Source: Gardnerella vaginalis 1500E (lineage in GTDB: Bacteria; Actinomycetota; Actinomycetes; Actinomycetales; Bifidobacteriaceae). From it: DNA of 64,000 bases. The stretch covers positions 62,001 to 126,000 of the forward strand of contig NZ_ADES01000005.1 in the NCBI RefSeq assembly GCF_000263595.1, given 5' to 3'. A model generated the notes under the pieces. The model made no database searches. It was given only the letters and a program-made list of their open reading frames with translations, and was not told where the DNA came from. Positions 1 to 64,000 of the stretch are shown here, in pieces (position 1 is the first letter of the stretch; each line of letters opens with the position of its first letter). Both the position numbers and the translations under genes were made by a program.

Positions 1-1173
1 TGCGTCAAAAGCAACGTTAATCCAGTCTTTTTCGCTACTATTTGCATGCAATTTTCCGGAAGTGCTAAGCAGAGTGCCAGAAGCAAAATATGGTCTAAGT
101 ACTTTCCACATTCCTGCAAAAGCTTCTTTTGCAAACTCGTCTTCTAACTGTGTTGAGGAGCTGTTATCTGCATTATCTTTTGAACTATTTTCGCCACTAT
201 TTTGAGATTCTTGATTATTATTTGAGGAAGAATTTTGGTTTTCACTGTTAGAATCTGCATTATTTGAGTCAGAATCGTTTGAACCGTTTGAATCGTTTGA
301 GTTTTGACCGTTTGTGCCACTATTAGTTTTTGCGTGCAAATTTATATTTTTCTGATTGTGGCATGGCAAAAGAACTTCAATATAGCGCGGATTTTCGCGA
401 GTAGCACGGTCGAGAGCAAGTTTTTGAACTAATGTTTCTGCTTGAGTTTCGCCAATGCTACTAGCGTCAGAAAGGTGGAAAAGAACATCTGGCTTAAATC
501 CTGGAATTGAACGCGAAAGCATAACTACGTGCATTCCAGATTTTTGAGCAAGTCGAAGAGATGAGGCTAAACGCTTTTGAGAAAGAAGAATATTTTTGTC
601 TGTGTCTTCAGAATCGTTTTTACCCGCTAAAAGACCCTGCTTATTTTTTGTGTCTTCTGTTTTGTTTGACGTAGGCAAAGTTGCGTAATCCCCATAATTA
701 TTATTGCCATTCTTATTAGTCCATGGAGCAATAACAATAGTGGTTTTACTCAGCTTCTTCTTAATTTTTTCGTTTGAATTGCCAGTATTTTGCTTATTTT
801 TATTGTTATGATTTTCTAAATGCAATGGTGTTAGCAAATTCACAACATAATCCTGCACGTCTTGACTCTGCTGCGAAAGACTAGAAGAAGTTTTTGTAGT
901 AATAGAATCATCGTTAAAACCCTTATTTTTTAAGTCTTTAACGATTTCTGGAACAAGATGATCCCATGTGCTTAGTGGCTTGTGTCTTGTTAAAGCTAAA
1001 CCATCTGAAGGGGTGAAAATAACAACATTTCCGCGATACGTTTGCTGCACGTTTTTAGGACTGGAAGAAGTTTTAGAAGTAGTTCCGCATGCACTAACAA
1101 CAAATAGTGTTGAAACTAGTGCTGTTAGCACAACTATAATTCTTTTCCAAGTGCTTACACGCAAACGAATCAT
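1..1173 (-). CDS. binding-protein-like lipoprotein, 5' part only (gene runs off the window start)
   Basis: Read on the minus strand from ATG at 1173, the frame is open for 391 codons to base 1, so the C-terminus is missing. The N-terminus is a lipoprotein signal: positive residues, a hydrophobic stretch, then a lipobox VVSAC with the Cys near residue 29. The following sequence has the rhythm of a type-1 periplasmic binding fold: 'VVIFTPSDG', then 'TTIVIAPW', then 'GMHVVMLSRSIPG'. This resembles sugar-binding proteins of the ChvE/XylF type, but no ligand can be named. A Ser/Asn/Asp-rich insert encoded near 160-310 interrupts the fold and looks like low-complexity expansion. It lies downstream of the fructosamine kinase gene on the same strand. 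I am sure of the gene and lipoprotein nature; the binding-protein assignment is an inference. Confidence 0.6.
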   Translation of the reverse strand, partial: MIRLRVSTWKRIIVVLTALVSTLFVVSACGTTSKTSSSPKNVQQTYRGNVVIFTPSDGLALTRHKPLSTWDHLVPEIVKDLKNKGFNDDSITTKTSSSLSQQSQDVQDYVVNLLTPLHLENHNNKNKQNTGNSNEKIKKKLSKTTIVIAPWTNKNGNNNYGDYATLPTSNKTEDTKNKQGLLAGKNDSEDTDKNILLSQKRLASSLRLAQKSGMHVVMLSRSIPGFKPDVLFHLSDASSIGETQAETLVQKLALDRATRENPRYIEVLLPCHNQKNINLHAKTNSGTNGQNSNDSNGSNDSDSNNADSNSENQNSSSNNNQESQNSGENSSKDNADNSSSTQLEDEFAKEAFAGMWKVLRPYFASGTLLSTSGKLHANSSEKDWINVAFDA

Positions 1174-1238
1174 ACTAATGGCCTTTCGTAATTTTTACGA
1201 TTAAGTCTTTAAATGTTTTATTTGTTTACTGCTGAAAA

Positions 1239-2045
1239 TCAGCTATTTAATAATCTTCTGCACATTTCTCGATACTCGCTTACGTATCCGCCGCCAAAGA
1301 ATACGCAGTGGCCTGCAATAGGGTAGAGCTGCCAAATAATCATGCGCTGCTCAAAACCTGCCTTAAGTGGATGTACAGACTGGTATCCGTCCAAAATCTG
1401 CTTAAAATAGCTGATTCCAAACAGGTGAAGCATAGCTAAATCTTCTTCGCGGTGCCCGCCGTGGGCTGCAGGATCAATCAGCACAGCCTCAGTATGCTCT
1501 CCATCCTCGCTTTTAGTCCACAAAACGTTTCCGCTCCACAAGTCGCCGTGAACGCGCGCAGGCTTATCTTCCGCAGTCTTTCCTAATAAATCAGGCAGCG
1601 CATCAATAACTTCGTTCGTAAGAGCCAAATCGCTTTTAGTAAGCTCTCCGCGAGCAATCCCAAGCTCAACCATAGGACGCAAACGCCCATCCGCAAGATA
1701 GTCAATAACGTTATTCCACTCGCCAGTTGGCATATTAACAGGGTCGCTTAAAGGTCCAAAATAGCATGTTCCATCATAATCAGCAGGAGCTTGACCAAAA
1801 TATTTCGCACCATAGTCGTGCATGTGTGCAAGAGCTGCACCGAACTCAAAAGCAGCTAAAGGAGTTGGGGAAGCAGTGTCAATTCGCTCAATATTAAGGT
1901 AGTCGTTTCCCCAATCAAACACTTTTGCAACTCTAGGGCCGCCAAACTTATGGGCTTCTTGCAACCATTGCAAACCCTTGCCTTCGCATTCAAAAAAACG
2001 CTCAGGTGCGTATAATCTGCTTTTTTTATACACATTATTGTCCAT
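1239..2045 (-). CDS. fructosamine kinase family protein
   Basis: 268 residues, close to the usual length of the fructosamine/ketosamine-3-kinase family (protein-kinase-like fold). The phosphotransfer motifs are visible: 'HGDLWSGNVLW', the catalytic loop with Asp and Asn, and 'IDPAAHGGHREEDLAML', the metal-binding Asp region followed by the family-typical HREED. The N-terminus carries the substrate-side 'FFECEGKGLQWL'. Members phosphorylate ketoamines formed by glycation, or related sugar amines, in the cytoplasm; the substrate here cannot be told. The start is ATG with AAGAAGG about 6 bases upstream. The lipoprotein gene follows on the same strand after 65 bases, so the two may be co-transcribed. 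Confidence 0.85.
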   Translation of the reverse strand: MDNNVYKKSRLYAPERFFECEGKGLQWLQEAHKFGGPRVAKVFDWGNDYLNIERIDTASPTPLAAFEFGAALAHMHDYGAKYFGQAPADYDGTCYFGPLSDPVNMPTGEWNNVIDYLADGRLRPMVELGIARGELTKSDLALTNEVIDALPDLLGKTAEDKPARVHGDLWSGNVLWTKSEDGEHTEAVLIDPAAHGGHREEDLAMLHLFGISYFKQILDGYQSVHPLKAGFEQRMIIWQLYPIAGHCVFFGGGYVSEYREMCRRLLNS

Positions 2046-2149
2046 AGCAGCCTTCTTAACGTACTAGCATATACAGCTTATGCATATACGGCTTATCGTT
2101 ACACACTTAATAAATATTTTACGAATAAACTAAATTATTCCCAATCTCA

Positions 2150-2605
2150 CTATTTTACTGAAGTATTAGCACAATCAGACAAGCTGTGTTTAAATGCAGG
2201 GCAGAATGTTTTTGCAAACTGATAGCCAAAAAGCAATCCTGCTAAAAATAGTGCAGAACCCAAACCGGTGTAAAACACTGCAATAAACTGTTCGGGAGCT
2301 ATGTTGGTTGCGCGCAAAACAATTCCAAAAGTCATCATAAAAGCCATGATTATAAAAGATTTAACGTCAAAGAATTTGAGGAAAAATTGTTTTTCTTTGT
2401 ATGCGAGGATTCTTTGAGTATGTTTTTTAACGAGTTTTCCAAAAATCAGGAATTGGAATATTGCAAAAACAACTAGAGACAAAGCGTAATTCAGCGGTTG
2501 CAAATAATTCTGGTAAGCCAACAAGCCAATCTTAAGAATATTAAAACCAGCAGCGCCCCAAACTAAGCAAGCAATAAGTAGTAACGTATTTTTTTGTACT
2601 TTCAA
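2150..2605 (-). CDS. small membrane protein of unknown function, four predicted membrane segments
   Basis: 151 residues with four hydrophobic stretches: about residues 7-28, 40-56, 80-98 and 107-130. A basic loop 'KLVKKHTQRILAYKEKQ' lies between the second and third. Start is TTG, preceded by AGAGG at seven bases, the only plausible ribosome site. No catalytic motif or known family was recognised; the layout resembles small uncharacterised integral membrane proteins of Gram-positive bacteria. It is transcribed toward the fructosamine kinase gene with a 104-base gap and no obvious terminator. Confidence 0.7.
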   Translation of the reverse strand: MKVQKNTLLLIACLVWGAAGFNILKIGLLAYQNYLQPLNYALSLVVFAIFQFLIFGKLVKKHTQRILAYKEKQFFLKFFDVKSFIIMAFMMTFGIVLRATNIAPEQFIAVFYTGLGSALFLAGLLFGYQFAKTFCPAFKHSLSDCANTSVK

Positions 2606-2807
2606 TTCACAACCTCTTTAATATTTATAGTTTTATTGAATTTTACCTAATTTTCTAATCTTTATTCGCTTAAAAAGTTTATTTACTATTGTAATGATTT
2701 ATTTTGCAAAATAAGCATAAAATCTTAATTTTGTGCGCGTATTAGGAAAACTTACGTTAAAACTACATATTTTCTCAATAAAATATCAATAAAACTTGTA
2801 AAAAGTG

Positions 2808-2837
2808 TTGCATAATGACTGCATAAGACGCTATAGT
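2808..2837 (+). promoter_or_regulatory. leuS promoter, apparently giving a leaderless mRNA
   Basis: TTGCAT at 2808-2813 and TATAGT at 2832-2837 are separated by 18 bases, a good sigma-70-type pair. The predicted transcription start falls at about 2843-2845, directly on the leuS ATG at 2846. The only purine-rich sequence (AGGG at 2841-2844) is too close to the ATG to act as a ribosome site, so the message is probably leaderless. Confidence 0.6.
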
Positions 2838-2845
2838 CCTAGGGT

Positions 2846-5830
2846 ATGAACGACAACGATCAACAGTATGCAACAGCTGACAATAAAGCTACTATTGCTG
2901 AGCCAGCTTTTCGTTACAACGCGCAGCTCGCACAAGATATTGAGCAGCGCTGGCAAAAAACCTGGGACGAGCAGGGCACGTTCTGGGCTGCTAATGTTAA
3001 GGGCAATTTGAAGGATGGCGAAGGCAGGAATGCTGACGGTCGTCCTTCTTTCTTTGCAATGGACATGTTCCCGTATCCTTCCGGTAAAGGCTTGCACGTT
3101 GGGCATCCTCTTGGATACTTGGCAACGGATGTTGTAAGCCGCTACCACCGCATGAAGGGTGAGAATGTTCTTCACGCAATGGGTTACGACGCTTTTGGTT
3201 TGCCGGCTGAACAGTATGCTGTGCAAACTGGTCAGCATCCGCGCATTACTACCGAGGCAAATATTGCCAATATGCGCAGGCAGCTGCATCGCATGGGCTT
3301 GAGCTTTGATGATCGTAGGTCTTTTGCAACGATTGACACGAATTATGTGCGTTGGACGCAATGGATTTTCTCCAAGCTTTATGACGCTTGGTACGACCCT
3401 GATTTTGTTCGCAAAGACGGCGGAAAGGGTTCTGCTCGACCAATCTGCGAGCTCGTTGACGAGTTTAAGAGCGGTAAGCGTGAAATCCCAGGATTTGCAG
3501 GCAAAAAGTGGGAAGAGCTTAACAAGGTAGAACAAGCGGACGTTTTGAACGACTTCCGTATTGCTTATATTTCTAAATCTCCTGTAAATTGGTGCCCAGG
3601 TTTGGGAACTGTGCTTGCAAACGAGGAAGTTACTGCAGAAGGTAAGTCTGAGCGCGGAAACTTCCCAGTATTCCAGCGCAACCTTCGCCAATGGTCCATG
3701 CGAATTACAGCTTACGGACACCGCTTGGTAGAAGATTTGAACACTATTGATTGGCCAGAAAAAGTTAAGCTTATGCAGCGAAACTGGATTGGTGAATCTC
3801 ACGGCGCGTCCGTGCACTTTGAAGTGCCATGTGCGGACGGCGAAACACGCGATTTGGAAGTGTACACTACTCGTCCAGACACGCTTTTTGGCACAACTTT
3901 TGCGGTTGTTTCCGTAGATCATCCAATTCTTAAACATATTCCAGAAGCTTGGGAAGCTAGCGTTCCAGAAAGCTGGAAGGGTGGCTACGCAAGTCTTAAA
4001 GAAGGCTTGGCAGAGTATCAAGCTCAAGCTCGCGCAAAAACAGCTAAAGATCGCACAGAAGACGCAGGCGCAAAAACAGGCTTGTTCACTGGTCTTTACG
4101 CAATTAATCCTGTAACTGGAGCAAAACTTCCGCTCTTTACTGCCGACTACGTGCTTATGGATTACGGCACCGGAGCAATTATGGCAGTTCCTGGCGGAGA
4201 TCAGCGCGATTACGATTTTGCAAAAGCCTTCGGTTTACCGGTAATCTACACGGTTGAGCCTCTGCCTGGTTCTGACGAAAAGTTGGCAGATTACGAAGGT
4301 AAAGCTCCGTTCGTGTCACACGACGGAATTGTTATTAATTCTGCAGTAGAGCATACGCACAAGCTTGGTGACGCTTTGTCTATTAACGGTTTGCGCGTGG
4401 ATGAAGCTATTAAAAAGGTGACGACCTGGCTTGAAGCTGCAGGCGTAGGAAAAGGTAGGGTTTCTTACCGACTTCGCGACTGGCTGTTTTCTCGCCAGCG
4501 CTACTGGGGTGAGCCATTCCCAATCGTTTACGACGAGGATGGTGTAGCTCACTTAGTTCCAGATAGCGAGCTTCCGATTGCTTTGCCGGACGTTCCAGAC
4601 TATCAGCCAAAAACTTACGCTCCAGACGACGCAAATTCGGAGCCTGAAGCGCCTTTGAGCAGAAACGATGATTGGGTAAAAGTTCAGATTGATCTTGGAG
4701 ACGGTGTAAAAACCTACTACCGCGACACCAACACTATGCCGAACTGGGCTGGTTCCTGCTGGTACTACATGCGCTACTTGGATCCAAATGACGCTGAGCA
4801 CATGGTTGACAGCGACGAATATGACTACTGGATGGGTACGAAACGTCCAGGCAAAGAGCATGTATCTGGCGGCGTTGACCTTTATGTTGGTGGTGTAGAG
4901 CATGCAGTTTTGCACTTGCTTTACTCCAGGTTCTGGCATAAAGCGCTTTATGATTTGGGTTACGTGGATTCTGCAGAACCATTCCACCGCCTGTTTAACC
5001 AGGGCATGATTCAAGCTTATGCGTACACGGATGAGCGCGGACAGTATGTTCCAGCAGACGAAGTTGAAGAAGTCGCATCAAACGGCGCTGGTGAACCAAC
5101 GTTTACTTGGCATGGCGAAAGTGTGAACCGTGAGTTCGGTAAAATGGGCAAGAGCTTAAAGAATATTGTGACTCCGGACTACATGTACGAAAACTACGGT
5201 GCAGATACGTTCCGCTTGTACGAAATGAGCATGGGTCCGCTTTCTGAGTCTCGCCCTTGGAACACGCGTAACGTTGTTGGTGGCATGCGCTTCCTTCAGC
5301 GCTTGTGGCGTAACGTTGTGAACGAAGAAACCGGCGCTTGCGTAGTAACAGAAGATGCACTCGATGAGAAAACGCTTAAGCTTCTTAACAATACAATTGC
5401 AGAAGTGACTGTGGAAATGGAAGCAATGCGTCCAAATACTGCAATCGCTAAGCTGATTGTGTTGAACAACCACTTGACTTCGCTTCCTCACGTGCCACGA
5501 GCAGCTGTTGAGCCACTAATTCTTATGCTGGCTCCAATTGCGCCGCATATTTGCGAAGAAATGTGGAGCAAGCTTGGGCATGATAAGTCTATTGCTCACG
5601 CAGATTGGCCTGTTGCGGATTCTCGCTACGTTGGTGAGGATACTGTTACTGCCGTTGTGCAAATTAAGGGCAAGGTTCGAGCAAAGCTTGAAGTTGATCC
5701 AAATATTGACGCTTCTGAGCTTGAAAAGCTCGCTTTGGAAGCTGTAGCTGATCGCTTGGGTGGTAAGGCTCCGCGCAAGGTGATTGTGAAGGCTCCGAAG
5801 ATTGTGTCTATTGTGCCTGACGAGAGGTAA
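2846..5830 (+). CDS. leuS: leucyl-tRNA synthetase
   Basis: 994 residues, the long form seen in bifidobacteria. Class I synthetase, charging tRNA-Leu in the cytoplasm. The HIGH-type motif is 'FPYPSGKGLHVGHPLGY' near residue 75. The CP1 editing domain shows 'YTTRPDTLFGTTFAVVS' with its threonine-rich pocket. The KMSKS loop reads 'FGKMGKSLKN' near residue 767, with KMGKS in place of KMSKS. The C-terminal anticodon-binding and extension domains are complete. The start fits the family N-terminus just before 'EPAFRYNAQLAQDIEQ'. A terminator hairpin follows. The long open frame on the opposite strand (2831-4027) is a shadow of codon bias. Confidence 0.97.
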   Translation: MNDNDQQYATADNKATIAEPAFRYNAQLAQDIEQRWQKTWDEQGTFWAANVKGNLKDGEGRNADGRPSFFAMDMFPYPSGKGLHVGHPLGYLATDVVSRYHRMKGENVLHAMGYDAFGLPAEQYAVQTGQHPRITTEANIANMRRQLHRMGLSFDDRRSFATIDTNYVRWTQWIFSKLYDAWYDPDFVRKDGGKGSARPICELVDEFKSGKREIPGFAGKKWEELNKVEQADVLNDFRIAYISKSPVNWCPGLGTVLANEEVTAEGKSERGNFPVFQRNLRQWSMRITAYGHRLVEDLNTIDWPEKVKLMQRNWIGESHGASVHFEVPCADGETRDLEVYTTRPDTLFGTTFAVVSVDHPILKHIPEAWEASVPESWKGGYASLKEGLAEYQAQARAKTAKDRTEDAGAKTGLFTGLYAINPVTGAKLPLFTADYVLMDYGTGAIMAVPGGDQRDYDFAKAFGLPVIYTVEPLPGSDEKLADYEGKAPFVSHDGIVINSAVEHTHKLGDALSINGLRVDEAIKKVTTWLEAAGVGKGRVSYRLRDWLFSRQRYWGEPFPIVYDEDGVAHLVPDSELPIALPDVPDYQPKTYAPDDANSEPEAPLSRNDDWVKVQIDLGDGVKTYYRDTNTMPNWAGSCWYYMRYLDPNDAEHMVDSDEYDYWMGTKRPGKEHVSGGVDLYVGGVEHAVLHLLYSRFWHKALYDLGYVDSAEPFHRLFNQGMIQAYAYTDERGQYVPADEVEEVASNGAGEPTFTWHGESVNREFGKMGKSLKNIVTPDYMYENYGADTFRLYEMSMGPLSESRPWNTRNVVGGMRFLQRLWRNVVNEETGACVVTEDALDEKTLKLLNNTIAEVTVEMEAMRPNTAIAKLIVLNNHLTSLPHVPRAAVEPLILMLAPIAPHICEEMWSKLGHDKSIAHADWPVADSRYVGEDTVTAVVQIKGKVRAKLEVDPNIDASELEKLALEAVADRLGGKAPRKVIVKAPKIVSIVPDER

Positions 5831-5844
5831 GATTCGGCTTAATT

Positions 5845-5893
5845 AATGCTGTATTGCGCGACGGCCTGCTTTCGCGCTTTACAGCATTTTTTG
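5845..5893 (+). terminator. intrinsic terminator after leuS
   Basis: AATGCTGT (5845-5852) pairs with ACAGCATT (5881-5888). An inner GCGCG/CGCGC pairing extends the stem, and a run of T follows directly. It begins 15 bases after the leuS stop. Confidence 0.75.
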
Positions 5894-5908
5894 TTATTCT
5901 TGGGTTTC

Positions 5909-6256
5909 GTCTATGAGTTTTGTAACTGATTTAGTTTTTTGGTTTTGACGAGGCTGGAAAATTTGTGTTTGCGTGCGTCCCGTCCTTCGGGCGCTCTGGT
6001 TGCTAAAGACGCTTATTGTGTTCGCCTATATTTAAAGAATGTAGCTTCTCAGTCCTCTTTTAGCACTGAACACAATTTTTCCAGCCTCTCAACACATTAA
6101 ACCGCAACACAAAACTCATAGACTAGTTAAGTTTGTTACGCAAGTGCGTGGTTTACTAAGTGCAACTAAAGTCACACAATTAAGCTGCGGGGTAGTTTGT
6201 GGTTTTTGTGTTTAGTGTGGTGTCAGCAGAGCTTTAATTTTAGTGTTCTTTGAACA
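5909..6256 (+). repeat. dispersed nested-palindrome element, copy 1 (after leuS)
   Basis: A 215-bp palindromic unit spans 5909-6123. Outer 15-bp perfect inverted repeats are GTCTATGAGTTTTGT and its complement. An inner 20-bp stem lies at 5950-5969 and 6069-6088 with one mismatch. Between the inner arms is a core of about 99 bases containing CCCGTCCTTCGGG (itself a small hairpin) and CTTCTCAGTCCTCTTTTAG. About 130 further bases to ~6256 are shared with copy 2, ending in TTAGTGTTCTTTGAACA. No open reading frame or transposase lies inside. Not a family I recognise. The rest of the 5831-6347 gap holds the leuS terminator and the comEA leader. Confidence 0.85.
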
Positions 6257-6359
6257 GTAGAGAATGTTAAAGGTTTTAACCACAGGGGATGATTTTTGTT
6301 GCGAAGTGTTATAAGTTTCCCAATAGTTAAGTTAAGAACTTTAAGATTTGGGGGATTTA

Positions 6360-7202
6360 ATGGAAGACTTTGGGCAAAATTCTGGTCGGCATTATTCTAA
6401 TAATTTGCCTATTGATAGGCCTGGTATTGACTTGCCTAGGCGGCGTATTGCATCTTCTTTAGAAGAATTTTCTAAACGAAGTTTTGACGACGACTTTAGC
6501 GAAAATATGCGCGAAAGTATGCGCGAAAGTAAGCGCGAAAATTATTTTGACTCTTTTAACTCTTTTGACGAAACTATTAGAAACATAAAATCTTCTCCGC
6601 GTTTTCATATGAAGCCAGTCCATACTTTGGCAATTATGTTCGTGCTTGTCGTTGCATTGTGTGCGAGTCTTACCATGCTTATTTCGCAGTCGTTAACGTA
6701 TCAGCGTGTGCAAAATAGTAAGTCTGAATCATTGCAAAAAATAGAAGATAATGCGGATTATTCAAAGCGTTCTTTTGACGATTTAGAAGATAGTAATTCT
6801 AAGAAAAATAACGAAAATGGTGAATCTGACTACGGTATCGAAAGTAGTGAAAGTAGCGAAAGTATCGAAAGTAGAGAAAGTATCGAAAGTAGCGAAAGTG
6901 GCGAAAGTGGCGAAAGTAGCGAAAGATCTGAAAACGGTCGAAACAGTCAAAGCGGAAAAAGTAGGAAAAGTAGAAAAAGCAAATCTGTTTCTAATAAGAG
7001 TGATACTTTTCGCATAAATATTAACACTGCAACAGTGGATCAACTGCAAAGCTTAAAAGGAATCGGCCCAAAAACAGCTGCGCGCATTATTGCTCATAGA
7101 AAACGAGTTGGCGGTTTTAACAGTTTGGAAGATTTGCTGCAAATAAAGGGCATTGGTCCTAAAACTTTGAATAAATTCCGCGGAAATGTTGAAGTTAAAT
7201 AG
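6360..7202 (+). CDS. comEA: ComEA-like competence DNA-binding protein
   Basis: 280 residues from ATG 6360, which has GGGGGA five bases upstream; an in-frame TTG at 6348 lies on the ribosome site and is unlikely. There is a long hydrophilic N-terminus, one membrane segment ('LAIMFVLVVALCASLTMLI', around residues 90-110), then a Ser/Glu repeat tract encoded by 9-bp units. The C-terminus has two helix-hairpin-helix motifs ('SLKGIGPKTAARIIAHR' and 'QIKGIGPKTLNKFRG'). ComEA binds incoming double-stranded DNA at the outer face of the membrane and passes it to ComEC, whose gene follows after seven bases. The Ser/Glu linker probably spans the cell wall space; its repeat coding makes its length changeable. 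Confidence 0.88.
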   Translation: MEDFGQNSGRHYSNNLPIDRPGIDLPRRRIASSLEEFSKRSFDDDFSENMRESMRESKRENYFDSFNSFDETIRNIKSSPRFHMKPVHTLAIMFVLVVALCASLTMLISQSLTYQRVQNSKSESLQKIEDNADYSKRSFDDLEDSNSKKNNENGESDYGIESSESSESIESRESIESSESGESGESSERSENGRNSQSGKSRKSRKSKSVSNKSDTFRININTATVDQLQSLKGIGPKTAARIIAHRKRVGGFNSLEDLLQIKGIGPKTLNKFRGNVEVK

Positions 7203-7209
7203 GTGAATT

Positions 7210-8892
7210 ATGCGAGAAAAAGTAGAAAACGTTTCTGGAAGTCGAGATTTTAGAATGATTCCTGTTGCTGCAGCTTACTGGGCTGGATGCCTAATAGGAA
7301 AATGGTTGAGCCAAATGCGAGTAATCCACGCAGGAATAGTTGCAATAATAGGATTTTCCTTCGCTTTTTTAGTAGCATTTTTTCTGCGTCGTAAATGCAA
7401 TGATTGGAGCAGAACTATTCAAACAGTAGCGTACGTTTCTTTAGCAGCATGCATGATTTCATACCTTGGCCAATGCGTGCTTTCAAAAGACGTTATTATG
7501 CAAGAAATACGTGCAGAAAACCTTACTAAAATTCATTATTCTAACTATAAATCTACTTTGAATACTCATATTGCGGAGGCGGAAGTTAGAGTGTTGACTC
7601 CTTTTAGAGCTTCGAAAAGTTTTAATGGAGATTGTCAAGCTAATGTGCGCGTCTACAAATTTGCAAACACTCAAAGTTACGTTAATGCCAGGTTTTACGC
7701 ATACAATCCAGTTTGCAGGAATATTAGTTACGGTATGAGGATTCGAGTTCCTGTTAGCTTAAAATCTTCGCGTTTTGACAATAAGCCTGAATTGCATGTG
7801 CAAAAAACTCAGCAAAATGTGCAAATTATACAAGGCGCAAACTTTTGGCAAAACTCTGCTAACAATTTGTGGAAATCATTTTATAACGTAACAAATAACC
7901 TTGATACTCAAGGAAGAATGTTGGTTCCGGGAATAACTATTGGAATGTTGGGGCAAGAGTATGTGCCAACGGAAGCAACAAATTCGCTAAATCCAATAGA
8001 CGCAACTTATTCAACTATGACTCGTCAGCATTTTCAGCATGCTGGAATTATGCACGTTATGGCTGTTTCAGGAGGCCACTTTTTGCTACTTAGCATGATT
8101 ATTTACAGATGCTGCTCATATTTACTACTTCCGCGTTGGGCTACTTCTTCAATACAAATTGCGTTGCAGATTTCTTTAGCCGCAATAGTTTACCCTTCAG
8201 CATCTGTACTTAGGGCGCTGATTATGGGAATAATATCCGCGGTTGCGTGGTGCTGCAAGCGCCCATACCAGTCGGCAAGCGCGCTAAGTTGGACTGTTAT
8301 TGGAGTGTTACTAGTAAACCCTTCGTACGCTTGGGACTATGCTTTTGCGCTTTCTTCTGCAGCAACTTTGGGAATTGTTGTTATGGGAGTGCCGTTGTCG
8401 AAAACATTTTCGCAATATGTGCCGCATTTTATCGCTTCTGCGCTCGCAATAACTTTGTCTGCACAATTGTGGACGATGCCAGTGCAAATTCTTATGCAGC
8501 CGGAAGTTTCTTTTATGTCTGTGCCGGCGAATCTAATAATTGCGCCTTTTATGGATTGGGCAACAGTATTCGGCTTAATTTCGCTTGCTTGCGCGAGTTT
8601 TAATGCTGGGGCATCGCTTGTTTTTGCGAGAGTTTCATCAATTGGAACAAGTTTTATGGAAAAGTGCGCGTATTGGTGTGATGAAGCATCTTTTGGCGTG
8701 TTTCCTTGGATGAAGGGTGCTGCTGGAGCGTGGATGATGGCATGTGCAGAAGTTGTAATATTTGCTGTTTTTATGCTTGTTTTTCGCAGTTTTCACAATC
8801 GTTACTACGTTCAGCGCATAAGCATAATCGGGCAATTATGGGCATCTTCTGTAAAGCGAACCATAAGTGAAGCCGCGCAAATCTTCGAGTAG
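7210..8892 (+). CDS. comEC: ComEC/Rec2 DNA uptake channel protein, short form
   Basis: 560 residues. The N-terminus has membrane segments and an extracellular OB-fold-like part. The competence core contains the family signature 'GIMHVMAVSGGHFLLL' near residue 280 and at least eight further hydrophobic segments. ComEC forms the membrane channel that takes up single-stranded DNA during transformation. The C-terminal metallo-beta-lactamase-like domain of longer homologues (about 770 residues in Bacillus) is absent, because the protein stops soon after the last membrane segments. ATG is preceded by AGGTGA. The comEA-comEC-holA order is common in Gram-positive bacteria. Confidence 0.9.
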   Translation: MREKVENVSGSRDFRMIPVAAAYWAGCLIGKWLSQMRVIHAGIVAIIGFSFAFLVAFFLRRKCNDWSRTIQTVAYVSLAACMISYLGQCVLSKDVIMQEIRAENLTKIHYSNYKSTLNTHIAEAEVRVLTPFRASKSFNGDCQANVRVYKFANTQSYVNARFYAYNPVCRNISYGMRIRVPVSLKSSRFDNKPELHVQKTQQNVQIIQGANFWQNSANNLWKSFYNVTNNLDTQGRMLVPGITIGMLGQEYVPTEATNSLNPIDATYSTMTRQHFQHAGIMHVMAVSGGHFLLLSMIIYRCCSYLLLPRWATSSIQIALQISLAAIVYPSASVLRALIMGIISAVAWCCKRPYQSASALSWTVIGVLLVNPSYAWDYAFALSSAATLGIVVMGVPLSKTFSQYVPHFIASALAITLSAQLWTMPVQILMQPEVSFMSVPANLIIAPFMDWATVFGLISLACASFNAGASLVFARVSSIGTSFMEKCAYWCDEASFGVFPWMKGAAGAWMMACAEVVIFAVFMLVFRSFHNRYYVQRISIIGQLWASSVKRTISEAAQIFE

Positions 8893-8958
8893 TTAAATAT
8901 GTACGCATATTCTAGAGGAATATTATGATGGTTAAAGTTAGTTTGTTTAAGGAGCATT

Positions 8959-9957
8959 ATGGCAGCAAGTAATAATCGCGCACAACGTATTATGCCGGTG
9001 ACTCTTGTAGTTGGCGGGGATGATTACTTAAATAATCTTAATGCTAGAACTTTGCGAGAAAAAATACAGAAGAATGCTCCGGATGCTGAAATTATTGAGC
9101 TTGACGTTTCATCCGCAGATAAGTACGCGTTTGACGAAGCTGTTGGCCCTTCGCTTTTTGGCGACGGCACAATCGTTACTATTAACGATTTGCAAAATGC
9201 GGATGAGTCTTTAGTAGAAGCGATTGAAAAATTCTGCAAACAAGCTCAAAATAACGAAAATAATTTTGTAGAATCTTCTGCAAGCTGGGTTATTGCTCGT
9301 CATGAAGGCGGTCTTAAAGGAAAATCTATTGTTATTCGTCTTACAAAAGCTGGTGCTCAAATAATCACAGTGCCGGATCTTAAAAAAGACGATGCAAAAC
9401 TCAACTTTGTTATGAGCATATTTGATCGTTACAATCGAAGCGTTGAGCCGCAAGCTGCGCAACGACTTGTGGCGGTTTTGGGTGGAAAAACAGGCGAGCT
9501 TGCAGCATTGTGCTCGCAATTATGCTTCGACTATGACGATAATCCAATAACTCTTAATATTGTTGACCGCTATCTTATTGCAGATCCGCAAGTTACCGGC
9601 TTTTTTGTGGCAGATAAAGCTGTTACAGGTCACTTAGGCTCTGCGGTGCTTTCTGCAAGAACTGCAGTTGCGCAAGGAGTTGACCCTATAGCGTTAATCG
9701 GCGCTTTGGCTTCAAAAGTTCGTTTAATTGCGCTTGCAATGGCAGTTCGTAACGGCACGATTTCTAGTGCGGAAGCGAAAGCAAATCCGTGGGCGTTTAA
9801 AATGGCAATGCGTCAGCTTGCAGGCTGGAGTAGTGCTGGAGTTTCTAAAAGTTTACAAGCTTTAGCTTGGGCGGATGAGCAGTGCAAAGGCGGATCTAGC
9901 GACGCGAATTATGCGCTTGAAAAATGCATTATGATAATTTCGTCTAAAGGAAATTAA
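8959..9957 (+). CDS. holA: DNA polymerase III delta subunit
   Basis: 332 residues with the HolA signature start 'VTLVVGGDDYLNNLNARTLREKI' and the usual three-part length. A central segment around 'GELAALCSQLC' and a C-terminal helical domain 'VRLIALAMAVRN' are also typical. Delta opens the beta sliding clamp within the clamp-loader complex. A strong ribosome site AAGGAG lies seven bases before the ATG. It sits downstream of comEC, as in many Gram-positive genomes. No Walker motif is expected in delta and none is present. Confidence 0.93.
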   Translation: MAASNNRAQRIMPVTLVVGGDDYLNNLNARTLREKIQKNAPDAEIIELDVSSADKYAFDEAVGPSLFGDGTIVTINDLQNADESLVEAIEKFCKQAQNNENNFVESSASWVIARHEGGLKGKSIVIRLTKAGAQIITVPDLKKDDAKLNFVMSIFDRYNRSVEPQAAQRLVAVLGGKTGELAALCSQLCFDYDDNPITLNIVDRYLIADPQVTGFFVADKAVTGHLGSAVLSARTAVAQGVDPIALIGALASKVRLIALAMAVRNGTISSAEAKANPWAFKMAMRQLAGWSSAGVSKSLQALAWADEQCKGGSSDANYALEKCIMIISSKGN

Positions 9958-9990
9958 AAATCGTAAATTACAAATATTATGTGAAAGATT

Positions 9991-10572
9991 GTGTTAAGTA
10001 TGAAAGAAGAAACGGTGTTAGAACAGCAAAAAGTTCGTACTGTGCCTACGGATACTAATATGCGCGAGCTTGGTAAATCTGTGGCAAAACTGGTTAAAGA
10101 AGGAGACGTTTTGCTGCTTTCTGGTCCTCTTGGGGCTGGTAAAACAACGTTCGCTCAAGGTTTTGGCGCGGGTCTTTCAATTAGTGAGCCGATTGTGTCT
10201 CCAACTTTTACGATTGCGCGTGAATTGCACGGCACTTTTGCGGATGGTAAGCCTGCAACTTTAATTCACGTTGACGCTTACCGTTTGGGTGGTGAGAATT
10301 TTGCCCCGGGCCAAGATACTGTTTCGCGTTTGCTTGACGAGCTTGAATCTTTGGGTCTTGACGAAGCTTTGGAAGAGCCAGGAGACGGCACTGTTGTGCT
10401 TATGGAGTGGGGTGAGCAAATGGCTGGAGTGCTGGCATCTGAGCGCTTAGAAGTTCATATTGCAAGGCCTATTGATTCTTCGCAAGTTGACGACTTTACT
10501 AGTGATGGTGAGCGAATCGTAACTTTGAAAGCTGTTGGCAAGGATTGGCTTAATCGACTTGCAAAATTGTAA
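9991..10572 (+). CDS. tsaE: tRNA t6A biosynthesis ATPase TsaE
   Basis: Up to 193 residues. The Walker A motif is clear: 'LLLSGPLGAGKTTFAQGFGAGL'. It is followed by the family's 'SPTFTIARELHG' and the acidic strand 'LIHVDAYRLGG'. Later 'VVLMEWGEQM' carries the conserved E-W. TsaE drives turnover of the TsaB-TsaD complex that puts threonylcarbamoyl on A37 of ANN-decoding tRNAs. The start is uncertain: GTG 9991 lies only three bases from a weak GAAAG, while ATG 10000 is twelve bases from it. tsaB, rimI and tsaD follow, which supports the assignment. Confidence 0.93.
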   Translation: MLSMKEETVLEQQKVRTVPTDTNMRELGKSVAKLVKEGDVLLLSGPLGAGKTTFAQGFGAGLSISEPIVSPTFTIARELHGTFADGKPATLIHVDAYRLGGENFAPGQDTVSRLLDELESLGLDEALEEPGDGTVVLMEWGEQMAGVLASERLEVHIARPIDSSQVDDFTSDGERIVTLKAVGKDWLNRLAKL

Positions 10573-10685
10573 TTAAGAAATACACGGAAAATATAGCAGA
10601 AAATATTACAACAAATATCGCAATAAATAAAGCAAGTTGTGGTAAGCGAGTAAGCTAGTCAGGTACATGACTTCGAGGAATAAAC

Positions 10686-11513
10686 ATGAGTAATACGCTG
10701 ATTATTGACACATCATTTGGTTCTACTGTTGGAATTGTGGGCCATGAGCCAATCGTTGAAACCGACTCTCGCACTCACGTGGAGCGTTTGCAAGTAAATA
10801 TTGCGAAAGTTGTGGAAAATGCGGGGCTTAAGCCTTCGGATATTAATCGTGTGGTTGTTGGAGTAGGTCCTGCTCCTTTTACTGGTCTTCGCGCGGGATT
10901 AGTTGCTGCGAAAGCAATCGCGTTTGCAAATAATGCCCAAATTTTGGGGTGCGATAGTCTTCTTCCTCAAAGTCTTATGATGCGCTCTGGTGCATTTAAA
11001 GAAGCTGTAAAAAATGGCAGTATAGAAAAGAATTTGCTGCTAAATCTTCCGGATTCTGCTGATTCTTGCGATTCTAATATTCGTAACTATGTGCTTTCGC
11101 TAAACGATGCGCGCCGTCGCCAAGTGTACATGTCTTTGTACGACGATGAAGGAAATACGTTAATCGATATGGATATTGACTATCCGCAGAATGTTGTGTC
11201 TCGTGTGAATGAGTATTTAGCTAGCGTAAATGACGAAAATTATTGCGTGGATGTGCTCGGACACGGTGCTAAAAAGTATGCTGAAGATTGGCGAAATATT
11301 GCTCGCGTTGGCGTTATTGCCGAAGTTTCTGCACTTGATTTGGGTGTGAAAGGCTTGCAGATTTTCGAACAGTGCTCTTTGGAATGTGCAAATAAAGATG
11401 AGCACGTAAAAGCTGTTGAACCGCTGTATTTGCGCCGTCCGGACGTTTCCGTTCCAAATCCGCTTAAGCACGTACTTGGATCTGGCGAAGCAAATAGAGC
11501 TAAAGAAAAATAG
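10686..11513 (+). CDS. tsaB: tRNA t6A biosynthesis protein TsaB
   Basis: 275 residues, ASKHA fold. The start 'TLIIDTSFGSTVGIV' and the signature 'VGPAPFTGLRAGLVAAKAIAFA' are typical of TsaB (YeaZ). The middle 'DARRRQVYMSLYD' also matches. TsaB is the non-catalytic partner that dimerises with TsaD to make t6A at position 37 of tRNA. CGAGGA precedes the ATG. It is in line with tsaE and rimI/tsaD, consistent with one transcript, although 113 AT-rich bases separate it from tsaE. Confidence 0.93.
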   Translation: MSNTLIIDTSFGSTVGIVGHEPIVETDSRTHVERLQVNIAKVVENAGLKPSDINRVVVGVGPAPFTGLRAGLVAAKAIAFANNAQILGCDSLLPQSLMMRSGAFKEAVKNGSIEKNLLLNLPDSADSCDSNIRNYVLSLNDARRRQVYMSLYDDEGNTLIDMDIDYPQNVVSRVNEYLASVNDENYCVDVLGHGAKKYAEDWRNIARVGVIAEVSALDLGVKGLQIFEQCSLECANKDEHVKAVEPLYLRRPDVSVPNPLKHVLGSGEANRAKEK

Positions 11514-11538
11514 AAGCGTTGTAACGATTTGAGTAATT

Positions 11539-12069
11539 ATGATTGTTGATATAACGCGTTCTAAATTTCCAGCAGTAGCCGAAGGTTGCAATATAGTGTC
11601 GAAATGCGATTTTACTTGCGATGAGTTAGCGCAAAAAATAGCGCCAATTGAAGCCGATTTGTTTGGAAAAGGCTCATGGAATGAGAGCATGATTTCGCAA
11701 GAATTGCAAGCTCCTATGCGCGCGTATTATGCTCAAATCGACGAAAATACGCATACGTTATGCGGGTATGCTGGCTACTGGTTTGACGGCGATGACGCAC
11801 AAATCATGACAATTGGCGTTGCAAAGCAATATCAACGAAAAGGAGTAGCCTCTAAGCTTTTATTAACCATGATTAAAACCGCAAAACAAATTGGCGCTAA
11901 ACGCATGCTTCTGGAAGTGAGAGTTGACAATGTTCCTGCGCTCGCACTGTATAATCGCTTTGGTTTTGCGAAAATGGGTTTGCGAAAAAGATACTATCAG
12001 CCGGAAGGTGTTGATGCGTACACAATGTGCGCTGATCTAACCACAAAAAATAACGGAACTGAGGAATAA
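11539..12069 (+). CDS. rimI: GNAT N-acetyltransferase, RimI type
   Basis: 176 residues. The GNAT acetyl-CoA loop is present: 'IMTIGVAKQYQRKGVASKLLLTM' (Q-x-x-G-x-A/G). The RimI-like C-terminal part 'LEVRVDNVPALALYNRFGFAKMGLRKRYYQ' is also clear. RimI acetylates the N-terminus of ribosomal protein S18 in enterobacteria; its target in actinobacteria is less certain. The position between tsaB and tsaD is the usual one and is the main reason for using the name rather than a general GNAT label. Confidence 0.88.
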   Translation: MIVDITRSKFPAVAEGCNIVSKCDFTCDELAQKIAPIEADLFGKGSWNESMISQELQAPMRAYYAQIDENTHTLCGYAGYWFDGDDAQIMTIGVAKQYQRKGVASKLLLTMIKTAKQIGAKRMLLEVRVDNVPALALYNRFGFAKMGLRKRYYQPEGVDAYTMCADLTTKNNGTEE

Positions 12070-12081
12070 CGAGGAATAGCA

Positions 12082-13125
12082 ATGAGCGAAGCAATCGTAT
12101 TAGGAATTGAATCGACTTGCGACGAAACAGCCGCAGCTATTGTGCGCGGACGTACGCTGGTGTCAAATGTGGTGGCATCTTCAATGCAGGAGCACGCGCG
12201 TTACGGTGGTGTAATTCCAGAAATTGCTTCCCGCGCTCACGCTGAAGCTTTTGTGCCGGTTGTTTCTAAAGCTTTGGCAGACGCAAACATGGATTTAAGC
12301 GATGTTGACGCGATTGCAGTAAGTGCAGGCCCTGGTCTAGCAGGCTGCTTAGCTGTGGGAGTTTCTGGAGCTAAAGCCTTGGCTTGGGCTGCAAATAAGC
12401 CAATTTATGGCATTAACCACGTAATCGGGCATATTGCAGTAACGCAATTGCAATTCGGTGACGTGCCGGAAGATGTGTTGGCTTTAATTGTTTCCGGCGG
12501 CCACACTTCGCTTCTTCACGTGAATGATATTGCTAGAAGCATTGACGTTGTTGGCACAACTTTGGACGATGCTGCAGGCGAGTGCTTTGACAAGGTTGCG
12601 CGACTTCTTGGATTCCCATACCCGGGCGGTCCTCATATTGATAGGCATGGCAGGCTTGGCAATCCGGATACTTTGAAAGTGCCGCAAGGTTTGACGCAAG
12701 GTCGTTCCGGCAAGGAGCATCCATACGATTTCAGTTTCTCGGGTGTAAAAACTGCTGTTGCGCGCTGGGTGGAGGCACGTGAGGCTCAGGGTCTTGAAAT
12801 TCCAGTTGATGACGTGTGTGCTTCTTTGGCTAATTCTGTGGCGGATGTGCTTTCACGCAAAGCTATGATGGGCTGCGAGCAGTACGGTTCTAAAACGCTT
12901 ATGATTGGCGGTGGATTCTCCGCTAACTCGCAGCTTCGTGAGCATTTGCTGGCTTGCGGCAAGGAGCATGGAATTGAAGTGCGTTTGCCGGAATTGAAGC
13001 TTTGTACGGATAACGGTGCGATGGTTGCAATGCTTGGCGTAAATTTGGTGGAAGCAGGGGTTCGCCCTTCAGCGCCTGACTTTGCTATTGATTCTGCTAT
13101 GCCGCTTACAACGGTGAGTTTATAA
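12082..13125 (+). CDS. tsaD: tRNA N6-adenosine threonylcarbamoyltransferase
   Basis: 347 residues, full length. It begins 'VLGIESTCDETAAAIV', and the metal-binding histidines lie in 'GINHVIGHIAVTQL'. The nucleotide-binding segments 'LIVSGGHTSLL' and 'DDAAGECFDKVARLLGFPYPGGPHID' are intact. Near the C-terminus 'CTDNGAMVAMLG' completes the family pattern. TsaD transfers the threonylcarbamoyl group to A37 with TsaB and TsaE, both encoded just upstream. GAGGAATAG precedes the ATG, and the gap to rimI is 12 bases. Confidence 0.96.
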   Translation: MSEAIVLGIESTCDETAAAIVRGRTLVSNVVASSMQEHARYGGVIPEIASRAHAEAFVPVVSKALADANMDLSDVDAIAVSAGPGLAGCLAVGVSGAKALAWAANKPIYGINHVIGHIAVTQLQFGDVPEDVLALIVSGGHTSLLHVNDIARSIDVVGTTLDDAAGECFDKVARLLGFPYPGGPHIDRHGRLGNPDTLKVPQGLTQGRSGKEHPYDFSFSGVKTAVARWVEAREAQGLEIPVDDVCASLANSVADVLSRKAMMGCEQYGSKTLMIGGGFSANSQLREHLLACGKEHGIEVRLPELKLCTDNGAMVAMLGVNLVEAGVRPSAPDFAIDSAMPLTTVSL

Positions 13126-13140
13126 TAGTAGAAATAATGA

Positions 13141-13179
13141 AAGTCGCGCTAAAAAGTCGCTCTAAAAAGTCGCTCTAAA
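13141..13179 (+). repeat. 13-bp tandem repeat, three units
   Basis: AAGTCGCGCTAAA at 13141 is followed by two units of AAGTCGCTCTAAA with no gap. It fills most of the short space between tsaD and the next gene. It is one of several short tandem duplications found just after stop codons in this window. Confidence 0.9.
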
Positions 13180-13195
13180 ATAAGTGAGGTGTTTT

Positions 13196-14332
13196 GTGCA
13201 GTCAGTTAATTCGCGTAGTGGTGTGTTGCGAGTAGGTGAAAAGATTCAGTTCACCGATCGTAAAGGTAAGCGAATTACTGCACAACTTGTTTCAGGCGGG
13301 GTTACGCAAACTGAGCATGGTCTTATTTGTCACGATGACGTGATTGGTCAAAGCGAAGGCGTTGTAATTACTACTGTTAGTGCGAAGCGTGAAGCTCAAC
13401 AAACTATTGCTGATCCTTCTAAATCGTCCAACAAACCTTGGAAAGCAGCGCGCGCTATTGGTGGCTGGGATTACGTAGTCATGCGACCGCGCATGGTTGA
13501 CTACGTGCTTTCTATGCCTAGAGGCGCGCAAATTATGTATCCTAAAGATATTGCGCAAGTAATCGCTTTAGGAGATATTCGCTCCGGTATGCGCGTTTTG
13601 GAGTCGGGCGCTGGATCTGGCGCTATGAGCTTAAGCCTTTTGGACGCAGTTGGGGAGAGTGGAAAGCTGACTACTATTGAGCTTCGACCGGATTTTGCGC
13701 GTATTGCCGAGTCCAACGCAACTTTGTACTACGGTAAGCGTCCAGAATGGTGGAATTTACTTACTGGCGATTTTGATTCTGTTGCAAAAACTTTAGACGC
13801 TCACAGCGTGGATCGAATTATGCTAGACATGCTTGACCCTTGGAATCGACTTGAACAAGCGCATCGCGTTATTGTGCCTGGTGGCGTGCTTATTGCGTAC
13901 GTTACGACTACTACGCAAATGTCTCGAATGGCTGAAGCTTTGAGAGAAAGCGGCGTGTGGACTGAGCCGGAGATTCAGGAAACATTGGAGCGCACTTGGA
14001 AAGCGCAAGGTTTGGCTGTTAGGCCGGATCACGCGATGATTGGACACACTGGATTTTTGATTGTTTCGCGCGCAATGGCTGAAGGTTTTAGCGCTTTGAA
14101 AAAACGTGAGCATGGTACTAAAGATACTGTGAGCGATATTGACGATATGACAGCCGAAGAGCGCGCTGAGCAGTTGGAAGACTTGTCTTTGCGCGATATT
14201 TCGGATCGTAAACTTCGTAAAGTATTGCGCGATTTAGACGTGCAGCTTGCGCAATTGCCGCAAGATTTGCAAGCTTTACAATCGCAAGTAACTGTGCAAT
14301 CGCAAGAAATAGAGCATAGTCAAGCTAAGTAG
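13196..14332 (+). CDS. trmI: tRNA (adenine-58-N1)-methyltransferase, TrmI type
   Basis: 378 residues from GTG 13196. This start is preferred because AAGTGAGG sits about six bases upstream; an earlier in-frame GTG at 13184 lies inside that ribosome site. An N-terminal small beta domain is followed by a Rossmann methyltransferase with the SAM motif 'RVLESGAGSGAMSLSLL'. 'MYPKDIAQVIALGDI' and 'IELRPDFARIAESN' are hallmark TrmI/Gcd14 segments. The enzyme makes m1A58 in the T-loop of tRNA. The Gln/Leu-rich C-terminal tail is bifidobacterial-style extension. It follows tsaD, placing two tRNA-modification functions together. Confidence 0.9.
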   Translation: MQSVNSRSGVLRVGEKIQFTDRKGKRITAQLVSGGVTQTEHGLICHDDVIGQSEGVVITTVSAKREAQQTIADPSKSSNKPWKAARAIGGWDYVVMRPRMVDYVLSMPRGAQIMYPKDIAQVIALGDIRSGMRVLESGAGSGAMSLSLLDAVGESGKLTTIELRPDFARIAESNATLYYGKRPEWWNLLTGDFDSVAKTLDAHSVDRIMLDMLDPWNRLEQAHRVIVPGGVLIAYVTTTTQMSRMAEALRESGVWTEPEIQETLERTWKAQGLAVRPDHAMIGHTGFLIVSRAMAEGFSALKKREHGTKDTVSDIDDMTAEERAEQLEDLSLRDISDRKLRKVLRDLDVQLAQLPQDLQALQSQVTVQSQEIEHSQAK

Positions 14333-14341
14333 GAGATCATT

Positions 14342-14899
14342 ATGGCATCACCAATGAAAAAGCTTATGAAGAAAGCACATCATAGTAAGTATGTTTTGTT
14401 GCTGATGCGTCACGCTAAAGCTGAGGCGCCTGAAATGGGTGATGACTGGGGTCGTGGCCTTACCGATAAGGGTTTGAAGCAGGCGAAAATTATGGCAAAA
14501 GGCTTGGAGTCTTTGAAGCTTGTGCCGGATTATATTGTGTGTTCTAGTGCGAATCGCACTGAGCAAACTTTGAAGCGAATGTTGAAGCGTTTTGGCGATG
14601 CGCCTGTGGTTGAGTCGCGCAAAAGTCTTTACGATGGTGGTATGCAGTCGGTTATGGACGAGTTGCAGGCGGTTCGAGGTGATGTTCATACGACGATGAT
14701 TGTGGGTCATGAGCCGACGATGTCTATGGCTGCGCAGTGGCTTTCTTCGCCTGATTCGGATCCGGATGTGCTTGGGGCGATGCGTTTGGGGCTTGCTAAT
14801 GCGTCGATTGTGGTGCTTGCTTCCGATCGACCGTTTGCAACTTGCGGCTTGCGAGGCGCCACGGCTCTCGCAATCCTAACCCCCAAATCCTTCGCCTAG
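14342..14899 (+). CDS. sixA: SixA-type phosphohistidine phosphatase (histidine phosphatase family)
   Basis: 185 residues. The histidine phosphatase signature is short-form: 'VLLLMRHAKAEAP' (R-H-A). The second catalytic histidine is in 'TMIVGHEPTMSMAAQWLS', and 'SSANRTEQTLKRM' supplies the conserved arginine. This is the pattern of SixA-like proteins, which remove phosphate from phosphohistidine on signalling proteins. The substrate in actinobacteria is not established. AGGAG lies before the ATG, ten bases after trmI. The stop codon is followed at once by repeat copy 4. Confidence 0.85.
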   Translation: MASPMKKLMKKAHHSKYVLLLMRHAKAEAPEMGDDWGRGLTDKGLKQAKIMAKGLESLKLVPDYIVCSSANRTEQTLKRMLKRFGDAPVVESRKSLYDGGMQSVMDELQAVRGDVHTTMIVGHEPTMSMAAQWLSSPDSDPDVLGAMRLGLANASIVVLASDRPFATCGLRGATALAILTPKSFA

Positions 14900-14900
14900 C

Positions 14901-15425
14901 TTTGCAGTATTGCTTTTGTGAACAGTGATTTTGTGGCTTTGCAGTATTGCTCTGCGGACGGTGATTACTTGTTGCTTAGCAAACACTAGCGTCATTGCTG
15001 CTGCACACATCGCACCAACCACTCCTACCTACCGCGCACCCACCCATAGCTTAATTTCGTTACTTTAGTGTACGAATACTCGTGTGGTGAGATTTGAGAT
15101 TTTTCGCACTGAGCGCGGCGAACGTCAGAGCCGTAGGCTGCTGATTCGTCGAGCGAAGAAGAAAAATCGAAAAATCTCTGCGATGTGCATGGTTATTAAC
15201 GAATTAGCATGCAGAGTTTGGGGGATTTCTTTACGAGCACTAAAAGAGGACTGAGAAGCTACATTCTTTAAGAAAGGCGAACACGCTAAACTCTTTTAAC
15301 AGCCAGAGCGCCCGAAGGACGGGACGTGCGAGGAAAGAAATCCCCCAAACTCGCACCACATTAAACAAGGTGGCGCGCTAGTAATTCCCATTGCTCACAA
15401 CTGGTTAGTTCATACGAAATTAAGC
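14901..15425 (-). repeat. dispersed nested-palindrome element, copy 4 (after sixA, divergent stem)
   Basis: Relative to copies 1 and 2 it is inverted. The shared core lies at about 15238-15328 and includes GAGGACTGAGAAGCTACATT and CCCGAAGGACGGG. The stem enclosing the core differs from the other copies: a perfect 19-bp pair, GAGTTTGGGGGATTTCTTT (15214-15232) and its complement (15334-15352). A second hairpin at 15096-15106/15168-15178 (GAGATTTTTCG and complement) flanks it. An outer pair GCTTAATTTCGT (15049-15060) and its complement (15414-15425) bounds both. The arm from 14901, including AACACTAGCGTCATTGCTGC, matches the flanks of the other copies. No gene was seen here; with 15426-15555 this accounts for the whole sixA-metE gap. 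Confidence 0.8.
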
Positions 15426-15500
15426 ATATAAATTAAGCTTATAACGACACCCCAAGTTCTTTAATGACCACAGTCGCGCATTTCTTTGCTAGGCTAAAGC

Positions 15501-15551
15501 GAGTCGAAAGAAACAAATGTAAATGTGAGTCGAAAAGAAATTTTTTGGAGG
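15501..15551 (+). promoter_or_regulatory. metE leader: direct repeats and ribosome site
   Basis: GAGTCGAAAGAAA at 15501-15513 recurs as GAGTCGAAAAGAAA at 15527-15540, 26 bases apart, just upstream of GGAGG (15547-15551) and the metE ATG. The spacing could suit a regulator binding two faces, or the repeats may be chance duplication. I could not fit a known SAM or cobalamin riboswitch to this stretch. Confidence 0.4.
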
Positions 15552-15555
15552 ATGT

Positions 15556-17922
15556 ATGTCTACGGTTTTAACTTCGGTGTCTGGTTTTCCACGTATTGGT
15601 GCTGATCGTGAGTTGAAGAAGATTATTGAATGCTACTGGAAGCAGGATGCTTCTTTGGATGATGTGCGTGATGTTGCTCAGTCTTTGCGTGCTAAGCATT
15701 GGCGTTTGCAGGCGGAAGCTGGAATTGATTTAATTCCAAGTAATGATTTTAGCTACTATGATCAAATGCTCGATACTGCTATTTTGCTGGGTGCTGTGCC
15801 GGAGCGTTATCGTAAATTGAATTTTGAGCATGCTGAGGATACGCTTTTTGCTATTGCGCGTGGATACCAGGGTGAGCGCGGCGATGTGACGGCGTTGCCG
15901 ATGAAGAAGTGGTTTACTACTAACTACCATTATATTGTGCCGGAAGTTGAGAATCCGCAAGACTTGCGTTTGGCTGGAACTAAGCCTTTTGACGAGTTTT
16001 TGGAGGCTCGCGCGCAGGGCTTGGAAACGAAGCCTGTGTTGATTGGTCCTTATACTTTTTTGAAGTTGGCTCGTACTCCTGAGGCTCAGGAGTTGGAAGT
16101 AACTGAGTCTGTGATTTCGGCTCTGGCTAACGCTTATGCGAGTATTGTTAAGCGTTTTGGCGAGCTTCGCGCAACTTGGCTGCAGTTTGATGAGCCTTAT
16201 TTGGCGCTTGATAAAGAAGATGGCGATTTGGAGCTTTTTGAAGCTTTGTATAAGCCTTTGCTTGATGCTAGAAGTGGGGAAGTTAAGATTCTTCTTAACA
16301 CTTATTTTGGAAATATTGCTGACGCTTACGAAACTGTGAATAATCTTGGTTTTGACGGCGTTGGTGTTGATTTGGTGGAAGGCAAGGATGAAAATCTTGC
16401 TGCCATTGAGCGTTATGGTGTGAACAATAATACTACGCTTTTTGCAGGCGTTGTGAACGGCCGTAATATTTGGCGTAACGATTATGCTGTGAGCCTTGGG
16501 CTTATTGACGCTTTGCGTGAGAATGTTACGGATCGCGTGGCTGTTTCTTCTGCTTGCTCGCTTCTTCACGTGCCTTTTAGCACTGTTGGTGAGGATGCTT
16601 TGGGCGCGGATGTTTTGCGGCATTTTGCTTTTGCTGTTGAAAAGTTGAAGGAGATTCGCGATATTGCAAATCTTGCTGCAGAAAGTGACGAAAGCCGCAA
16701 ATCAAGTAACGTTTTGGCTAAAAATCAGGCTTTGTTCGACGGTTCGCGCGTGAAGGCGGATGCTGCTGTTGCTAATCGTCTTTCGAATCTTAAAGATTCT
16801 GATTTTGTGCGACTGCCGGAAAGGGCTGAGCGCCAGCGTTTGCAAAAGGAAGCTCTTGGCTTGCCGGATTTGCCAACTACTACTATTGGATCCTTCCCGC
16901 AAACTAAAGATATTCGTAACGCTCGTGCCGCTCTTCGTAAGGGTGAGATTTCGCGCGAAGCTTACGACGAGTTTATGCGCGATCGCATTGCCAAGTGCAT
17001 TGAGCATCAGGAGCAGATTGGCTTGGATGTGCTTGTTCACGGCGAGTTTGAGCGCAACGACATGGTTGAATATTTCGGCCAGCATTTGCGCGGCTTTAAG
17101 TTTACGAAGAACGCTTGGGTGCAGTCTTATGGTACGCGCTGCGTGAAGCCTCCAATCGTTTGGTCGGATGTTTCTCGCGAGTCTGCGATTACTGTGGCTT
17201 GGAGCGCTTACGCTCAAAGCTGCACTAAGCATATTGTTAAGGGCATGCTTACTGGCCCTGTGACGATTCTTAACTGGTCTTGGCCTCGCGAGGATATTAC
17301 TCACGAGCAGCAGACTCAGCAGTTGGCTCTTGCTATTCGCGATGAAGTGTTGGATTTGGAGCGCGCTGGTATTCGCGTGATTCAGATTGATGAGGCTGCT
17401 TTGCGCGAAAAGTTGCCGCTTCGCCGCTCTGATTGGCATAAGAAGTATTTGGATTGGGCGATTGCTGCTTTCCGCTTGGTTCATTCTGCAGTTACTGCGA
17501 CTACGCAAATTCACACGCATATGTGCTATTCGGAGTTTAATGACATTATTCGCGACATTGATGCTATGGATGCGGATGTGATTTCTTTCGAGGCTTCTCG
17601 CGGCGACTTGGTTGTGCTTGACGCTATTCATGACGCGCATTTTGAAACTGAGGCTGGCCCTGGCGTTTACGACATTCATTCTCCGCGCGTTCCTGGTAAG
17701 GCTGAGCTTGTGGAGCGTATTCACGAGATTTTGCGCAAGATGCCTGCTGAGAAGCTTTGGATTAACCCGGATTGCGGTCTTAAAACGCGTGGCGACGCTG
17801 AAACTTGGCCAAGCTTGGAGAATCTTGTTGCTGCAGCTAAAGAAGTGCGCGCAGAGCTTTCTAATGCTCAATCGAGCAATCAACTGAGCAGTCAGCAGTG
17901 CAACAATCTAAATAGGGGGTGA
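15556..17922 (+). CDS. metE: cobalamin-independent methionine synthase
   Basis: 788 residues, full length. It transfers the methyl group of 5-methyltetrahydrofolate polyglutamate to homocysteine. The N-terminal half starts '[20 protein letters not shown]'. The second half starts at '[26 protein letters not shown]'. The zinc-binding catalytic elements are 'THMCYSEF' (His and Cys) and 'NPDCGLKTR' (Cys). '[13 protein letters not shown]' is conserved. GGAGG is seven bases before the ATG. It overlaps the metF ribosome site, so the two genes are one operon. The long minus-strand frames across it are shadows. Confidence 0.97.
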
Positions 17923-17925
17923 GTT

Positions 17926-18780
17926 GTGACTTATAAACCAAAGTTTTCGCTGGAAGTTTTTCCTCCTAAGCGCACATCTCCTATTGGTACGATTTACGAT
18001 ACTTTGGATGGTTTGAAGGGTCTTGATCCGGATTTTATTTCGGTTACTTACGGCACTGGAAAGCTGCAGGATCGTACTGCTACTGCGCGTATTGCTCATA
18101 CGATCCGTTCCGAATATGGCATTGATGCTGTTGCTCATTTAACAGCTCGCTACCTTAATTATGATGCTGTTGATGAAGCTTTGGAAATGTTTAGCAATGC
18201 TGGCGTTTCCGGCGTTTTGGCTTTGCGTGGCGACGTGATTGCAGGCCAGGAAGCGGCCGGCGTTTTTGAGCACGCTAGTGACTTGGTTTCCTACATTCGT
18301 TCAAAGCACCCGGATTTGCCTATTCTTGGCGCTTGCTACCCGGAGAAGCATCCGGAAGCGGAAAGTTTGCAGGCGGATATTGAGAATCTTAAGCGCAAAG
18401 TTGATGCGGGTGTAACTCACTTAATTTCGCAACTTTTTTACGATAACGAGGATTTTTTGCGCTTCCGTGATTTAGCTCGTGCGGCTGGCATTAACGTGCC
18501 GATTGAGGCTGGCGTGATGCCTGTGGCGAATGCTTCGCAAGTGCAGCGCATGACGAGCTTGTGTGCGTCTCGTATTACTTCACAAGTTTCCGCAATGATG
18601 GATCGTTGGGGGAGTAACGCTGAGTGCTTGCGCGATGCCGGCAGTATTTTTGCTTCTCAGCAGATTAACGATTTAATTGCTGAAGGCGTGGATGGCATTC
18701 ACTTGTATACCATGAATCATCCGGGTATTGCGCGAAGGATTTGGTCGAATGTGAAGCCGCTGTTTACGAAAATTGGGTAG
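17926..18780 (+). CDS. metF: 5,10-methylenetetrahydrofolate reductase
   Basis: 284 residues. TIM-barrel flavoprotein that makes 5-methyltetrahydrofolate, the methyl donor for MetE encoded just upstream. The signature 'SLEVFPPKRTSPI' holds the catalytic glutamate. 'FISVTYGTG', 'VAHLTARYLN', 'LALRGDV' and 'AGVMPVANASQVQRMTSLC' follow in the usual order. GTG 17926 lies after AGGGGGTGAG, only three bases past the metE stop, so the genes are translationally close. Length and order are standard. Confidence 0.96.
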   Translation: MTYKPKFSLEVFPPKRTSPIGTIYDTLDGLKGLDPDFISVTYGTGKLQDRTATARIAHTIRSEYGIDAVAHLTARYLNYDAVDEALEMFSNAGVSGVLALRGDVIAGQEAAGVFEHASDLVSYIRSKHPDLPILGACYPEKHPEAESLQADIENLKRKVDAGVTHLISQLFYDNEDFLRFRDLARAAGINVPIEAGVMPVANASQVQRMTSLCASRITSQVSAMMDRWGSNAECLRDAGSIFASQQINDLIAEGVDGIHLYTMNHPGIARRIWSNVKPLFTKIG

Positions 18781-18820
18781 GAGCGCGACTTTTTGCGAGT
18801 TTCGTAGGTTCTTTAGTATC

Positions 18821-19173
18821 GTCTATGAGTTTTGTAACTGATTTAGTTTTTTGGTTTTGACGAGGCTAGAAAATTTGTGTTTGCGTGCGTCCCGTCCTTC
18901 GGGCGCCCTGGCTGATAAAAGAGTTTAGCGTGTTCGCCTATCTTTAAAGAATGTAGCTTCTCAGTCCTCTTTTAGCACTGAACACAATTTTTCCAGCCTC
19001 TCAACACATTAAACGACAACACAAAACTCATAGACTCGTGCAGAAAGTTACGTAAAGTGCGTGGTTTACTAAGTGCAACTAAAGTCGAAAAATTAAGCTG
19101 CGGTGTGGTGCGTGGTTTGCGTGCCTGGTATAGTGTGTGCAGCAGCAATGATGTTAGTGTTCTTTGAACAACA
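18821..19173 (+). repeat. dispersed nested-palindrome element, copy 2 (after metF)
   Basis: A 215-bp palindromic unit lies at 18821-19035 with the same 15-bp outer inverted repeats, inner stem (18862-18881 and 18981-19000) and core as copy 1, in the same orientation and of identical length. The right-hand flank to ~19173 also matches copy 1 (for example GTGCGTGGTTTACTAAGTGC). It starts 40 bases after metF. No coding capacity seen. Confidence 0.88.
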
Positions 19174-19366
19174 GGCAGTGAGTATTGAAATTTAACATAG
19201 AGTGTGTAATGTATATAAATGCGCAAAAATGTATAAATGCATAAAATAATCGCGTTCTATATTAAACATGTGTTTAGAATCGCCATTAAAACTGTAATCT
19301 AGCTTACACTTATTATATTAATTTTGATCACAAAAACCTGACGAAAACGTTGGAATAAAGCCCCGC

Positions 19367-19376
19367 GGGGGGGGGG
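19367..19376 (+). repeat. poly-G tract of ten bases upstream of the large surface protein
   Basis: Ten consecutive G follow CCCCGC. The tract lies about 30 bases upstream of a promoter-like TTGCAA (19407) and 224 bases before the start of the repeat surface protein. Homopolymeric G tracts of this length commonly vary by slipped-strand mispairing in host-associated bacteria. It may alter promoter strength here. Confidence 0.7.
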
Positions 19377-19406
19377 TCTAGTAGGCTATACATCATAACA
19401 AATATG

Positions 19407-19435
19407 TTGCAAAAGCCTTGTATATTCAGTATTAT
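19407..19435 (+). promoter_or_regulatory. putative promoter of the large surface protein
   Basis: TTGCAA (19407-19412) and TATTAT (19430-19435) are 17 bases apart. This would give a leader of roughly 155 bases to the ATG at 19600, which has AAGGAGA ahead of it. The rest of 19174-19599 is AT-rich, with no gene seen. Confidence 0.45.
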
Positions 19436-19599
19436 TGAATATAAATATCAATAAAAGAGATAGCGATTCAGAGAGCTGTGCAGAAGTTTCATATGTGTTT
19501 GACCGTAGTTCAATCAGCGTTTGATTGCTGCAGCAAGCTCTTCACTAATAAATTCATAAAGACTTGTTAAGAGAGAATCTGGTATTAAGGAGATAGATC

Positions 19600-22500
19600 A
19601 TGGCCAGCTCAAATTCTAGGAAACACGCACGCAAGGTTACATTGGATGCTGCAGTAAGTAGCGCAATTGAAAAGGCTGTTGACGCTCGCAAGATGGCTGC
19701 GTTTACAGTTGGTGCAGCAGGCGTGATTGCTGGTGCAGCGTTTGCTTTTGGTGCAACTCCTGCAATGGCGGCGGAGACTGGTGCTGCTACTACTTCTACT
19801 GATGCAGCCCAGACTCCTGTGACTGCTGGTGAGAAGGCTGGGGCTGCTGCTGAGAATGCTGGTGAGAAGGCTGATGCTGACAAGAAGAATGAAGCTGATA
19901 AGGCTGATAAGAAGAATCAGACTGACGTTAATAAAGAGGATGGGGAGCAGTCTGACAATAAGGAAGATAATAAGTCTGAGAATACTGAAAATACTGACGA
20001 TACTAAAGATAAACCGACTGCTACAAAGAAGCGTGTAAGGCGTGCGGCGGTTGATGAAAATAAGCAAACTGAGACTACTGGATCTGAAACTCATGATCGC
20101 GCTGCTAATGGTGCAGAAAATCAAGATCCTAATAAAATTAAGCCAGCGGCTCAAGATGATGGCAGCACCAAGATTGATATTAACGAGAATAACGCTGACA
20201 CTGTACCAAATGCGTATGCTTGGGGAAGCTCAGATAACACGTATAGCGTAGATGGCGAAAAGCATACTGTTACTTTCCACTTTGCAGCACCAAAAGATGG
20301 TAGCAAGATTACCAATATTGCTATTTTCCCTTCTAAGACAAATGGTTTCAATAATGAAAAAAGTGAGAGAGGTATTGATTTTTACTCGAAAGATAAAAAC
20401 AAACACCAAGCTTATTCTGGCGAATATGAGTTTAATGCGAATGGCGACGGCTCTGCTGATCTTAAGATGACGACTCTTTTTAGAAATGGAAATATCGGCG
20501 GCGCTGAGAAGTATACAGCCAGTCGCTCTATTTTCGTGTACGTAACTAAAGATGGCAAAGAAACGATTGCGTATAAAACAAACGTATTCCGCGCTGTAAC
20601 GCTTGTTCCGCCAAAAACTTCTGGCTCTGTGGTGCTTAAGTATAACCAAGAGCTTACTCCTGAAAAGGTTCAAGCAGCAATCACTGAAGCTGGCAATATT
20701 AATACTGAGCGTAGCGATAAAAAGTCGGTAAATGATCAGCTTTCTGGTAAATTTACAGAAAATATTAAAGTAAAAGCTGATGGTGCTTACGACAAGACTA
20801 CGTTTGATGCTATTAATGCTAAAAAAGCTGGCGATACAAACTCTTATGTAGCTGGCGCGAAGACTCTTAACACCTATATGGTTACGGATTTGGGCTTTAA
20901 GTCGCAAGCTATTCCGCTTACAGTTGCGCGCTACGATACGCGCATTGATAAGCCGATTGTTGAGGACACTGACCCGTCCAAGGTGTCCGACGAGGTAAAA
21001 GCCGATATTAAACGCAAGCTTGCGCGCCTTAATAACGTAAGCCTAGATCAGGTGACTATTAACGACCAGGGTGAATTCACTATCAACTTTGCTGGCGTGG
21101 ATCCAAACGACGCGCCAAAGATTGCTTTGCGAGACCTCGTTTTGAAAAAGCTTGAAGAAAAGGATATTTCTGTTCCTACAGACGACAAATCAGTCATTGT
21201 CGCTAATCCTCTTGGATATTCAAGCGCCGAACTTGACCGAATTAAAACAGCTATTTTTGACGCTAACAAAGACAACAAAGAGCTTGGCCTTACCAGCAAA
21301 GATCAAATTACACTTTCCTACATTACGGGTGACCTTACTGGCGCAGGCGATGCTAATAAAGGCCGTTCAAACGGCTTACAAGAAAATAATATTAATGTAA
21401 CCATTAAGACTGATAAAGCACTTGCGAAGTTTACATCAGACATAACCAAAGATAAACTCACGCGTCTCCCAGATATTCGTACTGATTATAACGTTGAGCT
21501 GGTAAAGAAAAAGCTCGATGGTCGCGATAGCGATGAGGGTTTCTCGTGGAGTGACGATAAACACACTACACTCATCTATCGTTATGACCCAACCAAAGCT
21601 CAAAAGTTCACCGCTCCTGAGATTGTGAAACTTATCAAAGCCACACCTAAGGATCAGAAAACAGGTTTGCGTCCGCTTACGGGTGGTGAAGAGCTCGATC
21701 ACGAAGGTTCGCACGGCAAGCCGACCAAATCTCATATGCATTATTCAATTGATAAAAATGGTGAACCTACTACCGAGCTGACCCTTGGTATGATGAATGG
21801 CGCATATTGGATAGGCGATCCACAAGTTGCTAACTCAGATGCGAATATGGGTGATGAAGAGTCGCAGGTGGGTAAGTATACATGGGACGACGAGGCTGGT
21901 TCTGTAACTGTTGCTGCTAAGCAGAACAAAGTTTTTAAGACACGTCTTTTTGTTGCACCATATGCTTTGACATATTATCGCGGTGTATACACAGATCCGT
22001 ATAAAAAGAATCCAAACAACACGCCTAAGGCAATTAACGTTATCTTTGTGCCGCAGACGAATCATAAGACAAAGGATCTTTCTAAGTCGATTGGCGAGCA
22101 CAAGACTATTAAGGTTGATAATACTGATGTTCCAACCGAGTCTACGTACTACAACGCATCTGATGCTAAGAAGAATGCGTATGATAAGGCGCTTGATGCT
22201 GCCACTAAGCTGTATGCACAAGTAAAGGATACGGACGAGTCGAAGCTTACCGAAGAGCAAAAGGCGCAAATCGATAACGCGACGATTAACCTTAATAAGG
22301 CACGCGCCGAGCTTGATGGTGATGCTACCAAGAAAGAAGAGCTTAAGAAGTCCATCGACGAGAACGGCACAGCTGCTCAAGGCTCTAGCGCTGCAACTGG
22401 TACGCAAGCAACGAACCAGTTCAAGAACGTAAGCGATCCCGACTTCAAAGATGCTGATGGCAAGCCTGATACCAAGAAGAATGAGGATGCTAAGAAAGCT

Positions 22501-25500
22501 AAAGAAGCCTACGACAAGGCTCTCGAAGACGCTAAGACGTTAAATGACGACGAAAACGCCACGCAAAAGGCTGTTGACGACGCCAAGGCGAAACTCGACG
22601 CTGCACGCGCAAAGCTTAACGACTTCACCACCAACAAGGATGAGTTGAATAATGCCATCGCTCAGCATGGTCATGTGAACACGGGTGATGCTACGCAAGC
22701 TGATCCTAACGAAAAGCTCAAGACTGCCGACCCAACCTACCAGAACTCGAGCGAGACAGAACGTACAGCTTACGATAACGCTGTGACTGAAGCAAATAGG
22801 GTTGCGGCCGATCCAAAAGCTTCGCAGAAGGAAGTAAACAAGGCTATTGAGGATCTTAAAAAGGCTAAAGCGGATCTCGACAAGAACGCAACCGACAAGT
22901 CTCCTCTTGACGCTGCCGTGCAGAAGAGCTTCGATAATCCTGATCCAACCAAACCTGACAAGCAAAGCGTGTTCTACAAGAATGCAAAGGCGAAGACTAA
23001 CGATCCTGATGCCCAGCAAGTCGTTAAGAATTACGACGACGCGCTAAAGAAAGCTAAAGAAGTTCTCGCCAATGACAAAGCTACAAAGGCAGATGTAGAA
23101 AAGGCCAAAAAAGATCTTGAAGACGCTGAAGCAGCACTTCATGCTGATAAGTACTCTACGGATAAAACCGATCTTGGTAAAGCGCTTGCTGACAACTTCA
23201 GTGGTTATTTGATGCCAGCGTACTTCAATGCCTTTGATAAAGCGCAAGCTGAGGGCAAAGATTCTCAAGCTGCAAAGGACTTCAAAGCCTATAACGACGC
23301 TTATCACGCTGCCAAAGACTTGATGGATGAATTAAATAAGCCGGGGAGCACCGTAGATCAGAACAAGGTTGATGCAGTTAAGAAACAACTTCTTGACGCC
23401 CGTAAGGCAATCGATAAGTACGCCACCGACACCAGCAAGATTTCGGCGGCGTTGCTTCAGAGTTTGGCTATTCATAATAGCCCAGCGTATAAAAACGCGT
23501 CCGCTGGTGCTGAAGGATCGGATGCTAAGAAGGCTAAAGACGCATATGACAAGGCACTTGAACAGCTGCAAAAAGCCTTCAATGATGAAATGCCCCAAGA
23601 TACGGTCGATGGTAAGCCTGATAGTGATCCAATCTCAACAAATAATATTCCTGCAAAGGATGGAGATACTAGTAGCCCTGACTATCTTAAGAGCATCCAG
23701 TCCCACGCTAAGGGTCAGCCTTTGAATAGGGATGTTACAAAGCTCCTTGAAAAGCTTAACAAAGCTGTTGAAGGTCTGGATAAGTTTAAGACTAAGACCG
23801 ATGAGCTGATTAAGTCGATTAACAAGGATTCGGATACGCATCCAAGCCCTGCGTTTAAGAATGCTTCGCGGCCCGTGTTCCAAAAAGCCGATAGCTCGGG
23901 AGCAGATGACGAGAAAAATGGGCAAGCAAAGCAAGCATATGACAAATATGCCGAAGCACTTAACATAGCAAAAAAGATACTTGCAAAAGTTGGTGTAACG
24001 CAAGAAGAGGTAAACAAAGCTAAAAAAGACCTTGATGACGCGCGTAAAGAGCTTGACAAGTACAATACTGATACCACCAAGCTCACAGCAAGTGTTGGCG
24101 AGCACGGTAAAGAGAAGCAAGGCAATGTGCCTGCTACCGAAGGTACGGTTACATCTGATGCTTATCGCAATGCGTCTGATCCTCACTTCCTAACTGCTGA
24201 TGGCAAGCCTGATGATAATAAGAACAAGCAGGCGGCAGAAGCTAAGAAGGCATACGACAAGGCATTGGCCGAAGCTCAAGAGCTTTTGAAGAAGCATGAC
24301 GATAAAGATACGCCACAAGACGCAAAGCCAACGCAAGCAGAAATCAACGCTGCACTTAAGACTCTCGATGAAGCACGTACCAAGCTGGACACGTACAAGA
24401 CTGATACAACTGCTCTGAGTACAGAAGCAGCGAAGTCTACTGCTGACGGTTCAACCGCAGCTGGTACTGACTTCGAGAATACGCCGGAGTTCAAGAACGC
24501 CGACGCAGATACGAGCGAAGACGCCAAGGGGGATGTTAAAGCCTACAAGGATGCTCTCAAGACTGCGCGCGATCTTGTAAAGGCTGCTACGGAGGCAGGC
24601 AAGAAGAACAGCGAGCGTCCAACGCAGCAGCAGATTAACGATGCGCTTGAGGCTTTGAAGAACGCCAAGAAGCAAATCACCGACAACTACAAGACCGATG
24701 CAGCTGCGCTTAAGGATGCTAAAGACTTTGCAAATGGCGCCTTTAAGAAGACGCCTGAGTATAAGAATGCTGTGGCTCTTAAAGATGATGATAATGCAAA
24801 ACAAGACGATAAGGATAAAGCTAAAACTGCCGTTGAAGCTTTGGATGAGAGCACTAACGACAGCGCATTGAAGAAGGCCATCGAGATTCTTCAGGCATTC
24901 GACGATAACGGCAAGCCAAATCAGGAGGGACCAACGGGAGGCAGAATCCCAACTCAGGCGGAGGTCGATGCAGCGCTTAAGACTTTGCAAGAAGCCATGA
25001 AGACTGTTACCGATGGCTACAAGACTAATGCCGACAAGCTTAAGAACGAGGTAGGCGATAAGGATCAAGACGGCAAGCCGGTTGTTCCTCCGTTTGAAGC
25101 GTCTGTGCCATACAAGAATGCGCTTGAAAAGGCAAAGACGGAAACCGGCGATGCTGCAACTGCCGCTGACTCTGCAACTAAGAAGCTAGAAGCCTACAAC
25201 AAGAAGCTCAAGGATGCTCAAGACTTGATTGCTCAGGTAAATAGCACCGACCCTAACGCCGATCCAGATAAAAAGCCAACGCAAAAGCAGGTAGACGATG
25301 CTCTTGAAGCTTTGAAGAAAGCTAAGAAAGACATTGATGATGCCTTTGCGACTAATGCTAGCGATTTGAAGGATGAGGCTGCGAAGTCTACTGCTTACGG
25401 TGCAACTTCCGTTGGTGACAATGACTTTGAAAATACAACCGAGTTCAAAAATGCGGATGCTAAGAAGACTGATGATGGCAAGGATAATGCTGATGTCGAT

Positions 25501-26835
25501 GCTTATAAGAAAGCGTTGAAGAAAGCTAGGACTTTGCTTAACAAGTTCGATGAGAACGGTAAACCGAAGTCTGGTGAAAAGGATATCCCATCCCAGCAAG
25601 AAGTTGACGAGGCTCTTAATAATCTGAAGGAAATCAAGAAGAAGATTCTTGCCAACTACGTCACCAGCCCGAAGGATCTGTATGACGAAGTTGATAAGTC
25701 TAAGGACGGCGATACTGACACCAACACAGACGTATTCGAGAACACTCCTGCGTTCAAGAACGCGACTGCTAAGGGTGATGATGCATCTAAGCAAGCTCTC
25801 GACGACTATAACAAGAAGCTCAAGGCTGCTAAGGAGATGCTTGAGAAGTTCGATCGAACTACTGGCAAGCCAAAGGCTGGTGCAACTGGCGTACCAACCC
25901 AAAAAGAGCTCGACGATGCTCTAAAGGCCTTGCAAGAAGCCAAGAAGAAGATCGAAGATAACTACAGCACAAGCAAGTATGATTTGCGCCAAGAAGCTGG
26001 TAAGGATTCTGACTTCACTAAGTCTCCTGAGTATCTAAATGCTCAAGCTAAGGGTGATGATGCGTCTAAGCAGGCTCTTGACGAGTACAAGAACGCGCTT
26101 GACGAAGCTAATTCTGTGCTTGCAGATCCTAACGCAACTCAGGCTGAGGTTGATGCGGCTTTGAAGCGTCTTCAGGATGCTAAGGCTAAGCTTAAGGCTG
26201 GAAATAGCACGGATAAGTCTAAGCTTCAGTCCGAGGCTGACGGCGATGCTGACTTCCGTAAGTCGCCGTACTTCATTATTGGCAATAAGGCTGATATTGA
26301 AGCGTATGAGAATGCTTTGGCTGAGGCTCGTCGCGTGCTTGCAGATCCTAATGCTACGCAGGCCGAGGTTGATGCGGCTTTGAAGAAGCTTAAAGATGCT
26401 AAGAAGCGTATTCTTGACTTCTTGAGTCACTTCGGCGGCTCTGGCAATGGTACTGGAGATTGGAATGGCTACGGTTTTGTAAACGGCCATGAGTCTTATG
26501 GTGCTTTGGTAGATAAGACTGCTTTGCAAATCGAAGTTAACAATGCTGTGGAAACTAATGCTAATACTGCTCAGGCTGTGGCTTACAGGCAGGCTTTGGC
26601 TGAGGCTAAGAGCGTGCTTAACGATCCTAATGCTACCCAGGCTCAGGTTGATGCGGCTTTGAGGAAGCTTCAGGCGGCTAAGGCTGCGTTGCTTAATAGT
26701 TTGAGTGGCGCATCTGGCCATAAGATTGCTAAGACTGGTGCTGCAACTGGCTTGTTTGCAGGATTTGCTGCAATCTTCGCAGGTCTTGGTGCTGCAGGCG
26801 TGGCTTCTCGCCGTCGCAAGCATTCTAACGAGTAA
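19600..26835 (+). CDS. giant wall-anchored repeat surface protein (FIVAR/Ebh-like repeats)
   Basis: 2411 residues. A long signal region with a hydrophobic core ends at 'ATPAMAAETG' near residue 60. A Lys/Asp/Glu-rich low-complexity tract follows to about residue 150, then a globular N-terminal region to about 840. I count 16 diverged repeats of about 80-110 residues up to about 2365. Each begins like 'TPEFKNADA' and ends like 'ATQAEVDAALKKLQDAK', the pattern of FIVAR-type three-helix modules in matrix-binding adhesins. The C-terminus 'KIAKTGAATG', a hydrophobic stretch and 'SRRRKHSNE' form a sortase-type anchor with a non-standard IAKTG motif. Role: probably adhesion; ligand unknown. A terminator follows. 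Confidence 0.88.
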   Translation: MASSNSRKHARKVTLDAAVSSAIEKAVDARKMAAFTVGAAGVIAGAAFAFGATPAMAAETGAATTSTDAAQTPVTAGEKAGAAAENAGEKADADKKNEADKADKKNQTDVNKEDGEQSDNKEDNKSENTENTDDTKDKPTATKKRVRRAAVDENKQTETTGSETHDRAANGAENQDPNKIKPAAQDDGSTKIDINENNADTVPNAYAWGSSDNTYSVDGEKHTVTFHFAAPKDGSKITNIAIFPSKTNGFNNEKSERGIDFYSKDKNKHQAYSGEYEFNANGDGSADLKMTTLFRNGNIGGAEKYTASRSIFVYVTKDGKETIAYKTNVFRAVTLVPPKTSGSVVLKYNQELTPEKVQAAITEAGNINTERSDKKSVNDQLSGKFTENIKVKADGAYDKTTFDAINAKKAGDTNSYVAGAKTLNTYMVTDLGFKSQAIPLTVARYDTRIDKPIVEDTDPSKVSDEVKADIKRKLARLNNVSLDQVTINDQGEFTINFAGVDPNDAPKIALRDLVLKKLEEKDISVPTDDKSVIVANPLGYSSAELDRIKTAIFDANKDNKELGLTSKDQITLSYITGDLTGAGDANKGRSNGLQENNINVTIKTDKALAKFTSDITKDKLTRLPDIRTDYNVELVKKKLDGRDSDEGFSWSDDKHTTLIYRYDPTKAQKFTAPEIVKLIKATPKDQKTGLRPLTGGEELDHEGSHGKPTKSHMHYSIDKNGEPTTELTLGMMNGAYWIGDPQVANSDANMGDEESQVGKYTWDDEAGSVTVAAKQNKVFKTRLFVAPYALTYYRGVYTDPYKKNPNNTPKAINVIFVPQTNHKTKDLSKSIGEHKTIKVDNTDVPTESTYYNASDAKKNAYDKALDAATKLYAQVKDTDESKLTEEQKAQIDNATINLNKARAELDGDATKKEELKKSIDENGTAAQGSSAATGTQATNQFKNVSDPDFKDADGKPDTKKNEDAKKAKEAYDKALEDAKTLNDDENATQKAVDDAKAKLDAARAKLNDFTTNKDELNNAIAQHGHVNTGDATQADPNEKLKTADPTYQNSSETERTAYDNAVTEANRVAADPKASQKEVNKAIEDLKKAKADLDKNATDKSPLDAAVQKSFDNPDPTKPDKQSVFYKNAKAKTNDPDAQQVVKNYDDALKKAKEVLANDKATKADVEKAKKDLEDAEAALHADKYSTDKTDLGKALADNFSGYLMPAYFNAFDKAQAEGKDSQAAKDFKAYNDAYHAAKDLMDELNKPGSTVDQNKVDAVKKQLLDARKAIDKYATDTSKISAALLQSLAIHNSPAYKNASAGAEGSDAKKAKDAYDKALEQLQKAFNDEMPQDTVDGKPDSDPISTNNIPAKDGDTSSPDYLKSIQSHAKGQPLNRDVTKLLEKLNKAVEGLDKFKTKTDELIKSINKDSDTHPSPAFKNASRPVFQKADSSGADDEKNGQAKQAYDKYAEALNIAKKILAKVGVTQEEVNKAKKDLDDARKELDKYNTDTTKLTASVGEHGKEKQGNVPATEGTVTSDAYRNASDPHFLTADGKPDDNKNKQAAEAKKAYDKALAEAQELLKKHDDKDTPQDAKPTQAEINAALKTLDEARTKLDTYKTDTTALSTEAAKSTADGSTAAGTDFENTPEFKNADADTSEDAKGDVKAYKDALKTARDLVKAATEAGKKNSERPTQQQINDALEALKNAKKQITDNYKTDAAALKDAKDFANGAFKKTPEYKNAVALKDDDNAKQDDKDKAKTAVEALDESTNDSALKKAIEILQAFDDNGKPNQEGPTGGRIPTQAEVDAALKTLQEAMKTVTDGYKTNADKLKNEVGDKDQDGKPVVPPFEASVPYKNALEKAKTETGDAATAADSATKKLEAYNKKLKDAQDLIAQVNSTDPNADPDKKPTQKQVDDALEALKKAKKDIDDAFATNASDLKDEAAKSTAYGATSVGDNDFENTTEFKNADAKKTDDGKDNADVDAYKKALKKARTLLNKFDENGKPKSGEKDIPSQQEVDEALNNLKEIKKKILANYVTSPKDLYDEVDKSKDGDTDTNTDVFENTPAFKNATAKGDDASKQALDDYNKKLKAAKEMLEKFDRTTGKPKAGATGVPTQKELDDALKALQEAKKKIEDNYSTSKYDLRQEAGKDSDFTKSPEYLNAQAKGDDASKQALDEYKNALDEANSVLADPNATQAEVDAALKRLQDAKAKLKAGNSTDKSKLQSEADGDADFRKSPYFIIGNKADIEAYENALAEARRVLADPNATQAEVDAALKKLKDAKKRILDFLSHFGGSGNGTGDWNGYGFVNGHESYGALVDKTALQIEVNNAVETNANTAQAVAYRQALAEAKSVLNDPNATQAQVDAALRKLQAAKAALLNSLSGASGHKIAKTGAATGLFAGFAAIFAGLGAAGVASRRRKHSNE

Positions 26836-26878
26836 GCTCTAGCGTAACTAGCGTAACTAGCTAGCGTAACTAACTAAT

Positions 26879-26919
26879 CCCTCGCGATTTATCTTTCGAT
26901 AATCCGCGAGGGATTTTTG
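26879..26919 (+). terminator. intrinsic terminator after the surface protein gene
   Basis: CCCTCGCG (26879-26886) pairs with CGCGAGGG (26905-26912), with a further ATT/AAT extension and ATTTTTG after it. The 40 bases before it carry short repeats of TAGCGTAACTA. Confidence 0.85.
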
Positions 26920-26946
26920 TACGCCACCACAGTGTAAAGTTGCGGT

Positions 26947-29900
26947 ATGGAAAGTGCGAATAGAACAGATAGTGCAACTGCTGAAACCAACTTAAACGAA
27001 AGCAGCGCAAACTCTTCCGCACTCACTTCCAGAAGTCTTATTAGAGCCGGCTTTGCTCGTCCGGATTTTGCGCGCGAAACTATCGTAAATATTTGCGAAA
27101 ATTGCATGAATCATGCTGTTAGTCTGCAGCAATTTCTTGAATGCGTAAGTCGCTGCGCAGATCCGGATGCTTCTTTAGTTGCGCTTCAAAATATTATGCA
27201 GGCGCAGCCGCAAACTATTGCTGATATTGCTTCAATGTCTACAATATCGTCTATGAATTGTCCGCTTGCTTCGCTTATGCAGGTGCTTGGTGCTTCTAGC
27301 GCTATGGGAATGTTTATGCGCACGCATCCGGATCTTATTAAAGCGGCTTCATATGATCCTAATCATCTGTTTTCAATGACTTTAGATGAGCGTTGCGCTG
27401 ATCTGCTTTGCGCAATTCAGGCTTACAAGGCTACTGTGGTTTCTTCGGCAAATGATGCTTCTAACACAATTTACTTGACTTCTCTTGGCTTTGCTCAAGC
27501 TGTTTCTGCTCTTCGTGCGCGCTATCGTGAGCATGTTGCTGCAATTATGGCGGCTGATTTAGCGAGCGCTGACCCTGTTGAAGTGCAGCCGGATATTAGC
27601 CGTAAGCTTTCCGACTCGGCGGATGCTGTTTTGGAGGCTGCTTTAGCGATTGCTCGCGGACAGGTTACTGGTTCCTCCGCGTGTAGGTTTGCGATTATTG
27701 CTATGGGTAAGCTTGGTGCGCAAGAAATTAATTACGTTTCCGATATTGATTTGATTTATGTTGTTGAGCCTGCAGATTCCGGAAACAAGCAGAATCAGGA
27801 TGCTGCTTTGCGCGTTGGCGCGTCTATTGCGATGGTTTTACAAAAAGTGTGTCAGTCAACAGTTGTTGGCTCTTTGGAGCCGCCTCTTTGGCAGATTGAT
27901 ACTGCGCTTCGACCGGAAGGTAAGGATGGTCCTCTTGTTCGAAGTCTTGAATCTCACCGTGAATATTACGAAAAGTGGGCGAGTAGCTGGGAGTTTCAAG
28001 CGCTTTTGAAGTCGCGTCCTGCTGCGGGTGATGCGGATCTTGGAAAAGCTTACCGTGCTATGGTTGAGCCTCTTATTTGGAAGGCTTCTCACCGCGAGCA
28101 TTTTGTGGCAGACTGTCAGCATATGCGTCAGCGTGTGGAGTCGCTTATTCCATCTTCGCAGCGCGATTTAGACATGAAGCTTGGACGCGGTGGTTTGCGA
28201 GACGTTGAGTTTACTGTGCAAATGCTGCAACTTGTGCACGGAAGTGAGGATGAGTCGCTTCGAGTAAGGGATACTATTTCTGCTTTGCAGGCGTTGGCTC
28301 AAGGCGGATACGTTTCTAGGTCTCAGGCAGCGCTTTTGGCGGAACACTACCGTTTTGAGCGTGTTCTTGAGCATCGTCAACAAATGTGGAACATGCATCG
28401 CACGCATTTATTCCCTGATTTGGGTGCGCAAGGAAACGGCGGTTTGGATCGTGCGCGCACAATTTCTACCGAGCAGCTTAATAATAATGATCAGATTCGT
28501 CGTCTTGCGCGTGCTGTGCGGCTGCGGCCGGAAGAGTTGGTTGAGCGTTTTGATAAAGCTCGCCGCGAAATCCGCAATTTGCATAAGGATATTTACTATC
28601 GTCCTATGCTTCCGATTAATGCTCAAACGGATGCAGATCCTATTGTGCTTTCGCCGGAAGCTGCTCGTGCGCGCTTTGCTTCTATTGGTTTTGCGGATGC
28701 TGCAGCTGCACAATTGCATGTTGAAGCGCTTACAGAAGGGCTTTCTAGGGCTGCTAAAATTCATAGAATTCTTCTTCCAGCGGTGTTGAAGTGGCTTGGT
28801 GACGGCCAGAATCCGGATATGGGTTTGCTTGCGTGGCGGCGTCTTGCGGAGCGTTTTGGCGGTAAGAATACGTATCTTGGTTTTTTGCGTGATTCTCCTT
28901 CCGCGGCTCAGCGTCTTTGCCACGTTTTGGCAGATTCGCGCTATCTTGGTGACGCCATGATGCAGTCTATGCAGTCTATTACTTGGCTTGGCGACGATGA
29001 GGTGCTATCTGCGCGAGATAGAGCAAGTCTCGACATGCAAACTAGCGCAATGGTTGCTCGTTATGCTAGTAATATTGCGGATTTTGCGCAGTCTTTGCGC
29101 GCTCTTCGCCGTCAGGAAATTGAGCGCGTTGCTTTAGCTTGGATGTGTGGTCTTATTGATGACGATACTTCTATGCGCGCTATGAGCGATGTTTTTGACG
29201 CTGTTTTAGACGCGGCTTTGTGCTGGTCTATGCGCGAGGCTGCTTTGCGCATGAATTTTACCGCTCCTCAAGCAGAAATTGCGATTATTGCTCTTGGCCG
29301 CTACGGCGGTAGGGAAGTAAACTTCTGTTCGGATGCAGACATAATGGTAGTTTACAAGCCGGTTGGTGAAGATTGCGATTTAGAAGCAGCTCACCGTTTT
29401 GCGCAAACAACTGTAGATATTTTGCGAAATATTTTGCAAGGTTCTCTTACTCTTGAGCCGAAAATCATGGTTGATTTGGATTTGCGTCCGGAAGGAAAAG
29501 ACGGTCCGCTTGTTCGTTCGCTGGAGTCTTGTGAAAAGTATTATCGTCAATGGGCTAGTACTTGGGAGCATCAAGCTTTGCTTCGAGCACGTTTTGCTGC
29601 AGGTTCAAAAGAGTTGGCTGATGCGCTACTTGATGGCGTTGTGAACGATTTGCGTTACGCCAAAAATCCTCTTAGTGAATCTCAGCTTGCTGAAATTCGT
29701 AAGCTTAAAGCGCGTATGGAAGCTGAGCGTTTGCCTAGGGGAGTTAGTAGGGACAGGCATTTGAAGCTTGGCCGCGGCGGTTTAAGCGACGTTGAGTGGA
29801 CTGTTCAGCTTTTGCAATTGCAATACGCTGGCACTTACGAGTCTTTGCGCGTGGTCGGCACAATGCAAGCTTTGAAAGCTTTACAATCTGAGCATTTGAT

Positions 29901-30147
29901 TGAGAATGAGGATGCTCAAATTTTGGAGCGCTGCTGGCATATGTGTTCTGCAGTGCGCAACGCGAACTTCCTGTGGTCTGGGTCAATGTCTCGCGCGGAT
30001 GTGATTCCAACAGACTCGTATTCTTTGGGCGGAATCGCCACTTACCTTGGCTACGAGCCGAATCAGGGCCGCGTTTTTGAAAACGATCTTTTAGCAACCA
30101 TGCGTCAGTGCCGAGAAATCATGTCTCGTCTTTTCTACGCTCGCTAA
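26947..30147 (+). CDS. glnE: glutamine synthetase adenylyltransferase / adenylyl-removing enzyme
   Basis: 1066 residues with the duplicated nucleotidyltransferase architecture. The first active site is 'GKLGAQEINYVSDIDLIYVV' and the second 'GRYGGREVNFCSDADIMVVY', both with the DxD pair. Each half ends with a 'LGRGGLRDVEFTVQ' or 'LGRGGLSDVEWTVQ' segment. GlnE attaches AMP to glutamine synthetase and removes it in response to nitrogen status. The N-terminal ~35 residues are low-complexity Ser/Asn. No ribosome site precedes the ATG, and TAAAGT ends six bases before it, so the message may be leaderless. Confidence 0.95.
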   Translation: MESANRTDSATAETNLNESSANSSALTSRSLIRAGFARPDFARETIVNICENCMNHAVSLQQFLECVSRCADPDASLVALQNIMQAQPQTIADIASMSTISSMNCPLASLMQVLGASSAMGMFMRTHPDLIKAASYDPNHLFSMTLDERCADLLCAIQAYKATVVSSANDASNTIYLTSLGFAQAVSALRARYREHVAAIMAADLASADPVEVQPDISRKLSDSADAVLEAALAIARGQVTGSSACRFAIIAMGKLGAQEINYVSDIDLIYVVEPADSGNKQNQDAALRVGASIAMVLQKVCQSTVVGSLEPPLWQIDTALRPEGKDGPLVRSLESHREYYEKWASSWEFQALLKSRPAAGDADLGKAYRAMVEPLIWKASHREHFVADCQHMRQRVESLIPSSQRDLDMKLGRGGLRDVEFTVQMLQLVHGSEDESLRVRDTISALQALAQGGYVSRSQAALLAEHYRFERVLEHRQQMWNMHRTHLFPDLGAQGNGGLDRARTISTEQLNNNDQIRRLARAVRLRPEELVERFDKARREIRNLHKDIYYRPMLPINAQTDADPIVLSPEAARARFASIGFADAAAAQLHVEALTEGLSRAAKIHRILLPAVLKWLGDGQNPDMGLLAWRRLAERFGGKNTYLGFLRDSPSAAQRLCHVLADSRYLGDAMMQSMQSITWLGDDEVLSARDRASLDMQTSAMVARYASNIADFAQSLRALRRQEIERVALAWMCGLIDDDTSMRAMSDVFDAVLDAALCWSMREAALRMNFTAPQAEIAIIALGRYGGREVNFCSDADIMVVYKPVGEDCDLEAAHRFAQTTVDILRNILQGSLTLEPKIMVDLDLRPEGKDGPLVRSLESCEKYYRQWASTWEHQALLRARFAAGSKELADALLDGVVNDLRYAKNPLSESQLAEIRKLKARMEAERLPRGVSRDRHLKLGRGGLSDVEWTVQLLQLQYAGTYESLRVVGTMQALKALQSEHLIENEDAQILERCWHMCSAVRNANFLWSGSMSRADVIPTDSYSLGGIATYLGYEPNQGRVFENDLLATMRQCREIMSRLFYAR

Positions 30148-30163
30148 TTTTTGCTGTAGTTAA

Positions 30164-30172
30164 TGCTAGTAT
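30164..30172 (+). promoter_or_regulatory. extended -10 promoter of the pyrimidine operon
   Basis: TGCTAGTAT reads as an extended -10 (TG-n-TAGTAT) about 105 bases before pyrB. The leader carries no convincing terminator/antiterminator pair or PyrR-type site that I could recognise. The control of the operon is therefore not visible. Confidence 0.4.
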
Positions 30173-30276
30173 GTCGCCACTCCGGATGTGGGATTCGTCA
30201 ACGCTAATCAGTAAAATTGTGTAGGTCGCGTGTGATTGCGGCCGTCTTGCCAACTGACGAAAGGTAAGCGATATTT

Positions 30277-31545
30277 ATGACGAACGCAATGAACGCCTCT
30301 AGTTCTTCTAATTCATCTAGTTCTTCTAATTCTTTGCATCAGACTTTTTCTTGCAGCACGATTGCAAATTCTCTTGCCGGTAAAAGTGTTGTTACATTAG
30401 ATGATATTTCAACTGCGCAAATACGAATGCTTTTAGACAAAGCGCGATACATTGATTCGCACCGTAAAGAAGTGGCTCACACTTGCGATGGCAGAGTGTT
30501 GGCCACTCTTTTTTATGAGCCGAGCACGCGCACTCGTTTAAGCTTCGAAACCGCAATGCTGCGTTTAGGCGGAAAAGTAATCGGTTTTGCAGGCGCGCAA
30601 CTTTCCAGCGCAAGTAAAGGTGAAACTGTAAACGATACTTTGAAAGTCGTTTCTAACTACGTTGACGTAGTCGCTATGCGTCACCCAAAGGAGGGTGCTG
30701 CTTTTGTTGCAACGCAAGCTGTGAGCACGCCTATTATTAACGCGGGCGACGGCGGACACATGCATCCTACGCAAACTCTTGCAGACTTGGCAACTATTCT
30801 TGCTCGTTTTGGTCGACTCAATAATCTCACTGTCGGCTTGTGCGGCGACTTAACATATGGTCGTACAGTTCACTCGCTTATTGAAACTTTATGCCGCTTT
30901 GGAAACGTTCATTTTGTGCTAATTAGTCCTGATGAGCTTAAAACTCCGCAATATGTTATTGATCGCATAAACGCAACCGAATCGTGCTCTTACGAAGAAA
31001 CTCGCGACTTGATGGAAGTAATTGGCAACTTGGACGTGCTTTACATGACTCGCGTGCAAGAAGAGCGTTTTACGGATCGCGAGCAATACTTGCGACTTCG
31101 CGACACGTATATTTTGACGGAAGAAAAATTGCAGAAAGCTAAGTCGCATATGCCTGTGCTGCATCCGCTTCCTCGAATTAACGAGATTGCTGTTGATGTT
31201 GATAACGACCCGCGCGCAGCATACTTTGAGCAGGTTAAAAACGGTATGCTTATGCGCATGGCTTTGGAAAGTTCCGTTCTTGGCGACGAGCTTTGCGGCT
31301 ACGAGCCAACCGATTTTGTGAACGTTACAGAAGACGAGCTGCAATCGGTTGACGCGCACGGAATTTCCTTGGCAGATCCTCGCGTGCACACAACCGACGA
31401 GAATGCGCCTGAAACTCTTACTTGCCCGAATCCTCGCTGCATAACAAACAGTGAGCTAACTCTTAAACGCAAGTTCTACAAGGCTGATTCCGTAAGGCAT
31501 GAGTATCGCTGCATGTATTGTGACGAAGAAGCAGAAAATAAGTAA
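30277..31545 (+). CDS. pyrB: aspartate carbamoyltransferase with a fused PyrI-type zinc domain
   Basis: 422 residues. Residues ~30-330 are a full catalytic chain: carbamoyl-phosphate motif 'FYEPSTRTRLSFETAMLRLGG', 'MRHPKEGAA', 'NAGDGGHMHPTQTLADLAT' and 'VLHPLPRINEI'. The last ~90 residues end in a four-cysteine zinc domain, 'CPNPRCITNSE' then 'YRCMYCDEE'. This matches only the C-terminal zinc half of the regulatory chain PyrI. The nucleotide-binding allosteric half is missing and no separate pyrI is in this operon. A Ser/Asn repeat encoded at ~30297-30340 precedes the enzyme. First gene of the de novo pyrimidine operon; pyrC follows. Confidence 0.92.
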   Translation: MTNAMNASSSSNSSSSSNSLHQTFSCSTIANSLAGKSVVTLDDISTAQIRMLLDKARYIDSHRKEVAHTCDGRVLATLFYEPSTRTRLSFETAMLRLGGKVIGFAGAQLSSASKGETVNDTLKVVSNYVDVVAMRHPKEGAAFVATQAVSTPIINAGDGGHMHPTQTLADLATILARFGRLNNLTVGLCGDLTYGRTVHSLIETLCRFGNVHFVLISPDELKTPQYVIDRINATESCSYEETRDLMEVIGNLDVLYMTRVQEERFTDREQYLRLRDTYILTEEKLQKAKSHMPVLHPLPRINEIAVDVDNDPRAAYFEQVKNGMLMRMALESSVLGDELCGYEPTDFVNVTEDELQSVDAHGISLADPRVHTTDENAPETLTCPNPRCITNSELTLKRKFYKADSVRHEYRCMYCDEEAENK

Positions 31546-31609
31546 AATTTACGAAAACTTACGCAAAATTTACGAAAACTTACGAAAACTTAGGCAAAAC
31601 GGGAGTGAT

Positions 31610-33022
31610 ATGAACGAAGCTGGCACATTAACTTTGCGCAATATCTCCGTGTGGGATACTGGCGAGCGAATTGATCTTATTGTTGATGGCGTTCGTCAGG
31701 ATGCGCTTATAGAAGGCAATGCGCGCATTTCTGGTGATATTGATGCAAGCGACTTGGTTGTTGCTCCTGGTTTTGCTGATCCGCACGTGCATTTTAGGGA
31801 TCCTGGTCAAACTGAAAAAGAAACCATGATGACCGGCGCAGATTCTGCGGCGGCAGGCGGCTATACGCAAGTTTTGATTATGCCGAATACTGTTCCTGCT
31901 CTTGACTGCGAGCCTTGGGAAGATGCTCCTTTTGATGTAGAAAACGTAGTTGACTATTTGCAGCGTTACGGCTGCATTTACGGCGTAAAATTACCGGTTC
32001 GCTACGATTTAAGCGTGTGCGCATCTTTGGGTCGTAAAGGCTTAAAACCAAGCAATATTGAGCTTTGGGAAAAGTATGTTGCAGGAATTAGCGACGCCGA
32101 AAAAACTTCTCCTATGAAAAAGCATCCTATTACCGCCATAAGCGACGACGGTGCTGCAGTTCCTGAACCGATTTTGCGAGATGTTTTAGCTATGGCGAAG
32201 AAAACTGGTTTGCCTTTTGTTGAGCATTGTGAGCATCATGATACGGGAGCAGTAAACGATGGGCCGGTTGCAAAAATGCTTGGCGTTGGCGGAATCCCAG
32301 CTTCAACAGAGCTTGCAATAGTTCAGCGAGATATTGACGCTTCCCGCGAAACTGGGGTGCACGTGCATTTTCAGCATGTGAGCACGGCGGCAGCTTTTGA
32401 AGCGATTCGTAAAGCGAAAAAAGAGGGATTGCCAATTACTTGCGAAACAGCTCCGCACTACCTGGCTTTGTGCGACGAGGATGTGCTGAAGTACGGTTCA
32501 ATGGCAAAAATGAATCCGCCGCTTCGTTCTAAAGCAGATCGTCAAGCAACTCTCGCTGCTATTGCAGACGGCACAATCGACATGATTGCAACAGATCATG
32601 CGCCTCACACGGCGGAAGAAAAATCGGGCGATTTTGCAGAAACTCCTAACGGAATTATTGGGCTTGAATGCGCGTACGGCGTGTGCCGCAAAGTTTTGGT
32701 TGATGCAGGATACACGGATGACAAGCATTTAATCGAATTAATGGCAGTAAATCCAATGCAATTAATGAGCAGAAGACCTACGGATATTGCGGCTTTGCTT
32801 AACGTTTCTTCACGCTGCGCAAACAAGCGAACTTTGCGCTTAAATATTACTGAGCATCCTGAAAACGTTGATTTAGTGCTGATTAATATGCGAGAAAAGT
32901 GGGTGGTTGACGCAAATTCCTTCCATTCTAAAGCTCGAAACACTCCTTTTGACGGCTGGAAGCTTACAGGCAGGCCGGTTGCGACGATTATTGGTTCGGA
33001 AATTGCGTTCTCAAGACTGTGA
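31610..33022 (+). CDS. pyrC: dihydroorotase
   Basis: 470 residues from ATG 31610, which has CGGGAGTG ahead of it. The frame is open further upstream into pyrB but without a sensible start. Metal-binding 'DPHVHFRDPGQTEKET' begins the barrel. 'VEHCEHHD', 'VHFQHVST' and 'IDMIATDHAPHTAEEK' supply the remaining metal and catalytic residues. It closes carbamoyl-aspartate to dihydroorotate. A 24-residue insert with 'LNVSSRCANKRTLRLN' near the end is slightly unusual. The spacer to pyrB is made of repeats of ACGAAAACTT. Confidence 0.95.
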   Translation: MNEAGTLTLRNISVWDTGERIDLIVDGVRQDALIEGNARISGDIDASDLVVAPGFADPHVHFRDPGQTEKETMMTGADSAAAGGYTQVLIMPNTVPALDCEPWEDAPFDVENVVDYLQRYGCIYGVKLPVRYDLSVCASLGRKGLKPSNIELWEKYVAGISDAEKTSPMKKHPITAISDDGAAVPEPILRDVLAMAKKTGLPFVEHCEHHDTGAVNDGPVAKMLGVGGIPASTELAIVQRDIDASRETGVHVHFQHVSTAAAFEAIRKAKKEGLPITCETAPHYLALCDEDVLKYGSMAKMNPPLRSKADRQATLAAIADGTIDMIATDHAPHTAEEKSGDFAETPNGIIGLECAYGVCRKVLVDAGYTDDKHLIELMAVNPMQLMSRRPTDIAALLNVSSRCANKRTLRLNITEHPENVDLVLINMREKWVVDANSFHSKARNTPFDGWKLTGRPVATIIGSEIAFSRL

Positions 33023-33074
33023 TTGAAGTTTTTTCAATAATGTGATTGAAATAAATAATTTAGGTTGGTAGTAA

Positions 33075-34118
33075 ATGGATGAATTAATTGATGCGATTGC
33101 AGCAAAGCAAAATCCTAGCGTTGTGGGATTGGACCCTAAACCTGGTATTGTTCCTGCGGAAGTTATTAGCGCTCTTGCAGACGAAGTTTTGCAAGAAGTA
33201 GAAGGCGAAGAAGCGCTGCCAACGCTTTTAGCTACGGCTTATTTTGAGTTTAATCGTGCGATTATTGACGCGGTTGCGGATTTTGTGCCTGCTGTAAAGC
33301 CACAAATAGCAATGTATGAAGCGCTAGGTTCTGCCGGAATGGACACGTACGCAATGACTTGCGAATACGCAAAATCGCGTGGACTAATCGTAATAGGAGA
33401 CGCAAAGCGCGGAGATATTGGCTCTACAGCTGGTCAATATGCGGCTCATTTAAGCGGTTTTGCTAACCTTTCTGCATATTTTGAAGACGAAAATGCTACT
33501 GGTAACGTACTGCCTCAATCTATTAAAAATCTTCTAAAAAGCTCTAAAAATCTGGACGTTTGGCATGAAGATTCGCTTACAGTAAACCCTTATATGGGTT
33601 CGGATGGTGTGAAGCCTTTTATTGATGAAGCAGTTTCGCATAATAAAAGCATTTTTGTGCTGCTTCGCACTTCGAATCCTTCTAGCAAGGAGCTTCAGGA
33701 GCTTATTTTGCAAGACGGAAAGCCAGTGTATGAGCATATGGCGGATTTGATTGAAAACTGGGGTACTTCAAGCATTGGTAAGCACGGTTATTCCAAGGTT
33801 GGTGCTGTTGTGGGCGCTACGCATCCGGAAGAAGGAAAGCGTTTGCGCGAGATTATGCCGCACACTTTCTTCCTAGTTCCAGGCTACGGCGCTCAAGGTG
33901 GCACGGCTCAAGATGTTGCTGGAATGTTTGATGCAAACGGTGATGGTGCTATTGTAAACTCTTCTCGCGGTATTATTGGCGCGTGGAAAAAGTCTGAAGA
34001 TTACGCTAAAAATCAAGGAAATATGTCTCTTGATAATATTCTTGATATTGTGTGCGAATCTGCAGCTGTTGCTGCTAGAAATATGCGCGACGACTTGCGG
34101 ACTGCGGTGTATCGCTAG
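33075..34118 (+). CDS. pyrF: orotidine 5'-phosphate decarboxylase (active form)
   Basis: 347 residues of the longer PyrF type. The catalytic Lys-Asp-Lys-Asp array is present in 'VPAVKPQIAMYEALG' and 'IVIGDAKRGDIGSTAGQY'. The phosphate-binding end 'FLVPGYGAQGGTAQDVAG' and 'IVNSSRGIIGAW' are also conserved. It makes UMP from OMP, the final step of the pathway whose other genes surround it. A second, degenerate PyrF is encoded at 47165-48076, so this copy is the one expected to do the reaction. Confidence 0.95.
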   Translation: MDELIDAIAAKQNPSVVGLDPKPGIVPAEVISALADEVLQEVEGEEALPTLLATAYFEFNRAIIDAVADFVPAVKPQIAMYEALGSAGMDTYAMTCEYAKSRGLIVIGDAKRGDIGSTAGQYAAHLSGFANLSAYFEDENATGNVLPQSIKNLLKSSKNLDVWHEDSLTVNPYMGSDGVKPFIDEAVSHNKSIFVLLRTSNPSSKELQELILQDGKPVYEHMADLIENWGTSSIGKHGYSKVGAVVGATHPEEGKRLREIMPHTFFLVPGYGAQGGTAQDVAGMFDANGDGAIVNSSRGIIGAWKKSEDYAKNQGNMSLDNILDIVCESAAVAARNMRDDLRTAVYR

Positions 34119-34213
34119 AATGTATAACTAAAATAAATATAACTAAAAATATAATTAAAACTTAAAAATAAAACGCAACGGTACAAAACACATACAAGGG
34201 TAGGGGAAACCAC

Positions 34214-35110
34214 ATGAGTGATGGCATGTTTATTCCAACGCGAAAAGCCTATGGAAACGCCATAGTTACGTTACGTGAAGACGCTTTTGACTCTTCCGGT
34301 TCAACTTGTGAGGATGAAAGTAAAAGCGCAAAATATTCGCGTCTTTGGGGGCGCAGGTCTGTAGAAGTGCTTAATAACGAGCAGCTTGACGAAGGCGTGT
34401 ATCGTTTGACTTTGCGGGATGCGGAGATTGCGAAGAAAGCTACTCCTGCGCAGTTTGTGAACTTGTATTCCCCTGACCCAACTGCTATGCTTCCGCGTCC
34501 TTTTGGAGTTGCAAGCGTTGATGGAGATACTTTTACGCTTATTTTTGCGGTTGTTGGCAAGGGTACGGAAGTTTTTTCGCATCTTCGCTCTGGAGATAAA
34601 GTTGACGCATTAGGTCCTTTGGGATTGGGCTTTAATATTGATTCTCCTGCGCATTACGTGCTAGTTAGTGGCGGATTGGGTGTGCCGCCTTTAATGTTCG
34701 CAGCTCAGGCTTTGGGTGCGCGCAAGGATTCTAGCGTAACGGCAGTTCTTGGCTACCGTAGTAAGCGTTTTGCAGACGACTTAATGAAGGAATATATTTC
34801 AGACGTGCACAGTATTACGAATGCTGAAGGAACTGTTATTACGCTTCTTGACGAACTTGAAAAAGTTAAGCATTTTGATTTCGACGACGATTTGCCAACG
34901 GTTATTTTGTCTTGCGGACCATTGCCAATGATGAAAGCTGTGGCTCACTGGGCGCATGAGCGCGGCGTTAAATGCCAGCTGAGTCTTGAGGCGCGTATGG
35001 GATGCGGTTATGGAACTTGCGTTGCTTGCGTGGTTGACACTTTGGAAGGCAGGCTGAAAGTTTGCAACGACGGTCCTGTTTTTGATGCGAATCGTTTGGG
35101 TTGGGAGTAA
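34214..35110 (+). CDS. pyrK: dihydroorotate dehydrogenase B, electron-transfer subunit
   Basis: 298 residues. Ferredoxin-reductase-type FAD domain ('MLPRPFGVASVDGDTFTLIF'), NAD-binding segment ('YVLVSGGLGVPPLMFAAQALG') and a C-terminal 2Fe-2S cysteine cluster ('EARMGCGYGTCVACVV' plus a later Cys in 'KVCNDGPVF'). PyrK passes electrons from the PyrD flavin to NAD+. It is followed after four bases by pyrD. AGGGGAAACCAC precedes the ATG. Confidence 0.93.
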   Translation: MSDGMFIPTRKAYGNAIVTLREDAFDSSGSTCEDESKSAKYSRLWGRRSVEVLNNEQLDEGVYRLTLRDAEIAKKATPAQFVNLYSPDPTAMLPRPFGVASVDGDTFTLIFAVVGKGTEVFSHLRSGDKVDALGPLGLGFNIDSPAHYVLVSGGLGVPPLMFAAQALGARKDSSVTAVLGYRSKRFADDLMKEYISDVHSITNAEGTVITLLDELEKVKHFDFDDDLPTVILSCGPLPMMKAVAHWAHERGVKCQLSLEARMGCGYGTCVACVVDTLEGRLKVCNDGPVFDANRLGWE

Positions 35111-35114
35111 AATC

Positions 35115-36134
35115 ATGAGTTCTGTAAATAATTCTGTAAATAGCGTAAATGCCGAAAATAATTCCGAAAATAGCGTAAATTCTGCAACAAATTCCGCTGA
35201 AACTTTAGGCTTTGACACAAGCCATGTGTGGAAGCATCCAACTCAAGTTGCGGGCGTTAAGTGGAAGAACATGGTTGGTACAGCTTCCGGAACCTTCCAA
35301 CTCGCAGCATGCAGGCGCTTTTACGACGTGAGTCAACTTGGCGCAATCTGCACTAAAGGCGTTTCTCCAGTTCCTTGGGAAGGAAATCCTTCTCCGCGCA
35401 CTGCAGAATCTCCTTCTGGAATGGTAAACGCAGTCGGCTTGCAAAATCCGGGAGTTGACCATTATCTTATTGACGAGTTGCCAAAACTAAAATCCATGGG
35501 AGCGCTTGTTATTACTAATGTTGCTGGACACAGCGACGACGATTATGCGCAAGTTGTGGAAAAGCTCGCTGATTCTGCGGCCGACATGCTTGAAATTAAC
35601 GTTAGTTGCCCGAACGTAACTCACGGCGGAATGAGCGTTGGTACGGATCCGGTTGCATTGCACCGCTTAATTACGCGTCTTCGCGCAATGACAGATAAGC
35701 CGATGATTGTAAAAATGACGCCAAACGTGACGGATATTGTGTCGATTTGTAAAGCTGCGGTTGATGCTGGAGCAGACGCTTTAAGCATGATTAACACGCT
35801 TGTTGGTTTGCGAATTGATATTCGAACCGGCGAGCCGATTATTGCAAACCGCACGGGCGGCGTTTCCGGTCCGGCTATTTTCCCAATTGGACTTGGATTC
35901 GTGTGGCGAGTTCGCCAAGCTATGCCAGATATTCCAATTATTGGCATTGGTGGCATTGATTCTGGCGAAAAAGCTTTGGAATACTTGTATGCTGGAGCGA
36001 ATGCTGTAGAAGTTGGTGCTGCCGCTTTGGTGGACCCTACTGCTCCGATTCGCATTGCTCGCGAGCTTGATAATTTGCTTGATTCGCGTCCAAAGCTTGC
36101 GTCTTTGCTTGCTGAAGGCAAAACTTGGCGCTGA
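35115..36134 (+). CDS. pyrD: dihydroorotate dehydrogenase B, catalytic subunit
   Basis: 339 residues from ATG 35115, chosen because TGGGAG lies at 35102-35107; an upstream in-frame ATG at 35082 is inside pyrK. Class 1B features are present: 'NMVGTASGTFQ', 'NAVGLQNPGVDHY', the catalytic-cysteine strand 'EINVSCPNVTHGG', and the FMN-binding 'IIGIGGIDSGEKALEYLYAGA'. The first ~35 residues are a low-complexity Asn/Ser/Val tract absent from the enzyme fold. It works with PyrK, oxidising dihydroorotate with NAD+. Confidence 0.95.
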   Translation: MSSVNNSVNSVNAENNSENSVNSATNSAETLGFDTSHVWKHPTQVAGVKWKNMVGTASGTFQLAACRRFYDVSQLGAICTKGVSPVPWEGNPSPRTAESPSGMVNAVGLQNPGVDHYLIDELPKLKSMGALVITNVAGHSDDDYAQVVEKLADSAADMLEINVSCPNVTHGGMSVGTDPVALHRLITRLRAMTDKPMIVKMTPNVTDIVSICKAAVDAGADALSMINTLVGLRIDIRTGEPIIANRTGGVSGPAIFPIGLGFVWRVRQAMPDIPIIGIGGIDSGEKALEYLYAGANAVEVGAAALVDPTAPIRIARELDNLLDSRPKLASLLAEGKTWR

Positions 36135-36196
36135 AATTAAGAAAGTAAGCGTATTTAGAAAGTATTTAAAAAATATTTTAAGAAAGAGAGCTAATT

Positions 36197-36889
36197 ATGG
36201 CAGAATTAGACGAGCGTTTTACAAAGTTTTTGCTCGATTCAGGCGCGCTTAAATTCGGTGACTTTACGCTAAAATCTGGTCGTAAATCGCCTTATTTTAT
36301 TAACGCGGGCGCTTTTGACGACGGCATGAAAATCGCAAATCTAGGCGCATACTACGCTCAGCGCGTAATTGCAGGAATCGAAGACGGCAAACTTCCGAAA
36401 AATATCGACACTGTTTTCGGCCCTGCTTATAAGGGCATTCCGCTGGCAGTTTCTACAGCAATGGCTTTAACAAATAATCACAATATGCCAGTCGGCTTTA
36501 CTTTCGACCGCAAAGAGCGTAAAGATCACGGCGACGGCGGAATTATGGTTGGAAAACCGTTAAAAGACGGCATGAAAGTTCTGCTTGTTGACGATGTGAT
36601 GACTGCTGGAACTGCAGTTCGCGAAACTTTGCCGAAGCTTAAAGCGGAAGCAAAGGTGGAAGTCGTTGGCTTGATTTTGGCAGTAGATAGAATGGAGCGC
36701 ACAAAAGACAGCGAGCTTTCAGCAGTAAAAGCAGTAGAGCAAGAATTCGGATTCCCAGTTTTGCCGATTGCAAACGTGCGCGAAATTTTCGCCGCAGCTG
36801 AGCGTATTAAAGGCGACGACGGAAATCCTGTAATGAGTGAGGAATTAGCTTCGCGCGCTGCTAAATATCTTCTTCAATATGGCGCTTAA
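36197..36889 (+). CDS. pyrE: orotate phosphoribosyltransferase
   Basis: 230 residues. The PRPP-binding signature '[18 protein letters not shown]' is complete. '[20 protein letters not shown]' and '[15 protein letters not shown]' (catalytic loop Lys/Asp) are also present. It makes OMP, the substrate of PyrF. It is the last gene of the pyr operon, with GAAAGAGAG before the ATG and a strong hairpin after the stop. Confidence 0.95.
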
Positions 36890-36913
36890 TAAATATCTAA
36901 AAATCTTAGAGTT

Positions 36914-36962
36914 TTCCGCAAAATGTTGTAAAACGTGTCGTGTAGAACAACATTTTGCGGAA
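36914..36962. terminator. bidirectional terminator between pyrE and the convergent surface protein gene
   Basis: A perfect 16-bp inverted repeat, TTCCGCAAAATGTTGT (36914-36929) and its complement (36947-36962), with a 17-base loop, lies between two convergent genes. The flanking A/T-rich ends suit termination from both sides. Confidence 0.75.
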
Positions 36963-36978
36963 GATTATTGCAAATGTT

Positions 36979-39537
36979 TTAGTTTTTCTTTAAAACAAAG
37001 GTCACAATTCCAGAAATTGTAGAACCAAATACAACTAATATAGCAATCGCTAATACATTCGTATTCTTGTTTGAAGAGGCTGATTTTGCGATAGAGTTAT
37101 TATTTTTTAGTGCGCCCTTCTTTTTATTTACGATTTTACTTGAATCATCATCTTTAGAATTGTTTTCTTTAGAATCATTGCTTTGCAAATCTTTGGAATC
37201 AGCCTTATTGCTGCTCGATTTGCTGCTTGGCTCGGTATGCTTCTTATTTGTTGCAGTTTTTTTGGTGATTTCTGCTTTGTAAGAAGTATCTTGATTTTCT
37301 TGTTGCGATTGAGCTGATTCTGCAGTCTTAGTTTCTGCAGTCTTAGCTTCCGCAATTTTAGATGGTTCTGCAGAATATGCTTTTGCAGCAGCGCTAGCTT
37401 GATAATAACGGCTATAGTTATAGTCATTTTGATTGAACGAAGCTAATAGTCTATATAACTTGAGCAAACTGTAATCAGAATCAGAATCCGAATTAGAATC
37501 CGAATTAGAATCCGAATTAGAATTCGAGTCAGAATCCAAATCAGAGCCCAAAGATTCATCTGCACTAGGCTCAACAACGTTTGAATTTTCCGTTTGAGTA
37601 CTTTGAGTTTTAACAGTTGTTTTAACAGTCAAATTAAAATCTTTACTGAAATCAAGATTGCTTAAATCTGTGTTAAAAACAGAGTTGCCATTATTCCAAT
37701 CTGTAATCACTTCATCTTTTAATCCGAGCATTGCAGCTAAAGTTGTATTTGCTGCGTTTGTATCTAGATTATGGAAGTCAACTATTTTGTTGTCTGCATC
37801 TTGGCAATTAACAATTGCATCAACAAAATTATTCTTTCCATTTGTATTAACCAAGCAACTAATACTAGCATCACCGTGCTCTATTGCGGCCATAAAGTAT
37901 CCGCGTAAGAATCTTCTAGGAGCCTTATTATCGCTTGATTTTGCGTTATTTTTTATTAATTCTTCTGCACTATTTGAGAATCCACCTTTTTTAATACGAA
38001 GATTTCCACCTTGTGCGCTTGCTTCTTTCCAAATGTCAGTAAGTGCCGAAAGATTTGTTTGCTTAAGGTCAACTCCAGATTGAATAGTAATATCATCGAT
38101 TTTGCTGCCGCCAAACATGTTTTTAACACCTTGGTTTAATGAACCAGTTTGAATATTAAGAGCTTGCGTTAAATCCCACTTAGAAATATCTAGCGAAGTT
38201 ATAGAAGAGTTTGCAAACATATCGTTCATATCTGTTGCGCTAGAAGTGTTCCATTTTTCGATTCCCGGTATTTGCATTAAATTAAGAGTATTTGAAAATA
38301 CTTTTCCCATATTCCAAATGTTTTTTGTATCCCAATTTTCTAAGCCAGTTATCTTTTTAACGCCACTGTTTTCAAAAAGACCAACAATATTTCCAACATA
38401 AGAAGTTTTCCATTTTCCAAGATTAGCTTCTTTAAGCGCGGTTGTTCCAGTAAACATTCTGCCAATGTCGTTAGTATTGCTAATATCCCAGTTTTCAAGC
38501 GCTTTAATGTCTTCTAGCTTGTTGGCGTTCATAAACATTCTTCCCATTGAAGAAAGATTGTTGTTTGTAAACACTTCTAGGCCTTCGGTAGTTGTTAATC
38601 CACTTTCTTCAAACATTCCAGTTGCTTCATCGCAGTAGGTGTTGTCCCAAGTAATTCCCTTAACGTTTGAAAGGTTATGTGCTTGGTAGAACATGTTGTT
38701 CATATGATGAACATTGCGCGTTTTAAAGTTTCTAATGCCGTCTGCAGATTCGATTGCGCTACCTTCGAACATGCTAGTCATGTCGGTAACGTTGTTAGTG
38801 TTCCACTTTTCGTCTAATCCGTGAACTGTGTGCAAATTTTTTGTGTTTCTAAACATTAGCTGCATGTTTTCAACGTTGCTAACGTCCCAGTTAGATATTG
38901 GATTTATGCTGATTATTCCGCTATCTTCAAACAGGCTGCTCATATCTGTTACGCGGCTTGTATCCCAGTCTTTAGTTCCATTAATGTTTTTTAGCTTAGG
39001 AGTTGAAGAAAACATTCCAGACATATCTTCTACATTAGAAGTGTCAAATAAATCCAAATTGTTTATTGTTTCTAGATTTGCAAAGTTTGAAAATAGATTG
39101 CTAGCGCCATTGCCGAGTTGTATTTTTCCAGCATTTTCAGTTTGATCGCCTGATTGAACAATATTTATGACTTTGACTTTAGATGTATCAAAATTTACGC
39201 CATCTGGATTATTTTTATTAGATGAAATTATCTTTTCAATTGAGTTGGATGCAAAATCTGTTCCGTTAATTTTTGATATTTCAAGAGTATTGGTGGATTC
39301 GTCAAACTTCCACTTTAGCCCAGTAGGAGTTGGATCAAAGAATCCCTGATATTTTGCTTCATGCCAAGTGTTTAGTGTGTTTTCTTTGTTTTCTTTGTTT
39401 TCTGGATTAGTCGCAACAGATTCTTTTTGCTGCGTTAACCCTGTGTTTAATTCTTCGCTAGCAATGGCTTGATGAACTGGTATTAATGAGCAAATCATTG
39501 CTGCGCATGCGCAAGATGCGAATATATGTTTCTTCAT
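36979..39537 (-). CDS. BspA-like (DUF285 repeat) surface protein
   Basis: 852 residues. A signal peptide ('MKKHIFASCACAAMICSLIP...AIAS') is followed by many units of about 23-25 residues of the form 'LENWDTSNVTDMSSMFEDS', the BspA-like leucine-rich class. After about residue 600 comes an Asp/Ser tract ('SDSNSNSDSNSD'), then a Lys/Ser/Asn-rich stalk, and a C-terminal membrane segment 'VLAIAILVVFGSTISGIVTFVL' with a KKN tail. No LPxTG-type motif is seen. Such proteins are often adhesins or substrate-binding surface proteins; the target is unknown. AGAAGGA precedes the ATG. Codon use is more AT-rich than its neighbours. Confidence 0.88.
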   Translation of the reverse strand: MKKHIFASCACAAMICSLIPVHQAIASEELNTGLTQQKESVATNPENKENKENTLNTWHEAKYQGFFDPTPTGLKWKFDESTNTLEISKINGTDFASNSIEKIISSNKNNPDGVNFDTSKVKVINIVQSGDQTENAGKIQLGNGASNLFSNFANLETINNLDLFDTSNVEDMSGMFSSTPKLKNINGTKDWDTSRVTDMSSLFEDSGIISINPISNWDVSNVENMQLMFRNTKNLHTVHGLDEKWNTNNVTDMTSMFEGSAIESADGIRNFKTRNVHHMNNMFYQAHNLSNVKGITWDNTYCDEATGMFEESGLTTTEGLEVFTNNNLSSMGRMFMNANKLEDIKALENWDISNTNDIGRMFTGTTALKEANLGKWKTSYVGNIVGLFENSGVKKITGLENWDTKNIWNMGKVFSNTLNLMQIPGIEKWNTSSATDMNDMFANSSITSLDISKWDLTQALNIQTGSLNQGVKNMFGGSKIDDITIQSGVDLKQTNLSALTDIWKEASAQGGNLRIKKGGFSNSAEELIKNNAKSSDNKAPRRFLRGYFMAAIEHGDASISCLVNTNGKNNFVDAIVNCQDADNKIVDFHNLDTNAANTTLAAMLGLKDEVITDWNNGNSVFNTDLSNLDFSKDFNLTVKTTVKTQSTQTENSNVVEPSADESLGSDLDSDSNSNSDSNSDSNSDSDSDYSLLKLYRLLASFNQNDYNYSRYYQASAAAKAYSAEPSKIAEAKTAETKTAESAQSQQENQDTSYKAEITKKTATNKKHTEPSSKSSSNKADSKDLQSNDSKENNSKDDDSSKIVNKKKGALKNNNSIAKSASSNKNTNVLAIAILVVFGSTISGIVTFVLKKN

Positions 39538-39577
39538 GGTTTTCCTTCTGGGTTAAATCATGTGTATGTTCGTTTTT

Positions 39578-39597
39578 GTTCGAACGTGTTCATTATA
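39578..39597 (-). promoter_or_regulatory. promoter and TSS palindrome of the BspA-like gene
   Basis: On the minus strand TATAAT (39592-39597) gives a predicted start near the palindrome GTTCGAAC (39578-39585). A repressor could sit there. No good -35 was seen. The 197-base divergent region up to 39734 is otherwise plain AT-rich sequence. Confidence 0.4.
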
Positions 39598-39697
39598 TAG
39601 ACGCATGTAAACAAAAAAGGAAGTTATGTTAGTTTATGTTCTTTTTTTGTAAAAATAATTATAAATTAATGTTTTGTAATGATGCTTTTATATGTGA

Positions 39698-39725
39698 TTG
39701 AAAAATATCAAAAGATTGTAATAAT
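39698..39725 (+). promoter_or_regulatory. promoter of the divergent membrane protein, probably leaderless
   Basis: TTGAAA (39698-39703) and AATAAT (39720-39725) are 16 bases apart. The ATG at 39735 lies nine bases after the -10 and has no ribosome site, so transcription likely starts at or near the start codon. Confidence 0.45.
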
Positions 39726-39734
39726 CTCTATAAC

Positions 39735-40685
39735 ATGGAAGGCAATGATAATCGATATCAAGATACTAGCGATTTGGATTCTTTTAATAATCCTGCTCAG
39801 TATGAGCAAGAAAATATTTTTGGATCTTCTAATGATGATTCAAACAACTCCTTGTTAAGCGATAAAAAGGATATTGCTGTTATTGTTTGTGTATCTCTTA
39901 TATCAATCGGAGTTGTTGCTGGATTATGGTTTGCATTATTTGCTAATAACTCTAAGCCTAATCTAAAAGCAAGTGAGCCTTCTAAAATTTGCATTCAATT
40001 GCGCAAAAAAGTAATCGATGCTAAAGAAGAGCTTAAAAAAATTGTATCAAGTCAAGATGTTAAAGATGCTTCTAATATAAAAGCTGCTGATTTTGATGAA
40101 GATTTTGATGCCACTAAAGACGCTGCAGATGATTTTGAATCTTCTCTAAGCTATGCTAATGATGACTTAAATGATGATATTCCAGTATGCCCACTTGGCG
40201 CGGATTCTTACGATTCTACAACAGTTGAAAATAAGCTTTCAGACAAATTGGATGCTTTGCGTAAAGATGCTAATTCTGTTAAAACGCATGCAAAGAATTT
40301 ACTAAAAACTAGCAGAACTGCTTTTGGTGATCAATTATTAAATCTTGTTAAAAAAGCTAGAGAACTTGTAGAAAAAGCGAAAAATTTGCCTATTTTAGCT
40401 GCTGCTTCTAAAAGTCTAGAAAATGCTATTAATGATGCTGGCAATGCTCTTGCTAAAAGCAGCAATAATTATCAAGAGTTAAAGCAAGCTTATCAAAAAA
40501 TAAAAGCTGTTATAAGCAAGTGCGAAGATAGAATTAAAAAAGTGAGCGATAGATTTTTAAGTAGAGATGGCAATGGGTATCCTTTTGATGCTCCACATCC
40601 TAAGGATGATCAAGGTGGCTATATTCCAATGGGTCGTAGTCAAAACTCAGAGTCTTCGGAACAAAACGATCAGAGTAACAAATAA
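39735..40685 (+). CDS. single-pass membrane protein with extracellular helical domain, unknown function
   Basis: 316 residues. A hydrophilic Asn/Asp/Ser-rich cytoplasmic N-terminus of about 45 residues is followed by one membrane segment ('IAVIVCVSLISIGVVAGLWFALF'). The outside domain is rich in Lys/Ala/Asp helices ('VKKARELVEKAKNLPILAAASKSLENAINDAGNAL'), resembling one FIVAR-like unit of the giant surface protein. The tail is hydrophilic. Three cysteines lie outside the membrane. It is divergent from the BspA-like gene, and both are more AT-rich than the flanking pyrE and efp, which suggests a small inserted surface locus. No family name can be given. Confidence 0.7.
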   Translation: MEGNDNRYQDTSDLDSFNNPAQYEQENIFGSSNDDSNNSLLSDKKDIAVIVCVSLISIGVVAGLWFALFANNSKPNLKASEPSKICIQLRKKVIDAKEELKKIVSSQDVKDASNIKAADFDEDFDATKDAADDFESSLSYANDDLNDDIPVCPLGADSYDSTTVENKLSDKLDALRKDANSVKTHAKNLLKTSRTAFGDQLLNLVKKARELVEKAKNLPILAAASKSLENAINDAGNALAKSSNNYQELKQAYQKIKAVISKCEDRIKKVSDRFLSRDGNGYPFDAPHPKDDQGGYIPMGRSQNSESSEQNDQSNK

Positions 40686-40812
40686 TTGCGTTAAATGCGG
40701 TTGTTATTTTAGTTGTTATTTTAATTAGTTGACGCTTTGTGGCATAATAAGCAAGGTTTATTTCTTAAGCTGCTAAAATTGCAGCTTTATTAGCGAAAGA
40801 AACGGGTAACTC

Positions 40813-41376
40813 GTGGCACAGACTACCAATGATATTAAGAATGGTTCGGTTTTGAACCTTGATGGTCAGCTTTGGACCGTCGTTAAATTCCAGCATGTGA
40901 AGCCAGGCAAGGGTCCTGCATTCGTGCGTACCACCATCAAGAACGTGCTCTCGGGCAAGATTGTCGACAAGACTTTTAACGCCGGCATGAAGATGGAGTT
41001 CGAGACCGTTGATAATCGTACCTTGCAATACTCCTACGAAGATGGCGACAACTTTGTATTCATGGACATGACCACTTACGACCAGGTTTATATTCCTAAG
41101 GTTTTGGTTGGTGAGCAGAGCAAGTATTTGCTTGAAGGCACCGACTGCATCGTAAGCTTCCATGACGGCACTCCTTTGAGCGTTGAGCTTCCAGCTTCCG
41201 TAATTTTGACCATTACGCACACTGAGCCAGGCTTGCAAGGCAACCGTTCTAACGCTGGCACTAAGCCTGCAACCGTGGAAACCGGTGCTGAAATCCAGGT
41301 TCCACTCTTCGTGGGTGAAGGCGAAAAGGTGAAGGTCGACACTCGTGACGGCTCTTACCTTGGTCGCGAAAACTAA
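40813..41376 (+). CDS. efp: translation elongation factor P
   Basis: 187 residues, standard length, three beta-barrel domains. It starts '[36 protein letters not shown]'. The lysine in the PGKG loop near residue 34 is the position modified in some bacteria. It ends '[15 protein letters not shown]'. EF-P relieves ribosomes stalled at polyproline. GTG start after AAACGGG. nusB follows after a 166-base spacer. Confidence 0.96.
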
Positions 41377-41451
41377 AGAATTAATTATCTAATTAAAAAA
41401 TTAGTTATCTAATTAAATTAGCTATTTATTTCTAAATAATTTTTATAGTGT

Positions 41452-41485
41452 GACCCGGTGGCGATTATTCGTTGCTGGGTCGCGT
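41452..41485 (+). terminator. possible terminator between efp and nusB
   Basis: GACCC (41452-41456) and GGGTC (41477-41481) bracket a stem with partial internal pairing (CGA/TCG), followed by GCGTAATTTTTA. The pairing is imperfect, so this is a weak call. Upstream, TAATTATCTAATTA-type units are repeated. Confidence 0.4.
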
Positions 41486-41542
41486 AATTTTTAATACAAC
41501 TTTATTAAGTAATTTTTATACGTTACACAGAAGGGCGCTATT

Positions 41543-42025
41543 ATGGCACGTTCCACTGCTCGTAAGAGGGCTTTGAATACGCTTTATGAGGCGGATGAAA
41601 AGAATCAGCCTATTCTTTCTTTGCTAGAGGAGCGCGTTAAAGAGCCTGGCGCTCAAACTCCGCTTCCAGAGTACGCTATTGAGATTGTTCGAGGCGTAGG
41701 AGAGCGACGCAACAGAATCGACAAGACGCTTAACCGTTATTCAACCGGCTGGAAAGTTGGCAGAATGGCAGTTATTGACCGCAATATTTTGCGCATTGCG
41801 GTGTGGGAAATGCTTCTTAACGAGGAAATTCCAGACAAGGTTGCGATTGACGAGGCGATTGCGCTCGCAAAAATGTATAGCGATGAGGAAGCTATTGCGT
41901 TTATTCACGGTCTTTTGAGCGCGATTATGGCAGATAAAGACGCTTGCTTAGCAAAGTTTAATGGCGAAGCTTCTACTGACGACGCTGCTACGGAAGAGTC
42001 TACCGAAGAAGCTGCTGCCGAGTAA
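41543..42025 (+). CDS. nusB: transcription antitermination factor NusB
   Basis: 160 residues. The all-helical NusB fold is recognised from 'RSTARKRALNTLYEADEKN', 'GVGERRNRIDKTLNRYSTGWKVGRMAVIDRNILRIAVWEML' and 'VAIDEAIALAKMYSDEEAIAFIHGLL'. NusB binds NusE and boxA RNA to antiterminate rRNA transcription. An acidic tail of about 20 residues is extra. AAGGGCGC precedes the ATG. The stop is followed at once by repeat copy 3. Confidence 0.95.
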   Translation: MARSTARKRALNTLYEADEKNQPILSLLEERVKEPGAQTPLPEYAIEIVRGVGERRNRIDKTLNRYSTGWKVGRMAVIDRNILRIAVWEMLLNEEIPDKVAIDEAIALAKMYSDEEAIAFIHGLLSAIMADKDACLAKFNGEASTDDAATEESTEEAAAE

Positions 42026-42029
42026 TAAG

Positions 42030-42397
42030 CTTTGCAGTTGTGCTCTGTTTCCATCGATTTCTGTTGATTAGCTAACACTAGCACTAATGCTCTGCTTATG
42101 CCACACTAAACATTCCTATCAATTACAAGACAAAGCGTAAGTTATTGCGCTATTCCACGCACTTTGCGTAACTTTTTGCACGAGTCTATGAGTTTTGTGT
42201 TGTTGTTTAGTATGTTGAGAGGCTGGAAAAATTGTGTTCAGTGCTAAAAGAGGACTGAGAAGCTACATTCTTTAAAGATAGGCGAACACAATAAGCGCCT
42301 TTAGCAGCCAGAGCGCCCGAAGGACGGGACGCACGCAAACACAATTTTTCCAGCCTCGTCAAAACCAAAAACTAAATCAGTTACAAAACTCATAGAC
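42030..42397 (-). repeat. dispersed nested-palindrome element, copy 3 (after nusB, inverted)
   Basis: The palindromic unit 42184-42397 (214 bp) has the same outer 15-bp inverted repeats. Its inner stem is perfect over 20 bp (GAGGCTGGAAAAATTGTGTT at 42219-42238 and its complement at 42338-42357). The core is the same, all inverted relative to copies 1 and 2. The flank 42030-42183 matches theirs (CCACGCACTTTGCGTAAC; TTAGCTAACACTAGCACTAA). The first bases, GCTTTGCAGT, also begin copy 4. It fills most of the nusB-carA gap; 42398-42502 shows only the carA leader. Confidence 0.88.
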
Positions 42398-42502
42398 GAA
42401 CTCAAGAATGCAGGATGCGCAATAACTTATCGCCGGCGCGTCGCCCGTCCGCCAATCTGAGTAGACTTGCCACGAATATCCTAAAGCCATAAGGGGGTTA
42501 AG

Positions 42503-43714
42503 GTGGATTACAACGACACCTTTGCCGGATTCGGCAGTGATGATGCAGTATTGGTGTTGGAGGATGGTCAGGTTTACGTTGGTAAGCCTTTTGGTGCGCA
42601 AGGTTCTACGCGCGCTGAGATTGTGTTCTCCACGGGCATGACTGGTTATCAAGAAACATTAACTGATCCAAGTTATGATCAACAAATCGTAGTTCAAACA
42701 TTCCCACACATAGGTAATACGGGAATGAATCACGAAGATCCTGAATCTAATCGCATTTGGGTTGCGGGTTACGTGGTTAAGGAGCCAAGCCCAGTAGTTA
42801 GCAATTGGCGCGCTGAAGGTTCCTTGGAAGACGATTTACAAAAGCAAGGTATCGTTGGCATTAGTGGTATTGATACTCGAAAGCTGGTACGTCATTTACG
42901 CTCGGTAGGCGTTATGCGTGCCGGCATTTTTTCTAATAAGGCCCTGGTTGATTCGTCAACCGGGGCTTTTCGTACCGTCGCTTCTTTCGTTGACGAAATT
43001 AAGCAGACTCCTCAAATGCAGGGCTTGCGTTTAACGGATGAAGTCAGTACTAAAGAAACGTATACGATTGAGCCTTGCGGAGATTTTGAAGGAAAAGATT
43101 CGCTTTACACGGTTGTAGCAGTCGACTTTGGTATTAAATCTATGACTCCTCACCGTTTGGCTGAGCGCGGCTGCCGCGTGCATGTTGTAAGCTCCTCAAT
43201 AAGCTTCGAATCGCTGCAGGCTCTTAACGCAGACGGCGTATTTTTCTCGAATGGTCCTGGAGACCCTGGCCAAGCAAATCGCGAGGTTGAGCTTTTGCGT
43301 AAAGTTTTGGACGCAGGATATCCGTTCTTTGGCATCTGCTTTGGAAACCAGTTGCTTGGTCGCGCTCTCGGATTTGGCACTTACAAGCTAAAGTTTGGCC
43401 ACCGTGGTATTAACCAGCCTGTAAAAGACGTTACAACCGGAAAAGTGGAAGTTACGGCTCACAATCACGGCTTCGCAGTGGATGCTCCTCTTGACGGACC
43501 TGTTCAATCTCCTTACGAAAACGGTCACTTTGGTCGCGTGCTAGTTTCCCATATTGACTTGAACGACAATGTTGTAGAAGGCTTGCAATGCCTTGATATT
43601 CCAGCGTTCTCTGTGCAATATCATCCGGAAGCTGCAGCAGGCCCGCACGACGCTTCCTATCTGTTTGACCGCTTTGTGCAATTGATGCGCGAAAACGCTC
43701 GAAAAAGCAAGTAA
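42503..43714 (+). CDS. carA: carbamoyl-phosphate synthase small (glutaminase) subunit
   Basis: 403 residues. The N-terminal CarA domain ('[18 protein letters not shown]', '[22 protein letters not shown]') is followed by a class I glutamine amidotransferase. The nucleophile is in '[17 protein letters not shown]', and the His/Glu pair in '[12 protein letters not shown]'. It supplies ammonia to CarB for carbamoyl phosphate, used by PyrB and in arginine synthesis. GTG start after AAGGGGGT. The 3' end is tandemly duplicated: the last 17 bases including the stop recur 19 bases on. Confidence 0.96.
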
Positions 43715-43733
43715 TACTCGAAAAAGCAAGTAA
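43698..43733 (+). repeat. tandem duplication spanning the carA stop codon
   Basis: CTCGAAAAAGCAAGTAA occurs at 43698-43714 (the end of carA, including TAA) and again at 43717-43733. This gives a second copy of the last codons and stop in the spacer before carB. Confidence 0.9.
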
Positions 43734-43765
43734 GATTTTAAGATTTACGGAAAGAGAAATTTACT

Positions 43766-46700
43766 ATGCCAAAACGTACTGATATTAAGTCGGTTATGGT
43801 AATTGGTTCAGGCCCGATTGTTATTGGTCAGGCTGCAGAATTTGATTATTCTGGAACGCAAGCTTGCCGAGTTCTTCGCGAAGAAGGCATTCGCGTAATT
43901 TTGGTTAATTCCAACCCGGCTACGATTATGACCGATCCGGAGCTTGCGGACGCAACGTATATTGAGCCAATTGACACTTCGATTTTGGAGCGAATTATTG
44001 CGAAGGAGCGTCCGGATGCGCTTCTCCCAACGCTTGGTGGTCAAACTGCGCTTAACGCTGCAATGGATTTGGGTCGTGCAGGAATCCTCGAAAAATATAA
44101 CGTTGAGCTTATTGGTGCTTCTTTGGAAGCAATCGACCGCGGCGAAGACCGTGAGCTTTTCAAAAAAGTAGTTGAAAAAGCTGGAGCGGAAAGCGCAAAA
44201 TCCTTTATTGCTCACTCAATCGAAGAAGTAGACAAAATTGTTGAAACTTTAGGATATCCGGTAGTAGTACGCCCAAGCTTTACAATGGGCGGACTCGGCT
44301 CTGGTATTGCTCATAACGAAGAAGAGCTTCACCGAATTGCAGGAGCCGGCATTCACTATTCTCCAACAGACGAAGTGCTTATTGAAGAAGGCATTGAAGG
44401 CTGGAAGGAATTTGAGCTTGAGCTTATGCGCGACGCAAAAGATAACGTCGTAGTTGTTTGCCCAATCGAAAACGTAGATCCTGTAGGTGTTCACACCGGC
44501 GACTCAATTACCGTAGCTCCATGCTTTACTCTTACAGACCGCGAATATCAGAAGATGCGCGATATTGGTATCGCTATTATTCGAGGCGTAGGCGTTGACA
44601 CAGGCGGCTGCAATATTCAGTTCGCAATCAACCCTCAAACCGGTCGCATTATCGTAATAGAAATGAACCCGCGCGTATCTCGCTCTTCCGCGCTCGCATC
44701 TAAAGCAACCGGCTTCCCAATCGCAAAAATCGCAACGAAACTTGCTCTCGGCTACACTTTGGACGAAATTCAAAACGATATTACGCGTTCAACTCCTGCA
44801 AGCTTCGAGCCAACAATCGACTATGTTGTAACGAAGATTCCGCGTTTTGCTTTCGAAAAGTTCCCAGGAGCAGACACCACGCTTACAACTTCCATGAAGT
44901 CAGTTGGCGAAGCAATGGCTTTGGCTGGAAACTTCCAGGAGTCCCTTGGAAAAGCAATGCGCTCAATCGACAAGCGTCACGCATGCTTTAGCTGGGACGG
45001 AGAGCGCCCAAGCAAGGAAGAAGTGATCAAGCTTCTTGAAGAAATGCATACTCCAACAGAGCATCGTTACTTGCAAATTCAGCGCGCGCTTTGGGGCGGG
45101 GCAACGCCGGATCAGATTTTTGCCGCAACAAAAATCGACCCTTGGTTTGTTGAGCAGCTGGCTCAAATTAACGAGACTGCGCTCGCAGTTCGTGAAGCTG
45201 AAACTTTAACTCCTAAAGTTTTGAAGCGCGCTAAGCTTGCTGGTCTTTCGGACGTTCAAATTGCGCATTTGCGTAATCTTGGTGACGAAGGTGAAAACAT
45301 GGTTCGTGAGCTTCGTTGGGCTTACGGTTTGCGCCCTGTTTACAAGACGGTTGATACTTGCGCAGCCGAGTTCGACGCGGCAACTCCGTACTACTATTCT
45401 TGCTACGCTGACGAAAGCGAGTTGAAGAAGCGCGATCGCGAAGCTGTTATTATCCTTGGCTCTGGCCCGAACCGAATTGGTCAGGGTATTGAGTTTGATT
45501 ACACTTGCGTTCACGCTGTTCAGGAATTGGGCAAGGATTACGACACCATTATGGTTAATTGCAATCCTGAAACAGTTTCTACAGATTACGATATGTCTGA
45601 CCGCCTTTACTTTGAGCCGCTTACTTTCGAAGATGTGCTTGAAATTTACGAAGCAGAAAAGAAGCTTGGTCCTGTTAAGGGCGTGATTGTGCAGCTTGGT
45701 GGTCAAACGCCGCTTTCGCTTGCTGCTCGTCTTAAAGCTGCAGGAGTTCCAATTTTGGGAACAACTCCTGAGGCTATTGATTTGGCGGAAAACCGTGAGC
45801 TTTTTGGTGAGGTTCTTCGCCAAGAAGGCATGAATGCTCCTCGCTACGGCACAGCTTTAAGTCTTGAGGAAGCAAAAGATGCGGCTCACGCAATCGGCTA
45901 CCCGGTTCTTGTGCGCCCAAGCTACGTGCTTGGCGGTCGTGGCATGGAAATCGTGTACGATGATGCTCAGCTTGCAAAGTATGTTGATCGCGCTTTGGAT
46001 GAGGCTCGTGCAGACACGGTTGTTTCTGGCCGTTTGCCTTCGCCGCTTTTGATTGACAAGTTCCTGCAAGACGCTATTGAAATCGACGTTGACGCACTTT
46101 ACGACGGCAACGAGCTTTATATTGGTGGCATTATGGAGCATGTTGAGGAGGCTGGCGTGCACTCTGGTGACGCAGCTTGCACTCTTCCTCCAAGCACTCT
46201 TTCGGACGATCAGATTCGTCGCCTTCGCGAAGGTACGCTTTCGATTGCTCGCGGATGCTCTGTTCGTGGTCTTATTAACGTGCAGTATGCTTTTATGGCA
46301 AATACTTTGTACGTAATCGAAGCAAATCCTCGCGCTTCTCGCACGGTTCCGTTTGCTTCTAAAGCAACGGGCGTTGCTCTTGCTAAAGCTGCTGCAAGAA
46401 TTATGGCTGGCGAAACCATTGCTCAGCAGCGTAAGCGCGGACTTCTTCTTCCAAAGGGAGACGGTGGTGATATTCACCCAGGTCAGCAGGTTGCTATTAA
46501 AGCTTCTGTGCTTCCTTTCAAGCGTTTCCGCACTCCTGTTGGACGCACGGTTGATATTTTGCTCGGCCCAGAGATGCGTTCAACCGGCGAAGTTATGGGC
46601 TTCGACCGTGACTTCCCTCACGCTTTTGCTAAGAGTCAGCTTGCAGCATACAAGGGCGGTTTGCCAACCAGTGGCAACGTGTTTGTGTCTGTAAGCGATG

Positions 46701-47146
46701 CGGATAAGCGTCAGCTTCCGCTTCTTGCAGTGCGCTTAGTAGAACTTGGTTTTACTATTTGGGCTACTGAAGGTACTGCTTCTGTGCTTCGACGCTACGG
46801 CATTGATTCTGTAATCGTAGACAAGCTTTCTAGTCAAGGCGACACGGCGAAAGATGTGTCAAATGGCAGGAATGCTCACGAAAGAATCGGCAAAAATGTT
46901 GTGGAGCTTATTGAGAATGGTAAGATTGACATGGTACTCAATACGCCGAATTCAAGAGGGTCTCGCACGGACGGCTACGCTATTCGCGCAGCAGCTGTTG
47001 CGGCAGATCTTCCGCAATTCACAACTATTACCGAATTTGCGCCAGTATTAATGGCTATTGAGGCTGTTAAGAACAACGATTATCAGGTGATGAGCATTCA
47101 AGAGCATGCTCAACAACTGTTTGCAATTGAACAGGCAGAAAGTTAA
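43766..47146 (+). CDS. carB: carbamoyl-phosphate synthase large subunit
   Basis: 1126 residues, full length with both ATP-grasp halves. The first starts '[33 protein letters not shown]'. The second starts '[30 protein letters not shown]'. Each has an ATP-grasp signature ('[15 protein letters not shown]' and '[15 protein letters not shown]') and the '[18 protein letters not shown]' / '[18 protein letters not shown]' active-site strand. The C-terminal MGS-like allosteric domain ('[12 protein letters not shown]') is present. A pyrF-family gene follows after 18 bases. Confidence 0.97.
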
Positions 47147-47164
47147 GAAAGTCGGGCTTAATAC

Positions 47165-48076
47165 ATGACCGAGAGCATTCGTGATCAAGAATTACAAGCG
47201 CAGCGATCCGATTTTGGCTTGCGCTTGAAGAACGCTATGGCCAAGTATGGTCCGCTATGTGTTGGTATTGATCCTCATCGCAAAATGTTGCTTAATTGGG
47301 GATACAACATGGATGCTCTCGGCGCTGAACTGTTTTCAATGCGCATGCTTCAGGCTATGAACGGCAGGGCAGCGGCAGTAAAATTCCAGTCCAGCATGTT
47401 TGAGCGCTACGGTTCTAAGGGTTTCGCAGCGCTTGAACGTGTGCTTTACGCGGCTCGTCAAATGGACGTTATTACGATTGTTGACAGCGGCCATGGTGGA
47501 TTGTCTACTACGATTTCTGCGCTTGCGGACGCATATTTTAAGCCGGGCGCTCCTCTTCTTGCCGACGCTATTACTCTTCTTCCGTATTACGGCGCTAGCT
47601 CAATGGGCGGCTTAATTAACGAAGCGCTTAATAACGGTCGCGGCGTTTTTATTGCGTCGCTAACTTCTAACCGCGAAGGCGCAAGCTTGCAAACTGCAAT
47701 TCGCCAAAGTGGAACTTACCGCGGAACTACAGTAGCTCACGGAATTGCTCAAACAGCTCAAAGTTTTAACAATAAAACTAAGGGCTTGGGTTCAGTCGGC
47801 TTAATTGTTGGCGCTACTATTGGAGATTGGATGAACGGCGGCGGAATTGACGTAGCAAGCTTTACCGGCCCAATTCTTTCCCCAGGTTATGGCTGGCAGG
47901 GTGCTGAAGCTAACGACTTAAAGCGTGTTTTTGCCGGTACGCATGGTAATGTGTTGGTAACTGTTTCTCGCTCTATTGCGTCTCATGGGCCAAGTATTGG
48001 CGAACTTTCTGCCGCAACAGAGCGAATAGCGTGGGATATTCGTCAGGCTCTTATTGATTCAGGCGAACATGCGTAA
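47165..48076 (+). CDS. degenerate PyrF-family paralogue lacking the catalytic motif
   Basis: 303 residues, clearly homologous to actinobacterial PyrF: 'GLRLKNAMAKYGPLCVGIDPH', 'AAAVKFQSSMFERYGSKGFAALERV', 'IVGATIGDW', and 'LSPGYGWQGAEANDL'. Its position between carB and gmk is the normal actinobacterial pyrF locus. The catalytic strand that should read D-A-K-R-G-D is D-S-G-H-G-G here ('ITIVDSGHGGLSTT'). The catalytic Lys and following Asp are therefore gone, while the phosphate-binding end survives. The intact pyrF is at 33075-34118. Likely a pseudoenzyme or a reassigned enzyme; the reading frame is clean, so it is under selection. Confidence 0.85.
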   Translation: MTESIRDQELQAQRSDFGLRLKNAMAKYGPLCVGIDPHRKMLLNWGYNMDALGAELFSMRMLQAMNGRAAAVKFQSSMFERYGSKGFAALERVLYAARQMDVITIVDSGHGGLSTTISALADAYFKPGAPLLADAITLLPYYGASSMGGLINEALNNGRGVFIASLTSNREGASLQTAIRQSGTYRGTTVAHGIAQTAQSFNNKTKGLGSVGLIVGATIGDWMNGGGIDVASFTGPILSPGYGWQGAEANDLKRVFAGTHGNVLVTVSRSIASHGPSIGELSAATERIAWDIRQALIDSGEHA

Positions 48077-48092
48077 TTGAGAGGTGAGGTAA

Positions 48093-48710
48093 ATGTCTAC
48101 CAAAGATGATGCGGCTGCTTCTGAGTCTTCGAAGACTAAGCGTCGCCTAATCGTATTAACTGGTCCTACTGCAGCCGGTAAAGGTACGGTAGAAGGCATA
48201 CTTCGCGAGAAACATCCTCATATTTGGTTGTCTGTTTCTGCAACTACGCGCGCGCCTAGACCTGGTGAGTTTAATGGGATTCAATACTGGTTTTTAGATG
48301 AGGAAGAGTTTGAGCGGCGTAAACGCAATGGAGAATTTTTAGAAACTGCTCTTGTTCACGGCATGGCACACTATGGCACTTTGCTGCAGCCTGTTTTGGA
48401 ACATCTTGAGCAGGATATTCCAACTTTGCTGGAAATTGATTTGCAAGGCGCTAGGCGAGTAAAGCAAGAGGCTTCGCGGCTCGGTCTGGAAGTTGTATAT
48501 GTGTTTATTGCGCCTCCAAGTTTTGAAGAGCTTAGGCGTCGTCTTATTGGCAGAGGCACTGAAACACCTGAGCAGCAGGCAAAACGTTTGGAAACAGCAA
48601 AGGTTGAGATTGCTGCAGCCAGCGAGTTTGATGTTGTTATTGTAAACGACAATGCTGAGCGAGCGGCGGACGAACTTTGGAACGTTATTGCTCGTGAATA
48701 CGATCTGTAA
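48093..48710 (+). CDS. gmk: guanylate kinase
   Basis: 205 residues. P-loop 'IVLTGPTAAGKGTVEGIL', followed by 'SVSATTRAPRPGEFNGIQYWFLDEEEFERR' (GMP binding) and 'TLLEIDLQGARRVK'. It makes GDP from GMP. AGAGGTGAGG precedes the ATG. It follows the pyrF-like gene by 16 bases and precedes rpoZ, the classical actinobacterial order. Confidence 0.96.
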   Translation: MSTKDDAAASESSKTKRRLIVLTGPTAAGKGTVEGILREKHPHIWLSVSATTRAPRPGEFNGIQYWFLDEEEFERRKRNGEFLETALVHGMAHYGTLLQPVLEHLEQDIPTLLEIDLQGARRVKQEASRLGLEVVYVFIAPPSFEELRRRLIGRGTETPEQQAKRLETAKVEIAAASEFDVVIVNDNAERAADELWNVIAREYDL

Positions 48711-48826
48711 ATAACTTATAAATAGTTTATAAAGAAGTTATAAATAGAACTTACCGCAATATCCAATCTATAGCCTATAATAGGCGTTTTGGAACTATTG
48801 TGGCACCATAGAATTTGGAGAATATC

Positions 48827-49111
48827 ATGGCATTAGGCACTCAGCCAACACCTACGGGTCTTGCGAATCCACCAATTGATGATCTTATGCAACATGCGGA
48901 TTCCAAGTATGCGCTTGCCTTATTTGCTGCAAAACGAGCACGTCAAATTAATTCTTATTTCACGCAGCTTAACGAAGGTTTGCTTCAAAATGTTGGTCCA
49001 TTAGTTGAGTATCAAAATCAAGAAAAACCTTTGTCTATTGCTTTCCGTGAGATTAATAGAGGCTTGCTTGAAGAGACGCTTGGTGAAGACGATTTAAGCG
49101 AAGGCAATTAA
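48827..49111 (+). CDS. rpoZ: RNA polymerase omega subunit
   Basis: 94 residues from ATG 48827, chosen over an in-frame TTG at 48815 because GGAGA sits between them. The signature is '[30 protein letters not shown]', then '[16 protein letters not shown]'. Omega helps assemble RNA polymerase by folding the beta-prime subunit. It follows gmk with a 116-base spacer containing TTATAAATAG-type repeats. Confidence 0.93.
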
Positions 49112-49267
49112 TTTATTTATTAATTAGTTAAGTGATTGATTAATAAAGCTTATACTTATTGCTTTAGCGTCTTTTTATGCGCATAATCGCAGTCGTATCA
49201 TCTGTGCTTGAAACTCGGATGTGCGGCTGCGTTTTTCACTTTACGAGTATTTGTATTGGAGGGGATT

Positions 49268-50488
49268 GTGGAAGAACTTAAGTTAATTTCTGCAGAATCT
49301 GTTACTGAAGGTCATCCGGATAAGTTGTGCGATCAGATTGCCGACGCTATTTTGGACGATATGCTCCGTCAAGACGCTCACGCTCACGTTGCTGTAGAAG
49401 TTTGCGCTTCTGTAGGCCAATTTGTGGTGTTTGGTGAAGTTAGAGGCGAAGTTTATAGCGATATTCCAGGAATTTTGCGCTCTGTGGTTCGTAATGTTGG
49501 GTATACGAGTTCCACTATTGGTCTTGACGCTGATTCTTGCGGAGTCATGGTTTCTTTAACTGAGCAGAGTGATGAAATTAATCAAGGTGTTACTCGTTTA
49601 GATGCAAATAGCGAAAGTGCTGCTTCTCGCGAGGAACGTTATGCTGCTCAAGGTGCTGGAGATCAAGGTGTTATGTTTGGCTACGCAAGTGACGAAACTG
49701 ACACTTTAATGCCGCTTCCAATTTATCTTGCTCACCGTTTAGCGCAAAGGCTTTCTAAAGTTCGAAAAGATGGTATCGTTGCGCATTTGCGTCCGGATGG
49801 GAAAACTCAGGTTACTATTGAGTACGATTCCAAAGGCGCGCCTAAGCGCTTGGATACTGTTTTAATTTCCACGCAGCATGATCCTGAAGTTTCCAGCGAT
49901 TGGCTTCAGTCTCAGCTTGTTGAGCATGTTGTTAAGCCTGTGTTGGACGAAGTTCTTGCTCAAAAAGTTGCGCACGATTCATACCGTATGCTTGTGAACC
50001 CTACTGGCTCTTTTGTTTTGGGCGGCCCTGCTGCAGATTCTGGTTTGACTGGTCGAAAAATTATTGTTGACACTTACGGTGGTGCGGCGCATCATGGCGG
50101 CGGAGCTTTTTCTGGAAAAGATCCAAGTAAAGTTGATCGTTCTGCGGCTTATGCAGCTCGATGGGTTGCTAAGAATATTGTTGCAGCAGGTCTTGCTCAT
50201 AGGGCAGAAGTGCAGGTTGCTTATGCTATTGGTATTGCGGATCCTGTAAGCGTAAACGTTGAGACTTTTGGTACTGAAGCTGACGGTATTACGCGTGCTG
50301 ATATTGCTCGTGCTGTGCGTGAAGTATTCGATTTGCGTCCGGCTGCAATTATTGACGAGCTTAATTTGTTGCGCCCGATTTACGCTAAAACCGCGGCTTA
50401 CGGCCATTTTGGTCGCACGGATGTTAAATTCCCTTGGGAAGAAACGAATAGAACTGATCAGCTTCTAGCCGCATTAAATCTTAAGTAG
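49268..50488 (+). CDS. metK: S-adenosylmethionine synthetase
   Basis: 406 residues from GTG 49268, which has GGAGGGG six bases upstream; the frame is open to an upstream ATG at 49208 but that part is not family-like. It starts '[25 protein letters not shown]' (catalytic His). '[16 protein letters not shown]' and '[25 protein letters not shown]' follow, both hallmark. It makes SAM from methionine (MetE/MetF, 15.5-18.8 kb) and ATP. No riboswitch seen upstream. The spacer after the stop is a 12-bp tandem repeat including the stop codon. Confidence 0.96.
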
Positions 50489-50512
50489 AATCTTAAGTAG
50501 AATCTAATTTAG
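50477..50512 (+). repeat. 12-bp tandem repeat across the metK stop codon
   Basis: AATCTTAAGTAG at 50477-50488 ends with the metK stop and is repeated exactly at 50489-50500, then as AATCTAATTTAG at 50501-50512. The remaining spacer has GCTAAAAGTA-type repeats up to the priA ATG. Confidence 0.9.
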
Positions 50513-50554
50513 AATCTAAAAAGCTAAAAGTACGAGCTAAAAGTAGAAGCTAAA

Positions 50555-52984
50555 ATGGCAGAGCAACCTTCGTTAGACGGATTCGCGCGTAAAACTAAAC
50601 GCAAGCGTAATGCTGTTTCGCGCGTTCCTGCAGACGATTGTGCTATTGCTCACGTAATGCTAGATGTTCAGGCTTCACATTTAGGTCGTACTTTTGACTA
50701 TTTAGTGTCCAAGGATCAAGATGATGCTGCTCAGTCGGGAGCTTTCGTGCGCGTACGTTTTGGTGCGCAAAGGCTTACAGGTGTTATTTGGTCTCGTTCT
50801 TCTAATAGTGATACTCCTTCTTCTGCTTTGCGATTTTTAGAGCGTGTGCTTCCATCGGATGTGCTGATTTCTAAGTCTTTGCGCGAAGATATTGACGCTA
50901 TTGCAAAAGCTTATGGTGGAACTAGCGCGAATATTCTTCGTCTTGCTGTGCCTCAGCGAGTTGCCAGAGTTGAGCATGAGGAAGTTTTTGATAGCATACG
51001 CTTGCATCGTAGAAAAGATTGGTGCATAAATCTTAAAAAGCTTTTGGAAAGCAGTAATAAAGCTTATAAGTCTAATGAAGCTAATGAAGCTAATGAAGCT
51101 GATTCTTCTATCGCTACTTTCGCTAGAATGATTGAATCTTACGAAAATGCGGATATTTTGCATGACGCTTTAGTTAAAAAAGCTAGTAACGCGGATTTTG
51201 ACGGCGAAAAAATCGAAAATAATAATTCTAAATCTACCACTAAATCTGATGTTAAATCTTTTGTAGTTGATGCACCTGCCGGCTCTTTAAGAATGGCTCA
51301 AGATTTAGCTTGGATGATTGTAACGGCTGTAAGTCAAGGGAAGCAGGCTGTTGCTGTTTTGCCAACGCTTAGGGAAGTAAATGACGTTATGCGTGCGCTT
51401 ATGGCTTACGGATTAAAACCGTATAAGCGCGTTAGTGAAAATCACCGTGGTTTTTCTGCAGGCGGTTTTGATGGAGATGTTGCGCGTCTTTGTGCGGCGG
51501 ATGCTCCGGCTGACCGTTATAGAGCTTGGCGTGCAGTAGCTTCCGGAATAGTTCCTTGCGTGCTTGGAACGCGCGCTGCAATGTATGCTCCGGTTGAGGG
51601 GGATGCTTTATTCGCTATTGTTGAAGATACCGCATACCAGTATGCAGACGGAATGATGCCTTACGCTCAAGCTCGTGGCGTTATGAGACTTCGCGCAAAA
51701 AAGCATGGTGGCGTTTTTGTAGCAATGTCGTATTCTAGAAGCGCGTTAAGTCAAAGCGAAGTAGATTCGTATTCTTCCAATACGCAAGTTGCAAAAGATG
51801 TAAGTGGAAGTAGCGTTCCTGTAACAGTTCGCAAAGAATTGCGTGAAAAAATAGTTCCGTGGGTTCGCTGGCTTAATCGAGAAACTTTGTCAAAACTTGC
51901 TGACCCAAGCATTGGAGCTAGAATACCGCATACCGCTGTAAGAGCAATAAACGAGGCTCTTGCAGACGGAAATCCTGTGCTGCTTTCTATTGCTCAAGAT
52001 GGCGTTACTCAGTCTGCAATGTGCTCTTCTTGCCTTCACCAGGCTCGTTGCAGGCGTTGCACTGGACCTTTGGATATTAGTTCGGGGATTAAATCCCTTC
52101 GATGCTTATGGTGTGGTGCAAGCGCAATCAATTGGTCCTGTGCTAATTGCGGAAGCACTAACCTTCGTGCAATACGCGTCGGTGCTGCAGGTATTGCGCA
52201 AGAAGTGTCAAAACTGTTTAGAAACGTGCCTATTTTGCTTTCTTCGCCGCATCAGCCGAACGGAATTATTCAGTTCATAGATAAAAAGCCTGTAATTGTT
52301 GTGGCAACCTCCGGTGCAGAGCCGCGCGTTCAATCTCAAAATGGTGCGCAAAGCGGCTCGTATGGCGTTGTGGCAATACTCGACACTTGGGTGAGCTTGT
52401 ATGCTTCGGGGCTTGATTCCAGAATTGACACACTTACCGCTTGGATGAAAGCTGCAAGCTTGTGCGCTCCTAGAATTAGCGGCGGAAGTGTTCTTTTGAT
52501 TGGCGAAACGTACCCAATTTTGGCTAGAGCGCTTACTTTGTGGGACACAACGCAACTTTCGCTAAACGAGCTTTCGGAGCGTAAGCAGGCTGTTTTGCCG
52601 CCATTTGTGACTGCAGCATGTGTGTGGGGAGAGCGCGATGCGGTTATGCGTGCGCTTGAAAATATTGGGGCAATGCAGGAAAATCTTGGGTGCGAAATTA
52701 GTCAAAATAATCAAAGTGCTAAAGCTAATATTTCTGATCAAAATGCTGATTTTTCAACAATTCCTCCATTGTTAGGCGTTGTTCCAATGCACCCGCCTGT
52801 TACAGACAAATACCAGCATTTTGACGATTTTGACGACCGTGTAAAAGCTGTAGTAAGAGTTCCGCTTTATTTAAGACAAGAATTAGTGAGCCGATTGCAC
52901 AAGGAAGTAGCGCATCATGTGGCAAAGCGTGCCGCAGGAGAGTTGCGTTTTTGTGTCGATCCAAAAGATTTATTAGCGTACTGA
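50555..52984 (+). CDS. priA: primosomal protein N' (PriA), actinobacterial form without Walker A
   Basis: 809 residues. The N-terminal 3'-DNA-binding domain is recognised from 'VMLDVQASHLGRTFDYLV' and 'GAFVRVRFGAQRLTGVIW'. The helicase region keeps the shape but not the motifs: 'VVDAPAGSLRMAQ' stands where GxxGxGKT is expected, and 'AIVEDTAYQY' replaces DEEH. The zinc cysteines are present ('CSSCLHQARCRRC', 'LRCLWCGASAINWSCANCG'). It probably supports replication restart by binding rather than unwinding. An in-frame (NEA)n repeat lies near residue 175. It sits after metK in the usual order. Confidence 0.9.
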   Translation: MAEQPSLDGFARKTKRKRNAVSRVPADDCAIAHVMLDVQASHLGRTFDYLVSKDQDDAAQSGAFVRVRFGAQRLTGVIWSRSSNSDTPSSALRFLERVLPSDVLISKSLREDIDAIAKAYGGTSANILRLAVPQRVARVEHEEVFDSIRLHRRKDWCINLKKLLESSNKAYKSNEANEANEADSSIATFARMIESYENADILHDALVKKASNADFDGEKIENNNSKSTTKSDVKSFVVDAPAGSLRMAQDLAWMIVTAVSQGKQAVAVLPTLREVNDVMRALMAYGLKPYKRVSENHRGFSAGGFDGDVARLCAADAPADRYRAWRAVASGIVPCVLGTRAAMYAPVEGDALFAIVEDTAYQYADGMMPYAQARGVMRLRAKKHGGVFVAMSYSRSALSQSEVDSYSSNTQVAKDVSGSSVPVTVRKELREKIVPWVRWLNRETLSKLADPSIGARIPHTAVRAINEALADGNPVLLSIAQDGVTQSAMCSSCLHQARCRRCTGPLDISSGIKSLRCLWCGASAINWSCANCGSTNLRAIRVGAAGIAQEVSKLFRNVPILLSSPHQPNGIIQFIDKKPVIVVATSGAEPRVQSQNGAQSGSYGVVAILDTWVSLYASGLDSRIDTLTAWMKAASLCAPRISGGSVLLIGETYPILARALTLWDTTQLSLNELSERKQAVLPPFVTAACVWGERDAVMRALENIGAMQENLGCEISQNNQSAKANISDQNADFSTIPPLLGVVPMHPPVTDKYQHFDDFDDRVKAVVRVPLYLRQELVSRLHKEVAHHVAKRAAGELRFCVDPKDLLAY

Positions 52985-52993
52985 GGAGTGATT

Positions 52994-54172
52994 ATGCCAA
53001 AAATATATCATTGCGCAGTTTTAGGAGATCCTATTTCGCACTCGCTATCTCCCGTATTGCACAACGCGGCTTATAAAGCTTTAGGGCTTACAAATTGGCA
53101 ATATAGCAAAGAAAAGGTAAGCGAAGCTGAGCTAGCTGATTTTATTGCGCATCTTGACGATTCTTGGAAAGGCTTAAGCCTTACAATGCCGCTTAAAAAA
53201 ACCGTAATGAAACTTGGTACTCCTTGCGACTACTGGTCTCAAACGCTTAAAGTCGCAAACACAGCGATTTTTACCAGCAATCCTGCAACAGCTTCGCCTT
53301 CGCAAATTGAACTGTGCAACACAGACGTAAGTGGCATAATCAGAGCTTTTGTTGTAGCTTTGCACGAGCGCATAAGCCAAGTAAAAAAAGCTGTTATTAT
53401 TGGCAGCGGCAACACGGCATCTTCGGCAATGGCAGCACTTATAGAAATCGCACAAGCCTCAAAACTTGAACAGGTTAAAGTTATTGCTAGAACCGAAGAT
53501 AACGGTAGCGTAAAAGGAGTTGAACGTTTTAATAATCTTCTGCAAAAGTACTGTACTGATTTTCCAAATAGCAGAAGCATAGAGCCGTGCTTAGAAAGTA
53601 GCGTAACTGAAAGTAGCGTGACTGAAAGTAGCGAAACTGAAAGTAGTGTAACTGAAAGTAGCGAAACTGATGCAAAATACGAATCAGTGCAAGGTATTGA
53701 ATTTCCAACACTTAGCGAAGAAGTATTCGAATGTGACGAATCTCTCATTTTGCAATCTTTAAGTTCATTAGACGCAATTCGTGCAATCGCAGAAGCAGAT
53801 ATTGTAATAAGCACCGTTCCAGCGCACGTTGCAGACGGCCTGGCAATAGCGTTAAAAGCATACTGTCAAAATAGGTGCGTAAAAAGCCTTGGAACACTTC
53901 TTGATGTTGTGTACGATCCTCGACCAAGCATGCTGCTTAGCGCTTTTAGACAATACGGATTAGGAATTGGCGGCGAAGAAATGCTTTTGTACCAAGCTTT
54001 AGAGCAAGTAAAGCTTATGACGTTTGAGTACAGAAATTCTAAAGTAAAATCGGAAGAAAAGTCGGAAAATAGTTTCGAGAATGCTTCTGACAAGACCGCA
54101 GATTACGATAATTCTAAAGATTGTGAATATTTAACTAATTGCATGCGAAAAGCATTACAGGAGGCATTATGA
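52994..54172 (+). CDS. aroE: shikimate dehydrogenase with an internal minisatellite
   Basis: 392 residues from ATG 52994 (after GAGGAG), longer than the usual 270-300. 'CAVLGDPISHSLSPVLHNAAYKALGL' starts the substrate domain. 'GLSLTMPLKKTVM' holds the catalytic Lys, 'CNTDVSGI' the catalytic Asp, and 'AVIIGSGNTASSAMAAL' the NADP loop. Between residues ~200 and ~226 an ESSVT/ESSET repeat is encoded by five or more 15-bp units. A long acidic tail is also extra. It reduces dehydroshikimate to shikimate. It overlaps rapZ by four bases (ATGA). Confidence 0.92.
   Translation: MPKIYHCAVLGDPISHSLSPVLHNAAYKALGLTNWQYSKEKVSEAELADFIAHLDDSWKGLSLTMPLKKTVMKLGTPCDYWSQTLKVANTAIFTSNPATASPSQIELCNTDVSGIIRAFVVALHERISQVKKAVIIGSGNTASSAMAALIEIAQASKLEQVKVIARTEDNGSVKGVERFNNLLQKYCTDFPNSRSIEPCLESSVTESSVTESSETESSVTESSETDAKYESVQGIEFPTLSEEVFECDESLILQSLSSLDAIRAIAEADIVISTVPAHVADGLAIALKAYCQNRCVKSLGTLLDVVYDPRPSMLLSAFRQYGLGIGGEEMLLYQALEQVKLMTFEYRNSKVKSEEKSENSFENASDKTADYDNSKDCEYLTNCMRKALQEAL
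53594..53670 (+). repeat. 15-bp coding minisatellite inside aroE
   Basis: GAAAGTAGCGTAACT and close variants (GCGTGACT, GCGAAACT, GTGTAACT) repeat about five times in frame, encoding ESSVT/ESSET. The unit shares GAAAGTAGC with the repeat in comEA. Confidence 0.9.
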
Positions 54173-55179
54173 GCGCCGAAGATCAAGCTGATGCGAAAAG
54201 TGATATGCAAAATAGTGAGCAAAATAGTGAGCAAAGCAATCTGCAAAGCAGCCTGCAAAATAGCACTCATCAAGAATTAGACTCAAATACTCACGGTGCA
54301 ATCAATATGCAATTAGCAGACGGTTTTGAAGTTATGCTAATCACAGGCATGAGCGGAGCTGGGCGCTCGCACGCGGCTAACGCGTTGGAAGACATGGGGT
54401 GGTACGTTATTGATAATCTTCCTCCAAAACTGCTCATACCGCTGGTAGATATGATGACGTCATCCGGCTCAAAAGTGCATAAGCTTGCTGCTGTTATTGA
54501 CGTGCGTTCGCGCGGATACTTCGACGATCTGTTTGCGGTTCTTGCGCATATTGACGAGCTTGGAGTAAAAACGCGAATCTTGTTCTTAGACGCTTCCGAC
54601 TCCGTGCTTATTAAACGCTACGAGTCCGTTAGAAGGCCCCATCCTTTGCAACGCGGCGGCAGGCTTATTGACGGCATTTTAGAAGAGCGAGAGCTACTCG
54701 GTCATTTGAAAGATTGCGCGGATATTATTATCGATACTTCAAGTCTTAGTATTCATCAACTTTCAACCAAACTTTACGAAGGATTACTTGGCAAAGGATC
54801 TTCCACCGTAGCCGTGCACATTTTCAGCTTTGGCTTTAAGTACGGTATGCCAATGGATGCTGATTTTGTGGTTGATATGCGCTTTTTGCCTAACCCATTC
54901 TGGGTTCCGGCTCTTCGCGATTTAACCGGAAAAGACAAGGCTGTAAGTGATTACGTGCTTTCTAATCCTGCAGCGGTCGCTTTTTTGGACTCTTACGAAA
55001 AGGCGCTGCTCACTGCTATTGACGGTTTTGCTAAAGAAGATAAGCATTACGTTACGATTGCAGTAGGCTGCACAGGTGGTCAGCATCGCTCAGTTGCTAC
55101 AAGTATTGAGCTTGCAAAACGCTTGCGATTGCACGGTTTGCAGGTTACTGTATCTGCACGCGAATTGCAGCGCAGGTAG
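54169..55179 (+). CDS. rapZ: RNase adapter / nucleotide-binding protein RapZ
   Basis: 336 residues from ATG 54169, with AGGAGG ahead and a four-base overlap with aroE. The P-loop is 'LITGMSGAGRSHAANALEDMGWYVIDNLPP'. C-terminal family segments are 'IFSFGFKYGMPMDADFVVDMRFLPNPFW' and 'AVGCTGGQHRSVA'. In enterobacteria RapZ guides RNase E to a small RNA. In actinobacteria the role is less clear, but the rapZ-whiA pairing is conserved. The first ~45 residues are a Gln/Asn/Ser repeat tract not part of the fold. Confidence 0.93.
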   Translation: MSAEDQADAKSDMQNSEQNSEQSNLQSSLQNSTHQELDSNTHGAINMQLADGFEVMLITGMSGAGRSHAANALEDMGWYVIDNLPPKLLIPLVDMMTSSGSKVHKLAAVIDVRSRGYFDDLFAVLAHIDELGVKTRILFLDASDSVLIKRYESVRRPHPLQRGGRLIDGILEERELLGHLKDCADIIIDTSSLSIHQLSTKLYEGLLGKGSSTVAVHIFSFGFKYGMPMDADFVVDMRFLPNPFWVPALRDLTGKDKAVSDYVLSNPAAVAFLDSYEKALLTAIDGFAKEDKHYVTIAVGCTGGQHRSVATSIELAKRLRLHGLQVTVSARELQRR

Positions 55180-55383
55180 CAAGTAATAAAGCAAGTAATT
55201 TAGTAAGTAATAAAACAAACGCAAAAATTTTGTGCTAAAAGTATATGCAAACGTGTGCAAATAACGCTAAAATGTCCAACGTATTCTGTATCACAGAAAG
55301 CCGGGCATGTCGTTTTCAAACGCATCATGCGAGTATCCAACAGCACGCATATTTTAAGAAGAACAAAAGTAGGAGGTTGTCCC

Positions 55384-56331
55384 TTGGCTCTTCTTGACGA
55401 CGTCAAAAATGAACTCGTTTCCAACAACAATGAGCTCCCGACGGTCATTATGGCTCAAGCGGCAGCTATGATGCGCTTTGCTGGCGGTTTAAGGCCAGTA
55501 AATAACCAAGCTGTGATTCGCGCTCAGTTTGACTCTCAGCGTTCCGCACAGTGGCTTGTAGAGGTCTTAAAGACGCACTTCCAGCGCGAGGCGACCATCT
55601 CGCAGGTTTCGCGTCAAACTCCAGCAGGTACTGTTCTTCGTTACGACGTAGTTGTTGATCATGGTGCTGCAGCATTAGCATTACAATCTGGTTTACTTGA
55701 CCGCCGCATGCGCATTGTTGCAGGACTAGCCCCAGAAATTATCGGCGGAAGTATCGCCCAAATTAAGGCAGCGTGGCGTGGTGCCTTCCTAGCTCACGGC
55801 GCAATTTCCGATCCTGGCAAAGCAAGCTACTTGGAAGTAGTGTGTCCAACTCACGAAGCTGCAAACGCTTTGCAAACTATGGCAGCTCGTTTAGGTATTA
55901 CAGCTAAAGCTCGCCAAGTGCGCAGCTCTGAGCGCGTAACTTTGCGCGATTCCGACGCAATCGAACGCATGCTGAATCTGATTGGTGCTCCTCGTTCTGC
56001 TCGCGAATGGACAGGAAAGCGCTCAGATGGTGAAGCCCGAGGAAAAGCTAATCGTCTTGCAAACTTTGATGATGCGAATATGCGTCGTAGTGCGAAAGCC
56101 GCTGCCGAAGCTTGCGAAAAAGTTCGTCACGCCTTCGATATTTTGGGTGACGATATTCCAGATAATCTGTTGATGGCTGGAAAGCTTCGCTTGGAGCACA
56201 GCGATGCAAGCTTGGAAGAGCTTGGTCATTTGGCTGATCCTCCAATTACGAAGGATGCTATTGCAGGACGAATTCGTAGACTTTTGCAGCTTTCGGCGAA
56301 GGTTGAGAAGTCGCGTATGCAGCAGCTTTAG
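55384..56331 (+). CDS. whiA: WhiA DNA-binding regulator
   Basis: 315 residues from TTG 55384, chosen because AGGAGG lies eight bases before it and the family N-terminus reads '[10 protein letters not shown]'. The frame is open further upstream without a ribosome site. The N-terminal LAGLIDADG-like fold ('[15 protein letters not shown]', '[24 protein letters not shown]') is followed by a C-terminal helix-turn-helix ('[34 protein letters not shown]'). WhiA controls cell division and sporulation genes in Streptomyces; in non-sporulating actinobacteria a division role is likely. It follows rapZ as usual. Confidence 0.95.
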
Positions 56332-56373
56332 TGCTGTTTTACTGCTTGTTTATTGTAGAGTTAATTTTTAATT

Positions 56374-56408
56374 GCGCGAGTTTGCGGTTTTCGCTTCTCG
56401 CGCTTTTT
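56374..56408 (+). terminator. intrinsic terminator after whiA
   Basis: GCGCGAG (56374-56380) pairs with CTCGCGC (56397-56403), followed by TTTTTG. Additional internal pairing of the loop is weak. Confidence 0.8.
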
Positions 56409-56584
56409 GTTTGCGGTATTCTCGGGTTTCGGCTGGTGGGTTTTTGGAGTGGCTGTGTGATATGGATTGTTGAAGACTTGCGGTATAATTGCACACGGCA
56501 TTGAGTTAATGTTTAGGCTGATTTTACGTCTTTTTGAACGCATTAAGCCAGTATGGTAAGCCAATAGATTTGGAAAGGATACCA

Positions 56585-57790
56585 ATGAAGACACTGAAAG
56601 ATTTGGGAGATTTGAGCGGCAAGCGAGTTTTGGTTCGCGCAGATTTTAACGTTCCTCTCAAGGGTACTACGATTACCGATGATGGTCGTATTCGTGCTGC
56701 TTTGCCAACAATTAAGGCTTTGCGTGAGCAGGGTGCTAAGGTGATTTTGATGGCTCACCTTGGTCGTCCAAAGGGCCAGGTTGTTCCAGAGCTTTCTTTG
56801 GCTCCAGTTGCAGCTCGTTTAGGCGAGCTTCTCGGCGTGAAAGTTGCTTTGGCTGCAGACACCTACGGCGAGGATGCTCAAGCTAAGGTTGCTGCCATGA
56901 ACAACGGTGACGTTGTTTTGCTTGAAAACGTGCGCTTCAACGCTGAAGAGACCAGCAAGGATGCTTCCGAGCGTGCAGCTTATGCTAAGAAGATTGCTGC
57001 TCTTGGAGAGGTTTTTGTTTCCGACGGCTTCGGTGTTGTTCACCGTGCTCAGGGCTCTAACTACGATGTTGCTGCAGACCTTCCAGCAGCTGCCGGCTTG
57101 CTTGTTGAAAAGGAAGTTAAGGCACTTTCTCGCGCAACAGAAAATCCAGAGCGTCCTTTGACTGTTGTTCTCGGCGGCTCCAAGGTTTCCGACAAGCTTG
57201 GCGTTATTGAAAACTTGCTTTCTAAGGCTGATCGTCTTGTTATTGGTGGCGGCATGGTCTTCACCTTCCTCAAAGCTTTGGGTCACGAGGTTGGTACTTC
57301 CTTGCTTGAGGAGGATCAGCTCGAAAAAGTTAAGGGCTACATTGAAACCGCCAAGAAGAACGGCGTTGAGCTTGTGCTTCCAACCGATATTGTTGTGAAC
57401 GCTGGCTTCCCAGCAGGTGATACCCCTGTTGCTCCAGAAGTTGTTCCAGCTGACGCTATTCCAGCAGACAAGATGGGCTTGGATATTGGCCCTGATTCTC
57501 AGAAGCTTTTCCACGACAAGATTGTTGACTCCAAGACTGTTGTGTGGAACGGTCCTATGGGTGTGTTTGAAGTTCCAGAGTTTGCTGCTGGCACTCGCGC
57601 TGTGGCTCAGGGCTTGGTTGACGCAACTAAGAACGGTACTTTCACCATTGTTGGCGGTGGTGATTCTGCTTCCGCAGTTCGTAATCTTGGCTTTGCGGAA
57701 GATGGCTTCTCGCACATCTCTACTGGCGGTGGCGCTTCCCTCGAGGTCTTGGAAGGCAAGACTCTTCCAGGATTGAGCGTGCTTGAGTAA
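56585..57790 (+). CDS. pgk: phosphoglycerate kinase
   Basis: 401 residues from ATG 56585 after GGAAAGGA; an in-frame ATG at 56534 lacks a ribosome site. It begins '[24 protein letters not shown]'. 'MAHLGRPKG', '[11 protein letters not shown]' and '[17 protein letters not shown]' follow. The ADP-binding end is '[15 protein letters not shown]' and '[13 protein letters not shown]'. Glycolysis / lower bifid shunt. Codon use is the most biased in the window, as expected for a highly expressed gene. Confidence 0.97.
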
Positions 57791-57852
57791 ATAAGCTTTA
57801 CGCAAGTCGTAAATAAATTTTACGCAAGTCGTAAGTAAACTAAATGTTTTCA

Positions 57853-57905
57853 ATTATGCCGGCTTTCGATTTTATGAATCTTTTGTAAATCGGAGTCGGC
57901 ATAAT
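57853..57905. repeat. long inverted repeat between pgk and tpiA
   Basis: ATTATGCCGGCTTTCGATTT (starting 57853) pairs with AAATCGGAGTCGGCATAAT (ending 57905) with two mismatches. No T-run follows, so it is not a clear terminator. Just upstream is a direct repeat of TTACGCAAGTCGTAA, and downstream TTGTATAAAAT-type repeats. Confidence 0.7.
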
Positions 57906-57993
57906 ACTAATTCGCGTAAAATCTTGTATAAAATTTTGTATAAAATCTTGCGTAATACTATTAATCTTCAATCCTCAACTTTTAAGGGTGATT

Positions 57994-58791
57994 ATGGTTG
58001 TTAAAAGAAAGCCGCTAGTCGCAGGTAATTGGAAAATGAATTTCAATCACCGCGAAGCAACGCATTTTATACAAAAATTTGCGTGGCTTTTGCGTGACTG
58101 GCATTACGACTACCGCGATTGCGAAGTGGCTCTTATGCCTTCTTTTACTTCTATACGAAGCGTTCAGGTTCTTGTTGAGTCTGATCGTCTGCCAATATTG
58201 TACGGAGCGCAAGCAGTTTCCGTTACTGCACAAGGCGCTTTTACAGGCGATGTTTCTGCAGATATGCTTGCCAGTCTTGGATGCTCAATGGTTATTGTTG
58301 GGCATTCTGAGCGTAGAAAGTATCATCCGGAAGACGATGCGAATATTGTAGACCAGGTGCGTGCGGTTCTTGCGGCTGGAATGACTCCAATTTTGTGCGT
58401 TGGTGAAAGTTTTGAGGAACGCAAGCAGGGTATTGAGCTTGATTTTGCTGTTGGTCAGGTTCATGACGTAACGCGCGATTTGGACACAAAACAGGCTAAG
58501 CGTTTGATTATTGCTTATGAGCCTGTGTGGGCAATCGGCACAGGCATGGTTGCTACTGCTCAGTCGGCTCAGGAAGCGGCGTCTGCTATTCGCGAAGATT
58601 TGCGCGCAACTTTTGGAAGTGACGTTGCGGATACTGTTCGTATTCTTTACGGCGGATCTGTGACTTCTTCCAACGCTGCAAGTCTTATTGCTGAGCCTGA
58701 TGTTGACGGATTTTTGGTTGGCGGAGCTTCTTTGGATGCTCAGGAGTTGTCGAATATTGTGCGACTCACCGCAGCGCAATCGCGTCTATAG
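57994..58791 (+). CDS. tpiA: triosephosphate isomerase
   Basis: 265 residues from ATG 57994 (AAGGGTG upstream; an in-frame GTG at 57988 lies within it). 'KPLVAGNWKMNFN' starts the barrel. 'IVGHSERRKYHPED' holds the catalytic His, 'IIAYEPVWAIGTG' the catalytic Glu, and 'VRILYGGSVTSSNAA' and 'DGFLVGGASLDAQ' bind phosphate. Interconverts dihydroxyacetone phosphate and glyceraldehyde 3-phosphate. Standard order pgk-tpiA-secG. Confidence 0.97.
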   Translation: MVVKRKPLVAGNWKMNFNHREATHFIQKFAWLLRDWHYDYRDCEVALMPSFTSIRSVQVLVESDRLPILYGAQAVSVTAQGAFTGDVSADMLASLGCSMVIVGHSERRKYHPEDDANIVDQVRAVLAAGMTPILCVGESFEERKQGIELDFAVGQVHDVTRDLDTKQAKRLIIAYEPVWAIGTGMVATAQSAQEAASAIREDLRATFGSDVADTVRILYGGSVTSSNAASLIAEPDVDGFLVGGASLDAQELSNIVRLTAAQSRL

Positions 58792-58843
58792 GTCAACGGT
58801 TCTTATTAAAATTAGTCGAGTACTCTAAGACAGGAGGTTACTT

Positions 58844-59092
58844 GTGTCCGCTCTGAAAATCGTTTTGCAGGTATTGCTTGTGCTTACTAGCATTTTGCTT
58901 ACACTGTTAATTTTGATGCACAAGGGCAAGGGTGGCGGCCTTTCCGACATGTTCGGCGGCGGTTTAACGAAGAACGCCGGTAGTTCTGGTGTTGCAGAAA
59001 AGAATTTGAACCGTTGGACAGTAATTATTGCACTGATTTGGGTTGCGGTAATTGTTATTTTGAACTTAATGACTAAGTTCTCTCTAATTTAA
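58844..59092 (+). CDS. secG: preprotein translocase subunit SecG
   Basis: 82 residues with two membrane segments, 'IVLQVLLVLTSILLTLLILM' and 'WTVIIALIWVAVIVILNLM'. The signature loop between them is 'HKGKGGGLSDMFGGG'. SecG assists SecYE in export through the membrane. GTG start after CAGGAGG. It follows tpiA as in most actinobacteria and firmicutes. Confidence 0.93.
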   Translation: MSALKIVLQVLLVLTSILLTLLILMHKGKGGGLSDMFGGGLTKNAGSSGVAEKNLNRWTVIIALIWVAVIVILNLMTKFSLI

Positions 59093-59105
59093 TTATTCTT
59101 CTTTG

Positions 59106-59139
59106 AAAAGCGCATGGTCAGTAGATTGTGCGCTTTTTG
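59106..59139 (+). terminator. intrinsic terminator after secG
   Basis: AAAAGCGCA (59106-59114) pairs with TGCGCTTTT (59129-59137), loop of 14 bases, T-rich 3' side. Confidence 0.75.
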
Positions 59140-59194
59140 TTTATTTAGGTTTGTTTATTTAGGTTCGTTTATTTAGGTTCATTTATTTAGGTTC
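59139..59194 (+). repeat. 14-bp tandem repeat, four units, in the leader of the HAD gene
   Basis: GTTTATTTAGGTTT, GTTTATTTAGGTTC (twice) and ATTTATTTAGGTTC are contiguous and end six bases before the ATG at 59200. The last unit supplies the only ribosome-site-like purines (TTAGG). Confidence 0.9.
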
Positions 59195-59199
59195 TTACA

Positions 59200-60039
59200 A
59201 TGCTGCGTTTTTCTCCTTCTTTAGTAATTGCTGATCTTGACGGCACTATGCTTCACGATGCCTATACTTTTGAAGGCCGCTATTTAAGCAGCGAAACTGT
59301 GCAGGCAGCTGAGCGATTGCGCGAATCTGGGATTCCGCTTGCAATTATTACGGCTCGTCCTGTTGGCAGTGCTTTCGATTTTGTTCACGATTTAAAAGCT
59401 CAAGTTTGCGCGTATCTTAATGGAGCGCTTATTGATTTTGATTGCGCGCATAGTACTGTTAGTGAGCTTACTTCACAACGAAACATTGATACTCTTACTC
59501 GTTTTGGTTTTGACTCTCAGCATGCGAGTGATGTTTGCTTGCGATTGCTTGATAAAATTCCTACGCTCCGTCTTGGTATTGTTATGAACGACGTTCGTTA
59601 CACGAATTTTGACGTGCGTATGCTTTGGAATGAGCAAGATTTTGTTATTACTGACTTTTCTGACGTTCCGCACGGCATTGCAGACAAAATTATTATTGTG
59701 CCGCAAGATAGCGAGAAGAATGATCTTCAGCGTATTATTCCGGATGATTTTTCTTTGCACATTAGCGAAGACGTGTTGTGGATGCTCACGAATCCTCTTG
59801 CAAACAAAGGGCACGCGCTGAACGTTATTTGCGATCGTTTGGGCGTGAAGCCTAGCCGTACTGTTGTTTTTGGCGACGATATTATTGATATCGATATGTT
59901 TCGCGCCGGAGGATACGGCGTTGCGGTTGCGAATAGTAATCAGCGTTTGCTTGCGATTGCGGACGAGGTTTGCGCTTCCAACAACGACGATGGCGTTGCT
60001 ACCTGGCTTAAAACAAATTTCTCTAGTGATTTATTGTAA
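59200..60039 (+). CDS. HAD-superfamily (Cof-type) phosphatase
   Basis: 279 residues. Motif I is 'LVIADLDGTMLHDAY' (DxDGT). Motif II is the Thr in 'LAIITARPVG'. The motif III lysine is in 'NPLANKGHALNVIC', and motif IV is 'VVFGDDIIDIDMFRAGGYGVAVANSNQ'. The domain order is that of Cof/YidA-type IIB sugar-phosphate phosphatases. The substrate is unknown. No strong ribosome site; the leader is a tandem repeat. Confidence 0.9.
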   Translation: MLRFSPSLVIADLDGTMLHDAYTFEGRYLSSETVQAAERLRESGIPLAIITARPVGSAFDFVHDLKAQVCAYLNGALIDFDCAHSTVSELTSQRNIDTLTRFGFDSQHASDVCLRLLDKIPTLRLGIVMNDVRYTNFDVRMLWNEQDFVITDFSDVPHGIADKIIIVPQDSEKNDLQRIIPDDFSLHISEDVLWMLTNPLANKGHALNVICDRLGVKPSRTVVFGDDIIDIDMFRAGGYGVAVANSNQRLLAIADEVCASNNDDGVATWLKTNFSSDLL

Positions 60040-60046
60040 TCATCAT

Positions 60047-60215
60047 AATCGGACGCAAAATCTAATACAAATCGGACGCAAAATAGCTATAAATCGGACG
60101 CGTCTTGCAAAATGCGGACGTTTTCTTGTTTTTTGGGCGCAAAACTACTAAAATCAGTCATAAAGAATATAAAATCGGACGGAAAATATATTTGCATCTT
60201 AAAACGTCCGATTTT
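60047..60215. promoter_or_regulatory. iterated GGACG boxes upstream of the AlbA_2 regulator
   Basis: AATCGGACGCAAAAT occurs at 60047 and 60070, with shorter versions at 60092 (AATCGGACG) and 60111 (AATGCGGACG), spaced 23, 22 and 20 bases. A fifth box at 60171 (AAAATCGGACG) forms a perfect inverted repeat with CGTCCGATTTT at 60205-60215. The array sits directly before the gene for a helix-turn-helix regulator and looks like its own binding array. Confidence 0.75.
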
Positions 60216-60289
60216 ATGCACGGATATAAATACAAACTTAATTAAAAAAACGACATTGCAACAAACCTAACTTACAAAGCGAGACCACA

Positions 60290-61918
60290 ATGCTCAATAT
60301 AAATTCACTATCTTCACTAAGAGAGAGTAATCAATTAGAAGCAAAAGTGGCTTCAAATGGTACGCCGAGAAGTATGTGGGAAACGTATTGTGCTTTTGCT
60401 AACACGAATGGTGGAACTATCTTGTTGGGTGTAAGTGAAGACGCACAGCATAATTTACAACTTGTTGGCGTAAATAATCCTGAACAAATGGTAAAAGATA
60501 TTTGGGATACGCTAAATAATAAGAATAAAATTAGTTCGAATATTCTTATTGAAGAAAATATTTCTATTGAACAAACGGATGATAATAAATCTATTATTCG
60601 CATAACTGTTCCAAGAGCAAATCGTTCTGATAAGCCGATTTATATTAATGGAAATCCTATAGGTGGTACGTATCGTCGCAATTTTGAAGGCGACTACAAA
60701 TGTTCGCAAGAAGAATATCAAGCTATGGTTCGAGATAATGGTTCGAGTGTAAATTCTATGGATCAATCTCCACTGCTGCAGCGTAGTGTTGACGATTTTG
60801 ATATGGATACTGTACAATCCTATCGCAATATGCTAAGTGCAGTGCGTCCTCAACATCCTTGGCTTACGCTTGATACAGATGAATTTCTTATGAGAATCGG
60901 AGCATTAGCAAAGGACGAGTCGAATAAGTTACATCCCACTCGAGCAGGTCTTTTAATGTTTGGTCATGAGTGGTGCATTCTTACGGAATTTCCGTACTAT
61001 TTTCTCGACTATAGAGAAGTTACAAATGCTAACAGTAGGTGGAGTCATAGAATTACCAGCTCGGATGGTTCGTGGAGTGGGAATCTTTATGATTTTTGGA
61101 ATACTGTATGGCAACGTCTTTCTCGTAAAATTGATGTACCATTTCTGCTTAATTCGCAATCATTAAGAGTTGACGATACTCCTTTGCATATGGCAGTTAG
61201 AGAAGCCCTTGCAAACACGTTGATTCATGCTGATTATTATATGAGGGGTAACACTGTTATTACATATAATGATGCTGTGAACAATGAGATTGATAGTTTT
61301 TCACAGTCTTCTATAGAACCCAATAGTGTGAATACTGGTTTTAAGCTTTCTTTTGCAAACCCTGGGTGTCTACGTATGCCTATAGAAGTGGCTTTAGCTG
61401 GAGGTTTTTCGGATTCTCGGAATCCCGCACTTCTTAAAATGTTTGCACTGATTTCTGTTGTTGAACGTGCAGGAAGTGGATTTGATGCCATGAGAGCTGG
61501 TTGTGATTGGGCTGGAATAAGCCATCCAAAGTTAAGTGAGTCATTTAATCCAGACCGTACTACTCTTGAATTTTTTGTAAGCGATAATAATAACTTTGTA
61601 TCTAGTTCTGCAAAAAACAAAACTAAGCTTAATGGTGATTCGTCAAATTTAGTGAATAGTACTTATAATTCAGAACTTACTGCAAATACACTTTTGCAAG
61701 ATTCTAATAAATCAAATAAACGTATGAGTGTTGACGATTGCTATAAAAAGATTATTGAAGCATTGCATAATCATGGAACAATAAAACGTGAGCAAGTGCA
61801 AAATATTCTTAACGTGGGTAGTACCAAGGCTAAGCAATTGTTGTCTAATCTAGTTAGTAGGGGAGATATTTCAGTTTGTGGAAAGGGCCGAGCTACTACT
61901 TATATTTTTAACCACTAG
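60290..61918 (+). CDS. AlbA_2/Schlafen-type regulator with ATPase-like and winged-helix domains
   Basis: 542 residues. An N-terminal AlbA_2 domain ('ESNQLEAKVASNGTPRSMWETYCAFANTNGGTILLGVSED') is followed by 'IYINGNPIGGTYRRNFEGDYKCSQEE'. A central GHKL-like ATP-binding region ('AVREALANTLIHADYY', 'SFANPGCLRMPIE', 'VVERAGSGFDAMR') comes next. A C-terminal winged helix ('IKREQVQNILNVGSTKAKQLLSNLVSRGDI') closes the protein. This is the architecture of predicted transcriptional regulators such as COG2865, whose targets are mostly unknown. The region is more AT-rich than its neighbours and looks accessory. Confidence 0.85.
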   Translation: MLNINSLSSLRESNQLEAKVASNGTPRSMWETYCAFANTNGGTILLGVSEDAQHNLQLVGVNNPEQMVKDIWDTLNNKNKISSNILIEENISIEQTDDNKSIIRITVPRANRSDKPIYINGNPIGGTYRRNFEGDYKCSQEEYQAMVRDNGSSVNSMDQSPLLQRSVDDFDMDTVQSYRNMLSAVRPQHPWLTLDTDEFLMRIGALAKDESNKLHPTRAGLLMFGHEWCILTEFPYYFLDYREVTNANSRWSHRITSSDGSWSGNLYDFWNTVWQRLSRKIDVPFLLNSQSLRVDDTPLHMAVREALANTLIHADYYMRGNTVITYNDAVNNEIDSFSQSSIEPNSVNTGFKLSFANPGCLRMPIEVALAGGFSDSRNPALLKMFALISVVERAGSGFDAMRAGCDWAGISHPKLSESFNPDRTTLEFFVSDNNNFVSSSAKNKTKLNGDSSNLVNSTYNSELTANTLLQDSNKSNKRMSVDDCYKKIIEALHNHGTIKREQVQNILNVGSTKAKQLLSNLVSRGDISVCGKGRATTYIFNH

Positions 61919-62026
61919 GTAAACAAAACCGCACATGTGTGGAAAATAATCTACTTATTCTAAATTTTGTATACAAACAGTTTTACAATGTATCATCAAA
62001 ATATTTTAGTAGATTGTGAATAAAAA

Positions 62027-62587
62027 ATGAGTAAACAGATGATCGAAACAGAAAGATTAATTTTGCGCGCCTGGACTCAAGATGACGCTGAAGATTTATT
62101 TAAGTATGCTGCAGATCCAGATGTTGGGCCTATTGCAGGATGGCCTGTTCATAAAAGTATTGAGGATAGCAAATCTACTATTAAGAATGTTTTTCTTAAC
62201 GCAAAAGAATGTTACGCTGTGTGCTTAAAGTCAAGTAACAAAGCGATTGGATGTATTGAGCTAAAGCTTAACGGTCATACGGATATGACTTCTAGGGATG
62301 ATGAGTGCGAGTTGGGTTATTGGGTTGGTAAGCCTTTTTGGGGCAAGGGTTATATTCCAGAGGCTGCGAAAGCTTTGATTCAGTACGGTTTTGACGAGCT
62401 TAACATGACGACTATTTGGTGCGGATATTACGATGGCAACAATAAGTCGAAGCGCGTTCAGGAAAAGTGTGGTTTTGAAGCATATTGCGTGGATTCTTCC
62501 GTTGATGTGCCGCTTATGCATGAAACTCGCGTGCGCCATCGTAATGTTTTAACCAAATCTCGCTGGCAAACTCTTTCTGGCAAGTAA
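62027..62587 (+). CDS. GNAT acetyltransferase, RimJ/RimL type
   Basis: 186 residues. 'IETERLILRAWTQDDAEDLFKYAADPDVG' is the typical start of RimJ/RimL-like N-acetyltransferases. 'YWVGKPFWGKGYIPEAAKALIQYGFDEL' is the acetyl-CoA loop, and 'NNKSKRVQEKCGF' follows. The substrate is unknown; family members acetylate protein N-termini or small molecules. No ribosome site is evident before the ATG. The flanking gene upstream is the AlbA_2 regulator, with 108 bases between and no stated link. Confidence 0.88.
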   Translation: MSKQMIETERLILRAWTQDDAEDLFKYAADPDVGPIAGWPVHKSIEDSKSTIKNVFLNAKECYAVCLKSSNKAIGCIELKLNGHTDMTSRDDECELGYWVGKPFWGKGYIPEAAKALIQYGFDELNMTTIWCGYYDGNNKSKRVQEKCGFEAYCVDSSVDVPLMHETRVRHRNVLTKSRWQTLSGK

Positions 62588-62613
62588 TTACTGTTATTTT
62601 CTCAGTTGGCTGA

Positions 62614-62761
62614 CTGCGTTAGTAACGGTGTTTGGGTGATTACCGTTACTTTTGCAGATACTTGACTGCGTTAGTAACGTATAATCTCGCTTTTTCGTTA
62701 CTGACGCAGTTGGTGCGCTGCATTAGTAACGGATAGACGTGTTTTTTTGTTACTGGTGCAG
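62614..62761 (+). repeat. three tandem 44-nt hairpins with exact 52-bp period
   Basis: Units lie at 62614-62657, 62666-62709 and 62718-62761, each starting CTGC and ending GCAG. The arms are variants of CTGCGTTAGTAACG and CGTTACTGACGCAG; the loops differ. The first unit pairs AGTAACGGT with ACCGTTACT. A lone half-unit CTGCGTTAGTAACG reappears at about 63076-63089. No coding sequence seen in 62588-63241. Confidence 0.85.
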
Positions 62762-62797
62762 TTGGCGCTCGCGCGGATTACGCGCTCGCTTACGAAA

Positions 62798-62890
62798 CTC
62801 GCGTTGGAAGTCCACTGGACTTCCAACTTAAGCGAGTTTCCGCTCCGAGTTGCCTTCGCGCGCTAAATCGCAGCGCTCAGGCAGGTCGTC
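62798..62890. repeat. hairpin unit A: covarying stem plus conserved 50-nt block
   Basis: The stem has CTCGC/GCGAG (62798-62802, 62832-62836) outside and GTTGGAAGTCC/GGACTTCCAAC (62803-62813, 62817-62827) inside. It is followed at 62841-62890 by a 50-nt block that can fold through TGCCT/AGGCA. Unit B repeats this layout. A GCGCG/CGCGC hairpin lies just before (62771-62785). Confidence 0.8.
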
Positions 62891-62942
62891 AGCGCACACA
62901 AAACACAACCAGATTCCCAATGAGCAACCGCGCGAATCTGCC

Positions 62943-62970
62943 CTGTCTTCGTCTTTTCTGACGAAGACAG
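62943..62970. repeat. perfect 11-bp hairpin before unit B
   Basis: CTGTCTTCGTC (62943-62953) and its complement GACGAAGACAG (62960-62970) enclose the loop TTTTCT. It sits six bases before unit B, in the place where unit A has a GCGCG hairpin. Confidence 0.75.
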
Positions 62971-62976
62971 ACCTCG

Positions 62977-63072
62977 CTTGCGTTGAAAGCACACCCGTGC
63001 TTTCAACCTTGAGCAAGCTCGGCGCTCCGAGTTGCCTTCGCGCGCTAAATAGCAGCGCTCAGGCATGTCGTC
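62977..63072. repeat. hairpin unit B: same layout as unit A with compensated stem changes
   Basis: The outer stem is CTTGC/GCAAG (62977-62981, 63013-63017). The inner stem is GTTGAAAGCAC/GTGCTTTCAAC (62982-62992, 62997-63007). The 50-nt block at 63023-63072 matches unit A at 48 of 50 positions. Against unit A the stems differ at four pairs, each changed on both sides so that pairing is kept. Confidence 0.8.
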
Positions 63073-63148
63073 GCGCTGCGTTAGTAACGTTTGAAGGTAC
63101 AGCGTATATGCACCTGCGCTTATTTCATATTAGAGTAGTAAAAATGCT

Positions 63149-63223
63149 GATTTTGGGGTAAATTTGCGAAATAAAATTGTCGATTTTGGGGTAATACGCT
63201 AAAATAAAATTGTCGATTTTGGG
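63149..63223 (+). promoter_or_regulatory. 33-bp-spaced direct repeats upstream of the AAA ATPase gene
   Basis: GATTTTGGGG occurs at 63149, 63182 and, as GATTTTGGG, at 63215, exactly 33 bases apart. The last two are preceded by AAATAAAATTGTC. The third overlaps the ribosome-site region (GGGAAGAAAGGTGG) of the ATPase gene, so an operator or autoregulatory array is likely. Confidence 0.6.
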
Positions 63224-63241
63224 AAGAAAGGTGGAATTACA

Positions 63242-64000
63242 ATGGTTTACGAAGGTGATAAATCAACCCTCAAGTTCCCGCGCAAAATCTATTCCGAAAT
63301 GCTAGCCTGGAAGCGCGAGTCCAAAGGCAAAACAGCGTTGCTTATCGAAGGTCCGCGTCGCGTAGGTAAATCGACAATCGTAAAAGAATTCGTCCAAAAT
63401 GAGTACGAGAGCTACATTCTTGTCGATTTTTATACCGCATCGAAAGAAGTAAAGGAGCTGTTTGATGACCTTTCGGACATAAACTATATTTTCTTGCAGC
63501 TGCAGCTAGCATACAAAACAAGCTTAAAAGAGCGCAAATCTTGCATTGTCTTCGACGAAGTACAGCTTTGCCCTAAAGCGCGTCAAGCCATAAAAGCTTT
63601 AGTAAGTGACGGAAGATATGACTATATAGAAACCGGTTCGCTAATTTCGATTCACAAAAATGTTAAGGATATTCTTATTCCTAGCGAAGAACATAAGTTG
63701 AAAATGTATCCGATGGATTATGAGGAGTTTACTCGAGCGCTTGGTGATGAAGTTACTATTCCGCTTCTGCGTAAACTATATGATTCTAAAAAGCCAATCG
63801 GTCAGGCTGCATACAGGAAGATTCTTAGAGATTTTCGTCTTTATATGCTGGTCGGTGGGATGCCGCAAGCTGTAGAAAGTTATATTGAAACTAACGATTT
63901 TAGTGCTGTGGATCAAGTGAAACGCGACATTCTTTCACTGTATGAGGATGATTTTAGGAAGATTGACGCGACTGGTAAAATTTCCGCAATTTTCGACGCT
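63242..64000 (+). CDS. AAA/DUF4143-family ATPase, 5' part only
   Basis: 253 codons from ATG 63242 to the window end, still open. Walker A is 'LLIEGPRRVGKSTIVKEF', Walker B is 'CIVFDEVQLCPKARQAI', and sensor-like 'IETGSLISI' follows. 'MYPMDYEEFTRAL' and 'YMLVGGMPQAVESYIET' are typical of the AAA_14/DUF4143 family. Biological role is unknown for the family; members are scattered accessory genes and may be linked to stress or defence. The last part, including the DUF4143 domain, lies outside the window. AAAGGTGG precedes the ATG. Confidence 0.88.
   Translation, partial: MVYEGDKSTLKFPRKIYSEMLAWKRESKGKTALLIEGPRRVGKSTIVKEFVQNEYESYILVDFYTASKEVKELFDDLSDINYIFLQLQLAYKTSLKERKSCIVFDEVQLCPKARQAIKALVSDGRYDYIETGSLISIHKNVKDILIPSEEHKLKMYPMDYEEFTRALGDEVTIPLLRKLYDSKKPIGQAAYRKILRDFRLYMLVGGMPQAVESYIETNDFSAVDQVKRDILSLYEDDFRKIDATGKISAIFDA

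Follow-up and report, generated by a model that had tools for sequence, protein, structure and literature searches.

A three-hairpin repeat was found in two adjacent copies, unit A and unit B, in a 64,000-nt stretch of the Gardnerella vaginalis 1500E genome (the window; contig NZ_ADES01000005.1, positions 62,001 to 126,000; coordinates below are those of the window). These units probably belong to a family of small interspersed palindromic REP/BIME-like repeats of the genus, which acts and evolves as DNA; we assign this reading a probability of about 0.6. The family appears to be without earlier description: titles and abstract beginnings of the open-licence literature gave no account of such repeats in Gardnerella or Bifidobacterium.

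An earlier note on the window had described two units of the same layout, each a two-part stem followed by a 50-nt block. This was borne out by the sequence. The blocks, at 62841-62890 and 63023-63072, are spaced by 182 nt and share 96% identity (48/50), and the short stems could be read off directly, at 62795-62802/62832-62839 (outer) and 62803-62813/62817-62827 (inner) in unit A and at 62976-62981/63013-63018 (outer) and 62982-62992/62997-63007 (inner) in unit B. The four compensated stem changes between the units that the note had reported are all present (outer C-G to T-A; inner G-C to A-T, T-A to C-G, and C-G to A-T), and a fifth compensated pair lies farther out in the outer stem of hairpin 2, A-T in unit A and G-C in unit B. 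That every change keeps its pair is true of the short outer stem alone. The next two pairs outward, A-T and A-T in unit A, correspond to a T.C/C.T tandem mismatch in unit B (62974-62975 vs 63019-63020), beyond which pairing resumes (C-G, C-G). The layout itself was also incomplete, as the 50-nt block is a third hairpin rather than a tail, and an extra hairpin stands 5' of each unit. DNA folding of 62763-62895 and 62941-63077 gave three adjacent hairpins per unit on each strand. The extended units A and B folded 5.7 and 9.2 SD below dinucleotide shuffles on the + strand and 5.7 and 8.8 SD below them on the - strand, and 0 of 200 shuffles was as stable (DNA folding parameters).

Hairpin 1 of unit A (62767-62789, + strand, as are all features given here) is seen in the sequence and the DNA fold and carries a TC/TC tandem mismatch at 62769-62770 vs 62786-62787; this internal loop appears in the - strand fold, and the + strand fold differs slightly there. 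The same module occupies the same place in many copies and is swapped for other hairpins in others. Hairpin 2 of unit A (62794-62840) consists of the outer stem 62794-62802/62832-62840, the inner stem given above, and a 3' bulge, TTAA, at 62828-62831; it is supported by sequence, DNA fold, covariation, and a match to the covariance model R2 described below. Hairpin 3 (62841-62894), which includes the 50-nt block, has the outer stem CGC[TC]CGA/TCG[TC](a)GCG and an inner stem at 62852-62861/62873-62882, as indicated by sequence, DNA fold, and compensated variants. The spacer that separates the units (62895-62942) is seen also between tandem copies elsewhere. In unit B, hairpin 1 (62943-62970; sequence and DNA fold) has an 11-bp stem with a 6-nt loop, and its sequence is not related to that of its counterpart in unit A. 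Hairpin 2 of unit B (62972-63022; sequence, DNA fold, and a match to the model R1) contains the tandem mismatch described above in its outer stem and a 3' bulge, CTTGA, at 63008-63012. Hairpin 3 of unit B (63023-63075), which includes the second 50-nt block, rests on sequence, repeat comparison, and DNA fold.

The units are two of many copies. Unit A, used as a DNA query, gave 16 matches in its own genome and 32, 9, and 5 in three others of its GTDB genus, all small (1.5-1.6 Mb), counts that include matching of the palindromic stem on the other strand; the other 35 of 39 genomes gave no match. The earlier note had proposed a covariance-model search across genomes, and such a search did find further copies, in which pairing was kept through double changes. 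The model R1 was built from 37 copies, chosen among 71 dissimilar ones of 127, with both window units in the training set. It gave 19, 49, 45, and 72 matches in four Gardnerella-size genomes (E up to 1e-4) and 44 matches in 1.47 Mb of stretches from three genomes. The model R2, for which E-values are rough, was built from 15 of 16 copies from relatives and no Gardnerella copy. R2 found unit A out of sample (E 7.4e-8, G000:C5:124786-124846); unit B had no R2 match at E 0.001 and was matched by R1, whose training set includes it. Across the genus, 93 of 112 genomes carried R2 matches (E 0.001), as many as 48 per genome, the most that were scored; the remaining 19 had none. The per-genome counts from the scans across the genus are lower bounds, with 34 (R1) and 48 (R2) candidates scored per genome. 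Among 149 genomes drawn from the order, six matched R2, three of them members of the genus and three others with rough E-values of 3.9e-7, 1.2e-5, and 4.9e-4. R2 matched none of five genomes from other genera within the family.

Weak R1 matches in the larger genomes of the genus, which we take to be Bifidobacterium because GTDB places Gardnerella in that genus, were considered as chance matches; this was rejected, since the same layout was found in them, and they were treated as relatives. Their layout comprises an outer stem, a TA/yTTRAC internal loop, and an apical GGAAAGYCC..GGRCTTTCC-type stem. Of the 112 genus genomes, 69 contain the apical pattern AAAGYCCASNGGRCTTT, and tandem arrays exist among the relatives as well. 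At four loci of relatives (L160-L163), from several genomes and near one peptidase-like gene, very long near-perfect hairpins with stems of ~16-24 bp directly adjoin hairpin 2. In a collection of 84,980 species, a gapped core pattern matched at least 117 stretches, and among the matches listed, 79 of 80 named loci belong to Gardnerella or to the Bifidobacteriaceae strains NR021 and NR047. The remaining one, in a metagenome-assembled genome called Bacillota (L047), is without hairpins 1 and 2 and by our reading arose by chance.

Pairing was kept while the sequence changed. In the R1 alignment of 37 copies, 92.6% of cells pair, and double-sided changes occur at 17 of 29 pairs. The alignment holds 124 double-change cells vs 38.2 in shuffled alignments (0/500), and only 0 to 15 such cells remain when the partner is slid by 1-3 columns. 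The number of further pair types, 22, was not above that of the shuffles (25.2). The R2 set of 15 copies from outside Gardnerella behaved alike, with double-sided changes at 10 of 17 pairs and 25 double-change cells vs 5.1 (0/500). Among 51 distinct copies matched to R2, such changes were found at 12 of 17 pairs, a number reached by 9 of 500 shuffles, and in 125 cells vs 25.8 (0/500). As to the alignments, seven short-stem copies of A1 were omitted from A2 because the aligner had misplaced them; A3 contains 100 loci, and A3 and A6 were fitted to their own models.

The three hairpins differ in how they vary. Hairpin 1 differs wholesale between copies. Hairpin 2 combines an apical stem and an asymmetric 3' bulge, mostly yTRA, with a freely varying outer stem; the bulge was seen in 141 of the 146 unique copies. 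For hairpin 3, we considered the outer stem as a conserved linear motif and rejected this because rarer copies carry compensated variants (CGCATTGA/TCAATGCG, CGGATTGA/TCAATCCG, CGCTTTGA/TCAAAGCG, CGAATCGA/TCGATTCG, CGAATTAA/TTAATTCG, and CGCTCCGA/TCGGAGCG). Where two adjacent mismatches interrupt a stem, they are mostly TC opposite TC. Counted as copies, which are not independent events, TC/TC accounts for 116 of 120 tandem mismatches in the outer stem of hairpin 3, 69 of 82 in its inner stem, and 20 of 23 in the outer stem of hairpin 2 of the relatives, and at the remaining stacked positions, taken together, it leads again (59). It is also present in unit A (hairpin 1) and in unit B (hairpin 2). 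TC/TC on one strand is GA/GA on the other, here mostly preceded by a pyrimidine and followed by a purine, and this pyrimidine-GA-purine context is typical of sheared tandem G.A pairs in DNA. This is a hint that recognition concerns the other strand.

The copies lie mainly between genes. With ORFs called mechanically, 111 of 117 copies with enough flanking sequence were outside large ORFs, and L047 was among the six that overlapped one. Convergent flanks were found for 41 of 99 copies vs 35 of 213 control gaps of >150 nt (odds ratio 3.6, P 4e-6), and divergent flanks for 7 of 99 copies vs 43 of the same 213 gaps (odds ratio 0.30, P 0.003). The bias with respect to replication was weak: in the six complete genomes examined among the relatives, 80 copies were head-on and 55 co-directional (P 0.04, the copies not being independent). 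No bias was seen in the complete, Gardnerella-size genome G123, where a hand count from dnaA gave 19 vs 18 for the 37 places listed of 45.

The preference for convergent gene ends would also be expected of a transcription terminator or a 3' mRNA stabilizer, and the apical stem AAAGYCC..GGRCTTT, with its A-tract, GC stem, and T-tract, resembles a bidirectional terminator. We nevertheless consider this function rather unlikely as an explanation of the units. No T-run follows any stem of units A and B, and a simple terminator scan of 61900-63300 gave one site, at 63101-63120, outside the units, compared with 1.9 in shuffles. Termination also leaves the bulge, hairpins 1 and 3, and the TC/TC motif unexplained. 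Moreover, REP elements are described as favoring such gene ends too, without termination defining them (PMC3733652).

The gene downstream of the units did not prove to be a partner of theirs. The earlier note had linked them to a neighboring AAA/DUF4143 gene, but a homologue of this gene was present at only 2 of 116 element-bearing Gardnerella loci, mostly 8 kb stretches. The AAA part of the name stands, as the 252 residues encoded within the window match Pfam AAA_14; these residues gave no DUF4143 match, the remainder of the gene lying outside the window. Directly upstream of the gene, 63136-63234 holds three 33-nt tandem copies around GATTTTGGGGTAA. The interval between a GNAT gene and a gene that we take to encode a transaldolase carries different genes in different genomes, with repeats nearby (window 62000-64000, L198, L199, and L201): the AAA_14 gene in G000 and G101, and two other genes in G066. 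In G066, a 157-nt stretch that takes in the end of the GNAT gene and the CTGCGTTAGTAACG repeats lies beside each variable gene (L201 2043-2199, 4307-4463, and 6251-6925).

The same covariation and stable folding (by DNA parameters) could point to a structured non-coding RNA, or a pair of small RNAs as the earlier note had suggested, transcribed from the units and selected for RNA structure. Selection on a + strand RNA would give more G.U than A.C cells. In 4,115 pair cells of 146 unique copies, however, we counted 34 G.T and 46 A.C, and with the outer stem of hairpin 3 included, 38 and 70, the latter partly due to a register shift in one variant. An excess of A.C over G.T on the + strand is what a minus-strand RNA would give, but it vanishes when the same counts are taken as distinct column types (23 vs 23). 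The relatives showed 4 G.T vs 8 A.C. All these counts are few and come from copies that are not independent. There is no + strand G.U excess, and thus a + strand small RNA is not supported; in our judgement, ~1% of G.U-type cells is low for a selected RNA on either strand. Rfam 15 gave 0 matches at gathering scores in the whole window, and a tRNA/tmRNA search of the window found none. The units are copies of a dispersed repeat, present as tens of mosaic copies per genome in which hairpin 1 is exchanged wholesale, and this too speaks against an RNA. We regard RNA-level selection as improbable, though the A.C counts leave some room for a minus-strand RNA, and the claim of a small RNA pair is not supported.

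The sparse G-U intermediates fit DNA hairpins with copying of one arm onto the other better than they fit a + strand small RNA. Template switching during replication can create and repair hairpin arms and gives multi-base compensatory changes (PMC8794818). A few copies of the repeat show changes of a templated kind: in L044, TCAA is inserted exactly opposite the TTGA bulge (4 nt, exact complement), and in L068 and L073 the bulge is lost, leaving nearly continuous stems. Because template switching can yield compensatory changes, the double changes are evidence for hairpin formation by DNA and not, on their own, for a selected function. The earlier conclusion of strong evidence for a selected structure was therefore partly right: the structure is real, exists in many copies, and is kept through compensation, but "selected" was too strong a word. 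Its other suggestion, recombination hairpins, is unproven and nearer in spirit than the small RNA pair.

The A+B pair is itself inside another repeat. Its flanks form the two arms of an enclosing hairpin, at 62749-62761 (GTTACTGGTGCAG) and 63076-63088 (CTGCGTTAGTAAC, repeat family D4), and an uninterrupted relative, the empty form, is located just upstream at 62697-62730. Another uninterrupted hairpin of the enclosing kind, with the loop TTGGCGCG, is present at L216. Compared with the L216 copy, the A+B insert is consistent with a gain at TTGGCGC/GCGCTGC in which no more than two bases were duplicated; the filled hairpin reads TTGGCGC..GCGCTGC where the empty one reads TTGGCGCGCTGC. The region 62584-62731 holds three copies, at 52-nt spacing, of this second repeat with CTGCGTTAGTAACG, which form hairpins GTTACT..CAG/CTG..AGTAAC, and the A+B pair is inside one more hairpin of this type. 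Other Gardnerella intergenic repeats likewise host three-hairpin units (L097, L131, L076, L103, and the window), one of them with GAGATTTGAGATTTTTCGCACTGAGCG.

Duplicated flanks were found at 14 of 128 copies at match scores of 9-21, plus three at higher scores, vs ~3.3 for swapped flanks up to score 21. Neither the filled/empty pairs, which are often messy, nor the flank comparisons gave a target duplication of constant length. Target duplications of 12-14 bp were considered and dropped, because the best cases are inside other repeats and most copies show none. The copy at L082 stands between direct repeats of at least 32 nt, which may be a long target duplication or have arisen by tandem duplication locally. 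No Y1/RAYT transposase (PF01797) was detected in 12 genomes or in a separate search of the window's own genome, and the same search was positive in 6 of 14 control genomes. A MITE, a non-autonomous transposon relic mobilized by a transposase of the DDE or another type, would suit the filled and empty hairpins and the flank duplications above the swapped-flank level, but it is quite unlikely given that most of these duplications are, by our reading, tandem copies or other repeats without constant length, that the element ends are separate hairpins and not one terminal inverted repeat, and that 62740-63100 matched nothing in plasmid and phage collections.

The preferred reading, a REP/BIME-like DNA repeat, would work as follows. 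We infer that both the action and the evolution of the element take place at the DNA level. In its single-stranded state, for example at replication forks, it would fold into its hairpins, and template switching by the polymerase within a hairpin would copy one arm onto the other, producing many of the compensatory changes. As the searches gave no REP-type transposase, we propose that copies increase in number and swap hairpin modules along a passive or borrowed route. Both the persistent bulge and the recurrent TC/TC (GA/GA on the opposite strand) have the look of recognition or stability features, perhaps for a putative protein. A more specific version is possible but doubtful: these would be genus-wide hairpin elements of single-stranded DNA that have no transposase of their own, whose opposite strand, with its tandem G.A pairs and TYAR bulge, is read by a putative bifidobacterial enzyme, or which depend on template switching at forks alone, their sequence being renewed by arm copying.

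The family is large and structured, and its many copies in many species offer a natural test of whether compensatory changes come from selection or from template switching. The answer bears generally on claims of RNA structure that rest on covariation. A protein that binds the hairpins, should there be one, would be a new participant in the genome dynamics of bifidobacteria. Repeats of this kind might also interrupt assemblies and could serve strain typing.

Several known systems share parts of this behavior. Pneumococcal BOX and RUP repeats are modular, intergenic, and present in many copies per genome, and in sponge mitochondria repetitive hairpin-forming elements multiply in intergenic DNA. 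The modularity of the former and the intergenic spread of the latter, in an animal organelle, are alike in description to what we see here. The closest resemblance is to REP, BIME, and REPIN elements, which are short palindromes with many intergenic copies, clusters, a preference for convergent or unidirectional gene ends, and conserved unpaired features (PMC3733652). Unlike these elements of the RAYT-associated GTAG superfamily, the repeat described here has three hairpins per unit. It also has no constant unpaired GTAG in the aligned copies or at the unit ends, and the Y1 transposase associated with GTAG REPs (PMC3733652) is the one that gave no PF01797 match in the 12 genomes. CGTC-tagged REPs, including dRS3 and RPE repeats, are said to be without a dedicated transposase; their CGTC is unpaired, with stems of 8-9 bp and loops of 4-5 nt (PMC3733652). 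Our repeat is likewise REP-like and without a known mover, and its 3' end is GTCGTC. In contrast to the CGTC REPs, this GTCGTC is in the outer stem of hairpin 3, where it pairs with CGCTCCGA save for the TC/TC mismatch, and perfect variants exist. The main text of PMC3733652 contains no word beginning Bifidobacter or Actinobact. Because the repeat lacks the tested marks of both the GTAG-REP/RAYT and the CGTC-REP groups, we file it as a new REP-like family outside both; in layout, dispersal, and location, this three-hairpin repeat resembles REP/BIME elements.
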